Shown in pieces: positions 1 through 64,000 of a DNA stretch of 64,000 bases; within the stretch, counting starts at the first letter, position 1, and the number at the start of each line of letters is the position of its first letter. Source of the DNA: Roseovarius sp. SCSIO 43702 (GTDB lineage: Bacteria > Pseudomonadota > Alphaproteobacteria > Rhodobacterales > Rhodobacteraceae). Made by a program: the position numbers and the translations under genes. The stretch is taken from contig NZ_CP080623.1 in NCBI RefSeq assembly GCF_019599045.1, positions 1,076,501 through 1,140,500 on the forward strand, given 5' to 3'. The notes beneath the pieces were generated by a model. The model saw nothing but the letters and a program-made list of their open reading frames with translations. It had not been told where the DNA came from and did no database searches.

Positions 1-1
1 C

Positions 2-670
2 GCGATTCCGGCCGACATGGTGGCGCAGTTCATGGCGCAGGCGCGGGCCGGGAATACCCGGTTCGAGAGGCCCTGGGTCGGCGCGATGGGGCAGCCGGTG
101 ACGTTCGACATGGCCGAGGCCCTGGGGCTGGAGGGGCCTTACGGTGTCGCACTGACCGACCTGCACGAGGCAAGCCCGCTGCGCGAGATAGGCTATGGCG
201 TGGGGGACGTGATCCTCGCGATCGACGATGCGCCCGTTTTCGCGCCCGAGGAAGTTCTCTACCATCTTTCGGTCGCGGGGGCCGGGGCGTCGGTCAAGGT
301 CGATGGCATCGTCGCGGGCCAGAGGCGCAGCGATACGCTGAGGCTGACATTGCCACCGGACGATCCGCCGCGGAACACCCTGACCACCGGGCCGCAGTCC
401 GCGATACCGGGGCTCACGCTATCGACGGTCAACCCGGCGGTTCAGACCGAGCGGAACCTTCCGCTGCGGGCCGAGGGGGTCATACTGGACGATCCAGGCC
501 GCGTGGGGGCGCGGTTGGGCCTGCGGGAGGGAGACATACTGCGCGGGGTGAACGGCGTGGAGGTCCGCGACGCGGTGGCGGCCGCGAAGGCGTTGCGGGT
601 CGCCACGCGGCGGCTCGAACTCGTCGTGGAGCGCGGGGGCCGGTCGATGGTCCTGCGCGTGCGGCTTTGA
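2..670 (+). CDS. HtrA/DegP-type serine protease, C-terminal part (5' end outside window)
   Basis: The reading frame is open from base 2, so this is the tail of a longer gene. The first residues (AIPADMV) match the end of a trypsin-like HtrA protease domain, where the family has a conserved G-F-A-I-P segment. Two PDZ-like regions follow: one around the GVALTDLHEASPL segment and one around the AEGVILDDPGRVG and REGDILRGVNG segments. HtrA proteases degrade or refold damaged periplasmic proteins. The catalytic triad lies outside the window, so activity cannot be judged. The stop is 4 bases before rarA, which suggests cotranscription. Confidence 0.8.
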   Translation, partial: AIPADMVAQFMAQARAGNTRFERPWVGAMGQPVTFDMAEALGLEGPYGVALTDLHEASPLREIGYGVGDVILAIDDAPVFAPEEVLYHLSVAGAGASVKVDGIVAGQRRSDTLRLTLPPDDPPRNTLTTGPQSAIPGLTLSTVNPAVQTERNLPLRAEGVILDDPGRVGARLGLREGDILRGVNGVEVRDAVAAAKALRVATRRLELVVERGGRSMVLRVRL

Positions 671-674
671 CGCG

Positions 675-1994
675 ATGGCGGACCTGTTCGACATAGCCGG
701 CGAAGAGGGAGGCGACGGCGAGGACGGAGCACCGCGCCCCCTTGCCGATCTTCTCAGACCCCGGAGCCTTGGCGAGGTGATCGGGCAGGAGCACGTCCTC
801 GGGCCGGATGCGCCGCTGGGTGTCATGCTGGCGCAGAAAAGCCTTGGCTCGCTCATCTTCTGGGGGCCGCCGGGGGTGGGCAAGACCACCATCGCGCGGC
901 TTCTGGCGGACGAAACCGACCTGCATTTCGTTCAGATCAGCGCGATCTTCACCGGCGTGCCCGAACTTCGCAAGGTCTTCGAGGAGGCCAAGCTGCGCCG
1001 CCGCACGGGGCGCGGCACGCTTCTGTTCGTCGACGAGATCCATCGCTTCAACAAGGCGCAGCAGGACGGATTCCTGCCCCATATGGAGGACGGGACGATC
1101 CTTCTTGTCGGGGCGACGACCGAGAACCCGAGCTTCGAGCTGAACGCCGCGCTTCTGAGCCGGTCGCAGGTGCTGGTGCTGGAGCGTCTTTCGCCCGCAG
1201 ATCTCGAACGCCTCGTGCAGCGGGCCGAGAAGGCCCTCGGCAAGACACTGCCGCTGACCGGGGAGGCGCGTGAGACGCTTCTGGAGATGGCGGACGGGGA
1301 TGGGCGCGCGCTTCTGAATCTGGTCGAACAGATCTCGCGCTGGGAGGTCGAGGGCAAGGTCGATCCCGCCGCCCTGGCCAAGCGGCTGATGAGGCGTGCG
1401 GCGGTCTACGACAAGGCCGGCGACGAACATTTCAACCTCATATCCGCGCTGCACAAGTCGGTGCGCGGCTCCGATCCCGACGCCGCGCTCTACTGGCTGG
1501 CGCGGATGCTGAAGGGGGGCGAGGACCCCCGCTATCTCGCGCGGCGGATCACCCGGATGGCGGTCGAGGATATCGGCCTGGCCGATCCCCAGGCGCAGGC
1601 GCACTGCCTGCAGGCGTGGCAGACCTACGAGCGGCTGGGCAGCCCCGAGGGAGAGCTGGCGCTGGCGCAGGCGGTGATCTACATCGCGCTGGCGCCGAAA
1701 TCGAACGCGGCCTACGTGGCCTACAAGGCCGCCATGCGCGAGGCCGACAGGACCGGAAGCCTGCCGCCGCCCAAGCATATCCGCAACGCGCCGACGAAGC
1801 TCATGAAGGACGAGGGCTACGGCGCGGGCTATGCCTACGACCACGATGCCGAGGACGGCTTTTCAGGGCAGAACTATTTCCCCGAAGGCATGAAACGGCT
1901 TGTCGCTTACGAGCCGGTCGAGCGCGGTTTCGAGCGCGAATTGAAGCGGCGCCTCGACTGGTTCGTCAAGCAGCGGAGCCGGCGCGGCGACTGA
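675..1994 (+). CDS. rarA: Replication-associated recombination protein A (RarA/MgsA), AAA+ ATPase
   Basis: The product has 439 residues, the usual length of the RarA/WRNIP1 family. Walker A is GPPGVGKT at residues 64-71 and Walker B is LLFVDE at 116-121, followed by the family's IHRFNK segment. The sensor region with GATTENPSFE is also present. The C-terminal half matches the RarA oligomerisation domain (AIRGSDPDAALYW-like and ARRITRMAVEDIG segments). RarA acts at stalled replication forks as a clamp-loader-like ATPase. The gene starts 4 bases after the protease stop. Confidence 0.95.
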   Translation: MADLFDIAGEEGGDGEDGAPRPLADLLRPRSLGEVIGQEHVLGPDAPLGVMLAQKSLGSLIFWGPPGVGKTTIARLLADETDLHFVQISAIFTGVPELRKVFEEAKLRRRTGRGTLLFVDEIHRFNKAQQDGFLPHMEDGTILLVGATTENPSFELNAALLSRSQVLVLERLSPADLERLVQRAEKALGKTLPLTGEARETLLEMADGDGRALLNLVEQISRWEVEGKVDPAALAKRLMRRAAVYDKAGDEHFNLISALHKSVRGSDPDAALYWLARMLKGGEDPRYLARRITRMAVEDIGLADPQAQAHCLQAWQTYERLGSPEGELALAQAVIYIALAPKSNAAYVAYKAAMREADRTGSLPPPKHIRNAPTKLMKDEGYGAGYAYDHDAEDGFSGQNYFPEGMKRLVAYEPVERGFERELKRRLDWFVKQRSRRGD

Positions 1995-2107
1995 AAGGGT
2001 GCCGGAAGAAACGGCGCAGGGCCGGGTGGCGCTCGGCCGGATTTCATGTTTCACTTGGCGCACAAGGGGATCGCGCTAGGTCGTTTCCCAAGCTCATGCG
2101 TGAGCAC

Positions 2108-2130
2108 GCGGACACCGCATGCATGTCCGC
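2108..2130. promoter_or_regulatory. Perfect inverted repeat upstream of the first binding-protein gene
   Basis: GCGGACA at 2108-2114 and TGTCCGC at 2124-2130 form a 7-base perfect inverted repeat, 45 bases before the start of the first transporter gene. The 180-base gap after rarA must hold this operon's promoter, but no clear sigma-70 boxes are visible. The repeat could be an operator or an mRNA hairpin. Function is inferred from position only. Confidence 0.35.
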
Positions 2131-2175
2131 CTCGAAAATCAGATTTTTCTTCAGCACCTTACGACAGGAGGCATC

Positions 2176-3786
2176 ATGACGAATCCATCGGACAAGATCC
2201 TTATCGACAAGCTGGCGCACGCCGCCCGAGCGGGCAGCATCTCGCGCCGGTCCTTCATGCACTACGCCATGGCGACCGGCATGTCGGCTTCCGCCGCGAC
2301 AGGTCTCTGGACCACCAAGGCGAATGCCGCGCCGCAGAAGGGCGGGACGTTCCGTTTCGGCATCCATGACGGGAACACTTCGGACACGCATGATCCGGGC
2401 ACCTACGTGACGCGCCAGATGATCTATCTCGCGCACCAGTATCGAAGCTACCTGACGATGATCAATCCCGACGGCTCGCTCGGCCCGGACCTCGCGACGG
2501 AATGGAGCGCGAATGACGACGCGTCCGAGTGGACCTTCAAGCTCAACGAGAATGCGTCCTTCCACAGCGGCAAGCCCGTCACCTCGGAGGATGTGAAGGC
2601 ATCGCTGAACCATCACCGGGGCGAGGACAGCAGCTCGGCCGCCAAGGCGCTTCTGGCCTCGGTGAGCGACATCACGACGGATGGCGATCACACGGTCATC
2701 GTGACGCTGGACAGCGGGAATGCCGATCTTCCCTGGCTCATGACGGATTATCACTTCGCGATCTGTCCGGCCGATGGCGAGGGCGGTATCGAGTGGAAAT
2801 CCGGCGATGGCTCCGGCCCCTACAAGATCGACGGCGGCGAGTTCGGCGTGCAGTGGCAATTGAGCCGGCATGACGGGTGGCACCTTGACGGGGCGTATTT
2901 CGACGATCTGGTCATGCTCGTCCTGAACGACTCGAACGCGCGACAGTCTGCCCTCGTCACGGGCGACGTGGACGCCGTGTCGCTTGTCGATCTCAAGACG
3001 AAATCGCTTCTGGAGCGTGACCCGAGCATCGTGATCGAGAGTGTGCCCTCGGCCGCGGCGATCACCATGCCGATGCATTGCGACACGGCGCCGTTCGACG
3101 ACGTCAAGGTGCGCAACGCGCTCAAGCTCGCGATGGACCGCGACGAGGTGATCGAGAAGATCGCCTTCGGTGAGGCGACCAAGGGCAACGATTTCCACCA
3201 CTCTCCCGCGATGCCGTATTGGCCCGAAGGGATCGAGCAGCGCGAATACGATCCCGACAAGGCCAGGTCGCTTCTGAAGGAGGCGGGTGCCGAGGGGCTC
3301 AACGTGTCCATCAGCACGGCGGATTCGGTGTTCTCGGGGGCGGTGGACATGGCCGTTCTCTATGCCGCGCAGGCCAAGAAGGCCGGCATCAACGTCGAGG
3401 TCGTCCGCGAGCCGAGCGACGGCTACTACTCGGATGTCTGGCTCAAGAAACCCTTCTGCCTCGTTTCCTGGGGCGCGCGGCCCACGCCGGACGTCATGTA
3501 CACGCTGGCCTACAAGGCCGACGCGGCGTGGAACGAGACGAAGTGGCAGAACGAGAGGTTCAACGAACTTCTGCTTCAGGCGAAGAGCGAGCTCGACAAC
3601 GAGCTGCGCAAGGAGATGTATACCGAGATGGCGCAGATCCTGCGCGACGACGGCGGGCTGCTCCTGCCGTTCTTCAACAACTTCGTCTATGCGCGCCGCG
3701 ACAACGTGATGCGGGGCGATAATCTCGCGGCAAGCTGGGAGCTTGACGGCGCCCGCGCGCCGAGCCGTTGGTGGTTCGCGAGCTAA
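2176..3786 (+). CDS. ABC transporter substrate-binding protein, peptide/opine type (SBP family 5), Tat-exported, paralogue 1
   Basis: The product has 536 residues and is a periplasmic solute receptor of the DppA/OppA family. The N-terminus carries a twin-arginine signal (SRRSF at residues 23-27) with an A-N-A cleavage site near residue 51, so it is probably exported folded. The start at 2176 has a strong AGGAG site; an in-frame ATG at 2119 lacks one and would spoil the signal. Family features include the PDGSLGPDLATEW and ARPTPDVMY segments. It is collinear with the paralogue at 4074 without visible gaps, with long shared stretches (GNDFHHSPAMP, EGIEQREYDP). The substrate is unknown. Confidence 0.9.
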   Translation: MTNPSDKILIDKLAHAARAGSISRRSFMHYAMATGMSASAATGLWTTKANAAPQKGGTFRFGIHDGNTSDTHDPGTYVTRQMIYLAHQYRSYLTMINPDGSLGPDLATEWSANDDASEWTFKLNENASFHSGKPVTSEDVKASLNHHRGEDSSSAAKALLASVSDITTDGDHTVIVTLDSGNADLPWLMTDYHFAICPADGEGGIEWKSGDGSGPYKIDGGEFGVQWQLSRHDGWHLDGAYFDDLVMLVLNDSNARQSALVTGDVDAVSLVDLKTKSLLERDPSIVIESVPSAAAITMPMHCDTAPFDDVKVRNALKLAMDRDEVIEKIAFGEATKGNDFHHSPAMPYWPEGIEQREYDPDKARSLLKEAGAEGLNVSISTADSVFSGAVDMAVLYAAQAKKAGINVEVVREPSDGYYSDVWLKKPFCLVSWGARPTPDVMYTLAYKADAAWNETKWQNERFNELLLQAKSELDNELRKEMYTEMAQILRDDGGLLLPFFNNFVYARRDNVMRGDNLAASWELDGARAPSRWWFAS

Positions 3787-3805
3787 GGCAGAGTCCGCGA
3801 CGCAA

Positions 3806-3841
3806 CGAGGGGTCCGGCGCGGTCGTGCGCCGGGCCCTTCG
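3806..3841 (+). terminator. Stem-loop after the first binding-protein gene (processing or attenuation hairpin)
   Basis: An 11-base stem (3810-3820 with 3827-3837, one G-U pair) extends to about 15 pairs if the flanks are counted, around a 6-base loop. It begins 20 bases after the stop and has no T-run. Such hairpins after binding-protein genes usually protect the upstream mRNA, giving more receptor than permease. The rest of the gap to 4073 shows only a ribosome binding site for the next gene. Confidence 0.6.
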
Positions 3842-4073
3842 CGGTCGTGACGGGGGCCTGACGAGACGATTCAGGCAGACTGACCGGCTTCACATTCGCT
3901 CCATCCGCCGCACAAAAGGCTGGAAACACGCGGAACTTCGTGTTTTGCTTGCCGCATGTCGTTTTCAGGCCGCCAGAAACCCCGTTTAGACGAAACTCTG
4001 GACCCTCCATTCCACCTCTCAGGGTGAAACGGACGACGCACTACACAAAAAAACAAGAACTCAGGGAGATGAG

Positions 4074-5684
4074 ATGAGTAATTCGGAAAAGGACTACATG
4101 ATGGACCGTCTGGCGGCCGAAGCCCGTATGGGCCGGATCTCGCGACGGTCCTTCATGCATTATTCGATGGCCGCGGGCCTGACCGCGTCGGCCGCGACCG
4201 GGCTGTGGACCAGTTCGGCCAAGGCCGCGCCGCAGAAGGGCGGGACGCTGCGCGTGGCCCAGCATGACGGGAACACCTCGGATCAGCACGATCCCGGTCA
4301 ATACCAGTCGAACTTCGAGATCGGCTATGGCCACACGGTGCGCGCCTATCTCACCATGATCAATCCCGACGGGTCGCTTGGCCCCGACGTGGCGAAGGAA
4401 TGGTCGGCCACGCCGGACGCGGCCGAGTGGACCTTCGTGATCAACGAGAACGCCACGTTCCACGATGGCAACAAGGTGACGGGTGCGGATGTGGTCGCGT
4501 CGCTGAACCATCACCGGGGCGACAACACGACCTCGGCGGCGAAGTCGCTCTTGACGGATGTGGAGGAGATCAAGGACAATGGCGACAACTCGGTCACGAT
4601 CACGCTTTCGGGCGGGAATGCCGATCTGCCGTGGCTCATGACCGACTACCACCTCGCCATCCTGCCGGCGAACGAGGATGGCTCGATCAACTGGCAGTCC
4701 GGCATCGGTTGCGGCCCTTACAAGATGGTCGAGCTCGAATTCGGGGTCGGCGGACGCTTCGTCCGGCACGAGGACTGGCACGGCGAGGGCGCGTGGTTCG
4801 ACGAGGTGCAAGTCCTTGTCATCAACGACCCGAACGCACGCCAGACCGCGCTTGTCACCGGCGACGTCGATACGGCCAGCCTTCTCGACAACAAGACGCT
4901 GGCGCTTCTGTCGCGCAATCCGCAGGTCGAGATCGACAACGTGGCCTCGGCCCAGGCCATCACCATGCCGATGCATTGCGATGTCGCGCCCTTCGACAAC
5001 GTGGACGTGCGCAACGCGCTGAAGCTCGCGATCAACCGCGAGGAACTGATCGAGAAGATCACCTTCGGCGCGGCGACGGTCGGCAACGACTTCCACCACT
5101 CGCCGGCGATGCCCTATTTCCCGGAAGGGATCGAGCAGCGCGAATACGACCCCGAGCAGGCGAAATCCCTGCTCAAGAAGGCGGGCATGGAAGGGCTCAC
5201 GGTCAATTTCTCGACCGCCGACTCGATCACCACCGGCGCCGTGGACGCGGCCGTGCTCTATGCCGAGCACGCCAAGGAAGCGGGCATCACGATCAACGTC
5301 GTGCGCGAGCCCAATGACGGCTACTGGTCGGATGTCTGGCTCGAGAAGCCGTGGTGCATGGTGACGTGGGGCGCACGCCCGACGCCCGACGTGATGTACA
5401 GCCTCGCCTACAAGGAGGGCGCGGACTGGAACGAGTCGCATTGGGTCAATGACGAGTTCAACAAGCTGCTCCAGCAGGGCAAGGCGGAGCTCGACCAGGA
5501 GAAGCGCAAGCAGATCTATCACGACATGGCGCTTCTGGCGCGCAACGACGGGGGCACGGTCATCCCGTATTTCCCGAACTTCATCTACGGCCGTCGGTCG
5601 AACGTGAAGCATACCGGCGCCCTGGCCCCCTCGTGGCAGATGGATGGCTACCGCTATGCGAGCCGCTGGTGGTTCGAAAGCTGA
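4074..5684 (+). CDS. ABC transporter substrate-binding protein, peptide/opine type (SBP family 5), Tat-exported, paralogue 2
   Basis: The product has 536 residues, exactly the length of its upstream neighbour, and is clearly a tandem duplicate by eye. It has the same SRRSF twin-arginine motif at residues 23-27 and an A-K-A cleavage site near residue 51. A good ribosome site (AGGGAG) precedes the ATG. Divergence is scattered along the protein rather than confined to one block, so the two receptors may bind different ligands for the same permease. A hairpin follows (5695-5720). Confidence 0.9.
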   Translation: MSNSEKDYMMDRLAAEARMGRISRRSFMHYSMAAGLTASAATGLWTSSAKAAPQKGGTLRVAQHDGNTSDQHDPGQYQSNFEIGYGHTVRAYLTMINPDGSLGPDVAKEWSATPDAAEWTFVINENATFHDGNKVTGADVVASLNHHRGDNTTSAAKSLLTDVEEIKDNGDNSVTITLSGGNADLPWLMTDYHLAILPANEDGSINWQSGIGCGPYKMVELEFGVGGRFVRHEDWHGEGAWFDEVQVLVINDPNARQTALVTGDVDTASLLDNKTLALLSRNPQVEIDNVASAQAITMPMHCDVAPFDNVDVRNALKLAINREELIEKITFGAATVGNDFHHSPAMPYFPEGIEQREYDPEQAKSLLKKAGMEGLTVNFSTADSITTGAVDAAVLYAEHAKEAGITINVVREPNDGYWSDVWLEKPWCMVTWGARPTPDVMYSLAYKEGADWNESHWVNDEFNKLLQQGKAELDQEKRKQIYHDMALLARNDGGTVIPYFPNFIYGRRSNVKHTGALAPSWQMDGYRYASRWWFES

Positions 5685-5694
5685 TCCCGAACGA

Positions 5695-5720
5695 CACCCG
5701 GCGTCACGCGGCGCCGGGTG
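5695..5720 (+). terminator. Stem-loop after the second binding-protein gene
   Basis: CACCCGGCG (5695-5703) pairs perfectly with CGCCGGGTG (5712-5720) around an 8-base loop, 11 bases after the stop codon. There is no T-run, so it is more likely a stabilising or partially terminating hairpin than a full terminator. It is the counterpart of the hairpin after the first binding-protein gene. Confidence 0.6.
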
Positions 5721-5829
5721 CACCTTATCGAGCGCCTGCGCCCGCTTCCCGACGCGGCGGGCGCGCTCGACCCACTCCCGTTCGACACGAAGAAATCAGG
5801 CGCCGTGCAGGGCGCGGCGGGACAATTCG

Positions 5830-5857
5830 TTGACGCCTCGTGGCATATCCCTAAGTT
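5830..5857 (+). promoter_or_regulatory. Possible sigma-70 promoter before the permease genes
   Basis: TTGACG (5830-5835), a 16-base spacer and TAAGTT (5852-5857) resemble a housekeeping promoter, 33 bases before the permease start. It could give the permease and ATPase genes their own transcription, separate from the binding proteins. Visual match only. Confidence 0.4.
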
Positions 5858-5889
5858 GGGACAAACAAAAACGATAACAGGAGGGACAC

Positions 5890-6846
5890 ATGGGAGACAT
5901 ACTGAGCCTCGTTGCAAAACGACTCGGTCTTGGTCTTTTCATCTTGTTCGTGATTTCGGTCATCATCTTTTTCATGGTCGAAGCACTGCCGGGTGACATC
6001 GCACAAGCCGTTCTGGGGCAGGGCGCGACGCCCGAGAACCTCGCGGCGCTGCGCAAGGAGATGGGCCTCGATCAACCCGCGATCGTGCGGTACTTCGAGT
6101 GGCTTGTCGGCGCTCTGACCTTCGATTTCGGAACCTCGGTCGTGACCGGAAACTCCGTGGCCGCCATCATCGGCGACCGTTTCACGAAAACGCTTTTCCT
6201 GGCTGCCTATGCGGCGGTGATCGCGGTGCCGGTGGCCATCATCCTCGGCATCATCGTGGCGCTTCTGCGCAACACGATCTTCGACCGGGTGGCGAACGTG
6301 GTGACGCTGAGCTTCATCTCGTCGCCGGAGTTCTTCCTCGGCTATATCCTGATCCTCTACTTCGCCGTCCAGTGGGGCATGTTCCCCGCGATCTCGAGCG
6401 TGCGCGAGGGGATGGGGTTCTTCGAGCTTCTGGAGCGAACCTTCCTTCCGGCGCTGACGCTCGTTCTCGTGGTCGTGGCGCACATGATGCGGATGACGCG
6501 GGCGGCGATCATCAACCTCCTCGCCTCGCCCTATATCGAGATGGCGAAGCTCAAGGGCGTGCCGCCCTGGAAGGTGATCGTGCGGCACGCGCTGCCGAAC
6601 GCCTGGGCGCCCATCATCAACGTGATCGCGCTCAACCTCGCCTATCTCATCACCGGCGTGGTCCTCGTCGAGGTGGTCTTCGTCTACCCCGGTATCGGTC
6701 AGGCGCTTGTCGATGCGGTGAGCAAACGCGACTTCCCGATCGTGCAGGCCGTATGCCTCATCTTCGCGGCGACCTTCATCCTGCTCAACCTCGCGGCTGA
6801 CGTGGGCTCTATTCTCACGAACCCGCGCCTGCGGCACCCGAAATAA
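5890..6846 (+). CDS. ABC transporter permease, DppB/OppB type
   Basis: This 318-residue inner-membrane protein has the length and layout of DppB: a first membrane helix near residues 12-32, then a five-helix BPD_transp_1 core. The coupling (EAA) loop is seen around EMAKLKGVPPWKV followed by HALPNA. The start has a strong AGGAGG site. It forms the translocation path together with the next gene, 13 bases downstream. Confidence 0.92.
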   Translation: MGDILSLVAKRLGLGLFILFVISVIIFFMVEALPGDIAQAVLGQGATPENLAALRKEMGLDQPAIVRYFEWLVGALTFDFGTSVVTGNSVAAIIGDRFTKTLFLAAYAAVIAVPVAIILGIIVALLRNTIFDRVANVVTLSFISSPEFFLGYILILYFAVQWGMFPAISSVREGMGFFELLERTFLPALTLVLVVVAHMMRMTRAAIINLLASPYIEMAKLKGVPPWKVIVRHALPNAWAPIINVIALNLAYLITGVVLVEVVFVYPGIGQALVDAVSKRDFPIVQAVCLIFAATFILLNLAADVGSILTNPRLRHPK

Positions 6847-6859
6847 GGAGGGCTGAGAC

Positions 6860-8191
6860 ATGGACGGAACGGAACAGGCGACGATTTTCGGTATCTCGGA
6901 AACGGCATTCGTCATCTTCTACTTCGCGGTGATCCTCGGCGGATCATGCCTCGCGGCATTCTACAACAGGCGCGGCCCCTTCATGCTGCTCTTCGGGCTC
7001 ACGCTGGTTTCCATCGTGCTGGGCATCGTGGGCGGCGTGGGAGGTCTTCGGACCATCGCGGTCGCGGCGGTGCTTCTGGCCTTCGCGGCAATGCTCTCCT
7101 ACGGCTTCCGCGAGTTTCTCATCAACGTGGTGGGCGTGTTCAGCAACGAACTGGCCAAGGAGTTGCGGACCGCGCCGCTGACCGCGGGGTTCGGGATGTT
7201 CATCATCTTCATCTACGCGGTGGCGGCGATCTTCGCCCCGGCGATCGCGCCCTATGGCGAGGCGGAAGTGATTTCCTCGGCCTTCGCGCCGGCGGATGAA
7301 AACATGCTTCTGGGCGCCGACCAGCTTGGGCGGGACATGTTCAGCCGTGTCATCTACGGCGCGCGGAACACCGTCTCGCTCGCGCTCGTGGGGACGACGC
7401 TGGCCTTCATCCTGGGCGCGCTCGCGGGGCTTCTTGCGGCGGTCAGGGGCGGATGGTTCGACCAGGCGATGGGCCGGACGGCGGATGTGATCATGTCGAT
7501 CCCGTCGCTCATCTTCGGTCTTCTGATGGTGTCGATCTTCGGCTCGCTCGCCACGAACCCGGCCTGGCTTCGGATGTTCAGCGGCAACGTGGGGCAGGCG
7601 GATTACTTCCTCGGCGTCGCGCTGATGTGCTTCTTCGGCTTCCTCGTGGGACTGCTGGTGCTGGCCACGGTGGCCGAGACGTTCCTGGGCTGGATCATCA
7701 CGAGCCTGATCTCGGGGGGCGTCATCCTGGTCTTCGCGCTGGGGCTTGCGACCGTCTTCAACTCGTCCGAGATCATCCTCATCCTCGTGGTGTCGGTGAT
7801 CTACTCGCCGAGGGTCTACCGATTGACCAGGGCGGTGGCGGGCAACGTGGTCGTGATGGATTACATCGAGGCCGCGCGCCTGCGGGGCGAGCGCCGCTGG
7901 TACCTCATCCGGCGCGAGATCCTGCCCAACTCGACCGCGCCGCTGGTGGCGGAGTTCGGCCTGGAGTTCTGCTTCGTCTTCCTGCTGATCTCGGGCCTGT
8001 CGTTCCTCGGCCTCGGCATCCAGCCGCCGACCGCGGATTGGGGGTCGATGGTGAAGGAGAATGCCACGCTGATCTCCTTCGGGGAAATCACGCCGCTTAT
8101 CCCGGCAGCCGCGATCGCGCTGTTGACGGTGGCGGTGAACTTCGTCGTCGACTGGATGCTTTTCCGGTCCTCCGGCCTGAAGGAGAATTGA
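6860..8191 (+). CDS. ABC transporter permease, DppC/OppC type, enlarged (443 residues)
   Basis: The core is DppC-like: an APYGEAE-type region, LLGADQLGRDMFSR near residues 151-164, the coupling loop around DYIEAARLRGERRW, and the typical SFLGLGIQPPTADWG near the end. It is unusually long. Usual family members have about 300 residues. Here roughly 110 extra N-terminal residues add several hydrophobic helices, and an extra hydrophobic stretch (roughly residues 228-300) sits inside the permease domain. It ends 1 base before the ATPase start, so translation is probably coupled. No frameshift is apparent. Confidence 0.9.
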   Translation: MDGTEQATIFGISETAFVIFYFAVILGGSCLAAFYNRRGPFMLLFGLTLVSIVLGIVGGVGGLRTIAVAAVLLAFAAMLSYGFREFLINVVGVFSNELAKELRTAPLTAGFGMFIIFIYAVAAIFAPAIAPYGEAEVISSAFAPADENMLLGADQLGRDMFSRVIYGARNTVSLALVGTTLAFILGALAGLLAAVRGGWFDQAMGRTADVIMSIPSLIFGLLMVSIFGSLATNPAWLRMFSGNVGQADYFLGVALMCFFGFLVGLLVLATVAETFLGWIITSLISGGVILVFALGLATVFNSSEIILILVVSVIYSPRVYRLTRAVAGNVVVMDYIEAARLRGERRWYLIRREILPNSTAPLVAEFGLEFCFVFLLISGLSFLGLGIQPPTADWGSMVKENATLISFGEITPLIPAAAIALLTVAVNFVVDWMLFRSSGLKEN

Positions 8192-8192
8192 T

Positions 8193-9878
8193 ATGAGCAA
8201 GGACAAGAGCGTTCTTCTGAAGATCGAAGACCTGCGCATCCAAGGGTATTCGGACGAGACCTGGGTCGACATCATCAAGGGTGTCGACCTCACGCTCCAC
8301 CGGGGCGAGGTGATGGGCCTGATCGGCGAATCCGGCGCGGGCAAGTCGACCATCGGCGCGGCGGCCATGGGTTATGCCCGTGACGGCACGCGGATCGTCG
8401 AGGGCTCGAAGATCGAGTTCGACGGCATGGAGCTGACCAACGCGTCGGAGGCCGACAAGCGGGGGCTGCGCGGATCGCGCATCGCCTACGTGGCGCAATC
8501 GGCGGCCGCGTCGTTCAACCCCGCGCACAAGATCATCGACCAGCACACGGAGGCGCCCCTGCAATACCGCATCAAGAAGCGGTTGGAGGCGCAGGAGGAC
8601 GCGATCGAGCTTTACCGCAAGCTGCGCCTGCCCAATCCCGAGGAGATCGGCTTCCGCTATCCGCACCAGGTGTCGGGCGGGCAGTTGCAGCGCGCGATGA
8701 CGGCGATGGCGATGTCCTGTCGACCCGACCTGATCATCTTCGACGAGCCGACCACCGCGCTCGACGTGACGACGCAGATCGAGGTCCTGGCCGCGATCCG
8801 CGACATCGTCGACGAGTTCAACACCGCCGCGCTTTACATCACGCACGACCTGGCCGTCGTGGCGCAGATGGCTGATACCATCAAGGTCTTGCTGAAAGGT
8901 GAAGAGGTCGAGCAGGCGCCGACCGAGCAGATGCTGAGCAACCCAAAGGAGGACTACACCAAGTCGCTCTGGGCCGTGCGCAGCTTCAAGAGCCCGCAGC
9001 GCCACCGCAAGGAGGGGGCGACGCCGCTCATCTCGGTGCAGAATGTCGATGCGTCCTATACCGGCGGCGAGAAGGTTCTCGACGATGTCTCCTTCGACAT
9101 CCACGAGGGCATGACCGTGGCCGTGGTGGGTGAATCCGGCTCGGGCAAATCGACGACGGCGCGCGTCATCACGGGCCTCCTGCCACCGTCGAACGGGCAG
9201 GTTCTCTGCAAGGGGGAGCCCTTCCCGCCAAGCTACAAGCAGCGCACGCGCGAACAGCTCAGGCAGTGCCAGATGATCTACCAGATGGCCGATACCGCGT
9301 TGAATCCGAAGGTGAAAATCAGCGAGATCATCGGCAGGCCGGCGGCGTTCTACTCGGGGCTCAAGGGGGCCGCGCTCAAGAACCGGGTGGATGAACTTCT
9401 CGACCTGATCGAGCTTGATCCGTCGCAATACTACAACCGCTATCCGCCCGAGCTTTCGGGGGGGCAGAAGCAGCGCATCGGGATCGCGCGGGCGCTGGCC
9501 GCCGAGCCCACCTTCATCGTCTGCGACGAGGTGACGTCGGCGCTCGACCAGCTTGTCGCGGAGGGGATCCTGCGGCTTCTGGACCGGCTTCAGAACGAGC
9601 TGAACCTCGCCTACATGTTCATCACCCACGACCTCGCCACCGTGCGGGCGATCGCGGATGAAGTGGTGGTCATGCAGAACGGGAAGGTGATCGAACAGGG
9701 CCCGAAGGACGAGATGTTCACGCCGCCGCACCATCCCTATACCGACCTGCTGCTGAGTTCGGTGCCGGAGATGGACCCCAACTGGCTCACCACCCTGCTC
9801 GAGGAGCGGGGCGGTATCGAGAACGTGGGCGACGCGGCCATGGCCGATATCGATCCGGAGGACGACAAGGTCCATTGA
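8193..9878 (+). CDS. ABC transporter ATP-binding protein, two fused nucleotide-binding domains (DppD-DppF type)
   Basis: This 561-residue cytoplasmic ATPase has two complete ABC modules. Domain 1 has Walker A GESGAGKS (residues 45-52), signature VSGGQLQR and Walker B LIIFDEPT. Domain 2 has Walker A GESGSGKS, signature LSGGQKQR and Walker B FIVCDEVTSALD. It powers import through the two upstream permeases. All catalytic motifs look intact. A strong terminator follows, so this is the last gene of the transporter operon. Confidence 0.94.
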   Translation: MSKDKSVLLKIEDLRIQGYSDETWVDIIKGVDLTLHRGEVMGLIGESGAGKSTIGAAAMGYARDGTRIVEGSKIEFDGMELTNASEADKRGLRGSRIAYVAQSAAASFNPAHKIIDQHTEAPLQYRIKKRLEAQEDAIELYRKLRLPNPEEIGFRYPHQVSGGQLQRAMTAMAMSCRPDLIIFDEPTTALDVTTQIEVLAAIRDIVDEFNTAALYITHDLAVVAQMADTIKVLLKGEEVEQAPTEQMLSNPKEDYTKSLWAVRSFKSPQRHRKEGATPLISVQNVDASYTGGEKVLDDVSFDIHEGMTVAVVGESGSGKSTTARVITGLLPPSNGQVLCKGEPFPPSYKQRTREQLRQCQMIYQMADTALNPKVKISEIIGRPAAFYSGLKGAALKNRVDELLDLIELDPSQYYNRYPPELSGGQKQRIGIARALAAEPTFIVCDEVTSALDQLVAEGILRLLDRLQNELNLAYMFITHDLATVRAIADEVVVMQNGKVIEQGPKDEMFTPPHHPYTDLLLSSVPEMDPNWLTTLLEERGGIENVGDAAMADIDPEDDKVH

Positions 9879-9895
9879 GGCCCGGGAAAAACGAG

Positions 9896-9930
9896 AAAAG
9901 GGCGCCGCAGCGGGCGCCCTTTTCCTTTTC
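9896..9930. terminator. Rho-independent terminator, likely bidirectional
   Basis: AAAAGGGCGCC (9896-9906) and GGCGCCCTTTT (9913-9923) form a perfect 11-base stem with a 6-base loop and a T-rich tail. The matching A-run on the left lets it serve the converging minus-strand small gene as well. It closes the peptide transporter operon. Confidence 0.85.
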
Positions 9931-9949
9931 AACTCAACGTGTTGTCCGG

Positions 9950-10069
9950 TCAGGTGATGGCCATCGCCGACAGGACAAGTGTGGCCACGATGGCCCCATA
10001 CACAATCACGACAGCTTGCCACGTGGCGCTGTGCATACGCAGTTCTCGGTTCAGTTCATCGCGTGTCAT
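9950..10069 (-). CDS. Small membrane protein, 39 residues, tandem copy 1
   Basis: The minus strand encodes a 39-residue peptide starting MTRDELNRELRMHSATW, then about 20 hydrophobic residues ending in LVLSAMAIT. A purine-rich GGGAG site lies 6 bases before the ATG. The layout is a short charged N-terminus followed by one membrane helix. The second copy at 10202-10321 has the same length and an identical first 17 residues, with changes mostly inside the hydrophobic half. That pattern argues for selection on the protein. I do not recognise the family. Confidence 0.7.
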   Translation of the reverse strand: MTRDELNRELRMHSATWQAVVIVYGAIVATLVLSAMAIT

Positions 10070-10201
10070 GGCGATCTCCCTCAAAGCGGGTGCCCCTTGG
10101 GGTGTGGATAAAAAAGCGACGCGCAGGGGCTTGCCCTGGGCATCGCTCCGCGGCGGATTGTGCTGAAAGGATTTATCCCTTCAAATCAATGGCTTGTATC
10201 G

Positions 10202-10321
10202 TCAGACGATGGCCATTGCCGAGAAGACCAGTGCCCCGACCATGGTGGCATAAACCACCAGGACGGCCGGCCAGGTGGCACTGTGCATGCGAAGTTCGCG
10301 GTTCAGTTCGTCGCGCGTCAT
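10202..10321 (-). CDS. Small membrane protein, 39 residues, tandem copy 2
   Basis: This is the paralogue of the 9950-10069 gene. It starts with the same MTRDELNRELRMHSATW and ends in a helix with VGALVFSAMAIV. A perfect AGGAGG site lies 6 bases before the ATG. A longer in-frame extension upstream exists but lacks a ribosome site and is not conserved in copy 1. The 132-base gap to copy 1 contains a short AT-rich hairpin (about 10167-10182). The charged amphipathic head plus one membrane helix suggests a small integral membrane protein, perhaps a subunit or stress peptide. Function unknown. Confidence 0.72.
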   Translation of the reverse strand: MTRDELNRELRMHSATWPAVLVVYATMVGALVFSAMAIV

Positions 10322-10785
10322 GTGTGCCTCCTGCATTCTGGAGCTACGGGTCGAGCGAGGCGGTCGGGCGCCTCTGACCCCCACATAGTCGATAAATCCT
10401 AATACGCAATTAAAATCGGGCAGAAAATGCATGCGCCATTCGCATGGCAGTCAAACCTTTTGTGCATGTCGCGTTTTTGTCACATTTTTCCTTGTTTTCA
10501 TTGGAAAAAATCCGGCCGACCAAGACTCTCGGGCAGTTGCGCCGACGCCACTCACGACGCCGCGATCGCGGTCATCTCCGCGCCGTGAGCGGAATTCGCC
10601 AAAAGTTAACGGGCCGAACCCCACGTCGGTATCCGTGTCGGTATCCACGTCGGTATCGCGTCGGTGGAGGGTGATTCGGGGAAGTTGTGAATGCTGCGCG
10701 CGCAACCCGCGCCAGCCGCTTGATCGAGACGGGGCGGCGGGATAGAGCGGACGGGCCGCGAAGCTGCGACGGGGGCGGGCGAGAG
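10322..10785. other. 464-base intergenic region between small-protein gene and GMC oxidoreductase
   Basis: This is the longest gap in the window. The left part (about 10380-10520) is AT-rich for this genome and must hold the minus-strand promoter of the small membrane protein gene. The right part carries the dispersed repeat at 10602-10701. The open frame upstream of the oxidoreductase start (from 10687) is read from the repeat and shows no protein conservation, so I see no further gene here. Confidence 0.6.
10602..10701. repeat. Dispersed repeat, copy 1, with 12-base tandem core
   Basis: About 100 bases match 55583-55682 in the same orientation, with roughly 80-85% identity by eye. The core has consecutive 12-base units of the form ACGTCGGTATCC (10623-10634, 10635-10646, 10647-10658), then a partial unit CGTCGGTG. 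The conserved left flank contains GTTAACG and CCGAACCCC. The right flank ends in a GTGAA...GCGCGCG segment just before the oxidoreductase gene. Read on the minus strand, the core gives alternating D-T-D residues and TDVGFGPLTF in both copies. Role unknown. Confidence 0.8.
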
Positions 10786-12423
10786 ATGATCGGGGACACC
10801 CGCGAGTTCGATTTCATCGTCATCGGCGCGGGATCGGCCGGCGCGGTGCTGGCAGACCGGCTCAGCGCCGATGGGCGGCACCGGGTCCTGGTGCTCGAGG
10901 CGGGGGGGCGCGACCTGCACCCCTGGGTGCGGATGCCCATCGGCTACGGCAAGGCCTATTACCATCCGCGGCTCAACTGGAAGTTCACGACCGAGCCCGT
11001 CGAGGGGCTTGGCGGGCGCAGGAGCTACTGGCCGCGTGGCAAGGTGATCGGCGGCTCGAGCGCGATCAACGCGATGGTCTGGGCGCGGGGACACCCGGAG
11101 GATTTCGACGACTGGGCCGAGATGGCGGATGCGCCGGGCTGGGGGTGGCCCGAGGTGGCGAAGACCTATCGCCGTATCGAGGACTGGCAGGGGGACCCCG
11201 ACCAGATCAGGGGGCAGGGGGGCAAGCTCACGGTCGAGCGGATCGAGGACCGGATGCATCCGCTGTGCCACACCTACCTGAAAGCGGCGCAAGAGGCCGG
11301 GATCCCGTTCAATCCCGATTACAACGGCGCCGAGATGACGGGGGCGTCGATCTACCAGATCTCGACGCGGCGGGGGGTGCGGGCCTCGACCGCCGCGGCC
11401 TACCTGCGGCCCGCGCTGCGTCGCGCGAACCTCCGGCTCGAGACCCATGCGCATGTGACGCGGGTGATCTTCGAGGGGCGCCGTGCGGTCGGCGTGGCCT
11501 ACAGGCGCGGCGGGCGGGAGCGGATCGCGCGGGCGCGGGGCGAGGTTATCCTGTCGGCGGGCGCGGTGATGAGCCCCGCGATCCTGCAACTGTCGGGCGT
11601 GGGGGCGGGGGCCGCGTTGCAGGCGCTCGGCCTCGACGTGGTGCAGGACGCCCCACGCGTGGGCCGGCATCTCCAGGATCATCTTGGCGCCGACCTGCTT
11701 TTCCGCTGCACGCCGCCCACGCTCAACCAGGAACTCGGCCCGTGGTGGGGCAAGCTGCGCGCCGGGCTGCGCTACGGGCTGACCCGGGGCGGGCCGCTTG
11801 GTCTCAGCGTGAACCAGGGGGGCGGGTTCGTGCGGCTGCGGCCGGGCGCGGGGCGACCCGATCTGCAGCTCTATTTCTCGCCGGTGAGCTACACGCGCGC
11901 GCCCGCGGGCAAGCGTCCGCTCATGTCACCCGATCCGTTTCCGGGGTTTCTCATGGGGATGAACCCCTGCCGCCCGACGAGCGAGGGGCACCTGGGCATC
12001 ACGTCACCGGATCCGATGACGCCGCCCGCGATCCATCCCGATTACCTCGCCACCGCCGAGGATCGCGAGATGATGGTGGCCGGGCTGCAACTGGTGCGGC
12101 GGATCGCGGCGCAGCCGGCGATGGCGGGGATCATCGAGGAAGAGATCGCGCCGGGCGCGGGCGTGGAGGGCGACGCCGCGCTGCTCGACTATGCGCGGCG
12201 GACGGCGTGGACCGTGTTTCATCCCTGCGGCACCTGCCGGATGGGGCGCGATGCCGATGCCGCCGTGGTCGACCCGCGCCTGCGGGTGCACGGGCTCGAT
12301 GGGCTGCGCGTGGCGGATGCGTCGATCTTCCCGGTGATCCCCTCGGGCAACACCAATGCCCCCGCGATCATGGTGGGCGAGATGGCGGCCGAGATGGTGC
12401 TGGAAGATGCGCGCGGACGGTGA
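10786..12423 (+). CDS. GMC-family FAD-dependent oxidoreductase (choline dehydrogenase-like)
   Basis: The product has 545 residues when started at 10786. An in-frame start at 10687 would add 33 residues encoded by the dispersed repeat, so I reject it. The FAD-binding Rossmann motif GAGSAG lies at residues 14-19. The GMC signature around [19 protein letters not shown] is present, as are the C-terminal [10 protein letters not shown] histidine region and [10 protein letters not shown] with the catalytic asparagine. The family oxidises primary alcohols such as choline. Its position directly before the phosphonate genes suggests a role with an aminophosphonate or choline-like substrate, but the substrate is not shown. 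Confidence 0.88.
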
Positions 12424-12475
12424 GGAGAGCCTTGCGCGTTTTCCCATGATCGGCGGGGGTAGCATAGGTTGTGCC

Positions 12476-12487
12476 GATAATCTTATC
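12476..12487. promoter_or_regulatory. AT-rich palindrome in the presumed phnW promoter region
   Basis: GATAA (12476-12480) and TTATC (12483-12487) form a small palindrome in an AT-rich patch (12474-12510) that stands out in this GC-rich genome. It lies about 70-80 bases before the phnW start. It is a plausible promoter or operator for the phosphonate operon; no known factor is assigned. Confidence 0.35.
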
Positions 12488-12557
12488 AGAATTAGATATT
12501 TCACTTATGAGCGGCAATGGGTCACTCAGGGGATCAGATTTGCGGAAAGGAGCCGCC

Positions 12558-13733
12558 ATGACCAGGATCGCCGCGCCCGAACTGGGTGAGCCCTATCTTC
12601 TGACGCCGGGGCCGCTGACCACGGCCCGTTCCACCAAGGCGGCGATGCTGCGCGACTGGGGGAGTTGGGACGGCGATTTCCGTGCCATGACCCGCGAGAT
12701 GCGCGACCGGCTCGTCGCGATGCTGGGCGAGGGGTCGGAGGCCTATGACTGCGTGCCGGTGCAGGGGTCGGGATCCTATTGCGTCGAGGCGATGCTGGGC
12801 TCTTTCGTGCCGCGCGACGGCAAGGTGCTGGTGCTGGCGAACGGCGCCTACGGGTTGCGCGCGGCGCAGACGATGGAATACCTGGGCCGCGCATTTCACC
12901 TTCTGGACAAGGGCGATTACCTGCCGCCGCGAGGTGACGAGGTGGCGCGGATCCTCGCCGAGGATCCGGCCATCACGCATGTTCTGGCCATCCATTGCGA
13001 GACCTCGTCGGGCATCCTGAACCCGGTGGCCGAGATCGCGGAGGCCACGCAGGCGGCGGGCCGCAAGCTTCTCATCGACAGCATGTCGGCCTTCGGGGCG
13101 CTCGATCTCTGTCCTGCCGAGATCGAGTTCGAGGCGATGGTGAGCAGTGCCAACAAGTGCATCGAGGGTGTGCCCGGCTTCGGCTTCGCGCTGGCCAGGA
13201 CCGACGCGCTCGAGGCGGCGAAGGGGGTGAGCCATTCGCTGAGCCTCGACGTGCATGCGCAATGGGCGCATATGGAAAAGACCGGGCAATGGCGCTTCAC
13301 CCCGCCCACGCATGTGGTGGCGGCCTTTCTCGAGGCGCTGCGGCTGCACGAGGCGGAGGGCGGCGTCGCGGGACGCGGCGCGCGCTACACGCGCAATCGC
13401 GACGTGATGGTCGAGGGGATGCGCGGCCTCGGCTTCGAGACGCTCTTGGCCGAGCGGTGGCTGAGCCCGATCATCGTCACCTTCTTCTGCCCGGCCGATC
13501 CGGCGTTCGAGTTTGCCCGCTTCTACGACCTGATGAAGGAGAAGGGGTTCATCATCTATCCCGGCAAGCTTACGGTCGTGGACAGTTTCCGCGTGGGCTG
13601 CATCGGGCAGATGGACGAGCACGTGATGCGCAACGTGGTGCGCGCGGCGCGGGACGCATTGTCGGAGATGGGCGTCGCAAACGCCGCGCCGCCGCAAGCC
13701 GCATTGGAAGAACGCGCCAAGCTGGCCGCGTGA
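12558..13733 (+). CDS. phnW: 2-aminoethylphosphonate--pyruvate transaminase
   Basis: This 391-residue PLP enzyme is of aminotransferase class V. It moves the amino group of 2-aminoethylphosphonate to pyruvate, giving phosphonoacetaldehyde and alanine. Family marks are LLTPGPLTT near the start, the substrate region VQGSGSYCVEAM, the PLP aspartate segment LIDSMSAFGA and the lysine in SSANKCIEGVPGF. The start at 12558 has AAAGGAG at a good distance; upstream in-frame starts lack one. The C-terminus is slightly longer than usual. The next genes, phnA and phnY, consume the product. Confidence 0.92.
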   Translation: MTRIAAPELGEPYLLTPGPLTTARSTKAAMLRDWGSWDGDFRAMTREMRDRLVAMLGEGSEAYDCVPVQGSGSYCVEAMLGSFVPRDGKVLVLANGAYGLRAAQTMEYLGRAFHLLDKGDYLPPRGDEVARILAEDPAITHVLAIHCETSSGILNPVAEIAEATQAAGRKLLIDSMSAFGALDLCPAEIEFEAMVSSANKCIEGVPGFGFALARTDALEAAKGVSHSLSLDVHAQWAHMEKTGQWRFTPPTHVVAAFLEALRLHEAEGGVAGRGARYTRNRDVMVEGMRGLGFETLLAERWLSPIIVTFFCPADPAFEFARFYDLMKEKGFIIYPGKLTVVDSFRVGCIGQMDEHVMRNVVRAARDALSEMGVANAAPPQAALEERAKLAA

Positions 13734-13749
13734 AAAGGAGAATGAAAGC

Positions 13750-15009
13750 ATGACTATCGACGCGCCCGTCGAGGCGAACGAGCGGATCTATCCCGAGCCC
13801 AGGGTCACGGCCATCGCCATCTGCCTTGACGGCTGCGAGCCTGCCTACCTGGACGCGGCGATCGCGGACGGGCTGATGCCGACCCTGAAACGGATGCGCG
13901 AGGAGGGGACCGACCGCATGGCGCATTCGGTGATCCCGTCCTTCACCAATCCCAACAACCTCAGCATCGCGACGGGGCGGCCGCCCAGCGTTCACGGGAT
14001 CTGCGGCAATTACCTGATCGACCCCGAGACGGGCGAGGAGGTGATGATGAACGACGTGCGGTTCCTGCGGGCGCCGACGATCTTCAAGCAGTTCTACGAC
14101 GCGGGCGCGAAGGTGGCCGTGGTGACCGCGAAGGACAAGCTGCGCGCGCTTCTGGGGGCGGGGCTTCGCTTCGATGACGGGCGGGCGAAGTGTTTCTCGG
14201 CCGAGAAGGCCGACAGCACGACGCAGGCCGAGCACGGGCAGGAGAAGGCGAGCGAATGGCTTGGCATGGCGCAGCCGGAAGTCTATTCCGCCGAACTGTC
14301 GGAATTCGTCTTCGCCGCGGGCGTCAAGCTTTTGCGCGAGTGGAAGCCGGACGTGATGTACCTGACCACGACCGACTACATCCAGCACAAGTTCGCGCCG
14401 GAAGAGCCGCAGGCGAAGGCGTTCTACGAGATGTTCGACCGCTACCTCGCGCAGCTTGACGAGATGGGGGCGGCGATCGTCGTGACCGCGGATCACGGGA
14501 TGAAGCCCAAGCATCACGCGGATGGAAGCCCCAACGTGATCTACGTGCAGGAGTTGATGGACGAGTGGCTGGGCGCGGGCAAGGCGCGGGTGATCCTGCC
14601 GATCACCGACCCTTACGTGGTCCATCACGGTGCGCTGGGATCCTTCGCGACGGCCTACCTGCCGGAGGGGGCCGACCGGGAGGAGATCATCGAGAAGCTG
14701 CGGGCGCGCGAGGAGTTGATCCTCGTTGTGGACAAGGAGACCGCGATGTCGAGATTCGACCTGCCGGGGGACCGGATCGGGGATATCGTGATGATCTCGG
14801 GCGAGAATGTCTGCATCGGGACGAGCGAGGACCGGCACGACCTGGCCGCCTTGAAGGAACCGCTGAGGTCGCACGGGGGGCTGACCGAGCAGGAGGTGCC
14901 GTTCATCGTGAACCGCCGGATCGACCTGCCCGATGCGCCCGAGCTGCGCAATTTCGACGCGTTCTTCTTTGCCACGACAGCGGCGGCGAAGGAGGCGGCG
15001 GACGCGTGA
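13750..15009 (+). CDS. phnA: Phosphonoacetate hydrolase
   Basis: This 419-residue member of the alkaline phosphatase superfamily hydrolyses phosphonoacetate to acetate and phosphate. Visible metal and nucleophile sites are LDGCE (Asp27), SFTNPNN with the nucleophilic threonine (Thr66), [20 protein letters not shown] and [19 protein letters not shown] lies before the start, 16 bases after phnW. Together with phnW and phnY it makes the complete AEP-to-acetate route, which does not need C-P lyase. Confidence 0.93.
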
Positions 15010-15020
15010 GCGGATCGCGA

Positions 15021-15112
15021 GGCCCCGGATCAAGCCCGGGGCAGGCTCCCGGATCACGTCCGGGGCAGGCTCCCGGATCAGGGTCGGGGAAATCCCCGGA
15101 CCGAGGCCGGGG
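15021..15112. repeat. Array of four short hairpin repeats between phnA and phnY
   Basis: Four successive units each begin with CCCGGA and end in CGGGG: 15023-15041, 15047-15065, about 15072-15090 and 15094-15112. Each can fold as a short GC hairpin, and neighbouring units share the spacer GCAGGCT. This resembles the palindromic extragenic repeats common in alphaproteobacteria. Lying in an operon gap of 145 bases, it may affect mRNA stability or expression of the downstream genes. Confidence 0.75.
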
Positions 15113-15154
15113 CGATTGGATGCAAGGGGCGGGTCGATCCGCCGGGGAGGTGAG

Positions 15155-16612
15155 ATGAACAAGATGACCGGCACCGAGATCCGCCGCGAGGGCATGCGCA
15201 TCGGGGGCGAGGTGGTGCATACCGAGGCCGTGATCGAGGTGCGTTATCCCTACACCGACGAGGTGGTGGGCACGGTCCCCGCGGGCGATGCAAGCCATGC
15301 GCGGAAAGCCTTCGAGATCGCGGCCGGTTACACGCCGAAGCTCACGCGATACGAGCGGGCGACGATCCTGCGCCGCGCGGGCGAACTCATCGGGGAGCGG
15401 CGCGACGAGCTGGCCAAGTGGCTGACGCTGGAGCTGGGTATCTGTCACCAGCACGCGATCTACGAGACGAAGCGTGCGCAGGATGTCTATGACTTCGCAG
15501 CCGCGCAGGCGTTGAAGGATGACGGCGAGATATTCTCCTGCGACCTCACCCATAACGGCAAGGCGCGCAAGATCTACACGATGCGCGAGCCGGTGCGCGC
15601 GATCAGCGCGATCACGCCCTTCAACCATCCGCTCAACATGGTAAGCCACAAGATCGCGCCGTCGATCGCCACCAACAATTGCATGGTCTGCAAGCCCACG
15701 GAACTCACGCCGCTCACCTGTATCGCGCTTGCGGATATCCTCTACGAGGCGGGGCTTCCGCCCGAGATGTTCCAGGTGGTCACGGGCTGGCCCGGCGATA
15801 TCGGTGACGAGATGATCACCAACGACCATATCGACGTCATCACCTTCACCGGCGGCGTTCCGGTGGGCAAGATGATCGCCGCCAAGGCCGTCTACAAGCG
15901 CCAGGCGCTGGAACTGGGCGGGAACGATCCGCTGATCGTCTGCAACGACCTGGGCGAGGCGGATCTCGAACGCGCGGCGGCCATCGCGGTGGCGGGGGCC
16001 ACGGGCAATTCGGGGCAGCGGTGCACCGCGATCAAGCGCATCCTCGTGCAGGAGAGCGTCGCGGATGCCTTCGTCCCGAAGGTCCTGGAGCACGCCAAGG
16101 CGATCCGCTTCGGCGATCCGCAGGATCCCGAGACCGAGCTGGGATGCGTGATCCACGCCGAGGCGGCCGAGCTGTTCGAGAAGCGGGTCTACATGGCCGA
16201 GAAACAGGGCGCGAAGGTGCTTTACGATCCCGGTCGCAAGGGCGCGCTTCTGCCGCCGATCGTGGTTGATCACGTGCCCCATGACAGCGAGCTGGTGATG
16301 GAGGAGACCTTCGGCCCGATCATCCCCATCGTGCGCGTGCCCGATGACGACGCCGAGGTGATGCGCATCTCGAACGGGACGGAATTCGGTTTGAGTTCGG
16401 GAGTTTGCACCAATGACCTCAACCGGGCGATCGCCTATATCAACGGGCTGGACGTGGGCACCTGCAACATCTGGGAGCAACCCGGATACCGCATCGAGAT
16501 GTCGCCCTTCGGCGGTATCAAGGACAGCGGCAACGGCGTGAAGGAAGGTGTCATCGAGGCGATGAAGTTCTTCACCAACGTGAAGACCTATTCGCTTCCC
16601 TGGCCGGGGTGA
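15155..16612 (+). CDS. phnY: Phosphonoacetaldehyde dehydrogenase
   Basis: This 485-residue NAD-dependent aldehyde dehydrogenase oxidises phosphonoacetaldehyde to phosphonoacetate. It shows the aldehyde dehydrogenase motifs ITPFNHPLN, the FTGG cofactor loop, the glutamate in ALELGGNDP and the catalytic cysteine in [11 protein letters not shown]. The start at 15155 follows GGGGAGG. The frame is open further upstream through the hairpin-repeat array, but that part is not protein-like. Length matches PhnY of Sinorhizobium. The stop is followed closely by the PLP enzyme gene. Confidence 0.92.
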
Positions 16613-16647
16613 GAGATTCCGCCTCCGGCGGGAGTATTTTGGGCAAG

Positions 16648-18027
16648 ATGAAGGGGGCGGGGCGCGTGCGGCACACCGAGGGGGAAGCGAACACGAGCGC
16701 CGCGCGGGCCAAGTGGCGGGCGGCGCGGACGGATGAGCCGGGCGAGGCGCTGCTCGAGCGGGACGCGGCGGCGTTCCTGCACCAGAGCCTGTCGAGCCCC
16801 TGCGTGAGCACCATCGCGAAGGCCGAGGGCATCTGGATCGAGGATCATGCCGGGCGCCGCTACATGGATTTCCACGGCAATTCGGTGCACCACATCGGCT
16901 ATGGGCATCCGCGGCTCAAGCAGGCGATCCGGGACCAGCTTGACGACCTGCCCTTCTCGCCGCGGCGGTTCACCAACGAGGTGGCGGTGGCGCTGGCCGA
17001 GAAGCTGGGGGAGATCGCGCCGGGGGACCTGGGCAAGGTGCTTTTCACCACGGGCGGGTCGGACGCGAACGAGGTCGCGCTTCGCATCGCGCGGGCGGCG
17101 ACGGGGCGGTTCAAGACGCTGAGCTTCTGGGATGCGTTTCACGGCGCGGGCTTCGGCGCGTCGAGCGTGGGGGGCGAGGCCACCTTTCGCAGCCATATCG
17201 CCGGGCCGCTCCTGCCGGGGGCGGAGCACGTGGCGCCGTTCAACTGCTATCACTGCGCCTACGGGCATCCGGGGCCGGAAAGCTGCGGGCTGGCCTGCGC
17301 GAAGATGGTGGAGTTCGTGCTGGAGCGCGAGGGCGATGTGGCGGCGGTGATCGCCGAGCCGATGCGCGCGGTGCCGGTGGTGCCACCGCCGGGCTACTGG
17401 CGCGCGGTGCGCGACGCCTGCCATCGACATGGCGCGCTTCTCATCATGGACGAGATCCCGACCGGGCTGGGCAAGACCGGCGAGATGTTCGCGTTCGAGC
17501 ATGACGGGATCGTGCCGGACATCGTGACGCTGGGAAAGGCGCTGGGGGGCGGGATCCTGCCCATCGCGGCGGTCGTGGCGCGGCGTGATCTGGACGTGTG
17601 CGGGGAATACGCCATCGGGCACTACACCCACGAGAAGAACCCCGTGACCGCGCGCGCGGCGCTCACCACGCTGGAGATCATCGAGGACGAGGGGCTGGTC
17701 GAGCGGTCGGCGCGGCTGGGAAGCCGGGCGCAGGATTTCCTGCGCGAGCGGCTGGAGGACAACCCGCATGTGGGCGACATTCGCGGGCGGGGCGTGATGT
17801 TCGGGGTCGAGATGGTCGCGGATCGCGACACGCGCGCGCCGGCGCCCGAACTCGCCGAACAGGTGTATTACGGGTCGCTGGAGGGCGGGGTGAGCTTCAA
17901 GATCAGCGCGGGCAGCACGCTGACGCTGTCGCCGCCGCTCGTCATCGCGGAGGACGACCTGGAGCGGGCGCTGTCGGTGGTGGCGGACGCGATCGGCGCG
18001 GTCACGCGGGACGTGCCGCGCCGGTAG
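16648..18027 (+). CDS. pbfA: Class III PLP enzyme, probable (R)-1-hydroxy-2-aminoethylphosphonate ammonia-lyase (PbfA-like)
   Basis: The product has 459 residues from ATG 16648; a GTG at 16609 overlapping the phnY stop would add 13 residues but has no ribosome site. The class III fold is shown by GYGHPRL, TTGGSDANE, IMDEI (PLP-binding D268) and the Schiff-base lysine in TLGKALGGG (K297). A cysteine-rich insert (C200, C203, C213, C217, around NCYHCAYGHPGPESCG) is distinctive. In known phosphonate clusters such a gene next to phnW/phnY/phnA is PbfA, which converts the R-hydroxylated aminophosphonate to phosphonoacetaldehyde and ammonia. The assignment rests mainly on context; it could instead be another omega-transaminase. 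Confidence 0.65.
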   Translation: MKGAGRVRHTEGEANTSAARAKWRAARTDEPGEALLERDAAAFLHQSLSSPCVSTIAKAEGIWIEDHAGRRYMDFHGNSVHHIGYGHPRLKQAIRDQLDDLPFSPRRFTNEVAVALAEKLGEIAPGDLGKVLFTTGGSDANEVALRIARAATGRFKTLSFWDAFHGAGFGASSVGGEATFRSHIAGPLLPGAEHVAPFNCYHCAYGHPGPESCGLACAKMVEFVLEREGDVAAVIAEPMRAVPVVPPPGYWRAVRDACHRHGALLIMDEIPTGLGKTGEMFAFEHDGIVPDIVTLGKALGGGILPIAAVVARRDLDVCGEYAIGHYTHEKNPVTARAALTTLEIIEDEGLVERSARLGSRAQDFLRERLEDNPHVGDIRGRGVMFGVEMVADRDTRAPAPELAEQVYYGSLEGGVSFKISAGSTLTLSPPLVIAEDDLERALSVVADAIGAVTRDVPRR

Positions 18028-18033
18028 GTCGCC

Positions 18034-18171
18034 TCAGCTTGCGTCTTCGGCGGCGTCTTCGATGTTCTGGCCCGCTTTCTCGATGTCGCGGCCGGCGCCT
18101 TCGACGGTTTCGCAGGCGCTGAGCCCGAGGAACGCGGTAAGCGAGAGGGCGGTGAGGATGTAGCGTGTCAT
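18034..18171 (-). CDS. Entericidin A/B-family small lipoprotein
   Basis: This 45-residue protein has a signal sequence ending in the lipobox LSAC, which places the lipidated cysteine at residue 20. A short charged helix follows (GRDIEKAGQNIEDAAEDAS). This is the EcnA/EcnB pattern, an envelope lipoprotein family often induced by stress. AGGAG precedes the ATG. An EcfG-type promoter (18205-18230) lies 34 bases upstream, which fits its place beside the general stress genes. It converges on the phosphonate operon with a 6-base gap. Confidence 0.88.
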   Translation of the reverse strand: MTRYILTALSLTAFLGLSACETVEGAGRDIEKAGQNIEDAAEDAS

Positions 18172-18204
18172 GGGTGATCTCCTGTTGGGATTCATCACCC
18201 ACCG

Positions 18205-18230
18205 AACGCGAGGCATGCCGCGTTGGTTCC
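18205..18230 (-). promoter_or_regulatory. EcfG-type promoter for the entericidin gene
   Basis: On the minus strand GGAAC (18230-18226), 17 bases, then CGTT (18208-18205) match the alphaproteobacterial EcfG consensus exactly. The ATG at 18171 is 34 bases downstream of the -10 element. Confidence 0.75.
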
Positions 18231-18242
18231 GGCGCCGGGCAC

Positions 18243-20036
18243 CTATTGCGCGGCGCGCGACTGGCTGAAGTAGCGGTCTTCGTCGAACGCGGCCTGGTCG
18301 GGGTCGGGGACTTCCATCGGCGTGAAGGTCACGTGAAGCTCGTACCGGTCCTCGTGGTGATCGACCTCGAGCGTGGCGCCGAGCTGCGAGGCGAAGGATT
18401 CGATCAGCTTGGAGCCCAGCCCGCTCGAGGCGAGGTCGGAGGCGTCCACCGCGCGTTCGCCATCGGGCGAGAGCGAGTTGACCACGCTGAGCGTGATCTG
18501 GTTCCCGGAGGTTCGCTTGAGCGCCACGTTGATCCAGGCCTGGCCGGTGTCGTCGCGTCCGCAATACTTGACGGCGTTCATCGCCGCCTCGGTCGCGAGC
18601 AGGGTGAGGGGCACCGCCTGGTCGGGGTCGATGCTGACCGGGTCGAAGGCGGTGGCGAAGTCGATCTTGCCGTCGCTGCCGTCCACATGGCCCACCACAA
18701 CGAGTTTCTGGATGATCTCCTCGAGCAGGTCGTCGGCCTCGATCACCGCGAGCTTGCGCGCCATGTAGAGATGGCGGTGGATCGAGGACAGCGCCATCAC
18801 GCGGTCCTGCACCCGGCGCAGGAGCTTCTTTGCCTCGTCGCTGTGAGTGGTGCGGATCTGCATGTTCATCATGCTGGAGATGAGCTGGAGGTTGTTCTTG
18901 ACCCGGTGGTGCACCTCCTTGAAGAGGGTCGAGATCTGGTCGATATCCTCCTGCTGACGCCGTTCGTGATCCGAGATGCGCCGGGTCATGGCGAGGAAGG
19001 CGTCGGCCACGACCTCGATCTCGGGCGGCGCGTTGTCGAGCCGCGCATTGCCCAGCCCGCCGTGCCCCGCCGAGTAGAGATACATCCAGTGCCGCAGGCG
19101 GCGCACATGCCGGATCACGAGCCGGTTGATCCCGATATAGGCCACGACGAGGGCGACGCCCCACATCAGGAACGGGAAGACAAGCGCGAGGGCCTCGTTG
19201 GGCCCGGCGATCAGGCTGCGGTTGCCGATGGGTGGCCAGCTTCCGAGCGCGTAGACGCGATCCTCGATGATGGGCACGACCGCGAAATCGCGGACCTCTC
19301 CGACGCGGTTTTCCGACCGGAAGGCGGTGCGTCCGCGGCTGGCGAGCGTTTCGGGTTGCACGTCGGCGGGCAGGACGCTGCGGCGGTCGTCGTCGAAGCG
19401 CTCGGTGGCGAGCACCTTGCCGTTCACGTCGAATATGGCGAGGTCGGCCTTGGTGCGCGCATCGCGCAGCGTGTCGCTGGCCACCTGGAGCGGCACCGCG
19501 ATCCAGATCGTGCCGATGCGGCGCCCGTCGGAGAAGACCGGCTGCATCACGCTGAGGTTCGAGAAGCTTCCGAAGAAGGTCTGGCCCAACACGGTGAGCG
19601 TGCGTGTGTCCGAGCCCAGTTCGGATGCGATCATGCCCTCCTGCGACAGGTCGCGGCGCTCGCCGGTGGAGGAGCAGGCGACTTGCAGGTCGGCGTCGAC
19701 GAAGCCCGCGAAGGCGAAGCGCGGTTCGTTCTCGACGATCTGGGCGAAGACATCGTCGCAGGCGCCGCCCGCCGTGTCGAAGACCATGGCCGACGCGGTG
19801 AGCGTATCGGCGGTGCTGACGGCGGCGCCCACGAGTTCGCGGATCGGCGCCGCGGCAAGCTGCGTGCGTTCGAGCAGGGCGGCCTCGGACACGGCGCGCC
19901 GTTCGGCCATGACCGAGGACGTCTGGTAGACCGAGATGAGACCGAGGGGGAGGATCGCCACCGACAGGATCAATACGAGCTTGAGAGCGAGGCCCATGCG
20001 CGGAATCCGCGGGGCGGGCGGAACCCTGGGGGTCAT
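18243..20036 (-). CDS. Sensor histidine kinase, HisKA_2/HWE type (PhyK-like)
   Basis: This 597-residue inner-membrane kinase has a membrane helix near residues 15-38, a periplasmic sensor region to about 282, a second helix near 283-306 and a cytoplasmic kinase. The HisKA_2 phosphoacceptor region is EVHHRVKNNLQL (His377 or neighbouring His376). The ATPase part has EAAMNAVKY (N box) and SSGLGSKLIESFA. Its start overlaps the ecfG stop by 4 bases, so the two are translationally coupled. By family and position it is likely the kinase that phosphorylates PhyR in the general stress response. The stimulus is unknown. Confidence 0.88.
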   Translation of the reverse strand: MTPRVPPAPRIPRMGLALKLVLILSVAILPLGLISVYQTSSVMAERRAVSEAALLERTQLAAAPIRELVGAAVSTADTLTASAMVFDTAGGACDDVFAQIVENEPRFAFAGFVDADLQVACSSTGERRDLSQEGMIASELGSDTRTLTVLGQTFFGSFSNLSVMQPVFSDGRRIGTIWIAVPLQVASDTLRDARTKADLAIFDVNGKVLATERFDDDRRSVLPADVQPETLASRGRTAFRSENRVGEVRDFAVVPIIEDRVYALGSWPPIGNRSLIAGPNEALALVFPFLMWGVALVVAYIGINRLVIRHVRRLRHWMYLYSAGHGGLGNARLDNAPPEIEVVADAFLAMTRRISDHERRQQEDIDQISTLFKEVHHRVKNNLQLISSMMNMQIRTTHSDEAKKLLRRVQDRVMALSSIHRHLYMARKLAVIEADDLLEEIIQKLVVVGHVDGSDGKIDFATAFDPVSIDPDQAVPLTLLATEAAMNAVKYCGRDDTGQAWINVALKRTSGNQITLSVVNSLSPDGERAVDASDLASSGLGSKLIESFASQLGATLEVDHHEDRYELHVTFTPMEVPDPDQAAFDEDRYFSQSRAAQ

Positions 20037-20590
20037 GCCGCCGGGATGTTGGAGATCACTGCCATCGTTGCCGAATCCGTCATTTCCAGCTCTTCGTCGT
20101 CATCGAGTTGCATAAGCTGTGCGAGGCGCTTGCGGGCCCGGTTGGTACGGCTCTTGATGGTGCCCACGGCGCAGCCGCACATCTCGGCGGCGTCTTCATA
20201 GGAAAATCCCTCGGCGCCCACAAGGATGAGCACCTCGCGTTGCTCGTCGTTGAGCTGTGCGAAAGCCCTGCGGAACTCGCCCATCGCGAGATGGCCGTCA
20301 TGGGCGGGTTTTTCCGACATCGAGCCGGCCATGATGCCTTCGGGGTCTTCGACCTCGCGCCGGCGCTTGCGGTATTGCGAATAATAGGTGTTGCGCAGGA
20401 TGGTGAAGAGCCATGCGCGCATGTTGGTGCCCACCTGGAACTTGTCGAGGTTGTCCCATGCCTTGACGACGGTGTCCTGCACCAGGTCGTCGGCCGCGGC
20501 GGTGTTGCGCGAAAGCGACATGGCGAACGCGCGCAGGGCCTGAAGATGCTCTACGAGCTCTTCCTTCGGGTCGCGATGTTGGGTGGTCAC
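20033..20590 (-). CDS. ecfG: General stress response sigma factor EcfG
   Basis: This 185-residue ECF sigma factor has region 2 (residues about 15-80, with DDLVQDTVVKAWDNLDKF and MRAWLFTILRNTYYS) and region 4 (about 105-160, with LNDEQREVLILVGAEG and IKSRTNRARKRL). It sits between nepR and phyK-like genes in the order typical of alphaproteobacteria. It overlaps both neighbours by 4 bases. It should direct RNA polymerase to GGAAC...CGTT promoters, several of which lie in this window. Confidence 0.93.
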   Translation of the reverse strand: MTTQHRDPKEELVEHLQALRAFAMSLSRNTAAADDLVQDTVVKAWDNLDKFQVGTNMRAWLFTILRNTYYSQYRKRRREVEDPEGIMAGSMSEKPAHDGHLAMGEFRRAFAQLNDEQREVLILVGAEGFSYEDAAEMCGCAVGTIKSRTNRARKRLAQLMQLDDDEELEMTDSATMAVISNIPAA

Positions 20591-20769
20591 TTCCGGTCCT
20601 CCGCGAGGGATTCGCCGGAACTTTCGCCTGCTTCCTTGTCGCGCAACTGGCGCAACAGATCCGTGAACCTGTCCGGAACAGGTTCTTCCGCCATCTCCGA
20701 ATATACTCTCCGGAGATTTTCATCTATCTGCTTGTTCAACACGGTTTGCTGCCTGCGCTTTTGCGTCAT
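20587..20769 (-). CDS. nepR: Anti-sigma factor NepR
   Basis: This 60-residue protein matches NepR: two short helices with IDENLRRVYSEM and EPVPDRFTDLLRQLRD, the region that binds EcfG and, on phosphorylation, PhyR. It is the first gene of the nepR-ecfG-kinase operon, overlapping ecfG by 4 bases. It is divergent from phyR with about 109 bases between them. Confidence 0.9.
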   Translation of the reverse strand: MTQKRRQQTVLNKQIDENLRRVYSEMAEEPVPDRFTDLLRQLRDKEAGESSGESLAEDRK

Positions 20770-20814
20770 TCCATTTGCCCACGCTCAACGGTTTGCTATT
20801 TTCCCCATCAAGCG

Positions 20815-20839
20815 GGAACCTAACATAAGCGATGGCGTT
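20815..20839 (+). promoter_or_regulatory. EcfG-type promoter for phyR
   Basis: GGAAC (20815-20819), 16 bases and CGTT (20836-20839) match the consensus exactly. The phyR start is about 40 bases downstream. This predicts positive feedback of EcfG on its own activator, as known in related bacteria. Confidence 0.8.
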
Positions 20840-20846
20840 TGGTTCC
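20822..20846 (-). promoter_or_regulatory. Possible EcfG-type promoter for nepR-ecfG, overlapping the phyR promoter
   Basis: On the minus strand GGAAC (20846-20842), 16 bases and TGTT (20825-20822) give a near match with one -10 mismatch. It lies about 53 bases before the nepR ATG. It shares most of its bases with the phyR promoter on the other strand, so the two may compete. Confidence 0.55.
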
Positions 20847-20878
20847 AGCGAAACGAAAAAAAATCGAGGATGTCCGAA

Positions 20879-21700
20879 ATGGATGCACCCAATCAAGGCG
20901 GCGATGTGACGAGCAAGGTGGCGCAGGAGCTTCCCTACCTGAGACGGTATGCAAGGGCGCTTACCGGCAGCCAGCAAAGCGGGGATCACTATGCCGCCGC
21001 GACGCTCGAGGCGATCTTGCAGGACATGAGCGCGGTCAAGGGAGCCTCGGGGGTCCGCGTGGGGCTTTTCAAGGCCTTCCACCAGATCTGGGTCACGTCC
21101 GGCGCGCCGATCGACGAGGCCGATGTCGGTGCCGCCACCGAGGCGCAGACGCAGAGGCGCCTTGCCTCGCTGACGCAGAACACGCGGGAAGCGCTGTTGC
21201 TGCACAGCATCGAGGGGTTCACCGCCGCCGAGGTGGGCGAGATCGTCGGCGTCGACGAATCCGAGGCCAACGACCTGATCGGCATCGCCCGCAACGAGAT
21301 GGCGCAGGCGATGAAGGGCCGCATCATGATCATCGAGGACGAGGCGATCATCGCCATGGACATATCGGGGATCGTCGAGGGGATGGGCCATGACGTCACC
21401 GGCATCGCGCGCACGCGCGACCAAGCGGTGGAGCTTGCGCGGAAGGCGCCGCCGGAACTGATCCTCGCGGACATCCAGCTTGCCGACAAGTCGTCGGGCA
21501 TCGACGCGGTGACGCATATCCTCGAAGAGATGGGCGAGGTGCCCGTGGTGTTCATCACCGCCTTCCCCGAGCGTCTTCTGACCGGCGAGAGGCCCGAACC
21601 CGCCTTCCTGATCACGAAGCCCTACACCGAGGACCAGGTGCAGTCGGCGGTGAGCCAGGCGATGTTCTTCGCCTCGACGGAGACGCTCAAGGCCGGGTGA
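20879..21700 (+). CDS. phyR: Anti-anti-sigma response regulator PhyR
   Basis: The product has 273 residues. An N-terminal sigma-like domain (about 15-135, with LPYLRRYARALTG) mimics EcfG and captures NepR. A receiver domain follows (about 148-265) with acidic D154/E155, phosphoacceptor Asp198 in LADIQ and Lys247. I prefer ATG 20879 because GAGG lies 9 bases before it; the ATG at 20870 abuts the same GAGG and is too close. It is the master switch of the general stress response. A terminator follows at 21723. Confidence 0.93.
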   Translation: MDAPNQGGDVTSKVAQELPYLRRYARALTGSQQSGDHYAAATLEAILQDMSAVKGASGVRVGLFKAFHQIWVTSGAPIDEADVGAATEAQTQRRLASLTQNTREALLLHSIEGFTAAEVGEIVGVDESEANDLIGIARNEMAQAMKGRIMIIEDEAIIAMDISGIVEGMGHDVTGIARTRDQAVELARKAPPELILADIQLADKSSGIDAVTHILEEMGEVPVVFITAFPERLLTGERPEPAFLITKPYTEDQVQSAVSQAMFFASTETLKAG

Positions 21701-21722
21701 TCGGTCTTGTGAGCGCGACAGG

Positions 21723-21758
21723 AAAGACCCCGGAGCGGTGGACGCCCCGGGGTCTTTT
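21723..21758. terminator. Rho-independent terminator between phyR and the DUF1328 gene
   Basis: AAAGACCCCGG (21723-21733) pairs perfectly with CCGGGGTCTTT (21747-21757) and is followed by T. It serves phyR and, given the A-run on the left, possibly the converging DUF1328 gene. Confidence 0.85.
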
Positions 21759-21798
21759 CATGTTTGGTGTCGGTCGGGTGTTCCCGGTGCCTGTCAAG

Positions 21799-21969
21799 TC
21801 AGGGTGCGCGACCGCGCACGACCCGCATGATGACGGCCACGATGAACAGCACGAGGAAGATGAAGAAAAGAATCTGTGCGATCCCGGCCGAGGCCGATGC
21901 GATGCCGCCAAAGCCGAAGATACCCGCGACGATGGCGACGATGAGGAACAGAATTGCCCAATAAAGCAT
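21799..21969 (-). CDS. DUF1328 family small membrane protein
   Basis: This 56-residue protein starts [16 protein letters not shown] and contains [20 protein letters not shown]. It is nearly all hydrophobic with two helices, the pattern of the DUF1328/YtjA family. GGGAGA lies 6 bases before the ATG. The frame is open upstream to 22155, but only the 56-residue part is family-like. An EcfG-type promoter lies at 22021-22046. Its biochemical role is unknown. Confidence 0.9.
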
Positions 21970-22020
21970 ACTGATGTCTCCCGTTTGTCGGTTGCGTTTC
22001 CGATGTCGTCTGCGAAGGGC

Positions 22021-22046
22021 AACGCCGACCGGCACGGCGAAGTTCC
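22021..22046 (-). promoter_or_regulatory. EcfG-type promoter for the DUF1328 gene
   Basis: On the minus strand GGAAC (22046-22042), 17 bases and CGTT (22024-22021) match the consensus. The ATG at 21969 is 51 bases downstream. Confidence 0.75.
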
Positions 22047-22144
22047 CGACGCGCCTGCCGGTTGGGCGGGCGGATGCCGGCGGACCGGATGCGCGACAAT
22101 TCGCGCGCGGGTGGTGATATTTTAACTTATTGGCGCCCGGGCCG

Positions 22145-22169
22145 GGAACCTGCATGGTTGCGGCACGTT
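22145..22169 (+). promoter_or_regulatory. EcfG-type promoter for the DUF883 and holin-like genes
   Basis: GGAAC (22145-22149), 16 bases and CGTT (22166-22169) match the consensus exactly, 42 bases before the DUF883 start. Confidence 0.8.
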
Positions 22170-22211
22170 GACCGGCAGGGAAATACGCAACCGAAAAGAT
22201 GGAGAAATATC

Positions 22212-22535
22212 ATGGCGCAAGCCAAAACCGCAGATCCCAGGAAGGACTTCGAAGAGCTTTCGGCGCAGATCGAGGTGCTGAGGAACGATTTGGGTGCGAT
22301 CACCGAGACGCTGAAGAATGCCGGCGTGCATTCGGGTGAGGCCGCGCTGGCGCATGCGCGCCGGACCGCGTCGGAGCTTCAGGCGCGGGGCCAGGAGGGC
22401 CTGAAATACGCGCAGTCGAGCGCCGAGGAGATGGGCGCGCAGGCGGCGCAGGCGGTTCGCAACCAGCCCGCTGCCGCGGTCGGCCTGGCCGTCGGGGTGG
22501 GTTTCCTGCTCGGTTTCATGTCGGGCCGGAAGTAA
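22212..22535 (+). CDS. DUF883 (ElaB/YqjD-like) membrane-anchored protein
   Basis: The product has 107 residues. A long alpha-helical, alanine- and glutamine-rich part (residues about 10-85) ends in a C-terminal membrane anchor AVGLAVGVGFLLGFMSGRK. This is the ElaB/YqjD layout; E. coli YqjD is a stress-induced inner-membrane protein that binds ribosomes. GGAG precedes the start. It is followed after 3 bases by the holin-like gene, probably in one transcript driven by an EcfG-type promoter. Confidence 0.88.
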   Translation: MAQAKTADPRKDFEELSAQIEVLRNDLGAITETLKNAGVHSGEAALAHARRTASELQARGQEGLKYAQSSAEEMGAQAAQAVRNQPAAAVGLAVGVGFLLGFMSGRK

Positions 22536-22538
22536 CGG

Positions 22539-22904
22539 ATGTTCGGCATCATCGAAGACGCGAAGGACCGCGCGCGCCGGGCGGCGCGCGCGGCCGTCGT
22601 CGCGACCGTGGGCGGATTGCTGTGCCTCGTGGGGCTGGGGTTCCTGACGGCCGCGCTCTGGATCATCATCGAGATGGAGTATGGACCCCTCATGTCGGCA
22701 CTGGTGATCGGCGGGCTCTACCTGGTGCTGGGCGGTGCGATGCTGGCTTTCGGGCGCAACTCGCAGAGCGAGGCATCGCCGGAGCCGCTCCACGAGGCGC
22801 AGGTGCCGCCACCCCCGCCGCCGCCGAGGGACCCGTTCTTCCAGATGGCCGAGGGATTCGCGATGGGGCTTCAGGCCGGACGTGAGGCGCGCAGGGGCCG
22901 GTGA
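22539..22904 (+). CDS. Phage holin family / DUF1469-like small membrane protein
   Basis: This 121-residue protein has a basic N-terminus (residues 8-18), two membrane helices (about 21-45 and 50-72), a proline run near residue 90 and a C-terminal soluble tail. The pattern matches the holin_X/DUF1469 family (YqjE-like), which in many bacteria follows a DUF883 gene as here. There is no sign of a phage around it. Likely role: envelope stress, not lysis. Confidence 0.78.
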   Translation: MFGIIEDAKDRARRAARAAVVATVGGLLCLVGLGFLTAALWIIIEMEYGPLMSALVIGGLYLVLGGAMLAFGRNSQSEASPEPLHEAQVPPPPPPPRDPFFQMAEGFAMGLQAGREARRGR

Positions 22905-22929
22905 GGAGCCGCGCGGCTCGGGCCTGCCA

Positions 22930-23289
22930 TCAGTGCTCGGACAGGACGTCGAAGATCATCGCGTCGGTGAACGGACGGGTGAGCATGTGCCACCCGTTCG
23001 AGCGCGCGCGCTGCAACTCTCCCTCACCGACGGTAAAGACGGTGCGGCCGACCAGACGGTCGAGCGCCGCCCGGATCGGGTGTGCCTCGTAATCGCTGGG
23101 GCGCAGTTCCAGAAACGCGGTGTCGATATGGTCCACACCGACGAGCAGCTCCGAACATTGTGCCGAGGTCGAGGCGTGCAGCACGCGCGCGTCGAAACGC
23201 GAGGTGAGCGCCTCGGCCAGATCGGTCGCGATGAGCGGATCCGATTCAAGCACAAGGAACACGCGATGGATGTCGCTATGGGCAGCCAT
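22930..23289 (-). CDS. Degenerate receiver-like protein, 119 residues
   Basis: Size and pattern are those of a stand-alone response-regulator receiver: a first strand VFLVLESDP, a central strand DTAFLELRP and a near-end RPF turn. Key residues differ from an active receiver. The expected phosphoacceptor aspartate position appears to hold Glu61, and the conserved lysine before P-F is Arg105. Start at 23289 has an AAGGA site; an extension upstream is possible. It may act as a constitutive or phosphorylation-independent partner in the stress pathway. The assignment to a family is by pattern only. Confidence 0.6.
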   Translation of the reverse strand: MAAHSDIHRVFLVLESDPLIATDLAEALTSRFDARVLHASTSAQCSELLVGVDHIDTAFLELRPSDYEAHPIRAALDRLVGRTVFTVGEGELQRARSNGWHMLTRPFTDAMIFDVLSEH

Positions 23290-23393
23290 TGGATTCCTTG
23301 ATTCAAAGGTGTGTTCATGTCTCATCAAGGTTTCATCATGGAACATAAGGAAAGATGGCGCATTTAAATATGACATAGTGGGAGGGTTGAGTG

Positions 23394-24125
23394 ATGAGTA
23401 CCAAATGCGCGAATTGCCCCCTGCGGAACCTGTCGATCTTCGTGCCCATGTCGCCCGACGAGGTGAAGTTCATGGAGAGTTTCAAGTCGGGCGAGATGCG
23501 CGTCGAGGCGGGCACCACGCTCATGCTCGAGGGGTCGAACAGTCCGCAGCTATATACCGCGCTCGACGGGATGGGCCTGAGATACAAGAGCCTCGAGAGC
23601 GGGGACCGGCAGGTGATCAACTTCGTCCTTCCCGGAGATTTCATCGGCCTGCAGGCGGGGGTGATGCGCAGCATGCAGCATTCGGTCGAGGCGAGCACGC
23701 CGATGACGCTTTGCGTCTTCGATCGCCGGTCGCTCTGGTCGCTGTTTCGGGATCACCCCGAACGGGCCTATGACCTGACCTGGGTCGCGGCCGTGGAAGA
23801 GCATATCCTGGGCGAGAGCCTCGCCATGGTGGGGCATCTCAACGGCATCGAGCGGATTTCGCGCGCCTTCGTGCGGTTGCATGACCGCGCGGCGGCCACC
23901 GGCATGATCGAGGAGGGTTCGATGCCGCTGCCCTACAAGCAGCAGGACCTCGCGGATGCGCTGGGGCTTTCGCTCGTTCACACCAACAAGACGCTGGCGA
24001 AGCTGCGGACCGAGGGGATCGTGACATGGAGCGGGGGGCGTCTCACGATCCACGATTACAACCGCATTTGCGACATAGCAGGGCTCGATCCGGGCGAGAC
24101 TCCGGTCAGGAGACCGCTTATCTGA
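23394..24125 (+). CDS. Crp/Fnr family transcriptional regulator
   Basis: This 243-residue regulator has a cyclic-nucleotide-type beta-roll domain (about 20-140, with FVLPGDFIGLQAG) and a C-terminal winged helix (about 165-230, with YKQQDLADALGLSLVHTNKTLAKL). The N-terminus has two cysteines in KCANCPLRN (C5, C8). Fnr-type oxygen sensing needs four ligands and I do not see them. So it is Fnr-like in ancestry but may not sense oxygen. GGAGG lies before ATG 23394. The downstream transporter gene starts 37 bases later. Confidence 0.88.
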   Translation: MSTKCANCPLRNLSIFVPMSPDEVKFMESFKSGEMRVEAGTTLMLEGSNSPQLYTALDGMGLRYKSLESGDRQVINFVLPGDFIGLQAGVMRSMQHSVEASTPMTLCVFDRRSLWSLFRDHPERAYDLTWVAAVEEHILGESLAMVGHLNGIERISRAFVRLHDRAAATGMIEEGSMPLPYKQQDLADALGLSLVHTNKTLAKLRTEGIVTWSGGRLTIHDYNRICDIAGLDPGETPVRRPLI

Positions 24126-24162
24126 TAGGCCAGGCTCGGGGACGCAGGGAAGGACCGACAGG

Positions 24163-25221
24163 ATGCATCGTCATTTCGAAGACCCGGCAATCAGGGTTTC
24201 GCTTCTCCTGATCGCCACGGTCCTGACCCTTGGTGCGTTGAAGATCAGCGCCGATATCTTCGCGCCGGTGGTTCTGGCGGTGGTGACGGGCATTTTCCTG
24301 GCGCCGGTCACGGATTTTTTCGAGAAGATGGGAATACCCGCGCGGTTCGCGGCGGTGATCGTGTTGGTGATGGGCCTTGCGCTGTTGGGGTTCATCATGT
24401 TCCTGATCGAGCCGATGATCTGGACGATCGCGGAGGCGCTGCCGCAAATCAGGCTCGAGATCCGAGCGTGGATCTACGAGCTGAGGGGGCTGATCCGCGG
24501 CCTCGACGAGGTCAATCGCGAGGTCGAGGAGGCGCTGGGAGGCAATGGCACCAGCGCGGCGAACGGCGAGGAAGGCGCGAGCCCCATGCCCGACATGTCG
24601 ACCGCGCTTTTCCTCGCGCCCGTGATCCTCATGCAGGCGCTGATCTTCGTGGGCACGCTCTTCTTCTTTCTCATGACGCGCAAGAACATCTATCGCTGGC
24701 TGTCCAGGTATATCGGAACCGAGGCGGATACCGAGATCATCCTGGGACGGTTCACCGCGGTCGAGCGGCTGGTGTCGCATTACTTCGTGACCATCTCGTC
24801 GATCAACGCGGGGCTTGGCGTGTCGCTGGGCGCGCTGCTGATGGCGATCGGGATGCCGGGTGCGCTCATCTGGGGCGTTGCGGCGTTCCTGCTGAACTTC
24901 ATCCTCTATCTCGGGCCGGTGATCCTTGTCGGTGCGCTTCTCGTCTCGGGAATCGTGGTCTTTGACGGGATCATGAGCGTCGTGCCGGCCGCGATCTTCC
25001 TGTGCCTCAACATGATCGAGGGGCAGTTCCTGACCCCCGCGCTTGTCGGGCGCTTCATCTCGGTCAACCCGCTGCTGATCTTCGTTTCGCTCGTCTTCTG
25101 GCTGTGGCTCTGGGGGCCGATCGGCGGGATCATCGCGATCCCGCTTCTGGTGTTCATCCTCGTCATGCTCGACATATTCGACCCCGAGGAGGATCTTGCC
25201 GAGGTCGAGACGGAAACCTGA
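24163..25221 (+). CDS. AI-2E family transporter (YdiK/PerM-like)
   Basis: This 352-residue membrane protein has helices near residues 10-50 and 65-88, a soluble loop around 100-145, and a C-terminal cluster of helices from about 150 to 340. The segment with HYFVTISSINAGLG and the loop QFLTPALVGRFISVNPL match the AI-2E/UPF0118 family. Members export small molecules or act in acid/osmotic stress; the substrate here is unknown. It is probably cotranscribed with the Crp/Fnr gene. Confidence 0.85.
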   Translation: MHRHFEDPAIRVSLLLIATVLTLGALKISADIFAPVVLAVVTGIFLAPVTDFFEKMGIPARFAAVIVLVMGLALLGFIMFLIEPMIWTIAEALPQIRLEIRAWIYELRGLIRGLDEVNREVEEALGGNGTSAANGEEGASPMPDMSTALFLAPVILMQALIFVGTLFFFLMTRKNIYRWLSRYIGTEADTEIILGRFTAVERLVSHYFVTISSINAGLGVSLGALLMAIGMPGALIWGVAAFLLNFILYLGPVILVGALLVSGIVVFDGIMSVVPAAIFLCLNMIEGQFLTPALVGRFISVNPLLIFVSLVFWLWLWGPIGGIIAIPLLVFILVMLDIFDPEEDLAEVETET

Positions 25222-25225
25222 GCGC

Positions 25226-26857
25226 TCAGACCGATTCCTCGGGGATGCCGGGCAGGGGGGCGGCCATTTCGCGCGCCGCGTCGGAATCGTATCTCACGAG
25301 GAAGCCATGCCGATTTTCGGGCGGGGCGGCGCTGTTGTCGTTCACGAGGCGCAGCCATTTCTCGAAACCGCGTGTCACGTCGAGATACTCCTCGCGGTCC
25401 GGCACGTCTTTGGGCAGCCAGTTGAAGAGGATGCGGCGGCGGAAATGATCCACCTGATCGGGCCGCGTGAGCAGGAGCCCGGCCTCGGTGTCCCACCTCA
25501 TGCTCCGGCCGTTGAGATTGGCCGACGAGACGATCGCGCTCGTGTCGTCGAAGATCGACACCTTGGAGTGAACGTAGATGAGCGGGGCGTCGCGCAGGGT
25601 GGCGCGGCCTTCATGCCTGTCCTCGTCGCGGCGCGGCTGCACGGGGGAGGCGACGAGAAGCCGGTCGCGCCCGAAGGCGCGACGCAGGATCTCGAGCGAG
25701 CGGACCTGAAGGTGCTCTCCGTAGCGTGCATCAAGGCCGTAATTGCCCGAGAAGGCGACCGTCTCGGGCGCGGCGGGCAGGACGATGAAGAGGCGCAGGT
25801 CGGGGCAATCCCGCGCGCGGCGCGCGAGGGCACGCGCGATGGGTAGATGGCGCAGGAACTGGGTTTCGAGGTAGATGAGCCGCTCGGCGCGTCCGATCTC
25901 GTCGAGATGTTGCTGGCGAAGCTCCTCGACCACGGTCTTGGGCGCGACCCACCAGAGATTGCGCAGGCGCACGCGCGAGATCGTGCGCAGGAAACCCTCG
26001 GCAGGCGGGGCCGCCGGCGCCTCTTTCGCGACGGTATCGAGGAAGGTCTCGATATGGCGGGCGGCGCTCTCGGCGATGGGGCCGCGGACGAAGACCTGGA
26101 CATCCTGCCAGGTCCTTTCCGCCGACCGCTCGTGATCCTTGGTGTCGTAGCGGCGTTCGTTGAGGTCGAGCCCGCCGATGCTGAGATAGTTGCGGTCGAA
26201 AACGGCGATCTTCTGGTGATGGGTCGCGGGGATGAGCGTGACACGGGCCGGATGGGTTTCGAGCTGCCCGTCGCGCGTCGGCAGGATGATGTCGCGCAGG
26301 CGCGGCGTTTCCCGGCGGAAGCGGTCGCGCTGCGGGTCGGTCATGTCCTTCCACAACATGCGCAACTCGCGCAGTTTCTGGCGCACCAGCGGCCCGAAAA
26401 GGACGCGCGGGAAGGGACCGACGGCGGCGTCATGCAGGGCGGGGATGAAGACCAGCCCCGGTGCGTCGTCCCGCGACAGTTCGCGCACCGCCGCCACCTG
26501 CCGGCAGGTCCGCCAGGTGTTCTGGTGCATCTCGGGCGCCGCCACGGGATCGAAATCGCTGACCACGAGGCGGATCGAGACGCCGCGATCGAGCGTGTGA
26601 ATCACGAGGTCGAACCATGTTTCGCCGATTTCGCGCGCCTCGTCGCTGCGCAGTTTCGTGCAGAAATCGAAGACCCGGAAGCTGCAGAGAATCTCGTCCT
26701 GTGCATTCAGGAAGGCGCGTTCGAGCTGCGGATAGGCTTCCTCGGCGGTGATGCAGACCTCGAGGTCGCGGATCGGGCCGGTTTCGCCCTCGGAAGGGGC
26801 GGGTGCCTTCGGGGTCTCGCCCGTCTCGTGTGAGTCGCTGTCGCGCGCGTTACGCAT
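25226..26857 (-). CDS. Phospholipase D-like protein with two HKD motifs
   Basis: This 543-residue protein has two HxKxxxxD motifs: HQK...D at residues 214-221 and HSK...D at 430-437. Both are intact, as needed for phosphatidyl transfer or hydrolysis (cardiolipin synthase or PLD type). No signal peptide or N-terminal membrane helix is seen. I start at 26857, where AAAGG precedes; 80 upstream codons are not family-like. The stop is 5 bases from the AI-2E gene end. A possible EcfG-type promoter lies 200 bases upstream (27059-27083). Confidence 0.85.
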   Translation of the reverse strand: MRNARDSDSHETGETPKAPAPSEGETGPIRDLEVCITAEEAYPQLERAFLNAQDEILCSFRVFDFCTKLRSDEAREIGETWFDLVIHTLDRGVSIRLVVSDFDPVAAPEMHQNTWRTCRQVAAVRELSRDDAPGLVFIPALHDAAVGPFPRVLFGPLVRQKLRELRMLWKDMTDPQRDRFRRETPRLRDIILPTRDGQLETHPARVTLIPATHHQKIAVFDRNYLSIGGLDLNERRYDTKDHERSAERTWQDVQVFVRGPIAESAARHIETFLDTVAKEAPAAPPAEGFLRTISRVRLRNLWWVAPKTVVEELRQQHLDEIGRAERLIYLETQFLRHLPIARALARRARDCPDLRLFIVLPAAPETVAFSGNYGLDARYGEHLQVRSLEILRRAFGRDRLLVASPVQPRRDEDRHEGRATLRDAPLIYVHSKVSIFDDTSAIVSSANLNGRSMRWDTEAGLLLTRPDQVDHFRRRILFNWLPKDVPDREEYLDVTRGFEKWLRLVNDNSAAPPENRHGFLVRYDSDAAREMAAPLPGIPEESV

Positions 26858-26931
26858 GGGGGCCTTTCCCTGTTGTGCCTGCGTTTGCCCGGTGCCGTCC
26901 CCGCCGGGTCGGGTTTGCGACGAGACAAAGG

Positions 26932-26959
26932 TGCCCCCGCCATGGGAGTGACGGGGGCA
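26932..26959. other. Inverted repeat in the phospholipase D upstream region
   Basis: TGCCCCCG (26932-26939) and CGGGGGCA (26952-26959) form a perfect 8-base stem with a 12-base loop. It is in the 246-base gap between the brkB-like stop and the phospholipase D start. It could be an mRNA hairpin in the leader, or a terminator remnant without a T-run. Nothing else clear is visible in the gap. Confidence 0.4.
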
Positions 26960-27058
26960 GGCATCCGAGGGACAGTCGGATGAAAGCGTGTGCGGTTGAA
27001 TGGGATGGGACGCCGCACACACCGGGGAAGACGCAAATTCGAGACGTCTCATTTTCCG

Positions 27059-27083
27059 AACACCCGCCGGGGCGGTTGGTTCC
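27059..27083 (-). promoter_or_regulatory. Possible EcfG-type promoter for the phospholipase D gene
   Basis: On the minus strand GGAAC (27083-27079), 16 bases and TGTT (27062-27059) give a near match, the same -10 variant as before nepR. The distance to the ATG (about 200 bases) is long, which lowers confidence. Confidence 0.4.
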
Positions 27084-27103
27084 CGTATGGGTCGCAAAAA
27101 ATT

Positions 27104-28174
27104 TCATCCCGCCATCTCCGGGTTGGTGTTCGGGCGGGCCGGTCGCTCGTCGGGCGTTGCACCTGACTTATCATCATCCTCTTTCGCGGACGGCTGGGCG
27201 TCGAGGACATCCGTGGGATCGGCGAGTCGGACTTCGCCCGAGTCGTCGAGGATGTTGTCGGCCACATAGGCGCGGCGCTGCCCCGGTGGGCGCTGGGCGC
27301 CGACGGTCGTGTCCTCGGCGGTCTGGAGCTCGAGCTCGGCGTTGATCTGGGCGCCGATGAGCACGACGAAGGCGCTGATATAAAGCCAGAAGAGCAGCGC
27401 CACGAGGGCGCCGAGCGAGCCGTAGACCTCGTTGAAGGAGCCGAAATTGCGCAGATACATCGAGAAGGCCACCGACCCCGCGAGCCACGTCAGCAGCGCG
27501 AAGACCGCCCCCGGCGTGAGCCACGACACGACCGCGCCGCGACGGTTGGGACCGAACCGGTAGAGCAGGCCGATGCAGAAGAACATGACCGCCAACAGCA
27601 CGATCCACTTGAGCCCGGTGACGAGAAGTTCGACCTTGAAGGGCAGGTTGAGAAGCGCCATCGCCACGGGCAGCGCGATGACGAGCCCCACGGCCACGAT
27701 CGCCGCGAAGAGCATCAGCAGCGTCAGGCCGATCGAAGCCACGTAGCGCATCACCGTGTTCCGGCGATTGGTCTCGCGGTAGACCGAGTTGAGGCCCCGG
27801 ATCATCGCCGCCGTCGCGTTCTTGGCCGACCAGACCGAGACCGCGATGGAGAGGATCGACGCCCATTGCAGCGTCGTGTTGTCCGCGATGATGAGTTGGT
27901 TCACCTGATCCTGGATCAGGAGAAGGGCCTCCTCGGGCAGGAACTGCCGGACCATGTCGAACTGTGCCAGAAGCACGTCGGGGTCGCCCGCGAAGCCCCA
28001 GATCGCCACGAGGGCGGCGATGGCGGGGAAGAGGGACAGGAGCGCATAGAAGGCCACCCCGGCCGCGATGAGGCCGAGGTTGCGATTGTCGATTTCGACC
28101 ACGACCCGGACAAGGACGCGCCACCAGACGCGCGGTCCGAATTCGGTCGGGGTCACGACATACTTGCGGTCCAT
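27104..28174 (-). CDS. YihY/BrkB family inner-membrane protein
   Basis: This 356-residue protein has about six membrane helices with the family's GVAFYALLSLFPAIAAL near residues 39-55 and the SVWSAKNATAAMIRGLNSVY segment. A conserved late region contains GSLGALVALLFWLYISAFVVLIGAQINAE (split here for length: GSLGALVALLFW, then IGAQINAE). A soluble acidic tail follows from about 300. BrkB was once called a ribonuclease or serum-resistance factor; the true role is unclear. It follows the PLDc_N gene within 2 bases and likely shares its EcfG-type promoter. Confidence 0.88.
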   Translation of the reverse strand: MDRKYVVTPTEFGPRVWWRVLVRVVVEIDNRNLGLIAAGVAFYALLSLFPAIAALVAIWGFAGDPDVLLAQFDMVRQFLPEEALLLIQDQVNQLIIADNTTLQWASILSIAVSVWSAKNATAAMIRGLNSVYRETNRRNTVMRYVASIGLTLLMLFAAIVAVGLVIALPVAMALLNLPFKVELLVTGLKWIVLLAVMFFCIGLLYRFGPNRRGAVVSWLTPGAVFALLTWLAGSVAFSMYLRNFGSFNEVYGSLGALVALLFWLYISAFVVLIGAQINAELELQTAEDTTVGAQRPPGQRRAYVADNILDDSGEVRLADPTDVLDAQPSAKEDDDKSGATPDERPARPNTNPEMAG

Positions 28175-28176
28175 GC

Positions 28177-28362
28177 CTATGCTTTGGCTGACCTTGGTCC
28201 GGCGATGAGCCAGATGATGAAGCCCAGGAGCGGCAGCAGCACCACGAGAAGCACCCAGAGCACCTTCTTGCCGGTCGAGGCGCTCGAGCCGACGATGGAC
28301 ACGATGGCCCAGATGTCGAGCACGAGGAGGATGAAGCCGCCAATTCCGCTCACTTCGGTCAT
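28177..28362 (-). CDS. PLDc_N-type small membrane protein
   Basis: This 61-residue protein has two membrane helices with a basic turn (SSASTGKKVLWVLLVVLLP). It ends WLIAGPRSAKA. This is the PLDc_N pattern (the N-terminal membrane part of cardiolipin synthases found alone). It is followed by the brkB-like gene with a 2-base gap. An EcfG-type promoter (28419-28444) lies 57 bases upstream. Confidence 0.8.
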   Translation of the reverse strand: MTEVSGIGGFILLVLDIWAIVSIVGSSASTGKKVLWVLLVVLLPLLGFIIWLIAGPRSAKA

Positions 28363-28418
28363 TTGATCTTCCTTTCCGTTTCTGCCGCGCGTGTCGCTGC
28401 GCGTTATGTCAAATGACG

Positions 28419-28444
28419 AACGTCGCGGCGGGCGATACGGTTCC
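28419..28444 (-). promoter_or_regulatory. EcfG-type promoter for the PLDc_N-brkB pair
   Basis: On the minus strand GGAAC (28444-28440), 17 bases and CGTT (28422-28419) match the consensus exactly. It lies just beyond the end of the gamma-glutamyltransferase gene. Confidence 0.75.
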
Positions 28445-28462
28445 GGCGCGCGGCGGCGGATT

Positions 28463-30037
28463 TCATGGCGCGGCCGCCACCGTGTCGGCCCAATGGGCCA
28501 TGATCTCGGTTGCGCCGCTGTTGCGGCCCTCGTGACGCCCGACGACCGAGGGGCAGGCGAAGTGGAACGGGTAGGCCGCGCGCGGCGCCGGGGTGAGCGA
28601 CGGCACCGCCCGAGCGAGTTCGGTGCGCAGCGTCTCGGGCAGCGCGGCGTCGGCGATGGTGGTGTCGGCGAGGCTCATGTCGATGCGGGGCGTATGCATG
28701 GCGTCATTCACGTCCATCCCGAAATCGAGCAGCCAGGCGGCGATCTGCGCCACGGCCGGCATGATCTTGCGCCCGCCCGCCGCGCCGAGCGCGAAGCGCG
28801 CGCCGTCGGCACGTTCGAGCAGCGTGGGGCACATGTTGGCGAGGCAGCGCTTGCCCGGGCCGATGGAGTTGGGCCGCCCCGGTTCGGGGTCGAACCACAT
28901 GATCCCGTTGTTCATGAGCATCCCGGTGCCGGGAAGCGTCAGGCGCGAGCCGAAGATCGACAGGAGCGTCTGGGTGACGGCGACCATCGTGCCCTCGGCA
29001 TCCACGACGTTGAAATGCGTGGTGCAGGTCATGCCGGTGCCGCCGTCGCGGTCGCCCATGGTCTCGAGCCGCTCGCCATTGGCGATCCGCACGGCGCGGT
29101 CGAGCGCGGCGTAGTCCGGTGCGGCGGGGGTGGGGCCGCCGGGGGACCACTCGGCGAGCATCTGGAACACGCGTTCGAGCGTGGGTCCCGCCGTCATCTC
29201 GGGTGTCCCGAGGATGCGATGACCGCGATAGGCCATGTCGGAGGCGGGCACGATGCGGGCGGTGTAATCGGCGAAATCGGCAGGCGTGTGACGGCCCCCG
29301 GCGTCCTGCAGGTCCGACACGATGCGTTCGGCCAGGGCGCCGGTATAGAAGGCGTCCGCGCCTTCATCGGCAAGCGTCGAGAGCGTATTTGCCAAGCCGT
29401 TCAGGTCGCAGCGCGTCTCGTCGAGGGCAGTCCAGGCGGAGGCCTTGGGAAAGCCCGCGTCGTCGAGGAAGATCGCGCGCGAGGTGGGAAAGCCCGCCAG
29501 CGCCCGCGCGGATCCCGCGATGATGAGCTGCGCATACCAGTCCACCAGAAGCCCGGCCCGCGCCTCGGCGATGGCGGGGGCAAGAAGATCGGCCCAGTCG
29601 AGCGAGCCGAAGGCGCGGTGCGCGGCGCCCATGCCCGCGACGAGGCCCGGAATGGCGACCGAGCGGGCGCCCATGAGGTTCGCGTCGTCCTTGACCTGCG
29701 GCCAGGCGAAGAGGTCGCCCGCCTTGCCGCCCACGACCGGGTAGTCCTCGATCCTGAGACCCGAGGGCGCGCGCATGCCGAAATCGACCACCTGCGCGCC
29801 GGCGTCGCCCGCGCGGCGGACGATCATGTAGCCGCCGCCGCCCGGTCCGCTCATCCACGGCTCGACCACGCCGAGCGCGAACGAGGTGGCGATGGCCGCG
29901 TCGACCGCGTTGCCGCCGCGCGTGAGGATGTCGGCGCCGATCTGCGCCGCGATGCGGTTCTGCGCCGTGACGAGGCCGCGCTCGGAGGTGACGGCGGGCT
30001 TGGTGATGGTCTGGGTCTGGCTGGCGGCGCGGGACAT
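28463..30037 (-). CDS. Gamma-glutamyltransferase family protein
   Basis: This 524-residue enzyme is of the Ntn-hydrolase gamma-glutamyltranspeptidase family, which cleaves itself before a threonine. The candidate nucleophile is in TCTTHFNVVD (near residue 340). The GPGGGGYM and ERVFQML regions are also visible. No signal peptide is seen, so it may act in the cytoplasm; such homologues often hydrolyse other gamma-glutamyl or cephalosporin-type amides. The substrate is uncertain. It is separated from carB by 81 bases. Confidence 0.88.
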   Translation of the reverse strand: MSRAASQTQTITKPAVTSERGLVTAQNRIAAQIGADILTRGGNAVDAAIATSFALGVVEPWMSGPGGGGYMIVRRAGDAGAQVVDFGMRAPSGLRIEDYPVVGGKAGDLFAWPQVKDDANLMGARSVAIPGLVAGMGAAHRAFGSLDWADLLAPAIAEARAGLLVDWYAQLIIAGSARALAGFPTSRAIFLDDAGFPKASAWTALDETRCDLNGLANTLSTLADEGADAFYTGALAERIVSDLQDAGGRHTPADFADYTARIVPASDMAYRGHRILGTPEMTAGPTLERVFQMLAEWSPGGPTPAAPDYAALDRAVRIANGERLETMGDRDGGTGMTCTTHFNVVDAEGTMVAVTQTLLSIFGSRLTLPGTGMLMNNGIMWFDPEPGRPNSIGPGKRCLANMCPTLLERADGARFALGAAGGRKIMPAVAQIAAWLLDFGMDVNDAMHTPRIDMSLADTTIADAALPETLRTELARAVPSLTPAPRAAYPFHFACPSVVGRHEGRNSGATEIMAHWADTVAAAP

Positions 30038-30118
30038 GGGGGCACCCTCTGCAACGGCATGATGGCCGGCAGAGTGTGGAGCCTTGGCGCGAAAGTCAAT
30101 CGAACGCGGCGCCGGGCC

Positions 30119-33100
30119 TCAGGTGCTTCCCTGAAGCGGCAGGACGCCGAGATCGCCCTCGAGCCGTGCCTTCATCGCCTGCGCCGCGGCGTGGGAGCCG
30201 GCGGCGGTGGTGAAATAGGGCAACTTGTCATAAAGCGCGACCGAGCGGATCTCGCGGCTGTCCTCGACCGCCTGCGCGCCCTCGGTCGTGTTCATGACGA
30301 GCGCGATCTGTTCGTTCTTGAGCATGTCGACGATGTTGGGGCGGCCTTCATAGACCTTCTGGACCGTCTCGCAGGTGAGGCCGTTTTCCTCGAGGAAGGC
30401 CGCGGTGCCGCGCGTCGCGACGAGGGAGAACCCGAGGTCGACGAGGGTTTGCGCCGTTTCGATCATCTGCGGCGTCTTGTCGGCATCCTTGATCGAGACG
30501 AAGACGCGGCCCTCGGTGGGCAGGTTCACGCCGGCGCCGAGCTGTGCCTTGAGAAAGGCGCGGGCGAAGGAGACGTCCCAGCCCATGACCTCGCCGGTGG
30601 AGCGCATTTCCGGCCCCAGGATCGTGTCGACGCCGGGGAAGCGGGCGAAGGGCAGCACCGCCTCCTTGACCGAGAACCACGGCATCGCGGGATCGGCGAG
30701 CGTCAGCGGATCGGCCATCGGCAGAGTGCCGGGTTTCGCGTCCTCGGGATAGGAGCCGCGATGGGGGAAGTTCGAGAGCGGCTCACCGGCCATGAGGCGG
30801 GCGGCGATGGAGGCGATGGCGGAATCGGTGGCCTTGGCCACGAAGGGCACGGTGCGCGAGGCGCGGGGGTTGACCTCGATGAGGTAGATGTCGCCGTTCT
30901 TGACCGCGAATTGCACGTTCATGAGACCGACGACGCCCAGCTCGAGCGCGAGCGCGCGGGTCTGGCGCTCGATCTCCTCGATGGTCTCGCGCGAGAGCGT
31001 GTAGGGCGGGAGCGAACAGGCGCTGTCGCCGGAATGCACGCCCGCCTCCTCGATATGTTGCATGATGCCCGCGACATGCACGTCGGTCCCGTCGCAAAGC
31101 GCGTCCACGTCGCATTCGATGGCGCCCGAGAGATAGCCGTCGAGCAGGACCGGGCTCTTGCCCGAGACCACGACCGCCTCGGCGATGTAGCGCTCGAGAT
31201 GGGCCATGTCGCGCACGATCTCCATCGCGCGGCCACCCAGGACGTAGGAGGGGCGGATCACCAGCGGGAAGCCGATCTCCTCGGCGATCGCCAGCGCCTG
31301 CGCGTCGGTCGAGGCGATGCCGTTCCGGGGCTGTTTCAGACCGAGCTTGTTGACGAGCGCCTGGAACCGCTCGCGGTCCTCGGCGAGGTCGATCGCGTCG
31401 GGCGAGGTGCCGAGGATCGGGATGCCCTCGGCCTCGAGCGCGTTGGCGAGCTTCAGCGGCGTCTGGCCGCCGAACTGGACGATGACGCCGTGCAAGGTGC
31501 CGTTCTCCTGCTCGACGCGCAGGATTTCCATGACGTGTTCGAAGGTGAGCGGCTCGAAATAGAGCCGGTCGGACGTGTCGTAATCGGTCGAGACGGTCTC
31601 GGGGTTGCAGTTGACCATGATCGTCTCGTAGCCCGCGTCCGAGAGCGCGAAACAGGCGTGACAGCAGCAATAGTCGAACTCGATCCCCTGGCCGATGCGG
31701 TTGGGGCCGCCGCCGAGGATCACGACCTTCTTCGCGTCCGACGGGCGCGCTTCGCATTCCACGTCGCCCATGACGGGGGTTTCGTAGGTGGAATACATGT
31801 AGGGTGTCTGGGCCTCGAACTCGGCGGCGCAGGTGTCGATGCGCTTGAAGACGGCGGTGACGCCCCGCGCGTGGCGCGCGGCGCGGACCTGTGCCTCGGT
31901 CATGCCGGTCAGCGTGGCGAGGCGGGCGTCGGTGAAGCCCATCATCTTGAGCCGCCTGAGCGCGGGCTCGTCTTCGGGCAGACCGTCCGCGCGCACGGCT
32001 TCCTCGGCCTCGACGATCTCGCGGATGCGGGCGAGGAACCACGGATCGAAGGAGGTGGCGTGGTGGATGTCGTCGTCCGACAGACCGTGGCGCATGGCCT
32101 GCGCGATGGTGCGGATGCGGTCCGGCGTCTGGGCGCTGAGCGCGCGGATGATGGCGGCGTGGTCGGGGGCGCCCTCGATCTCGATCTCGTCGAAACCCGA
32201 AAGCCCCGTCTCCATCGAGGCGAGCGCCTTTTGCAGCGATTCGTGGATCGTGCGGCCGATGGCCATGGCCTCGCCCACGGATTTCATCGCGGTGGTGAGG
32301 GTGGGCTTGCTGCCGGGGAACTTCTCGAAGGCGAAGCGCGGGATCTTGGTCACGACATAGTCGATCGTGGGCTCGAAGCTGGCCGGCGTGACCTTGGTGA
32401 TGTCGTTGTCGAGCTCATCGAGCGTGTAGCCCACGGCGAGTTTCGCGGCGATCTTGGCGATGGGGAAGCCCGTGGCCTTGGACGCCAGCGCCGAGGAGCG
32501 CGACACGCGCGGGTTCATCTCGATCACCACCATCCGCCCGTCATCGGGATTGACGGCCCATTGCACGTTCGAGCCACCCGTCTCGACGCCGATCTCGCGC
32601 AGGACGGCGATGGAGTGGTTGCGCATCACCTGGTATTCCTTGTCGGTGAGCGTGAGCGCGGGGGCCACGGTGATCGAATCGCCGGTGTGGACGCCCATGG
32701 GATCGACGTTCTCGATGGCGCAGACGATGATGGCGTTGTCGGCGCGGTCGCGCACGACCTCCATCTCGTATTCCTTCCACCCCAGCAGCGACTCGTCGAT
32801 GAGGATCTGGCTGACGGGCGAGGCGTCGAGGCCGGATTTGCAGTAGTATTCGTAATCGTCACGGTTATAGGCCACGCCGCCGCCGGTGCCGCCCAAGGTG
32901 AAGGCGGGGCGGATGATCGCGGGAAGGCCCACGTGGTCGATGGCGGCCATGGCCTCGTCGAGCGAGTTGGCGATGGTGGCCTTGGGGTTCTCGATCCCGA
33001 GCCGGTCCATCGCCTCGCGGAAGAGCTTGCGGTCCTCGGCCATCTCGATGGCCTCGCGGTTGGCGCCGATGAGCTCGACACCGAATTTCTCGAGCACGCC

Positions 33101-33415
33101 CATGTCGGCCGCGGCAAGCGCGGTGTTGAGGCCGGTCTGTCCGCCCATCGTGGGCAGAAGCGCGTCGGGGCGTTCCTTCTCGATGATCCTGGCGACGATC
33201 TCGGGGGTGATCGGCTCGATATAGGTGGCGTCGGCGAGCTCGGGGTCGGTCATGATGGTGGCGGGGTTCGAGTTCACCAGGATGACGCGATACCCTTCCT
33301 CGCGCAGCGCCTTGCAGGCCTGGGCGCCCGAATAGTCGAATTCGCAGGCCTGTCCGATGATGATGGGACCCGCGCCGATGATCATGATGGACTTGATATC
33401 GTCTCGTCTCGGCAT
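30119..33415 (-). CDS. carB: Carbamoyl-phosphate synthase large subunit
   Basis: This 1098-residue protein has the two ATP-grasp halves of CarB: the N-terminal [19 protein letters not shown], and the repeat-equivalent [19 protein letters not shown]. It makes carbamoyl phosphate for arginine and pyrimidine synthesis. The start at 33415 matches the family start ([14 protein letters not shown]); the frame is open 58 codons further but that part is not conserved. The small subunit carA is not in the window. argF, which uses the product, is at 52767. Confidence 0.96.
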
Positions 33416-33540
33416 GGCGGCCCCCGGTGATGCGCAAATTGCTGGGGTTATATCCATCGCGCGCGAGGGCGCAAGGGGCCGAGGCGCCTGCAAGGGCGTG
33501 CGCGGTGCGATTCCGGCGCGCGCGACACCGGAGCACGAAC

Positions 33541-33573
33541 GAAAACGGCGCGAGGGCCCAAACCGTCGCGCCG
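33541..33573 (-). terminator. Rho-independent terminator of the outer-membrane protein gene
   Basis: On the minus strand CGGCGCGA (33573-33566) pairs with TCGCGCCG (33553-33546) around a 12-base loop and is followed by TTTTC. It is 28 bases after the stop of the outer-membrane gene and separates it from carB. Confidence 0.75.
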
Positions 33574-33600
33574 CGCTCGCGGTCCGCAAGGAGCGCGATG

Positions 33601-34251
33601 TCAGAATCGCAGGGCGTAGCCGATGCGAATCTCGTTCGCCTCGAAATCATCCAGAGTGAGCGGGACGATCGTAGGAAACGTGTTCGGTCCGGTCGAGGTG
33701 GAGCCGTAATTGGTGTGGCGGAACTCCACTCTCATCATCGAGCGGTCGCTCCTGGATATGTCGAGTCCCAGCGCAGCCGTGTAGCCGTGCATGAACTTGT
33801 TTCTCGTCGGGTTGCCGCCCACGCCGGCGAACTGGGTCTGGACCAGGCCGGAGGCAAGCCCGACCGCGACATAGGGCAGGTATTGGCCCATGCCGTAGCC
33901 CAACCGCGCCCGCAGCGCGGCCCCGGCTTCGAGTTGCTGGTCGACGCTCTGCGTGGGCGCGGTGTTGACGGGGCCGGGATCATCGAGGCCCGCGGCGAAG
34001 ACTTCGCCCTCGACCCCGCCGATCAGGTTCGAGGAAAGTTGCCAGTTATAGCCGACGAAAGCACCGCCCAGCAATCCTTCGGGAGACGAGTCGAAGCGGA
34101 CGGCGGGGTTCGAGGTGACGAAACCGCCGGCATCGCCCGAGCCGTAGCCGAGTTGGACACCAGCATACATGCCGCTCCAGTCCTGTGCCTGCGTCGGTGC
34201 CGCGCCCACAGCCAGGACACCCCCGGCGACGAGAGTAAGCAAACGTTTCAT
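33601..34251 (-). CDS. Outer-membrane beta-barrel protein (Omp25/31 or opacity-protein type)
   Basis: This 216-residue protein starts with a Sec signal (cleavage near APTQAQD, residue 22) and has alternating strands typical of an 8-stranded barrel. Examples are [45 protein letters not shown] and a final RIGYALRF. The last residue is Phe, as required for outer-membrane assembly. Small barrels of this class are abundant surface proteins; a specific function cannot be read. It stands alone with its own terminator. Confidence 0.85.
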
Positions 34252-34497
34252 GATGAATTCCCCAATGTATCGTAATGTCGCCGAATGGCTGCAATGGCCG
34301 AAACCATACGCGCACGCGCGATCGCATGCCTATATGTTTACGTTTGGGGACTCGGGTTGAGTTGCGAAATTGTCACGGCGCGCCGGATGGCGGCGGTCAT
34401 GTGTTCCGCACGCCGCGCGCAGGGGAATTTTGGGGGTGTCGGAGCCTCTTGCGCACAGTAAACAGCGGCGCAGGAAAGCGACGGGGGCGATGACCAG

Positions 34498-35616
34498 GTG
34501 CGGATACGTTTCGATCATGGACCGGAGGGTCGTGCGGCGATCTTCGACGGTGCCGCCGGGCTGATCGTGGCGCATGGTCCGGGCGACGTGCCGGCCGCAC
34601 TGGCCGCGCTCGATGCGGCGCGGGAGGCGGGGCTGTGGCTGGCCGGGTTCGCGAGCTACGAATTGGGGCTGGTCCTCGAGCCCAAGCTCGCGCCGCTGCT
34701 GCCCGGGGGACGACGCCTGCCGCTCCTGCAATTCGGCACCTACGAGCGCCCCGAGGACGCCGCGCCGCTGGTCGCGGGGGAGGTGGCGCTGGGCGGGTTC
34801 GCGCCGCGCTGGAGCGCCGGGGATCATGCGGCGGCTTTCGACAGGGTGCAGGCCTATATCGGGGCGGGCGATATCTATCAGGTGAACCTCACCTTTCCCA
34901 TCGACCTCGAGGCGCGGGGACGGGCGGAGGCGATCTATGCCGCGCTCGACGCCGTGCAGCCGGTGCGCCACGGCGCGCTGATCGAGGCGGAGGGCCTGCC
35001 CGCCATCCTGTCCCGCTCGCCCGAGCTTTTCTTCCGCACCGACGGGCAGGGCGGGATCGAGACGCGGCCGATGAAGGGCACGCAGCCGCGCAGCGCGGAT
35101 GCGGCGGAGGACGCGCGGCGGCGCTATTTCCTCCAATCGGACGAGAAGAACCGCGCCGAGAACCTGATGATCGTGGATCTTTTGCGCAACGATCTGAGTC
35201 GGGTCTGCGCGCCGGGCAGCGTGCGGGTGCCCGAGCTTTTCTCGGTCGAGAGCTACGAGACGGTGCACCAGATGACCTCGCTCGTCACGGGGCGGATGGT
35301 GCCGGAAACCGGGCTTGCCGACATTTTCGCGGCGTTGTTTCCCTGCGGGTCGATCACCGGGGCGCCGAAGGTGCGCGCGATGGAGATCATCGGCGAGCTG
35401 GAGCCGTGGCCGCGCGATGTCTATTGCGGCGCGATCGGCTGGGCCGCGCCCGACGGGCGGGCGGAGTTCAACGTGGCGATCCGCACCCTCCTGGTCGAGG
35501 CGGACGGGCGCGCGCGGCTCAACGTGGGCGGCGGCGTCGTCCATGACAGCACCGGCGCGGGGGAATACGAGGAGGCGCTCTGGAAGGCGCGGTTCGTCGA
35601 TCGGCTGATCGGATGA
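34498..35616 (+). CDS. pabB: Aminodeoxychorismate synthase component I
   Basis: This 372-residue chorismate-binding enzyme makes aminodeoxychorismate for folate synthesis. Motifs are ETRPMKGTQPR, SDEKNRAENLMIVDLLRND, SYETVHQMTS and LFPCGSITGAPKVRA. The KGT lysine fits PabB better than anthranilate synthase. It starts with GTG at 34498 without a strong ribosome site. The length is short because the non-catalytic N-terminal region is reduced, as common in this group. No pabA or pabC is adjacent. Confidence 0.9.
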   Translation: MRIRFDHGPEGRAAIFDGAAGLIVAHGPGDVPAALAALDAAREAGLWLAGFASYELGLVLEPKLAPLLPGGRRLPLLQFGTYERPEDAAPLVAGEVALGGFAPRWSAGDHAAAFDRVQAYIGAGDIYQVNLTFPIDLEARGRAEAIYAALDAVQPVRHGALIEAEGLPAILSRSPELFFRTDGQGGIETRPMKGTQPRSADAAEDARRRYFLQSDEKNRAENLMIVDLLRNDLSRVCAPGSVRVPELFSVESYETVHQMTSLVTGRMVPETGLADIFAALFPCGSITGAPKVRAMEIIGELEPWPRDVYCGAIGWAAPDGRAEFNVAIRTLLVEADGRARLNVGGGVVHDSTGAGEYEEALWKARFVDRLIG

Positions 35617-35667
35617 GGCCGCGCGGATCGTCCACGGTCGGGGTTCGTCCGGCATGTCCCCGGCCGG

Positions 35668-36900
35668 TTACTCCGCCGCCTTGCGCGCCTGGGAGTGGCC
35701 GCCTTCGTAGATGTAGTCGCGGGTGAGCGGGACCGTGTGACGGTCGCGCGCGAGCTGGAACTGGAACACCACCTGTTCGGCGTGCCGGAAGGTCATCTCG
35801 CAAGCCACGAGGTAGAAGCGCCACATCCGGCAGAAGCGTTCGTCGTAAAGCGCGCGGGCCTTGTCCTCGTTCGCGACGAAGCGGTCGTGCCAGTGCTTGA
35901 GCGTCTCGGCGTAATGCAGGCGCCAGATTTCCACGTCGGTGGCAAAGATGCCCTGGTTTTCGATCGCGCGCATGGTTTCGGACATGGCGGGCACGTAGCC
36001 GCCGGGGAAGATGTACTTGGTGAGCCACGGGCTTGTCGTGCCGGGCGGGTCGGCGCGGCCGATCGTGTGGATGAGCGCCACACCCTCGGGGGTGAGCAGA
36101 TCGCGGACCGTGCGGAAATACGTGTTGTAATGCGGCACGCCCACATGCTCGAACATGCCGACCGAGACGATGCGGTCGAAGCGCCCCTCGACCTCGCGGT
36201 AGTCCATCAGCTTGAAGCGCACGCGATCGGAGAGACCGGCGGCGCGGGCGCGGGAGTTGGCCATGGCGTGCTGTTCGGTCGAGAGGGTCACGCCCGTGAC
36301 ATCGGCACCGTAGTCGCCCGCGAGCGTCAGGCCCATCCCGCCCCAGCCGCACCCGATGTCGAGCACGCGCATGCCGGGTTCGATCATGAGCTTGCGGGCG
36401 ATGTGATGTTTCTTGGCGGCCTGCGCCTCCTCGAGCGTCATGTCGGGGCGGGCGAAATAGGCACAGGAATACTGCCGGTCCTCGTCGAGAAAGAGATCGT
36501 AGAGCTCGCCCGAGAGGTCGTAGTGATGGGCCACGTTGGCGCGTGAGCGGCCGGCCGGGTTGAACTGTTGCAGGAAGCGGCCGGCCTGGCGGGCCCAGAT
36601 CAGCGGCGTGCGGAACCACGGCTGCCCAGTCCGCGACATGTTGGACATGGCGAGCGCGAGGAAGCCGCGGAGGTCGTCGCCCTCGATGGTGAGGCGTTCG
36701 TCCATGTAGGCTTCGCCCACGGCGAGGTCGGGCTGGAACACGATCTTGCGCGGCAGGCTCTCGTCATGGAAGGCGATGGCGACCGAGGGCCCGAGCGAAG
36801 CATCGCCGTAGCGGCGCGTTTCGCCGTCGGGCAGGGTCACGATGAGTTCACCCCGCTTGATGAGCTGCGACAGAAAGGCATCGAGAACACGTGTCCACAT
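35668..36900 (-). CDS. cfa: Cyclopropane-fatty-acyl-phospholipid synthase
   Basis: This 410-residue SAM-dependent enzyme adds a methylene bridge to unsaturated acyl chains of membrane lipids. The SAM site is VLDIGCGWGGMGL, followed by GVTLSTEQHAMANSRA. The conserved C-terminal FIFPGGYVPAM and WRLHYAETLKHW segments are present. GGAGGG precedes the ATG. Cfa is often stress- and stationary-phase-induced, but no EcfG site is visible here. It is divergent from aspS. Confidence 0.93.
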   Translation of the reverse strand: MWTRVLDAFLSQLIKRGELIVTLPDGETRRYGDASLGPSVAIAFHDESLPRKIVFQPDLAVGEAYMDERLTIEGDDLRGFLALAMSNMSRTGQPWFRTPLIWARQAGRFLQQFNPAGRSRANVAHHYDLSGELYDLFLDEDRQYSCAYFARPDMTLEEAQAAKKHHIARKLMIEPGMRVLDIGCGWGGMGLTLAGDYGADVTGVTLSTEQHAMANSRARAAGLSDRVRFKLMDYREVEGRFDRIVSVGMFEHVGVPHYNTYFRTVRDLLTPEGVALIHTIGRADPPGTTSPWLTKYIFPGGYVPAMSETMRAIENQGIFATDVEIWRLHYAETLKHWHDRFVANEDKARALYDERFCRMWRFYLVACEMTFRHAEQVVFQFQLARDRHTVPLTRDYIYEGGHSQARKAAE

Positions 36901-37064
36901 GATTGCAACCCTCCGGCCGCTCCGGTGATCCTTTCATCGCGCGACGGCACCGGATCGCGGCTTTATTCAACCTACGGGCATATTTACCCAAAGCTCGAAG
37001 CGTGTAAACGCCGTTGAACGCGGGGCGCCTTGCGGTGGCGGAAAGGGGCGTGGGGCGCGCGGCC

Positions 37065-37093
37065 TTGACTTTGACCGCGAGGCGCGGTGTATC
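37065..37093 (+). promoter_or_regulatory. Likely sigma-70 promoter of aspS
   Basis: TTGACT (37065-37070), a 17-base spacer and TGTATC (37088-37093) give a good -35 and spacing with a weak -10, 44 bases before the aspS ATG. Confidence 0.55.
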
Positions 37094-37136
37094 GGCGCGA
37101 CCCTGCCAACCCGAACCGCGCGACGAGGATCACACC

Positions 37137-38915
37137 ATGCATGCATATCGCAGCCACACCTGCGCCCAACTCGACAAGAGCAACGTGGGCGAGACCGTGC
37201 GTCTCTCGGGGTGGGTCCACCGGATCCGCGATCACGGTGGCGTGCTGTTCGTCGATCTGCGCGATCATTACGGCGTGACGCAGGTCTTGTGCGATTCCGA
37301 CAGCCCCGTCTTCGCCGAGGTGGAGAAGCTCAGGAGCGAGTGGTGCATCCGCATCGACGGCGAGGTGAAGGCGCGCGACGAGAGCCTCGTGAACCCCAAG
37401 CTGCCGACGGGCGAGATCGAGGTCTACATCCGCGACATGGAGGTGCTGGGCGCGGCGAAGGAGCTTCCGCTGCTGGTCTTCGGCGACCAGGAATACCCCG
37501 AGGAGACGCGGCTGCGCTATCGCTATCTCGACCTGCGGCGCGAGGCGATGCAGCGCAACATGGCGTTGCGCTCGGACGTGATCGCGTCGATGCGCCAGCG
37601 GATGTGGAACAAGGGGTTCCGCGAATACCAGACGCCGATCATCACCGCGTCCTCGCCCGAAGGCGCGCGCGACTTCCTCGTGCCGTCGCGGCTTCACCCT
37701 GGCAAGTTCTATGCGCTGCCGCAGGCGCCGCAGCTTTTCAAGCAGCTCATCATGGTGTCGGGCTTCGACCGCTATTTCCAGATCGCGCCCTGTTTCCGCG
37801 ACGAGGATCCGCGCGCCGACCGCTCGCCCACGGATTTCTACCAGCTCGACATGGAGATGAGTTTCGTCGAGCAGCAGGACGTGTTCGACACGATCCAGCC
37901 GGTGATCCAGGGCATTTTCGAGGAGTTCGGCGGCGGCCGGAAGGTCGACGAGGTCTGGCCGCAGATTTCCTATGCGGACGCGGCGCTCTGGTACGGCACC
38001 GACAAGCCCGACCTGCGCAACCCGATCAGGATGGAGCGCGTGTCCGAGCATTTCCGCGGCTCGGGCTTTGCCATCTTCGCCAAGATCCTCGAGCAGGAGG
38101 GCACCGAGATCCGCGCCATCCCCGCGCCGGGGGGCGGCTCGCGCAAGTTCTGCGACCGGATGAACGCGTTTGCGCAGAAAGAGGGACTGCCGGGGATGGG
38201 GTACATCTTCTGGCGGGAGGGCGAGAACGGCATGGAGGCCGCAGGTCCGCTGGCCAAGAATATCGGCCCCGAGCGCACCGAGGCCATTCGCCAGCAGCTT
38301 GGTCTCGGGCAGGGCGACGCGGCGTTCTTCCTCGGCGGCAAGCCCAAGACCTTCGAGGCCGTGGCGGGACGGGCGCGCACGGTGATCGGCGAGGAACTGG
38401 GCCTGACCGAGACCGACCGTTTCGCCTTTGCCTGGATCGTCGATTTCCCGATCTACGAGCGTGACGAGGAAACCGGCGAGATCGATTTCGAGCACAACCC
38501 GTTCTCGATGCCGCAAGGCGGAATGGAGGCGCTCGAGGGTGATCCCCTGAAGGTGAAGGGATACCAGTACGACCTTGCCTGCAACGGTTACGAGCTTGTC
38601 TCGGGGGCCATTCGGAACCACAGGCCCGAGGTCATGCTCAAGGCGTTCGAGATCGCGGGCTATGGCGAGGACGAGGTGAAGAAGCGCTTCGCGGGGCTCT
38701 ATGGCGCGTTCCAGTACGGCGCGCCGCCGCACGGGGGCTGTGCCGCGGGGATCGACCGGATCGTCATGCTGCTGGCCGACACGGCTAATATCCGCGAGGT
38801 CATCATGTTCCCGATGAACCAGCGTGCCGAGGACCTGATGATGAACGCACCCTCGGAGCCCACGAGCGAACAGTTGATGGAACTGGGGCTCAGGGTGCTG
38901 CCGCGGGAGGAGTGA
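37137..38915 (+). CDS. aspS: Aspartyl-tRNA synthetase
   Basis: This 592-residue class II synthetase charges tRNA-Asp (possibly tRNA-Asn as well). It has an N-terminal OB fold (residues 1-105), the bacterial GAD insertion (about 290-420), and class II motifs including [17 protein letters not shown] and the final [13 protein letters not shown]. The start at 37137 has GAGGAT; the frame is open 41 codons upstream without family similarity. A terminator follows. Confidence 0.96.
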
Positions 38916-38937
38916 GCGCGGCGGGCGTTGCCACAGG

Positions 38938-38964
38938 AAAGGCCGGGTTTCGACCTGGCCTTTT
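38938..38964 (+). terminator. Rho-independent terminator after aspS
   Basis: AAAGGCCGGG (38938-38947) pairs with CCTGGCCTTT (38954-38963, one G-U pair) around a 6-base loop, followed by T. The A-run at left may let it act on the converging hemerythrin gene too. Confidence 0.8.
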
Positions 38965-38982
38965 CGTCAGATGTGGCGCGGC

Positions 38983-39459
38983 TCAATCCTCGAGGCTGTC
39001 CTCGCGCTTTTCGTCGATGAGGCCGAGTTCCTCTTCCTTGCGCTTGCGGAAGCGGTCGCCATAGCCCTTGATCTCGCTTTCGGGGATGACCTCGCGGGCG
39101 CGGGCGAAGACCTCGTCCTCCTCCTCGTCGATGTGATGGTGGTAGTCGTGGCTGAGCTTCTTGAACTTCTGGAGCCAGGCGCCCTCGGCCATGTCCATCC
39201 CGTTCAGCTCCTCGAGCAGATCGTCGATCTGCTGGTGTTCGTGGACCGAATGGCGCGCGCTGTCCTGGCCCCAAGTCTTGGAGATGAGCTTGGAATAGAA
39301 GGTCTCCTCCTCGGCGGCGCCGTGGGCCTTCACGTCCTCGTAGAACTCCTTCCACGCCTTGCGCCGGGTGTCGCTGTCGCCCGAGGTGTCCTCGATCGTG
39401 GCGATCAGGTCGCGGTGGCGGTCGTGGTCGGATTTGATGGCTGTGTAGATGTCTGACAT
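38983..39459 (-). CDS. Hemerythrin HHE-domain protein
   Basis: This 158-residue four-helix-bundle protein likely binds a di-iron site. Ligand candidates are H12 in SDHDRHRDL, the HGAAEEE segment, HEHQQID and HHHIDEEEDEVF. The charged C-terminal tail (KRKEEELGLIDEKRED) is extra. GGAG precedes the ATG at 39459. An EcfG-type promoter (39490-39515) places it in the general stress regulon. Hemerythrin-like proteins store or sense oxygen or iron; its role here is inferred as stress protection. Confidence 0.9.
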   Translation of the reverse strand: MSDIYTAIKSDHDRHRDLIATIEDTSGDSDTRRKAWKEFYEDVKAHGAAEEETFYSKLISKTWGQDSARHSVHEHQQIDDLLEELNGMDMAEGAWLQKFKKLSHDYHHHIDEEEDEVFARAREVIPESEIKGYGDRFRKRKEEELGLIDEKREDSLED

Positions 39460-39489
39460 GGCTGATCTCCGGTTTTCGTTCCACGGGGG

Positions 39490-39515
39490 AACGCCGCGTC
39501 GCGGCGCGAGGTTCC
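39490..39515 (-). promoter_or_regulatory. EcfG-type promoter for the hemerythrin gene
   Basis: On the minus strand GGAAC (39515-39511), 17 bases and CGTT (39493-39490) match the consensus exactly, 30 bases before the ATG. This is 19 kb from the stress locus, so it supports regulon membership. Confidence 0.75.
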
Positions 39516-39529
39516 CCGGCGCGGGGGGA

Positions 39530-40246
39530 TCAGAGGGCCGGGTCGTCGGCGGCGCGCACGAGGCGGGTGAGATCGGATAATGCCTCGCGCTGGTGGCTGG
39601 TATCGTCGAAATTCGAGGGATCGAGCCAGAGGCGGAACGCCTCGGAGAGGGCGGGCCATTCGCGGTCGATGACCGAGAACCAGGCGGTATCGCGGTTGCG
39701 GCCCTTGACGATCCGGTCCTGACGGAAGGTGCCTTCGTAGCTGAAGCCGAACCGCTGGGCGGCGCGGCGCGAGGGGATGTTGAGCGCATCGCATTTCCAC
39801 TCGTACCGGCGATAACCCGCCTCGAACGCCCATTTCATCATGAGAAACATCGCCTCGGTCGCCGCGCGGGTGCGTTGCAGGCGGGGCGCCATGGCGATGA
39901 AGCCCACCTCGACCGTGCCCATGTCGGGGGTGATACGCAGGAAGGAGGCAAAGCCGCCCCACGCGTCGGCATCCTTGTCGTGGATGGCGAAGAAGACGGG
40001 GTCGCCGGCGCTCGTGGCATCCTTGACCCAGCGGTGAAACTGCGCGGAGGAGGCGAAGGGGCCGACCGGCAGGTAATCCCACACCCAGTCGTGCCCGTCG
40101 AAGGCCTGGTGGAGAAGCGCCGCGTGCGCGTCCGCGTCGAGCGCCTCGAGCCGGGCGTGCCGGCCCTCGAAGACGAGGTCGCGGGACGGTGACGGGGGCG
40201 GCTGCCAGTTCTCGACCACGGGGCCGACGGGGCGGTCCTGGCTCAT
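39530..40246 (-). CDS. GNAT family N-acetyltransferase (RimJ/RimL-like)
   Basis: This 238-residue protein has the acetyl-CoA fold. Visible are the EVGFIAMAPRLQRTRAATEA segment (motif A) and CDALNIPSRRAAQRFGFSYEG (motif B, given here as CDALNIPS...RFGFSYEG), then FRQDRIVKGRNRDTAWFSV. This is the pattern of the Acetyltransf_3 group acting on protein N-termini or small amines. It is upstream of hemerythrin on the same strand with a 70-base gap holding the hemerythrin promoter. Confidence 0.85.
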   Translation of the reverse strand: MSQDRPVGPVVENWQPPPSPSRDLVFEGRHARLEALDADAHAALLHQAFDGHDWVWDYLPVGPFASSAQFHRWVKDATSAGDPVFFAIHDKDADAWGGFASFLRITPDMGTVEVGFIAMAPRLQRTRAATEAMFLMMKWAFEAGYRRYEWKCDALNIPSRRAAQRFGFSYEGTFRQDRIVKGRNRDTAWFSVIDREWPALSEAFRLWLDPSNFDDTSHQREALSDLTRLVRAADDPAL

Positions 40247-40356
40247 GGGGGGTCCTCCGTCGGCGGTGTCGCGGTGACGGGAAGACTATGGGGCGGCGCC
40301 CGCGAGGAAAAGGGCAAACTGCCGGCGGGCTGCGGTCTCCGGCCCGCCCCGGCATG

Positions 40357-41073
40357 TCACATGGCAGCGCGACCCGCGATCCGCTCTTGCAGGAGACCCG
40401 CGATACGGGCCACGGGGCCGGTCGCCGCGTCGCCCCTGGCGCGAAGCTGCGCGAGGTTCTCGGCCGCGCGGACGAGCTGGCGGTCGCCCGCGGCACGCGC
40501 CACGCCCGACAGGAACTGTGCCACGTAATCGAGCATCGGCCCGTCCGCATCTTCGTCGAGAAGGCTTGCCACATGGCTCATGTCGTCGCGATAGGCGATC
40601 GGGTCGGCATGGATGATGTCGGTGCGCAACCGGCGCGGGCCGGTCGGTTGCCGCTCGGGCGGGAGGAGGGCGAGGATCGTCTCCTGGAAGCGGCCGAGAT
40701 GGGTCACGGGCTTGGCAAGGAACGCGTCGGCACCCGCTGCCATGGCCAGGTCCTCGGCCCCGTCATCACCGCTTGTCCCGAGGATGACCGCGACGCGCGG
40801 CACGGCCTCGTGCAATTCGGTGATGAGGTCGGCACCGGACCCGTCGGGCAGCCCCAGGTCGACGATGACCGCCGAGGGGCGGTAGACCTGAAGGTGCCGG
40901 CGGGCCGAACGCAGGCAATCGGCACGGCGGATGCGCGCGCCGGAATGCAGGCACATGAGCCGCATCGCGTCGCAGGCGAAGAGGCTGTCCTCGACCACGA
41001 GGATCGTCATGCCGAGAAGCGGGCGGCCCGAGGTGGGCGTGTAGGGGGGGTGAAAGGTGCGGGCGTCGTCCAT
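40357..41073 (-). CDS. Response regulator receiver protein with C-terminal helical extension
   Basis: This 238-residue protein has a receiver domain (residues about 22-130) with acidic E28/D29, phosphoacceptor Asp72 in VIVDLGLPDGSG, Thr/Ser100-101 and Lys121 in LAKPV, so it looks active. The remaining 100 residues are helical and match no output domain I recognise; there is no DNA-binding helix. GGAGGAG precedes the ATG at 41073. It stands alone with no adjacent kinase. Confidence 0.82.
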   Translation of the reverse strand: MDDARTFHPPYTPTSGRPLLGMTILVVEDSLFACDAMRLMCLHSGARIRRADCLRSARRHLQVYRPSAVIVDLGLPDGSGADLITELHEAVPRVAVILGTSGDDGAEDLAMAAGADAFLAKPVTHLGRFQETILALLPPERQPTGPRRLRTDIIHADPIAYRDDMSHVASLLDEDADGPMLDYVAQFLSGVARAAGDRQLVRAAENLAQLRARGDAATGPVARIAGLLQERIAGRAAM

Positions 41074-41258
41074 GCAGGGTCTCCTCCGGGTGGGCTGCGA
41101 TTCGACGCTACCGCAAAGATGGTGAACGAGGGGTTAATCGCAGGGAACGCTCGCCGCGCAATCGCTCGACCCTGTCGTGCGGCGCTTCGTCCCTTGTCGC
41201 GGGGCGCGATGATCCCCATAACGGGACCACCGACCCGGCGCAGCAATGGAGGTCCCGC

Positions 41259-41663
41259 ATGATCGGCCGTCTCAATCACGTCGCAATCGCGGTGCCCGAC
41301 CTCGAGGCCGCCGCCGCGCAGTATCGCGACGCCCTCGGGGCCGATTTGGGTGCGCCGCAGGACGAGCCCGACCACGGCGTGACCGTCATCTTCATCGAGT
41401 TGCCGAACACCAAGATCGAGCTTCTGCATCCCCTGGGCGAGGACAGCCCGATCAAGGGCTTTCTCGAGAAGAACCCGGCGGGGGGCATTCATCACATCTG
41501 CTACGAGGTCGAGGACATCATCGCCGCGCGCGACCGGCTGACCGAGAGCGGCGCGCGTGTCCTCGGGACCGGGGAGCCCAAGATCGGCGCACATGGCAAG
41601 CCGGTTCTTTTCCTGCATCCCAAGGATTTCAACGGCTGTCTCGTCGAACTGGAGGAAGTCTGA
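41259..41663 (+). CDS. mce: Methylmalonyl-CoA epimerase
   Basis: This 134-residue glyoxalase-fold enzyme interconverts the two epimers of methylmalonyl-CoA. It starts MIGRLNHVAIAVPDLEAA with a metal histidine (H7), and has IHHICYEVEDI and the late FLHPKDFNGCLVELEE with the last metal ligand. GGAGG precedes the start. It feeds methylmalonyl-CoA mutase, whose chaperone MeaB is at 61180. The DUF1467 gene overlaps its stop. Confidence 0.93.
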   Translation: MIGRLNHVAIAVPDLEAAAAQYRDALGADLGAPQDEPDHGVTVIFIELPNTKIELLHPLGEDSPIKGFLEKNPAGGIHHICYEVEDIIAARDRLTESGARVLGTGEPKIGAHGKPVLFLHPKDFNGCLVELEEV

Positions 41664-41929
41664 TGGGTCCGGTATCGGCCTTCGTGCTGTTCCTGGTGGT
41701 CTGGTTCATGACCTTCTTTGTCATCCTGCCCCTGCGCATCCAGACGCAGGGCGAGGCGGGCAAGATCGTGGAGGGCACGCATTCGGGCTCTCCCCATGTC
41801 CATCACCTGCGCAAGAAGATCCTCATCACCACCGGCATCGCGGTGGTGATCTGGGCGATCCTCGCCTTCGTGATCGTGAGCGGGATGCTCACGGTGCGCG
41901 ATATCGACTGGTTCAACCGGATGGGCTGA
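41663..41929 (+). CDS. DUF1467 family membrane protein
   Basis: This 88-residue protein has two membrane helices (about 4-25 and 52-76) joined by a hydrophilic loop. The pair mce-DUF1467 is common in Rhodobacteraceae. Its ATG overlaps the mce stop (TGATG), so translation is coupled. The 3' end overlaps the converging EI24 gene by 17 bases. Function unknown. Confidence 0.87.
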   Translation: MGPVSAFVLFLVVWFMTFFVILPLRIQTQGEAGKIVEGTHSGSPHVHHLRKKILITTGIAVVIWAILAFVIVSGMLTVRDIDWFNRMG

Positions 41930-42623
41930 GCCCCGCGTCGCGCGCGACCGCGTGGAAGATATGCGTGAAGGTCGCCGCGCCGAGGATCGGGATCACGAGG
42001 TTCAGAAGCGGCACGGAAAGCGGGATCGCCATGAGCGTGCCCGCCACCCAGATCGTGCCGAGATTGGCGCGTCGGAGTTCCTTTGCCCGTTTGCGGCCCA
42101 CCCGGCGCATCGCGGCGAGCTGGAAATATTCGCGGCCCAGCAGGAACCCGTTCACCGCCCAGAAGATGAAGATCGCTGCCGGGGCGAAGAGCAGGTAGAG
42201 GACGATCGCCAAGAGGTTCACCACGATGAGCACGCCCAGAAACGCGAGCGTGTCGGTGACCGCGTCGGTCCATGACATGCGCGGCACCGGCGGCAGATGC
42301 GGGTGGTGCCGGTCCTCGACCGCCTGCGCCACGTCGTCGAGAAACATCGACGTGATGGCCGACGCCACCGGCACCATGAGGAAGACCGACAGGATCAGCA
42401 TCAGCACCAGGCTGCCCCAGCTCAGCAGGTCGTCGAGCCACGTCACCTCGCCGATGAGCGGAAGTTCGGCCCCCTCGCCAAGCGCCCATTGCATCCACAC
42501 CAGGAAAAGCGCGTAGACCGCCACCAGAAGCGCGAAGGCGAGGCCGATGCCGAGATAGAGCACACGGCGGAAGCGCGGGTCGCTCACCTGTGCGATGGCC
42601 TTGAAGAAGCTCGAGAAGATCAT
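41913..42623 (-). CDS. EI24 domain-containing membrane protein (CysZ-like)
   Basis: This 236-residue inner-membrane protein has about four to five helices and the EI24/CysZ pattern, with a conserved helical loop FLLGREYFQLAAMRR. CysZ of enterics imports sulfate, but the broader EI24 group is uncharacterised, so I do not assign sulfate transport. The start overlaps the nitroreductase stop by 4 bases (ATGA), so the two form an operon. Confidence 0.85.
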   Translation of the reverse strand: MIFSSFFKAIAQVSDPRFRRVLYLGIGLAFALLVAVYALFLVWMQWALGEGAELPLIGEVTWLDDLLSWGSLVLMLILSVFLMVPVASAITSMFLDDVAQAVEDRHHPHLPPVPRMSWTDAVTDTLAFLGVLIVVNLLAIVLYLLFAPAAIFIFWAVNGFLLGREYFQLAAMRRVGRKRAKELRRANLGTIWVAGTLMAIPLSVPLLNLVIPILGAATFTHIFHAVARDAGLSPSG

Positions 42624-43195
42624 TCGGCGACCCAGGTCGTGATGGCGTCGATATCCGGTCGCGGCCGGTCGGGCGGGGTCTTCGTGCTCGTGCCGATGTG
42701 GATCACGCCCGCGACACGCTCGTGCGGGGCAAGGCCCAGCCCCTCTTCGACGAAGGTGCGGTCGGATACGGGCCAGCCGGTCAGCCAGTTCGCACCCCAA
42801 CCGCTTGCCAGCGCGGCGTTGAGCAGCGACAGGCAAACGGCGCCGGTGGAGTAGGTCTGTTCGATTTGCGGGATCTTCTCGGAGGGTTTGGGCGATTCGA
42901 CCACCACCACGGCGAGCGGGCTGTCGTCATAGGCCGAGCGCGCCTTGGCGATGTCCTCCTCGGGGCGGTCAAGCGCCGCGCCGCGCTCGGCCACCAGATC
43001 GCCCAGCCGGCGGCAGGCCGCGCGTTCGAGCACGATGAAGCGCCACGGCTCGAGCTTGCCGTGATCGGGGCTGCGGGCCGCCGCGGTGAGAATGGGCCGC
43101 AACGCCGTGCGATCCGGTGCGGGCGGCCCCAGCAGCTTGGCGGGGCGCGAGCGGCGGGAGAGCAGGAATTCCATGGCGGGGGTGATGTCGGACAT
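42620..43195 (-). CDS. Nitroreductase family protein (YdjA-like)
   Basis: This 191-residue flavoprotein shows the FMN-binding LLSRRSRPAKLL start, SPDHGKLEPWRFIVL in the middle, and the GWGANWLTGWP segment. It is a single-domain minimal nitroreductase, NAD(P)H-dependent in the family. The natural substrate is not known. The EI24 gene overlaps its stop. Confidence 0.9.
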   Translation of the reverse strand: MSDITPAMEFLLSRRSRPAKLLGPPAPDRTALRPILTAAARSPDHGKLEPWRFIVLERAACRRLGDLVAERGAALDRPEEDIAKARSAYDDSPLAVVVVESPKPSEKIPQIEQTYSTGAVCLSLLNAALASGWGANWLTGWPVSDRTFVEEGLGLAPHERVAGVIHIGTSTKTPPDRPRPDIDAITTWVAE

Positions 43196-43278
43196 GTCTG
43201 CGCGTGCTCCTCTTGGCGACCTTGGCAGCTATGTCGGACCTGGCGGAGGCGGGGTCAAGCCCTGCGCCCATGCCGCGC

Positions 43279-43521
43279 CTATTCGTTGCGGCCGCGCGCG
43301 CGCTGATACACGCCCTCCGGCAGATCGAGCGCCGCGGCCAGATCGTGAAGCTGCGTGAGCGAGAGCGTGATCGTCTGTGTGCGGTCGGTGCGCGGATCGT
43401 GCTGGGTGAGCGTGACGCATTCCTCGAACGCGTTGATGATCACGTCTTCCCCAAGCGGCGCGGGCCCCTCGTCGACGAGGGTGATGACCGTGGAATCGAA
43501 TTCGTGCTCGATCGAGAACAT
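43279..43521 (-). CDS. Conserved hypothetical protein, 80 residues
   Basis: This small acidic, soluble protein starts MFSIEHEFDSTVITLVDEG and contains FEECVTLTQHDPRTDRTQTI. No signal or membrane segment is seen. The pattern (short beta-rich start, helix, ending in EGVYQRARGRNE) resembles small Rhodobacteraceae proteins of unknown function. Codon use is like the neighbours. I cannot assign a role. Confidence 0.7.
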   Translation of the reverse strand: MFSIEHEFDSTVITLVDEGPAPLGEDVIINAFEECVTLTQHDPRTDRTQTITLSLTQLHDLAAALDLPEGVYQRARGRNE

Positions 43522-43631
43522 GGCGCGAGCGTGACCCCGGCGGCGGAGGATTGCAAGGGGGCGCGGTGGGGGCTGGCGCTTGGAAAACCGCGTGATAGAT
43601 TGGATCGGACGTCAGCCATTCAGAGAGTTCC

Positions 43632-44357
43632 ATGCGTATCCTGTCCAGTTTCGTCCTGCTCGTTTTCCTGGCCGCGTGCGGCGCCCCCCCGCCGTCGCAG
43701 CCAACGTCGCAACCGACCGGTCAGACCCAGACCCGACCGCAGGCGCAACGCCCCACCACGCCGAGCGCGGCGCAGGTGGCGCGGTTCCGCAACGTGGTCG
43801 CCCGTGTCGAGCCGGTGGCCGAACGCCAGTGCCGCGCGCAGTCGCAGGGTCTGAACTGCGATTTCAAGGTGGTGATCGACGATCGCCCGCAAAAATCGCC
43901 CAATGCCTTCCAGACCGTCGACCGGAGCGGCCGGCCGATCATCGCGTTCAACCTGCCGCTGATCGCGGCGGTGCGGAACGAGGACGAGTTGGCCTTCGTC
44001 ATGGGCCACGAGGCCGCGCATCACATCGAGCGCCATCTGGACCAGCAGCGCAACAACGCCATGGCCGGGGCGATCATCCTCGGCGGGCTGGCCGCGCTCA
44101 CGGGTGCAAGCTCGACCGGGGTGGATGCCGCCGCCGACCTGGGCGCGAACGTAGGCGCGCGCAGCTATTCCAAGGCGCATGAGCTCGAGGCCGATGCGCT
44201 GGGCACGGTGATCACGCGGCGCGCGGGCTACAACCCGGTCCGGGGGGCGGAGTTCTTCACGCAGATCGCGGATCCCGGCGACCGTTTCCTCGGGACGCAT
44301 CCGCCCAACAAGGACCGGATCGCGACGGTCAAGCGGGTCGACGCCTCGATCCGGTAA
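43632..44357 (+). CDS. M48 family metalloprotease, lipoprotein
   Basis: This 241-residue protein has a lipoprotein signal (FLAAC, Cys16) followed by a Pro/Gln/Thr-rich linker to about residue 45. The zinc motif HEAAH is at 126-130, with the third ligand in HELEAD. A glycine- and alanine-rich hydrophobic stretch follows the HExxH helix. This is a BepA/LoiP-like periplasmic protease for outer-membrane quality control by family. Its stop overlaps the next start by one base (TAATG). Confidence 0.9.
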   Translation: MRILSSFVLLVFLAACGAPPPSQPTSQPTGQTQTRPQAQRPTTPSAAQVARFRNVVARVEPVAERQCRAQSQGLNCDFKVVIDDRPQKSPNAFQTVDRSGRPIIAFNLPLIAAVRNEDELAFVMGHEAAHHIERHLDQQRNNAMAGAIILGGLAALTGASSTGVDAAADLGANVGARSYSKAHELEADALGTVITRRAGYNPVRGAEFFTQIADPGDRFLGTHPPNKDRIATVKRVDASIR

Positions 44358-44710
44358 TGAACCAGTTGATGAACGTGGTCAGCGACCGGGGCTCGAAATA
44401 CGCCGTTTCGGGGGGCCCGGTCCGCAACCGCGACGAGGTGGACGCGTTTCTCAAGGAGTTGAAGCGCAACAAGAAATTCGCCAAGGCCACGCATAACAGC
44501 TGGGCGCTGCTCTTGCCGGACGGCACGCCGCTCAAGGGAGATGACGGAGAGGCCGGGGCGGGCGCCGTGATCCTGCGAATGCAGGAGCGCGAGGGGCTGG
44601 AGGCGCATCTGATCGTGGTGACGAGGTGGTATGGCGGCAAGCACCTGGGCGGCGACAGGTTCAGGCATGTCCAGGATTGCGTGCGCGCCTATCTCGACGC
44701 CTTCACCTGA
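44357..44710 (+). CDS. YigZ/IMPACT-family protein, N-terminal domain only
   Basis: This 117-residue protein matches the first domain of YigZ (UPF0029), with KFAKATHNSWALLL, GDDGEAGAGA and VVTRWYGGKHLGGDRFRHV. Normal bacterial YigZ has about 200 residues with a second domain, absent here, and the frame ends cleanly. The family is linked to translation control in eukaryotes; bacterial function is unknown. It is coupled to the M48 protease gene. Confidence 0.82.
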   Translation: MNQLMNVVSDRGSKYAVSGGPVRNRDEVDAFLKELKRNKKFAKATHNSWALLLPDGTPLKGDDGEAGAGAVILRMQEREGLEAHLIVVTRWYGGKHLGGDRFRHVQDCVRAYLDAFT

Positions 44711-44725
44711 CGACCCGATCCGCGC

Positions 44726-44739
44726 TTGATCGAGATCAA
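44726..44739 (+). promoter_or_regulatory. FNR/FnrL-type box upstream of the DUF6455 gene
   Basis: TTGATCGAGATCAA at 44726-44739 is a perfect match to the FNR consensus (TTGAT, 4 bases, ATCAA). It is 56 bases before the DUF6455 start. It predicts oxygen-responsive control of that gene by an FnrL-type regulator encoded elsewhere; the Crp/Fnr gene at 23394 lacks a clear iron-sulphur set. Confidence 0.7.
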
Positions 44740-44795
44740 GGCGGCGATTCGCTGAGGTTGCTACCCTGCCTCCCTGCAAAGACGGGGAGAATGAC

Positions 44796-45065
44796 ATGAC
44801 CATGATCACCACGCGATACAAGGAGGCGGCCGACCTTGTCGATCGGATGGGCGCGCAACATGCGCTCGACCTCGAGACATTGGTTCAGAGTGGCCAGCTG
44901 GCGATGGACACGCTCGGCGATGCGGTCGTGCGCTGTGCCGGATGCACCGATCCCGCGGGGTGCGGCGCATGGCTCGACGCGCAGGCGGAGCCGGTCACGC
45001 AAGGGCCGACGATGTGCCGCAACCAGCCGCTTTTCGACCTGTTGCGCGAGGGCAAGTCCGCCTGA
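44796..45065 (+). CDS. DUF6455 family protein with cysteine motif
   Basis: This 89-residue protein is helical at first, then has four cysteines in RCAGCTDPAGCGAW and TMCRNQP. These may bind a metal. GGGGAG precedes the ATG. The FNR-type box upstream suggests a function in low oxygen. It converges on the hemolysin III gene with a 5-base gap. Function unknown. Confidence 0.82.
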   Translation: MTMITTRYKEAADLVDRMGAQHALDLETLVQSGQLAMDTLGDAVVRCAGCTDPAGCGAWLDAQAEPVTQGPTMCRNQPLFDLLREGKSA

Positions 45066-45070
45066 TCGCC

Positions 45071-45715
45071 TCAGTGCGGAGCCGCGCCCAGCGCCGAGGC
45101 GATGCCGGTGAAGACACAGCCCGAGGCGAGCAGGATGAAGCCGTGCCAGATCGCCATCGAGAAGCGCAGGTTTTCCCAAACGTAGAACACTACGCCCGCC
45201 GTGTAGAGCAGCCCGCCGATGACGAGCGACCAGAAGCTCACCGGTGGCAGCACCTCCATGAGTGGAACGATAAGCGCCACAGCCACCCAGCCCAGGGCGA
45301 CATAGGGTAGCCAGCCGGTGCTCATGCGCCCGCGTTTCGCGCGGAGCTTGGCCCACATCCCCGTCACGGCAAGAACCCAGACAAGCGCCAGAACCCCGTA
45401 GCCATATGCCGTGCCGAGCAGCACGGCGAGCGGCGTGAGGGTGCCGGCGATCTTCATGTAGATGGCCGCGTGATCGAGCCGCCGCAGATAGGGACGCGCG
45501 GCGGTATAGGCGGCGAGGTGATAGGCGGCCGACGCCCCCAACATGCACAGAAGCCCGCCCGCGTAGATGATCGCCGCCGTGAGCGTGCCGCCGGACAGAT
45601 GCGCGCCGGTGAGCAGGAAGAGCGCCGTGACCGCGCAGACCGCGATGCCGACGCCGGCGACATGGATGGTGCCGTCCGCGATACGTTCGGCTCGGGAAAA
45701 ATCGGGATAGGACAT
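45071..45715 (-). CDS. Hemolysin III / TrhA family membrane protein
   Basis: This 214-residue protein has seven membrane helices. Family marks are SAAYHLAAY, RRLDHAAIYMKIAGTLTP and the final WHGFILLASGCVFTG with the late histidine, which are the presumed metal ligands of the PAQR/TrhA fold. TrhA affects membrane fluidity; haemolysis is not implied. I start at 45715; the frame runs further but without family similarity. A weak EcfG-like site is at 45765-45790. Confidence 0.87.
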   Translation of the reverse strand: MSYPDFSRAERIADGTIHVAGVGIAVCAVTALFLLTGAHLSGGTLTAAIIYAGGLLCMLGASAAYHLAAYTAARPYLRRLDHAAIYMKIAGTLTPLAVLLGTAYGYGVLALVWVLAVTGMWAKLRAKRGRMSTGWLPYVALGWVAVALIVPLMEVLPPVSFWSLVIGGLLYTAGVVFYVWENLRFSMAIWHGFILLASGCVFTGIASALGAAPH

Positions 45716-45764
45716 GTTCGGCGTCTCCTTCCGACGTGGGCAAGGCGCGTGGGGCCATGCAACC

Positions 45765-45790
45765 GACGTGCGGCAATGGTGTTTGGTTCC
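45765..45790 (-). promoter_or_regulatory. Weak EcfG-like site before the hemolysin III gene
   Basis: On the minus strand GGAAC (45790-45786), 17 bases and CGTC (45768-45765) match the consensus with one mismatch in the -10. The site is 50 bases before the ATG. Possible but not convincing alone. Confidence 0.3.
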
Positions 45791-45926
45791 GCCCAGCGTG
45801 AGAAGTTCCCTCACACTCGGCCATTCGGAGAGGATTGCAAACCCGTCAGGCGACAGGATCCGGGAAAAAGGTGAGGATTGTGTTCATTCCGCACGCGGGA
45901 TCTTCACGCAATTTTAAGGAAATGCG

Positions 45927-47294
45927 CTACAACCGGCCCCAGAGATCATACTCTCCGGCCTCGTCCACCGTGACGCTGACGATGTCCCCGACATGCAGGT
46001 TTTCCGTGCCTGCGTCGATGAAGAGACACCCGTCGATCTCGGGTGCGTCGGCCTTCGTCCGGCAGGTCGCGATGCCGTCCGCGTCGATATCGTCGACGAT
46101 CACCTCTTGTCTTTTTCCGACCTTATCCTGCAACTTCTCCACGGAAATAGCCCTTGCTTTTTCCATGAAGCGACGCCAGCGCTCTTCCTTCACCGGTTCG
46201 GGCACATGGTTGGGAAGATCGTTCGAACGGGCGCCGGCGACGTTCTCGTACTTGAAGCAGCCGACCCGGTCGAGCCGTGCTTCGTCCAGCCAGTCGAGGA
46301 GGGTCTGGAATTCCGCCTCGGTCTCTCCGGGGTAGCCGACGATGAAGGTGGAGCGCAGAGTGATCTCGGGGCAGATCGCGCGCCATGCAGAGATTTCGTC
46401 GAGAGTGCGGGCCGCGGCGGCGGGACGGGCCATGCGCTTCAACGTGTCCGGGTGGGCGTGCTGAAACGGGATGTCGAGATAAGGCAGGATCAGCCCCTCG
46501 GCCATGAGCGGAATGAGTTGCCGCACATGGGGGTAGGGATAGACATAATGCAACCGGACCCATGCGCCGAGCCCGCCCAGATCACGGGCGAGATCGGTGA
46601 TATGGGCGCGGTGACCACGCTCCTCGGCGTGGCGGATGTCGACGCCGTAGGCGGAGGTGTCCTGCGAGATCACGAGAAGTTCGCGCACGCCGCTGTCGAC
46701 GAGCTTCTCGGCCTCGCGCACGACCGCGTGTGCCGGCCGCGAGGCGAGGCGCCCGCGCATGTCAGGGATGATACAGAACTTGCACTTGTGATTGCAGCCC
46801 TCTGATATCTTTAGATAACTGTAATGCCGCGGCGTAAGTCGAACGCTCGAAGCCGGCAGCAGGTCGACGAAGGGATCGGGCGAGGGCGGCACGGCCGCGT
46901 GCACCGCGTCGAGCACCTGTTCGTACTGGTGCGGGCCGGTCACGGCGAGAACGCGCGGATGCGCGCCGGTGATGTAGTCCGGCTCGGCGCCGAGACAGCC
47001 GGTGACGATCACGCGCCCGTTCTCGGCCAGCGCCTCTCCGATCGCCTCGAGGCTTTCGGCCTTGGCGCTGTCGAGAAAGCCGCAGGTGTTCACGATCACC
47101 GCGTCCGCACCGGTATAGTCGGGCGAGATGCCATAGCCCTCGGCCCGGAGCCGTGTGAGAATGCGTTCACTGTCGACAAGCGCCTTGGGACAGCCGAGCG
47201 AGACCATCCCGATACTGGGCTGGCCCGCCCGGCGTTCCCCGGTCAGGCGGGCGCGGGCGAGGTCGGGGCGGAGATCGGGTGGGTTCGTGGTCAT
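45927..47294 (-). CDS. rimO: Ribosomal protein S12 methylthiotransferase RimO
   Basis: This 455-residue radical-SAM enzyme methylthiolates an aspartate of ribosomal protein S12. It has the MTTase domain with [12 protein letters not shown] and NTCGFLDSA (cluster cysteines), the radical-SAM motif GCNHKCKFC, and a TRAM domain at the end. The start is placed at ATG 47294; ATG 47306 and the upstream frame are alternatives and no site has a strong ribosome signal. It is divergent from the AsmA gene. Confidence 0.93.
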
Positions 47295-47411
47295 GATCGG
47301 TGCCATATAGGGCGGCGGGCCCGTCGCGAAAAGCCTCAATTCGCTTGGCACCTTTCCCGACGGGGCCTAGACTCGGCGCAAAGCATTGATCTGAGCAGTC
47401 TGGAGGCGCCG

Positions 47412-49382
47412 ATGCGCTGGATTATCCGCCTGGTGGTTCTCGTGGTCCTGGTGGCGGTCGTTGCGATCGTCTCGTTTCTGATGCTGCCGGGGGATCGCAT
47501 CGCCAAGATCGCCGCCGATCAACTGGCCAAGGCCACGGGGCGGACGGTGAAGATGGAAGGCGATACCACGGTCAGCTTCTACCCCATCCTCGGCATCAGC
47601 ACGGGCCGCACGACGGTTGCCAACGCGCCCTGGTCCGACAAGGGGCCGATGTTCGTGGCCGACAGTTTCAAGGTGGGCGTCGATCCGGTCGCGCTGATCC
47701 AGGGGTCGATCAAGATCACGGGGCTGGAGGCGGTCAATCCGAAGATCCTGCTCGAACGTGCCAAGGACGGGCGCGTGAACTGGGAAATCAACGTCGAAGG
47801 CGTGGCGCCGTCGGGGCAGGGCGACAGTGAGAAGAGCGCGTCTTCGAACAGGCTGGCGCTGACGCTCGACCGCGCGCTCATCTCGGGCGCTTCGCTGCGG
47901 TTCATCGACGCGAGGGCCGGATCGACCACGACGATAGAGGATATCGACCTCGACGCGCGCTGGCCGTCCTATACGGGCGAGGCGAGTTTCGACGTTTCGC
48001 TTCGTCCCGCCGATGAGCGTCTGAAGATATCGGGCACCATCGCGCGGCTCGATCGACTGATCGAGGGCGAGGTGTCGGAGATCGCCGTCAAGGCCGAGAC
48101 GAAGGGCGGATCTGCCACGTTCGACGGGCGCGCCGGCACGGGGCCGAGCCTTGCTGGGGCGTTCCGCGCCGACCTGGGCGACACGCGGCAGTTCCTCGGC
48201 TCGCTGGGGCTGGCACAGGCCGAGATACCCCAGGGGCTGGGGCGGAAGGTCTCGGTCTCGGGGCAACTCACGCTTACCGATGGGCCGCGGATTTCGCTGA
48301 GGGAGATGACCGCGAAACTCGATCAGAACAGGCTCGTGGGAGGCGTTGACGTGACGCTCGGGGGGGCACGGCCCTTCGTGTCGGCCAATCTCGATGCCGG
48401 GGCACTCGACCTCACCGCGCTCGATCCCAAGAGCGAAGGGGAGAGCGGACAGGCGGATGTGGGCACCGCGGTCGAGACCGGATGGTCGACCGCGCCCATA
48501 GACGCGAGCGCGCTTGGCCTGGCGGACGCGAAGATACTGGTTTCCGCCGAAAGCCTCGACCTCGGCACGTTCGAGTTCGGACAGGCGGACGTTCTGATGA
48601 CGGTGGATCGCGCGCGGGCGGTGTTCCAGCTTCATCGCCTCGAAGGCTACGGCGGCTCGGTCACGGGGCAATTCGTGGCGAACAATCGCAACGGCCTGTC
48701 GGTAGGCGGCGACATGAGGGCCAGCGATATCGACATGGAGGCGCTTCTGACCGATGCCGCCGGAATCACGCGGTTCGCCACCGATGGGACCGTGACGCTC
48801 GATTTCCTTGGGGTCGGGCAATCCGTCGATGCGATCATGAAGAGCCTCAGGGGCAACGTGGCGCTCTCGACGGGACGTGGCGTGATCTCGGGGATCGACC
48901 TCGATCGGCTGATGCGGTCGGGCGACGTGAGCGGCGGCACGACGGTATTCGACGAGATGTCGGCGAGTTTCGTCATCGCGGATGGCGACATGCAGGGCGA
49001 CGATCTCAAGATGTCGATGCCGCTGGCCAGGGCCACGGGCAAAGGGCGGATCGGGCTGGGTGCGCGCGATCTGAACTACACGTTCACGCCCAGCTTGCTG
49101 GAAGGCGAAAGCCGCAAGGGCCTTGCCATTCCGGTCCGGATCAAGGGACCCTGGGCCGATCCCAAGATCTATCCCGATCTGGAGGCGGCCATCGACCTCA
49201 ATTTCAAGGAAGAAAAGAAAGAGCTCGAGAAGAAGGCCCGCGAGGAGGTCGAGCGCGAGGTCGAGAAACTCGTCGAGAAGGAACTGGGCGTGACCGTGGA
49301 GGAGGGGCAATCGGTCGAGGATGCGATCATCAAGGAAGCCGAGGACGCCCTCGCCAAGGAGCTCTTCAAGCTCTTCGACTGA
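47412..49382 (+). CDS. AsmA family protein
   Basis: This 656-residue protein has one N-terminal membrane helix (residues about 5-25), then a long beta-rich periplasmic part of the AsmA kind. Visible marks are DQLAKATGRTVKMEGD, GSIKITGLEAVNPKILLER, and AsmA_2-type repeats to about 600. A charged, helical C-terminus follows (EEKKELEKKAREEVERE, residues about 600-656). AsmA proteins are thought to carry lipid across the envelope. GGAGG precedes the start. Confidence 0.88.
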   Translation: MRWIIRLVVLVVLVAVVAIVSFLMLPGDRIAKIAADQLAKATGRTVKMEGDTTVSFYPILGISTGRTTVANAPWSDKGPMFVADSFKVGVDPVALIQGSIKITGLEAVNPKILLERAKDGRVNWEINVEGVAPSGQGDSEKSASSNRLALTLDRALISGASLRFIDARAGSTTTIEDIDLDARWPSYTGEASFDVSLRPADERLKISGTIARLDRLIEGEVSEIAVKAETKGGSATFDGRAGTGPSLAGAFRADLGDTRQFLGSLGLAQAEIPQGLGRKVSVSGQLTLTDGPRISLREMTAKLDQNRLVGGVDVTLGGARPFVSANLDAGALDLTALDPKSEGESGQADVGTAVETGWSTAPIDASALGLADAKILVSAESLDLGTFEFGQADVLMTVDRARAVFQLHRLEGYGGSVTGQFVANNRNGLSVGGDMRASDIDMEALLTDAAGITRFATDGTVTLDFLGVGQSVDAIMKSLRGNVALSTGRGVISGIDLDRLMRSGDVSGGTTVFDEMSASFVIADGDMQGDDLKMSMPLARATGKGRIGLGARDLNYTFTPSLLEGESRKGLAIPVRIKGPWADPKIYPDLEAAIDLNFKEEKKELEKKAREEVEREVEKLVEKELGVTVEEGQSVEDAIIKEAEDALAKELFKLFD

Positions 49383-49423
49383 GGACGCGGTCGCGGGCTC
49401 TCACCTTGGGGGAGGGCCGTCGC

Positions 49424-49789
49424 TCACTCGGTCCCCGCGTCCTTGGTCACGCAGGTGGTGATGGCGCCCGGCTCGGTCAGGTCCGACAGCATCGCGCTTT
49501 CGGCCTTGGTCCACCACTCGTAGACACCCGCGACATAGCGCGCGCCAGAGGCCGAGAGCACGTTCACGAGCAGCCGGTCCTCGCCGTCGATGGGCACGAT
49601 CGCGATCGACGAGGTCTCGCCGTTGAGATAGCGCGCCTTGATCGGTCCGCCTTCTCCGCAATCGTAGCGCATGGTCGTCGTCTCGACCTCGCCGCCCAGG
49701 AGATCCCCCAGAGCCGGCATGTCCTCGGCCAGGGCCGGTGTAGCCACGAGGGCGGCGACGAAGGTTGCGGATGTGTGGATACCGCGCAT
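49424..49789 (-). CDS. MliC-like periplasmic protein (lysozyme inhibitor family)
   Basis: This 121-residue protein has a Sec signal cleaved near PALAED (residue 22). It then has the MliC pattern: RYDCGEGGPIKARYLNG, LLVNVLSASGARYVAG, YEWWTKAESAML and a late cysteine (TTCVTKD) that can bond with the first. MliC proteins block host or environmental lysozymes. A GGAGG site overlapping the gcrA stop region precedes the ATG; the gene follows gcrA after 5 bases. Confidence 0.75.
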   Translation of the reverse strand: MRGIHTSATFVAALVATPALAEDMPALGDLLGGEVETTTMRYDCGEGGPIKARYLNGETSSIAIVPIDGEDRLLVNVLSASGARYVAGVYEWWTKAESAMLSDLTEPGAITTCVTKDAGTE

Positions 49790-49794
49790 GGCTG

Positions 49795-50382
49795 TTACCT
49801 CCGACGGTCGCGGCGCGAGCTCATTGGCTGGAACGCCACGCCGACATGCGCTTCGCAATAAGGTTTGCCCGCCTGGGCGGGTAGACCACAGAACCAGAAA
49901 TCCTCGGTCGCGGGGTCGCCCACGGGCCACTTGCAGGTGCGCGAGGTGAGCTCCATGAGCGAGATCTTCTTGGCCTTCTTCTCGATCTCCGACACCTTGG
50001 CGAGCGCCTTGGGGTCGATCTCGTTCGCCGATGGTTGCGGCGGCAACGGCTGGCCGGCCGGGATGATCGGCTTGATCCGGGTGGCAGGGGCGGGCGCGCT
50101 CGCGGCCTCTTCCTTGGCTTCGGGCGCGGGTTGCGCCGGCTTCTTGGGCTTGGCCGCGGGTTTCGCCGCGGGCTTGGCCGGCTTCGACTTGGCCTCGGCC
50201 GCTGGGGCCGCCGCCGCGCCGGACCCGCCGCCGCCATTGCGGTTGGACAGGCCGAGACGATGCACCTTGCCTATGACGGCGTTGCGCGTCACGCCGCCCA
50301 GTTCCTTGGCGATCTGGCTTGCGGACTGGCCTTCGCCCCACATCTTCTTGAGAATTTCGACGCGTTCATCGTTCCAGGACAT
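49795..50382 (-). CDS. gcrA: Cell-cycle regulator GcrA
   Basis: This 195-residue protein starts MSWNDERVEILKKMWGEGQS followed by ASQIAKELGGVTRNAVIG, the GcrA DNA-binding region. A long alanine/proline/lysine linker (about 50-110) leads to the C-terminal CKWPVGDP and FCGLPAQAGKPYCEAH sigma-70-binding part. GcrA recruits RNA polymerase to methylated GANTC promoters. It is divergent from the ABC-2 permease gene. Confidence 0.93.
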   Translation of the reverse strand: MSWNDERVEILKKMWGEGQSASQIAKELGGVTRNAVIGKVHRLGLSNRNGGGGSGAAAAPAAEAKSKPAKPAAKPAAKPKKPAQPAPEAKEEAASAPAPATRIKPIIPAGQPLPPQPSANEIDPKALAKVSEIEKKAKKISLMELTSRTCKWPVGDPATEDFWFCGLPAQAGKPYCEAHVGVAFQPMSSRRDRRR

Positions 50383-50512
50383 ATGCTTCCGCTCCTGTTG
50401 GGCCGCAGGGGTTGACCCTGCCGCCCAGTGTGAAAATCGTGTAGGGGCCTATTCTAATCACTGAAGCCCGAGTTACAAGGCGGGGCGGACGGATTCGGGC
50501 GGGAGGAGTGCG

Positions 50513-51313
50513 ATGCCGATTCAGGAGATGGGAGAACGGCGGTTCGGACGTATCAACTGGCTTGGTCTTGCCACGCTGGCCGAGCGCGAGGTGATGCGTT
50601 TTCTCGCGGTGTGGACGCAGACGGTGCTTGCGCCGCTGGCCACCTCGGCCCTGTTCCTCGTGATCTTCACCATCGCCATCGGGCCGCGCCGGGGGGAGGT
50701 GATGGGCGTCGATTTCACGACCTTCATCGCGCCCGGCATCCTGATGATGACGGTCATCCAGAACGCCTTTGCCAACACCTCGTCCTCGATCGTGATCTCG
50801 AAGGTGCAGGGCAATATCGTCGACACGCTCATGCCCCCGCTCAGTGCCGCGGAACTGGTCCTGGGCTATCTCGCCGGCGCGATCGCGCGGGGCGTGATCG
50901 TCGCGGTGGCGATCGCGGCGGGGCTCTGGGCGGTGCTGGGCATCGTGCCCGCGCATCCGGCCTGGCTTCTGACTTTCGTGGTGCTGGGCGCGATTTTCGT
51001 GGGGGGCCTCGGGATCGTCGCGGGGATCTTCGCCAACAAGTTCGACCAGATGGCGGCGATCACCAATTTCATCGTGACCCCGCTGGCGTTCCTCTCGGGC
51101 ACCTTCTACTCGGTCGACGCGCTGCCGCCACTGCTGAACGACATTACCCATGCGAACCCGATCTTCTACGTGATCGACGGGGCGCGGTTCGGGATGATCG
51201 GCGTGTCGGATGCCGATCCGTGGCTCGGCCTTGCCGTGGCGGTGGTGGCGTCGCTGGCGGTGATGGCGCTTGCCTGGCAGATGTTCCGGCGCGGCTACAG
51301 GCTGAAGTCCTGA
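50513..51313 (+). CDS. ABC-2 type transporter permease (NodJ/YadH-like)
   Basis: This 266-residue protein has six membrane helices and the ABC-2 signature around residues 180-205 (FIVTPLAFLSGTFYSVDALP). It would need an ATPase, but none is next to it, so the partner must be encoded elsewhere. GGAGG precedes the start at a good distance. The family exports lipids or polysaccharides; the substrate is unknown. Confidence 0.88.
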   Translation: MPIQEMGERRFGRINWLGLATLAEREVMRFLAVWTQTVLAPLATSALFLVIFTIAIGPRRGEVMGVDFTTFIAPGILMMTVIQNAFANTSSSIVISKVQGNIVDTLMPPLSAAELVLGYLAGAIARGVIVAVAIAAGLWAVLGIVPAHPAWLLTFVVLGAIFVGGLGIVAGIFANKFDQMAAITNFIVTPLAFLSGTFYSVDALPPLLNDITHANPIFYVIDGARFGMIGVSDADPWLGLAVAVVASLAVMALAWQMFRRGYRLKS

Positions 51314-51396
51314 GGATCGCCCGACCACCGGCGAGGCTTCGGGCGGCGTGCATTTTTCGCTTCCCCCAACGTCAGGGGCGAAGTAAACACGGGGCC

Positions 51397-51444
51397 ATGA
51401 CATTGCGACGCCGCCATACCACCGCCCGACGCCTGCGCGCCTGA
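51397..51444 (+). CDS. Candidate arginine-rich leader peptide before argDF, 15 residues
   Basis: A 15-codon frame encodes MTLRRRHTTARRLRA: six arginines, in runs at residues 4-6 and 11-12, plus residue 14. It ends 85 bases before argD and 15 bases before a terminator-like hairpin. This is the layout of amino-acid attenuation leaders. The ribosome site is weak (GGGG only 2 bases from the ATG), so translation is not proven. A stretch inside it (51435-51439) can pair with the left arm of the hairpin (51460-51464), giving an alternative fold. Confidence 0.5.
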   Translation: MTLRRRHTTARRLRA

Positions 51445-51458
51445 CGTCCCGTCGCCCT

Positions 51459-51479
51459 CCGCGCCCGTCCGCGGTTTTT
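51459..51479 (+). terminator. Possible attenuator hairpin before argD
   Basis: CCGCG (51459-51463) pairs with CGCGG (51470-51474) around a 6-base loop, followed by five T (51475-51479). The stem is short but all G-C. It lies between the candidate leader peptide and argD, so it could stop transcription when arginine is plentiful. Confidence 0.5.
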
Positions 51480-51529
51480 CCCCTTCCCAGCTTCGCACGG
51501 CACATGCCTGACAGAAAAGGATTTTCCCG

Positions 51530-52702
51530 ATGATCCCGTCCATTCTGCCCACCTATAACCGCGCGCCGCTCAGCTTCGTCAGGGGCGAGGGATCGTGGCT
51601 TGTCGAGGCGGATGGGCGGCGGTTTCTCGACCTTGGCGCGGGGATCGCGGTCAACGCGCTGGGCCATGCCCATCCGGCCCTCGTGAAGGCGCTCATCACG
51701 CAGGCGCAGGCGCTTTGGCATACGTCGAACCTCTATCATATCCCGGCGCAGGAGGCGCTTGCCGACGCGTTGGTCAAGACCACCTTCGCCGATACCGTCT
51801 TCTTCACGAACTCGGGCACCGAGGCGTGTGAGCTGGCGGTCAAGATGGCGCGCAAATACTGGCACGATACGGGCGACGCGGACCGCACCGAGATCGTGAC
51901 CTTCGAGGGGGCCTTCCACGGCCGTTCGAGCGCGGGGATCGCCGCCGCGGGATCCGAGAAGATGACGAAAGGGTTCGGCCCGCTCCTGCCGGGTTTCCGG
52001 CATCTGCCGTGGGGCGATCACGACGCGCTGCGGAGCGCGGTAACGGACCGGACCGCGGCGATCCTGGTCGAGCCGGTGCAGGGCGAGGGCGGCATCCGGC
52101 CATTGCCCGAGCAATGTCTCAAGGGGCTTCGCGATCTCTGCGACGAGACCGGCGCGCTGCTCATACTGGACGAGGTGCAATGCGGGATGGGCCGCACGGG
52201 CCGGCTTTTCGCGCATGAGTGGGCCGGGGTCGCGCCCGATATCATGATGGTTGCCAAGGGCATCGGCGGCGGCTTCCCGCTGGGTGCGGTGCTGGCCAAC
52301 GAACGCGCGGCCGGGGCCATGGGGCCGGGCACGCATGGCTCGACCTATGGCGGCAACCCGCTGGGCTGCGCGGTGGGGTCGGCGGTCATGGCCGAGATGA
52401 TGGCGCCGGGGTTCATGGAGGAGGTGCGGCGCAAGTCGGACCTTCTGCGCCGGAAGCTCGACGGGCTGGTGGCCTCGCACCCGGAGGTGTTCGCGGAGGT
52501 GCGCGGGCTGGGCCTGATGCTGGGGCTGAAATGCGGGCCGGCGAGTGGCGACGTGGTTGCGGCGGGTTACGATGCGCTTCTCTGCCTCGTTCCGGCGGCA
52601 GACAACGTCGTGCGTCTCCTGCCGCCGCTCACGATCACCGACGAGGAGATCGAGGAGGCCGTCGCGCGCCTCGACAAGGTTGCGACGCGGGTCAAATCCT
52701 AG
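51530..52702 (+). CDS. argD: Acetylornithine aminotransferase
   Basis: This 390-residue class III PLP enzyme makes N-acetylornithine in arginine synthesis. Marks are FLDLGAGIAVNALGH, NSGTEACELAVKMARKYW, the PLP aspartate in LILDEVQCGMGRTG and the lysine in VAKGIGGGFPLGA. AAGGA precedes the ATG. It is followed after 64 bases by argF, so the two are likely one operon. Confidence 0.95.
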   Translation: MIPSILPTYNRAPLSFVRGEGSWLVEADGRRFLDLGAGIAVNALGHAHPALVKALITQAQALWHTSNLYHIPAQEALADALVKTTFADTVFFTNSGTEACELAVKMARKYWHDTGDADRTEIVTFEGAFHGRSSAGIAAAGSEKMTKGFGPLLPGFRHLPWGDHDALRSAVTDRTAAILVEPVQGEGGIRPLPEQCLKGLRDLCDETGALLILDEVQCGMGRTGRLFAHEWAGVAPDIMMVAKGIGGGFPLGAVLANERAAGAMGPGTHGSTYGGNPLGCAVGSAVMAEMMAPGFMEEVRRKSDLLRRKLDGLVASHPEVFAEVRGLGLMLGLKCGPASGDVVAAGYDALLCLVPAADNVVRLLPPLTITDEEIEEAVARLDKVATRVKS

Positions 52703-52766
52703 AGCTGATTCAATCCCTTAGAGATATATTCCATAACCCGAACGGTCAGACACAGGGGGCGCCGAC

Positions 52767-53693
52767 ATGGCACATTTTCTCGACATTCACAAAACCGCCC
52801 CGGAAGACCTCCGGTCGATCATCGACAGCGCGCAGGAGATGAAATCGGCGCGGGGCGGGGCCACGCGCGGCACGCCGGATGCGGAGCAGCCGCTTGCCAA
52901 CCACATGGTCGCGCTCATCTTCGAGAAGCCCTCGACCCGCACGCGGGTGAGCTTCGACGTGGGCGTGCGCCAGATGGGCGGGCAGACCATGACGCTTTCG
53001 GGCGCCGAGCTGCAACTGGGGCATGGCGAGACCATCGCCGACACCGCGCGCGTCCTGAGCCGTTATGTCGATCTGATCATGATCCGCACCTTCGACGAGT
53101 CGGTTCTGCTTGAGTTGGCCGAGTATGCCGACGTGCCCGTTATCAACGGTTTGACCGACCGTACGCACCCCTGCCAGATCATGGCGGACGTCATGACCTT
53201 CGAAGAACATCGCGGGCCGATCAAGGGTCGGAAGGTGGTGTGGTCGGGTGACGGCAACAATGTCTGCGCGTCGTTCATCCACGCGGCCGGGCAGTTCGGT
53301 TTCGACTTCACCTTCACCGGGCCGCAGCAATTCGACCCCGAGGAGGAATTCGTGGGGATCGCGCGCCGCGCCGGATCGAAAGTGGTGATCGAGCGCGATG
53401 CCGCCACCGCCGTGAAGGACGCCGACCTCGTGGTGACGGACACCTGGGTCAGCATGCATGACAGCCAGTCCACCAAGGAGCGGCGGCACAACACGCTGCG
53501 TCCCTACCAGGTGAACGAGGCGCTGATGGCACAGGCCAAGCCCGACGCGCTTTTCATGCATTGCCTGCCCGCGCATCGCGAGGACGAGGTGACGAGCGCC
53601 GTGATGGATGGCCCGAACTCGGTCATCTGGGACGAGGCGGAGAACAGGCTGCACGCACAGAAAGCGATCATGCGGTGGTGCCTCGGCGTGTGA
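52767..53693 (+). CDS. argF: Ornithine carbamoyltransferase
   Basis: This 308-residue enzyme joins ornithine and carbamoyl phosphate to citrulline. The carbamoyl-phosphate motif is [13 protein letters not shown], with HPCQIMAD and the ornithine site MHCLPAHR. The supply of carbamoyl phosphate comes from carB at 30119. It converges on the cupin gene with a 10-base gap. Confidence 0.95.
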
Positions 53694-53703
53694 TGCGCGC
53701 GGG

Positions 53704-54066
53704 CTATTCCGCGATCATGTAGATCTTGCGCAGCCTCTCGGTGATCTCCCACGTGAGCGGCGTGCCCTTGGCGATGAAGAACGTGTCGCCGGGGCCGAAG
53801 CTTTCCTTGCGGCCGTCGGCGTGGGTGAGGGTGAGCGCGCCCGACACCACGGTCATCATCTCGTGAACCGGGTAGCCATCGGGAAACTCCTCGCGGCAGG
53901 GCGCGCATTCCCAGGTGCCAGTGCTGATCTTGTCACCGTCGCTCGAGAAATGGGTGTGGTTGAGCTCGGTCGTGTCGTCGGTGGTGAAGGCGCTCTTGTC
54001 GGTCATGTCCGAGGGGGCGAGGCCCTGCGCGGGATCGGGTGAGATCAGGAAGGTCTGCTGTGCCAT
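53704..54066 (-). CDS. Cupin domain protein (DUF861/cupin_3 type)
   Basis: This 120-residue single cupin has GTWECAPCREEFPDGYPVHEM and GPGDTFFIAKGTPLTWEI, the two cupin motifs of the DUF861 group. The upstream extension of the frame is not family-like, so I start at ATG 54066 with GAGGA before it. Ligand and function are unknown; some relatives act on ureidoglycine-like compounds. Confidence 0.83.
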   Translation of the reverse strand: MAQQTFLISPDPAQGLAPSDMTDKSAFTTDDTTELNHTHFSSDGDKISTGTWECAPCREEFPDGYPVHEMMTVVSGALTLTHADGRKESFGPGDTFFIAKGTPLTWEITERLRKIYMIAE

Positions 54067-54177
54067 GGGGTGTCCTCGGGTGAGTGGATGATCGGCGGGC
54101 AGCAAAGCACACTCGGCGCCACTTGCAAATCCCGCAGCAGCGCATAGCCTGAACCGACCGGCGAACGGGGAGGTCGT

Positions 54178-55572
54178 ATGGGCAAGGCGCAGATCGGTGT
54201 TTACGGGCTTGGCACGATGGGCAGCGCGCTGGCGCTCAACCTCGCCGAGAACGGCATCCGGGTCGCGGTGACCAATCGCGAGGCCGACTGGATCGCGGAT
54301 TTCCTCCACGAGGCCGGGGAGTTGGCGGACAATCTTCAGGGTGTCGAGCCGCTCGGGGATTTCGTGGCGGCGCTGAGCACACCACGGGTGATCCTGTTCA
54401 TGATCCCGTCGGGCGCGCCCATGGACGCGATGATCGAGGCGGTGGCGCCGCTTCTGGAGCCCGGCGACACGATCATCGACGGGGGCAACGCCGATTTCCA
54501 TGCGACCCGGCGCCGGGCGGAGGCGCTGGCCGCGCGGGACCTGCACTTCGTCGGCATGGGCGTGTCGGGCGGCGAGGAGGGCGCGCGGTACGGGCCGTCG
54601 ATGATGGTCGGTGGCAGCGCGCATAGCTGGGCGCAGTTGAAGCCGATGCTCGAGGCCATCGCCGCGCGATACGAGGGCGCGCCCTGCGTGGCGCGCCTGG
54701 GGCCGGACGGGGCGGGGCATTTCGTCAAGACCGTGCACAACGGGATCGAGTATGCCGACATGCAGATCATCGCCGAGATCTATGGCCTCATGCGCAACGG
54801 CAAGGCCTGCGCCCCGGCCGCGATCGGCGCGGTATTCGAGCACTGGAACGAAGGGCCGCTCAGGTCCTATCTCGTTGAGATCACGGGCAAAGCGCTGGCC
54901 TATGACGACCCGGTGACGGGGCATCCGATGGTCGATGTCATCAAGGATGCCGCGGGCCAGAAAGGCACCGGGCGCTGGACCGTGGTCGAGGCGGTCAGGA
55001 TGGGACAGGCGGCAAGCACGATCGAGGCGGCGGTGGGCGCGCGGGCGTGGTCATCGGAGAAGGCGACGCGCATGGAGGCGGAGCGCATCCTGGGCGGAGC
55101 GCGGGGCGCCATCGCCTGCGACGAGACCACGCTGGAGGAGGCGTTCATCGCGGCGCGGATCCTCGGCCACGCGCAGGGGTTCCGGATACTTTCGGCGGCG
55201 TCGGGGGAGTATGACTGGTCGCTGGACCTGGCGCTGATCGCGCGTATCTGGCGGGCGGGCTGCATCATCCGCTCGGCGCTTCTGGACGATATTTCCGAAG
55301 CATTCCAAGGGGGTGCGCCCCGTGGCCAACTGATCCTCGCGCCGGGGATCGCCGCGATGCTGGCCCGCACGGTTCCCGCCTTGCGGCAGGTGGTGGCCGA
55401 GGCGGTGCATGGCGGGCACGCGGTTCCGGCGATGGCCGCCGCGCTGAGTTTCTACGACTCGATGCGACAGGGATACGGGACCGCGAACATCATCCAGGCG
55501 CAGCGGGATTTCTTCGGGCATCACGGGTTCGAGCGGCTGGGCGAGGAGGGGCGCCATCACGGCCCCTGGTGA
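54178..55572 (+). CDS. gnd: 6-phosphogluconate dehydrogenase, decarboxylating
   Basis: This 464-residue NADP enzyme of the oxidative pentose phosphate pathway turns 6-phosphogluconate into ribulose 5-phosphate. The Rossmann motif GLGTMG is at residues 10-15. Substrate segments are GMGVSGGEEGARYGPS, FVKTVHNGIEYADMQ and the late YGTANIIQAQRDFFGHHGF region. Its end is followed by the second copy of the dispersed repeat. No zwf or pgl is next to it. Confidence 0.94.
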   Translation: MGKAQIGVYGLGTMGSALALNLAENGIRVAVTNREADWIADFLHEAGELADNLQGVEPLGDFVAALSTPRVILFMIPSGAPMDAMIEAVAPLLEPGDTIIDGGNADFHATRRRAEALAARDLHFVGMGVSGGEEGARYGPSMMVGGSAHSWAQLKPMLEAIAARYEGAPCVARLGPDGAGHFVKTVHNGIEYADMQIIAEIYGLMRNGKACAPAAIGAVFEHWNEGPLRSYLVEITGKALAYDDPVTGHPMVDVIKDAAGQKGTGRWTVVEAVRMGQAASTIEAAVGARAWSSEKATRMEAERILGGARGAIACDETTLEEAFIAARILGHAQGFRILSAASGEYDWSLDLALIARIWRAGCIIRSALLDDISEAFQGGAPRGQLILAPGIAAMLARTVPALRQVVAEAVHGGHAVPAMAAALSFYDSMRQGYGTANIIQAQRDFFGHHGFERLGEEGRHHGPW

Positions 55573-55582
55573 GCGCCCGGCG

Positions 55583-55682
55583 AAAGGTTAACGGTCCGAA
55601 CCCCACGTCGGTATTCACGTCGGTATCCATGTCGGTATCGCGTCGGTGAAAGGTGAGTCGCACCGATCGTGAACGCAGCGCG
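55583..55682. repeat. Dispersed repeat, copy 2, with 12-base tandem core
   Basis: About 100 bases match 10602-10701 in the same orientation. The conserved flank GTTAACG and CCGAACCCC is followed by the 12-base tandem units (ACGTCGGTATTC, ACGTCGGTATCC, ATGTCGGTATCG, then CGTCGGTG). It is 10 bases after the gnd stop and in front of the converging phosphate transporter. The rest of the gap to 55764 holds no clear gene or terminator. Confidence 0.8.
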
Positions 55683-55764
55683 CGGTGGGCCGGGCCGCGC
55701 GGAGCCGGGTCGGGAAGGTGACGGGCACGCGCCGACCGGGGATCTCGATCGCGGCGCGTTGCGA

Positions 55765-57246
55765 TCAGGCGGTGAGCGTGTCGAGCAGGTAGAAGATCAC
55801 CGCCGACATCAGCGCCGCGGCGGGCACGGTGATGACCCAGGCCGCGACGATCGTCATGAAGTGGCTGCGCCGCACGAGCTTGCGCCGGGCGCGTTCCTCG
55901 GGGGGCATGCGGTCGACCTTGCCCTGGGCGGCGAGACCGTTGCGCAACCGCCGCTCCATGTACCATTCGCGGAAGAAGCCCACGCCGAAGACACCGCCCA
56001 CCGCGATATGCGTGGACGACACCGGAAGGCCCAGCCAGCTTGCCACGATGACGGTGATCGCGGCCGAGAGCGCGACGCAGTAGGCGCGCATCGGGTCGAG
56101 CTTGGTGATCTGCGAGCCGACCATGCGGATGAGTTTCGGGCCGAAGAGGAACAGCCCGAAGGAAATGCCGAAGGCGCCGATCACCATGACCCAGGGCGGG
56201 ATCGCCACCTCGCCCGCTGCCGCGTGGGTTTCGGAGGCATGGACGATGGCGGCGAGGGGGCCGACGGCGTTGGCCACGTCATTGGCGCCATGCGCGAAGC
56301 TCAGCAGCGCCGCCGAGAGGATGAGGGGCAGGCCGAAGAGCGTCTTGAGCGAGCGGTTGCGGTTTTCCATCCCCTCGGATTTGCGCCGGATGAGCGGCAT
56401 CGTCAGGAGCCACGTTCCCAGCCCGAGGACCAGCCCGATCACGAGGGCGTGGGCCATGTCGATCTCGATCACGCGCTTGAGCCCCTTGAGCGAGAGATAG
56501 GCCGCGAAGGCGCCCGCCATGATGCCCACGAGGATCGGCACCCAGACGCGGGCCGCCGAGATCTTGTCGTCGCGGTAGATGATGCGCGTGTTGATGAGCG
56601 CGAGGAAGGCCGCCGCGATGGCCCCGCCCAGAACGGGCGAGATCACCCAGGAGGCCGCGATGGTGCCCATGGTGGGCCAGTTCACGGCGCCGAAGCCCGC
56701 CGCCGCGATGCCCGCGCCCATGACGCCGCCGACGACCGAATGGGTGGTCGAGACGGGTGCGCCGATGCGGGTGGCGAGGTTGACCCAGAGCGCCGCGGAC
56801 AGCAGCGCCGCCATCATGGCCCAGATGAACGCGCTTTCGGTCGCCACGGAGGTGGGGTCGATGATGCCCTTGGAGATGGTCGAGACCACGTCGCCGCCCG
56901 CCAGAAGCGCGCCCGCGCTTTCGCAGATGGCCGCGATCACGATGGCGCCGCCCATCGAGAGCGCGTTGGCCCCCACGGCCGGCCCCATGTTGTTGGCGAC
57001 GTCGTTGGCACCGATGTTGAGCGCCATGTAGGCGCCGAAGACCGCCGCCGCGATCACCACCGTGTTGTTGGGGAAGGAGCCGAAGAAGACCCCTGCCGCG
57101 AGCCCGGTGAGCACGATGAAGACGAGCGCGATGCCCATCCCGACGAGCGGGCGGGACACGAAGGCCGTGGCGTATTCGATCTGGGAAATGCGACCGAGAT
57201 CGGTATCGAGCGTTTTCCACTGGTTCGTGTCGGGCGTCTCGCTCAC
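55765..57246 (-). CDS. Inorganic phosphate transporter, PiT family
   Basis: This 493-residue permease has about ten to twelve membrane helices. Two PiT signatures are seen: GANDVANNMGPAVGAN near residue 80 and HGANDVANAVGPLAAI near residue 325. It moves phosphate with protons or cations. The link to the phosphonate genes 40 kb away is only functional (both supply phosphate). The gap to the Nudix gene (57247-57365) shows nothing clear. Confidence 0.93.
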   Translation of the reverse strand: MSETPDTNQWKTLDTDLGRISQIEYATAFVSRPLVGMGIALVFIVLTGLAAGVFFGSFPNNTVVIAAAVFGAYMALNIGANDVANNMGPAVGANALSMGGAIVIAAICESAGALLAGGDVVSTISKGIIDPTSVATESAFIWAMMAALLSAALWVNLATRIGAPVSTTHSVVGGVMGAGIAAAGFGAVNWPTMGTIAASWVISPVLGGAIAAAFLALINTRIIYRDDKISAARVWVPILVGIMAGAFAAYLSLKGLKRVIEIDMAHALVIGLVLGLGTWLLTMPLIRRKSEGMENRNRSLKTLFGLPLILSAALLSFAHGANDVANAVGPLAAIVHASETHAAAGEVAIPPWVMVIGAFGISFGLFLFGPKLIRMVGSQITKLDPMRAYCVALSAAITVIVASWLGLPVSSTHIAVGGVFGVGFFREWYMERRLRNGLAAQGKVDRMPPEERARRKLVRRSHFMTIVAAWVITVPAAALMSAVIFYLLDTLTA

Positions 57247-57365
57247 GTGGGCCTCGCGTCCGGGTTCGCGTTGGCCGCAGCGCTAGAGGCTTTTGGGGCG
57301 CAGATCAACATCGGAGTCGGCAGGAGGTGGCAGTTTTCCGAGATGCGGGCGCGGCGGACGCCGCG

Positions 57366-57827
57366 TCAGAGCGCGCGCAGGATCGCGGCAAGCTCGGGCT
57401 CGTCCACGCGCTGCGCCGCCTTTTCGGGCGAAAGCCAGAGGCGGGCGCGCTCGCGTGCCTCGGGGTAGCTGTCGGCCAGTTCGGTGACGTCGATGCGGAA
57501 AAGCTCGACCCGGACGGGCACGGTGTAGCCCCCGTCGAGTCCCTTGTCGTAGTGGTAGTGGCCGATATGGACAGGCGCCTCGGCGGGCGGTTCGACCCCG
57601 GCCTCTTCCCAGGCTTCCTGGAGCGCGGATTGGGGCGCGTCCTTGTCCTCGACCAGCCAGCCCTTGGGCAGGATCCAGCGCCCGGTGTCGCGGCTGGTGA
57701 TCATCAGCACCTCCTTGCCGCCATCGGCGCCGTCGCGCAGGCAGAGCGCGGCCACCTGCAATTCCGGCGGGCGGCGCAGGAGGGGGGCGACCATCTCGGT
57801 CAGGGCGCGTTTCAATCCATTGGGCAT
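57366..57827 (-). CDS. Nudix hydrolase, DIPP-like
   Basis: This 153-residue Nudix protein has the box around GWLVEDKDAPQSALQEAWEE, followed by AGV. Compared with the consensus, the first glutamate is lysine and the arginine is glutamine, but the metal-binding glutamates EE remain. The ILPKGW lead-in resembles diphosphoinositol polyphosphate or nucleotide phosphohydrolases. The substrate is unclear. It starts 106 bases before the hrpB stop. Confidence 0.87.
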   Translation of the reverse strand: MPNGLKRALTEMVAPLLRRPPELQVAALCLRDGADGGKEVLMITSRDTGRWILPKGWLVEDKDAPQSALQEAWEEAGVEPPAEAPVHIGHYHYDKGLDGGYTVPVRVELFRIDVTELADSYPEARERARLWLSPEKAAQRVDEPELAAILRAL

Positions 57828-57932
57828 GGTTTATGTCTCAAATCTGCTCGGGAAATCGTGGTATCGCACCAATCTATTGGATTTCACACCGGATTTCAAC
57901 GAATTGGCGCGAGTTTCGGAGGCGCCCCTCGC

Positions 57933-60377
57933 TCACGAGCGGGGTTTCGCGCGCAACGTGGGGTCGGCGCGGGTCGGGTCCTCCGGCCAGGGATGCCTGG
58001 GATAGCGGCCGCGCATGTCGCGGCGCACGTCGGCATAGGAGGAGGCCCAGAAGCCGGGAATGTCCATGGTGGTCTGAACCGGGCGGCCGGCGGGCGACAG
58101 GAGCGTGACGCGCAGCGGCGTGCCGCCCACGGTGGGGTGGGTCGTCTGGCCGAACATCTCCTGCAGGCGGAGCGAGATCTCGGGGGCCTCGCCCGAGTAG
58201 TCGATGGGGATCGCGCGCCCGAGCGGCGTCGTGAAGGAGGCGGGCACCGCGCGGTCGAGCGCCTGCATCGCGGGCCAGTCGAGCATGGCGCGGAGCGGTG
58301 GCAGAAGGTCGAAGCGTTTCCATTCCGCGGCGCTGCGGATGCCGGAGAGATGCGGCAGGAGCCAATCCTCGAGCCTGTCCATGAGCGCGGCCTCGTCCAT
58401 GTCGGGCAGATCGGCCCCGTCCGCCCGCGCGAGCGCCACGCGGGCGGCGAAGCGGCGGGCGGCGTCGGACCAGGGCAGGCCAAGTTCGCGCACGCCCTCG
58501 AGCATGGCGCGGGCCACGGCGTCGGGGGGCGCATCCTTCCAGATGCGGTCGTCGAGGACGAGCGCGCCAAGCCGTTCCTGCCGGCGGGCCGTGACGCGGC
58601 GGGTGCGGCTGTCCCACGTGCAGAGGTCGTGCCACGCGATGCGATCGGCGTAGATCTCGCGCAGCTCGGCCTCGGAGATGGCGGTGGCCGCGCGGATGCG
58701 CGCCTCGCGCCGGTCGCCGTCGAGGTCGGTGGCGACGATGAGGCGGGTCGCGGCGAGCGGATCTTCCTCGGGCAGTGCCGCGCCCTTGCCGCCCGAGAGC
58801 ACGTAGCGGGGCGCGTCGCCCGGCCGGCGCAGGCCGATGCGGTCGGGATAGGCGAGGGCGGCCATCTGCGCCGCGGTGTGGCCCGTGCTTGGCGACCTGG
58901 TGGCCTTGGCGAGGCGCCGTGCCTCGGTGCGGATGCGCGCGAGGGCCGCGCGGTTGGGCGCGTAGGGGTGGCGCGCGGCGAAGGTCCTGGGGTCGGTGAG
59001 CGCGGCGAGACGCAGCGTGAGATCGACGGGCGCGGCGCGGGGCAGCGGGTCGCGATCGGCCATGAGCGCGGCGAGCGGGGCGGCGTCGGGGCCGGCGGTC
59101 TCGAGCATGTGGGCGAGGCGCGGGTGGAGCGGCAGCGCGGCGAGGCGGCGGCCATGGTCGGTGATGAGGCCGCGCGCGTCGAGCGCGCCGAGATCCGTGA
59201 GCAGCGCGCGCGCCTCGGTGTGGCTGCGGGCGTTGGGCGGTGTGAGGAAGGGCAGGTCCTCTGGCGCGGCCCCCCAGAGCGCGAGGTCGAGCGCGAGGCC
59301 CGCGAGGTCGGCCACCTCGATCTCGGGCGGGGGGAAGGGGGCGAGCGCGCCTTCCTCGCCTCGGGTCCAGAGGCGGTAGGCGACGCCCGGCGCGACGCGC
59401 CCCGCGCGGCCGGCGCGCTGCGTCGCCTCGGCGCGGGTCACGCGCTCGGTGACAAGGCGGGACATGCCCGAGCCGGGCTCGAACCGCGCGCGGCGGGCGC
59501 GGCCCGCATCGACCACCACGCGGATGTCCTCGATGGTGAGCGATGTTTCGGCGATGGCGGTGGCGAGGACGATCTTGCGTCCGGACGGTTCGGGCGCGAT
59601 GGCGGCGCGCTGCTCGGGGAAGGGCATGGCGCCGTAGAGCGGGCGGAGGTGGCACGCCTCGGGGAGGCGGTCCGAAAGGAGGGCGGCGGTGCGGCGGATC
59701 TCGCCCTCGCCGGGGAGGAAGACGAGCACGCCGCCCGTGGTGTCGGACAGCGCGGTGAGGACGAGATCGGCGGTCGCCTCGGGGAGGCGGGCGCGGGCAG
59801 GCAGGGGCCGGTCGAGCCATCGGGTCTCGACCGGGAAACTGCGCCCGGGGGACGTGATGACCGGCGCGTTGCCCATGAGCGCGGCCACCGGGGCGGCGTC
59901 GAGCGTGGCGGACATCGGCAGCAGGATCAGGTCGTCGCGCAGCGCGTCGGCGATCTCGAGGCAGAGGGCGAGGCCCAGATCGGCGTTGAGCGAGCGTTCG
60001 TGGAATTCGTCGAAGATCACCGCGCCCACGCCGGAAAGCCCGGGGTCGGACTGGATCATGCGGGTGAGGATACCCTCGGTCACGACCTCGATCCGGGTGG
60101 CGGGCGAGGTGACGCTTTCGCCGCGGATGCGGTAGCCGACGGTTCGGCCCGGTTCCTCGCCCAGCGTGTCCGCCATGCGCTCGGCCGCCGCGCGGGCGGC
60201 GAGGCGGCGGGGTTCGAGCATGAGGATGCGACCCTCGGTCAGTCCCGCGTCGAGAAGCGCGAGGGGCACCACGGTCGTCTTGCCCGCGCCGGGGGGCGCC
60301 TGGAGCACCGCGCGGCCACGGGTGCGCAGCGCGGTCACGAGGTCGGGCAAGCAGTCGTGGATGGGCAGGCGGGTCAT
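57933..60377 (-). CDS. hrpB: ATP-dependent RNA helicase HrpB
   Basis: This 814-residue DExH helicase has Walker A PPGAGKTT (near residue 30), the DEFHER box, SAT motif LPMSATLD, ETSLTIEDIR and QRAGRAGRVAPG (motif VI), then the HrpB C-terminal domain. It starts at ATG 60377; the longer frame upstream overlaps the DUF3108 gene. It unwinds RNA; its biological role in bacteria is little known. It follows DUF3108 after 8 bases. Confidence 0.94.
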   Translation of the reverse strand: MTRLPIHDCLPDLVTALRTRGRAVLQAPPGAGKTTVVPLALLDAGLTEGRILMLEPRRLAARAAAERMADTLGEEPGRTVGYRIRGESVTSPATRIEVVTEGILTRMIQSDPGLSGVGAVIFDEFHERSLNADLGLALCLEIADALRDDLILLPMSATLDAAPVAALMGNAPVITSPGRSFPVETRWLDRPLPARARLPEATADLVLTALSDTTGGVLVFLPGEGEIRRTAALLSDRLPEACHLRPLYGAMPFPEQRAAIAPEPSGRKIVLATAIAETSLTIEDIRVVVDAGRARRARFEPGSGMSRLVTERVTRAEATQRAGRAGRVAPGVAYRLWTRGEEGALAPFPPPEIEVADLAGLALDLALWGAAPEDLPFLTPPNARSHTEARALLTDLGALDARGLITDHGRRLAALPLHPRLAHMLETAGPDAAPLAALMADRDPLPRAAPVDLTLRLAALTDPRTFAARHPYAPNRAALARIRTEARRLAKATRSPSTGHTAAQMAALAYPDRIGLRRPGDAPRYVLSGGKGAALPEEDPLAATRLIVATDLDGDRREARIRAATAISEAELREIYADRIAWHDLCTWDSRTRRVTARRQERLGALVLDDRIWKDAPPDAVARAMLEGVRELGLPWSDAARRFAARVALARADGADLPDMDEAALMDRLEDWLLPHLSGIRSAAEWKRFDLLPPLRAMLDWPAMQALDRAVPASFTTPLGRAIPIDYSGEAPEISLRLQEMFGQTTHPTVGGTPLRVTLLSPAGRPVQTTMDIPGFWASSYADVRRDMRGRYPRHPWPEDPTRADPTLRAKPRS

Positions 60378-60385
60378 GGCCGCGC

Positions 60386-61093
60386 TTATCGCCGGGTGAG
60401 CGTCACTTTGCCATAGCTCGAGCGCATTTCCATCGCGACGGCCTGCATCAGTTCGCCCGCTGGCGCATAGGTGACGGTGAAGGGAAAGACCGTCTGGCGC
60501 CTCATCGCGCTGGCCGAGAAGCCCGCGATGCGCCGATACTGTCCCGAGCAGGTGACGCGGCCCGCGGGGTCCATGGCCTTGCCCGTCATCGCGAAGCCCG
60601 AGCGGCGCGCGCCGTCGAAAATCACCATGCGGAGCGTGCAGAGACCCGCGCGGGGCTGCGTGCGCAGCGCCGCGAAGAGCGCGGTGAGCGGATCGACGGT
60701 GCCGCGCTGGGTCGTGGGGTCGAGCCGGTCCTCCTCGGCCGCGAGGGTGCCGCCGGTGACGCGGGGGGTGCCGCCTGCATAGGCGAGGCGGGCCGAGGAC
60801 TGGCGGCGCCCGGTGTCGATGTCCTCGGCGTAGCGGCGTGGCGAGAGCCGGCCCTCGCGTGCCGTGCCGGAGACTTCCGCCGAGAAGCGCGCCCGCGCGA
60901 GCGCCCCCACCGCGCCGGTCGAGCGGTAGGAGGAGGCGGCCGCGTAGCTGCCCCCGCCGACGCGTCCGGCGATGCGCATCTCGCCCAGCTTGATCCCGAG
61001 AAGCCGCAGGTCGTAGGTGGCCCGCGTCTCCTGCGCCTGCGCGGCGAGAGGGAGGAGGCAGAGGAGGAGGGCGAGGCGAAGGCGGATCGGCAT
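60386..61093 (-). CDS. DUF3108 domain-containing periplasmic protein
   Basis: This 235-residue protein has a Sec signal (LALLLCLLPLAAQAQ, cleavage near residue 21). The beta-rich DUF3108 domain has LRLLGIKLGEMRIAG and a late APAGELMQAVAMEMRS. The family is thought to be an outer-envelope lipid-binding barrel. I start at 61093, where AAAGGGA precedes; the upstream frame to 61192 is not conserved. hrpB follows at once. Confidence 0.83.
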   Translation of the reverse strand: MPIRLRLALLLCLLPLAAQAQETRATYDLRLLGIKLGEMRIAGRVGGGSYAAASSYRSTGAVGALARARFSAEVSGTAREGRLSPRRYAEDIDTGRRQSSARLAYAGGTPRVTGGTLAAEEDRLDPTTQRGTVDPLTALFAALRTQPRAGLCTLRMVIFDGARRSGFAMTGKAMDPAGRVTCSGQYRRIAGFSASAMRRQTVFPFTVTYAPAGELMQAVAMEMRSSYGKVTLTRR

Positions 61094-61179
61094 GGGCGTG
61101 TCCCTTTCGGCGAAGTCTGGACATCGGCGCGCGCGCCGGGGCATGGTCCGCCCCGAGTCACGGACGGGGCGCGGGGACC

Positions 61180-62157
61180 ATGGACATTGCACAACTGAGC
61201 GAGCGGATTGTCAAAGGGGATCGGCGCGCGCTGGCCCGTGCGATCACCCTTGTCGAGAGCCGCCGCGACGATCACCGCGAGGCGGCGGTGGAGCTGATGG
61301 ACCGGCTGAAGGACACCGGCCGGCAGGCGATGCGCGTGGGACTGTCGGGCACGCCCGGTGTCGGCAAGTCGACTTTCATCGAGGGATTCGGGATGTTCCT
61401 GACCGCGCAGGAAAAGAAGGTCGCGGTGCTGGCCGTCGATCCGTCGAGCGCGCGGTCGGGCGGGTCGATCCTGGGCGACAAGACGCGGATGGAGCGGCTG
61501 AGCCGCGATCCGCGCGCCTTCATCCGCCCCTCGCCCAGCCAGAGCCAGCTTGGCGGCGTGGCGCGGCGCACGCGCGAGGCGGTCAGCCTGTGCGAGGCGG
61601 CGGGCTTCGACGTGGTGCTGATCGAGACGGTTGGCGTGGGCCAGTCCGAGACGATGGTGGCCGAGATGGCCGATCTCTTCGTGCTGCTGATGGCGCCCGC
61701 GGGGGGTGACGAGTTGCAGGGGGTGAAGCGCGGGATCATGGAGATCGCCGACATGATCGTCGTCAACAAGGCCGATGGCGACCTGAAGGCGGCGGCGCAG
61801 CGGACGCGCACCGATTACGCGGGCGCGCTGCGCCTGTTGCGCAAGCGGCCGCAGGACCCGGAGGGGTTTCCCAAGGCGATGACGGTCTCGGCGCTCGAGG
61901 AGGAAGGGTTCGCCGAGGTCTGGGCGGAGATGGAGGCGCTTGTCGACTGGCGGCGGGAGAAGGGGTTTTTCGACGCGCGCCGCGCCGAACAGGCGCGCCA
62001 CTGGTTCCGCGAGGAGGTGCGCCACGCGCTTCTGGCGCAGCTCGAGACCGGAGACGCGAAGGCGCGGATGGAGCGGCTGGCGGACGCGGTGGCGCGGGGC
62101 GACATGGCCATCGCCGCCGCCGCGCGCGAGATGGTGGCGGGGCTTGGGGACGCCTGA
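61180..62157 (+). CDS. meaB: Methylmalonyl-CoA mutase-associated GTPase MeaB
   Basis: This 325-residue G3E-family GTPase protects and reactivates methylmalonyl-CoA mutase. The P-loop is GTPGVGKST; switch and specificity motifs are VDPSSARSGGSILGDKTRM, ETVGVGQSE and NKAD. The mutase gene is not in the window, but the epimerase is at 41259. It is divergent from DUF3108 with 86 bases between starts. Confidence 0.94.
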   Translation: MDIAQLSERIVKGDRRALARAITLVESRRDDHREAAVELMDRLKDTGRQAMRVGLSGTPGVGKSTFIEGFGMFLTAQEKKVAVLAVDPSSARSGGSILGDKTRMERLSRDPRAFIRPSPSQSQLGGVARRTREAVSLCEAAGFDVVLIETVGVGQSETMVAEMADLFVLLMAPAGGDELQGVKRGIMEIADMIVVNKADGDLKAAAQRTRTDYAGALRLLRKRPQDPEGFPKAMTVSALEEEGFAEVWAEMEALVDWRREKGFFDARRAEQARHWFREEVRHALLAQLETGDAKARMERLADAVARGDMAIAAAAREMVAGLGDA

Positions 62158-62308
62158 GCGCGATGCACCCGCGTGCCGGGGGTGACAGGACGGGCCTTTC
62201 GCGCTAAGCGTTGGAGGATACGCCGAAGGGGGATGCGTCATGTATAGAGGGATCTGGAACGGCTCAGGCTGACAGGCCGTCACGGTCCGGCCCCGCGAAT
62301 GTCGAACG

Positions 62309-62332
62309 CGGGAAGGATCGGTTTCCCGTTTT
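62309..62332 (+). terminator. Possible hairpin with T-run before the ABC exporter gene
   Basis: CGGGAA (62309-62314) and TTCCCG (62323-62328) form a 6-base stem followed by four T. It lies 21 bases before the exporter start. It may be the meaB terminator or an attenuator. The rest of the gap (62158-62308) shows no gene. Confidence 0.4.
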
Positions 62333-62353
62333 CTCTCCTGCAAGGCGCTTTCC

Positions 62354-64000
<1,647 letters not shown>

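Follow-up and report, generated by a model that had tools for sequence, protein, structure and literature searches.

A short arginine-rich frame and a terminator-like hairpin precede argDF

The window, meaning the whole 64,000-nucleotide stretch of Roseovarius sp. SCSIO 43702 that was analyzed (contig NZ_CP080623.1, positions 1,076,501 to 1,140,500), carries argD and argF on the forward strand behind a short open reading frame (ORF) and a hairpin. The features are as follows:

51397..51444, + strand: leader ORF, predicted to be leaderless, 15 codons plus TGA, MTLRRRHTTARRLRA
51459..51479, + strand: intrinsic-terminator-like hairpin of 5 G-C pairs, plus five T
51515..51521, + strand: argD Shine-Dalgarno (SD) sequence AAAAGGA, as read from the sequence
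51530..52702, + strand: argD, acetylornithine transaminase (NF002325 and TIGR00707, both above cut-off, NCBIfam)
52767..53693, + strand: argF, ornithine carbamoyltransferase (TIGR00658, above cut-off, NCBIfam)

The leader reads from an ATG at 51397 to a TGA at 51442-51444, and every one of its six arginine codons (codons 4, 5, 6, 11, 12, and 14) is CGA or CGC. The stop codon and the hairpin CCGCGCCCGTCCGCGG (51459-51474) are 14 nt apart, and TTTTT follows directly (51475-51479), with argD beginning at 51530. An earlier sequence-only reading had proposed a ribosome-mediated arginine attenuator from these elements, and the 15-codon frame with six arginines, the G-C hairpin with five T, and argD all lie where it had placed them, as does the complementarity between GCGCG (51435-51439) and CGCGC (51460-51464). 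Among relatives, the sequence 3’ of argD contained an STRTR motif in all 96 loci long enough for checking (96/96), which is a carbamoyltransferase motif that we take as the sign of an argF-like gene. A 277-codon open frame (50611-51444), of which the leader frame forms the 3’ end, overlaps an ABC permease gene in another phase and was judged to be spurious as a gene.

The terminator-like sites of the window are not beyond chance when taken alone, with 2 found in 50900-52000 versus 1.1 ± 0.9 in shuffles, and the RNA from 51386 to 51529 folds no better than shuffled sequences (z 0.46). A search of 51200-51700 against Rfam release 15 gave no match up to an E value of 5, while eight relatives yielded nothing relevant, only two mir-5592 matches at 4958-5026 of a single locus (L007), both outside the leader and far below the gathering score. 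The leader structure rises above chance because the Arg-rich frame is conserved within Rhodobacteraceae.

Conservation of the leader in Rhodobacteraceae

Our first set consisted of 97 argD loci, 79 or 80 of them from named relatives and the others from the same genus; the named relatives in the 80-member argD set include Roseovarius, Ruegeria, Sulfitobacter, and Phaeobacter. L096 was excluded from the scan of this set because its argD start was not in place. A leader-like frame was found in 90 of the 97 loci and none in the other 7. The set was subsequently reduced to 86 by dropping a divergent locus (L012), a spurious one (L093), and two (L087 and L095) having the same upstream DNA as L013 (Roseovarius marisflavi) and L050. 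To avoid bias towards close kin, a second sample contained one genome for each of 140 Rhodobacteraceae genera, of which 139 had an argD by cut-off, and the upstream DNA of all 139 loci was read, including two (G062 and G149) with little upstream contig. The best short ATG frame before argD contained four consecutive arginine codons in 75/139 genera, compared to 0.4 in dinucleotide shuffles, and at least three arginines in four codons in 98/139 genera, compared to 8.4. The sequence-only reading had taken a loss of the arginine codons in relatives as an outcome that would count against it, whereas the short Arg-rich frame is conserved in these 75 of 139 genera. With distance limits and the string CGACG required, and short frames with CGACGA added, we accepted leaders at 106 of the 139 genus-level loci. 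Among the 13 loci scoring lowest for argD (L235-L247), 1 has a leader, versus 105 of the 126 others. From these comparisons, a putative leader with arginine codons is common to most of the sampled Rhodobacteraceae genera. The window leader departs from the family consensus.

Signs of translation and a predicted leaderless start

As a test of reading phase, we used as an anchor the ATG that follows a TA at promoter distance, with no open frame required. CGACG was within reach of this ATG in 107/139 loci and was in phase in 105 of the 107, at distances ranging from 9 to 57 nt. Codon choice in the leader is likewise distinctive. Among the 392 leader arginine codons of the 86 first-set loci, there are 179 CGA, 192 CGC, 13 CGT, 4 CGG, and 4 AGA, whereas the 1372 arginine codons of argD at the same loci include 100 CGA and 275 CGG, such that CGA accounts for 46% in the leader versus 7% in argD, and CGG for 1% versus 20%. 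The 106 genus-level leaders are similar (n=488: CGA 201, CGC 236, CGT 29, CGG 14, AGA 4, AGG 4), and the 74 genus-level four-Arg blocks use 11 different codon strings. CGA, CGC, and CGU are decoded by a single tRNA-Arg (ICG), and the codon choice of the leader would fit a sensor of one charged tRNA.

The sequence 5’ of the leader contains the elements of a candidate promoter, P1:

51384..51389, + strand: P1 -10, TAAACA, its TA starting 13 nt before the leader ATG
51361..51366, + strand: P1 -35 position, TTCCCC, weak (3/6 to TTGACA), 17 nt before the -10

A TA starts 11-14 nt 5’ of the leader ATG in 91/106 loci (2-14 loci at other offsets) and a C is present at -1 in 82/106, both counts being somewhat inflated by choosing the start by promoter signature where several in-frame ATGs exist. 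Among the 91 relatives with this spacing, a hexamer matching TTGACA in at least 4/6 positions is present 16-19 nt before the -10 in 56 (9.6 expected), 43 of these 56 at 17 nt, and matches of at least 5/6 are present in 30/91 (1.0 expected), mostly at 17 nt. A promoter scan of the window itself gave no consensus sigma-70 site, and P1 is therefore recognized only by comparison with relatives. An SD-like 4-mer precedes the leader in 6/106 leader loci and argD in 101/106. Together with phase and codon bias, this promoter geometry suggests that the leader is translated and that its initiation looks leaderless, with transcription predicted to start at or beside the A of the leader ATG. The weak ribosome site, which the sequence-only reading had listed as a weak point, is accounted for by the predicted leaderless initiation, given the -10 spacing in 91/106 loci and the SD-like 4-mer in only 6/106. 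It had also regarded a transcription start downstream of 51444 as incompatible with its proposal; our placement of the start at the leader ATG, itself a prediction, runs the other way. Two further observations concern P1. Its -10 hexamers end in T in just 2/91 leader loci, and the -10 elements of CarD-dependent promoters in Rhodobacter sphaeroides likewise rarely end in T. In addition, an imperfect inverted repeat, CTTCCCC...GGGGCGAAG, spans P1 of the window (51360-51383).

Alternative folds in the window copy

The sequence-only reading had further proposed that the hairpin after the stop codon (H3) and an antiterminator exclude each other and that the ribosome decides between them. The two antiterminator strands, defined in silico, are as follows:

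51435..51439, + strand: antiterminator 5’ strand GCGCG, within the leader
51460..51464, + strand: antiterminator 3’ strand CGCGC, part of the terminator left arm

We folded the RNA up to the hairpin end with a ribosome positioned by its A-site codon. The probability of H3 was 0.00-0.01 with arginine codon 4, 5, or 6 in the A site and 0.92 at the stop codon, and the minimum-energy folds of the stalled states hold the GCGCG/CGCGC pairing. In naked RNA the probability was 0.0002, i.e. the antiterminator is preferred, so an untranslated leader would read through. When the A site holds codon 11, 12, or 14, the hairpin does form, and a stall at the second arginine cluster would thus permit the terminator. 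Synonymous GC3 recoding of the leader kept a switch in 50 of 300 cases, as opposed to 269 of 300 for a shuffled spacer; the modeled switch is dependent upon the leader sequence, yet only moderately unusual. From this modeling, we lean towards the hairpin and T run at 51459-51479 terminating transcription under the proposed antiterminator control in the window copy.

RNA structure and terminator-like sites in relatives

The strongest pairing among relatives is a different one, and its window counterpart lies at the following positions:

51405..51410, + strand: A strand GCGACG, pairing with 51450-51455, counterpart of a conserved start-region stem
51450..51455, + strand: A’ strand CGTCGC, partner of the A strand

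We surveyed 176 loci with TTGAC for stems, using 274 pairs of 12-nt windows and 12 permutations per pair, for which the z values are rough. A:A’, the start region with stop+6, ranked first (z -10.5), followed by H3 (z -7.5), H2, which is the Arg block with the stop region (z -7.2), and H4, a stem around the proximal promoter (z -6.9), while the opposite tail reached +3.3. Measured against that tail, the signal between the leader end and the 3’ arm of H4 (z -4.3) lies close to noise, and this pairing was rejected. Over 186 of the 187 distinct loci, H2 had a z of -7.0 and the A:A’ value was reached by 0/1000 permutations. It was also reached by 0/2000 permutations over 85 loci, where two control windows were null; L097 was left out of this test, and H4 was counted on 83 loci. 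The own A:A’ pairing of the window stands at the 90th percentile in the 85-locus test, while 26 of the 85 loci are at or below the 70th, so not every locus shows the stem. At genus level, A:A’ pairing as a Watson-Crick helix of 6 bp or more, located within 45 nt 3’ of the stop, is present in 41/106 loci, versus 12.5 when permuted (highest 21). All of these permutation values are optimistic because the permutations ignore relatedness.

For covariation, we counted on 20 hand-picked loci of one architecture, having set aside a 48-locus MAFFT alignment in which the A’ strand and the hairpin were out of place. Across three helices, 88.0% of cells pair, versus 23.5-49.2% when slid, and the covariation score was reached by 0/500 shuffles, although the count of additional pair types is unremarkable (90/500) and 13 of the 20 loci do not form one of the H2 pairs (columns 39-50). 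Compensatory changes in relatives had been suggested as a test of the attenuator proposal. Such changes do exist, but mainly in the other stem, A:A’ (5/9 pairs), whereas the covariation signal between the leader end and the left arm of the hairpin is marginal (31/1000 permutations).

The ribosome-dependent exclusion that holds in silico for the window does not extend to the family. Mean H3 probability over the 186 loci was 0.70 when free, 0.74 when stalled, and 0.70 at the stop; the expected family-wide H3 switch was not found, the hairpin being as likely when stalled as at the stop, and a change of >0.3 in the expected direction occurs in only 15/186 loci, the window included. A family-wide H4 switch is similarly unconvincing, with a mean gain of 0.37 expected pairs for stop over stall in 176 loci and changes of more than one pair going up in 32 and down in 22. 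Terminator-like sites having 5 or more T in 8 exist at 18/106 leader loci (6.0 ± 1.7 in shuffles), and those having 4 or more T at 44/106 (18.9 ± 4.7), 21 of these 44 ending 80-99 nt before argD. A terminator 3’ of the leader is thus enriched, yet 88 of 106 leader loci are without a site of 5 or more T in 8, and the intrinsic-terminator switch is not supported as a general mechanism. Overall, the sequence-only reading is partly supported: the comparisons favor an arginine leader before argDF and the modeling favors exclusive folds in the window copy, but not a general switch.

A second promoter in most relatives

In relatives, a proximal argD promoter (P2) appears to follow the leader, and the corresponding place in the window is as follows:

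51478..51506, + strand: place of the relatives’ P2 (TTGAC, with a CACTCA-like hexamer 17-18 nt on)

TTGAC is present 48-92 nt 5’ of argD in 96/106 leader loci and in 22/33 loci without an accepted leader, and CACTCA-like hexamers 17-18 nt after it are visible by eye in many loci. Judging by its position, we infer that P2 is the promoter of argD. The window is among the 10/106 leader loci without TTGAC, its -35 at this place reading TTCCCC. P2 has probably been lost here, and argDF of the window would therefore probably depend upon P1 and the leader. H4 spans the -10 of the conserved TTGAC promoter in the relatives of window 51478-51520 (e.g. L001, L010, and L076), and T is enriched after it (0.42 at +35..+42 versus 0.22 at +5..+20); H4 and this stretch could be either a terminator overlapping the promoter or a DNA dyad.

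Arginine regulation elsewhere in the genome and outside the family

A search for the C-terminal domain of ArgR (PF02863, Arg_repressor_C) found it in 0/140 Rhodobacteraceae genomes, while the same search was positive in 8/14 control genomes. Upstream of argG, argJ, argC, and argH within the genus, there was no frame with four consecutive arginine codons in the rows obtained, which were 12 of 13 loci for each gene, with three fragments of genome G002 unread. Three arginines in four codons occur in three of these rows, L278 (read on the wrong strand), L299, and L323, and are not common between genomes.

Outside of Rhodobacteraceae, 37 alphaproteobacterial argD loci were read, 11 in one batch and 26 of the 27 in another (argD is present in 83/114 genomes searched, and the fetched loci were those read). 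Three arginines in four codons occur in 3/37 loci, against an expectation of 2.4 when these loci are shuffled, and four consecutive arginine codons in 2/37 (L106 and L256), compared to 0.25 expected. The latter two frames lie 190 and 52 nt before argD, in other alphaproteobacterial families. L256 and L261 make free use of CGG or CGT codons, and a TA 11-14 nt before the ATG is found in 0/3 of the outside Arg-rich frames; due to this codon use and missing spacing, the three were not counted as the argD leader. L106 and L256 are perhaps independent leaders, and isolated cases beyond Rhodobacteraceae are possible, L106 above all.

Proposed mechanism and alternatives

An arginine-sensing leader peptide before argDF is, in our assessment of the sequence evidence, highly probable. 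From the Arg-biased frame with its marks of translation and the promoter geometry, both comparative, and from the two exclusive window folds obtained in silico, we propose that a leaderless, arginine-responsive leader peptide attenuates argDF, to which we assign a probability of roughly 0.7. Stalling, termination, and the response to arginine are the inferred parts of this scheme. Transcription would start at the leader AUG, as the promoter spacing implies, and a ribosome would load directly onto the 5’ end of the RNA. If charged tRNA-Arg for CGA/CGC were scarce, the ribosome would stall in the arginine run; otherwise, it would reach the stop codon. In the window, a stall at codons 4-6 would leave 51435-51439 free to capture 51460-51464, the terminator would be blocked, and RNA polymerase would proceed into argDF. 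A ribosome at the stop would cover the antiterminator strand, such that the hairpin and T run would end transcription. In relatives, the transcription stop may be weakly intrinsic, Rho-assisted, or otherwise. Besides the limits of the modeled switch described above, the weak P1 -35 of the window and the second promoter that follows the leader in most relatives stand against attenuation.

The alternative that survives best, though we consider it unlikely, retains the same arginine-sensing leader and changes its output to Rho-dependent termination or RNA decay, with the position of the ribosome hiding or exposing a loading stretch, rich in C and poor in G, 3’ of the hairpin. Such a stretch does exist, as the 8 nt after H3 average 3.6 C, 0.9 G, and 2.2 T over 186 loci, and a role for Rho in relatives is thus possible. 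Terminator-like sites of 5 or more T in 8 are present at only 18/106 leader loci, and Rho-type control by a short upstream ORF has been published for speF (PMC6386406) and proposed for a Sinorhizobium DUF1127 gene (PMC12218461). However, the stretch from hairpin to P2 is short, C-rich DNA just 5’ of a promoter needs no Rho, and the window itself has a T run.

It is less likely still that the leader is a separate small transcript, with P2 alone producing the argDF mRNA and the leader RNA or peptide acting elsewhere like rnTrpL. This would agree with the P2-like TTGAC located between leader and argD in 96/106 leader loci and before argD in 22/33 loci without an accepted leader, and the rnTrpL of Sinorhizobium is a leaderless precedent (PMC10117765). 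Yet the leader stays beside argDF, none was seen before argG, argJ, argC, or argH in the genus, and the window lacks P2. Slightly less probable again is that the window copy is a decayed member of the family whose hairpin and T run are coincidental. While its leader is unlike the consensus, P2 is missing, the P1 -35 is weak, and a switch above 0.3 exists in just 15/186 loci, the window among them, it has kept the P1 -10 spacing, six CGA/CGC codons, and the A:A’ counterpart, and a second arginine cluster is not expected from decay. A non-coding DNA or RNA element that is frame-like only through high G+C is very improbable, because even though pairing between the Arg block and the stop region (z -7.0) also places the bases of the block under RNA constraint, and the window frame is the tail of the longer open frame 50611-51444, the phase test (105/107), the 11 codon strings among 74 four-Arg blocks, and a codon bias unlike that of argD all speak for coding.

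Beyond the leaderless arginine attenuator itself, we tentatively suggest a joint reading that we consider to have less than even odds: most Rhodobacteraceae, which are without ArgR, would control arginine synthesis at argDF by a family-specific leaderless attenuator, in which the covarying stem closes the 5’-terminal AUG as soon as the transcript has grown to sufficient length, leaving a single pioneer ribosome per RNA to read the arginine level, and which sits just 5’ of a second promoter overlapping another covarying stem. Within this same tentative reading, a leader plus a second promoter overlapping a covarying stem would not fit a classic terminator/antiterminator switch. If true, the leader would explain how arginine synthesis is adjusted in a large family without a detected ArgR (0/140 genomes) and would extend ribosome-mediated attenuation to an arginine-biosynthesis operon. 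It would also constitute a compact leaderless attenuator with an output step that seemingly differs between relatives, making attenuator evolution testable.

Comparison with known systems

Ribosome-mediated attenuators of the trp, his, and leu type carry codons for the end product in a short leader ORF. The argD leader resembles them in having end-product codons in a short ORF and the operon of the same amino acid downstream, and the window copy additionally in its mutually exclusive terminator and antiterminator, as modeled in silico. It differs in sensing arginine, in its leaderless start, in the classic switch not being conserved in relatives, and in the second promoter that follows in most of them. 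Leaderless polycysteine short ORFs of mycobacteria are reportedly an attenuator as well, judging by the title of Canestrari 2020. Compared by that title and by a mention in PMC9094748, they share with the argD leader the leaderless start and a codon run of the sensed amino acid, but they concern cysteine and mycobacteria.

In searches of an open-licence library, which does not contain most subscription papers, we found no arginine-biosynthesis attenuator of the argD-leader kind. A leaderless alphaproteobacterial case is trpL/rnTrpL of Sinorhizobium meliloti, a leaderless small ORF at the AUG of the transcript before a biosynthetic gene, with an attenuator RNA that also acts away from its own operon (PMC10117765); it senses Trp and has a different gene and peptide. 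In Salmonella, ribosome pausing at consecutive arginine codons of speF orf34 alters the fate of the RNA in an arginine-responsive manner (PMC6386406). Here orf34 controls ornithine decarboxylase rather than an arginine-biosynthesis operon and acts by means of Rho, RNase G, and ribosome-site folding (PMC6386406), whereas at argD leader loci only the C-rich, G-poor tail 3’ of the hairpin would point to Rho. A further case is the uORFC-8-2 motif before cysS in Rhodobacterales, for which ribosome-mediated attenuation has been proposed; the main text of that study (PMC8632094) contains no argD. According to this main text, the motif shares with the argD leader the same order, AUG conservation, and tandem codons for the amino acid being sensed, and differs in sensing cysteine, in preceding cysS, and in a consensus that ends in a U run (PMC8632094).
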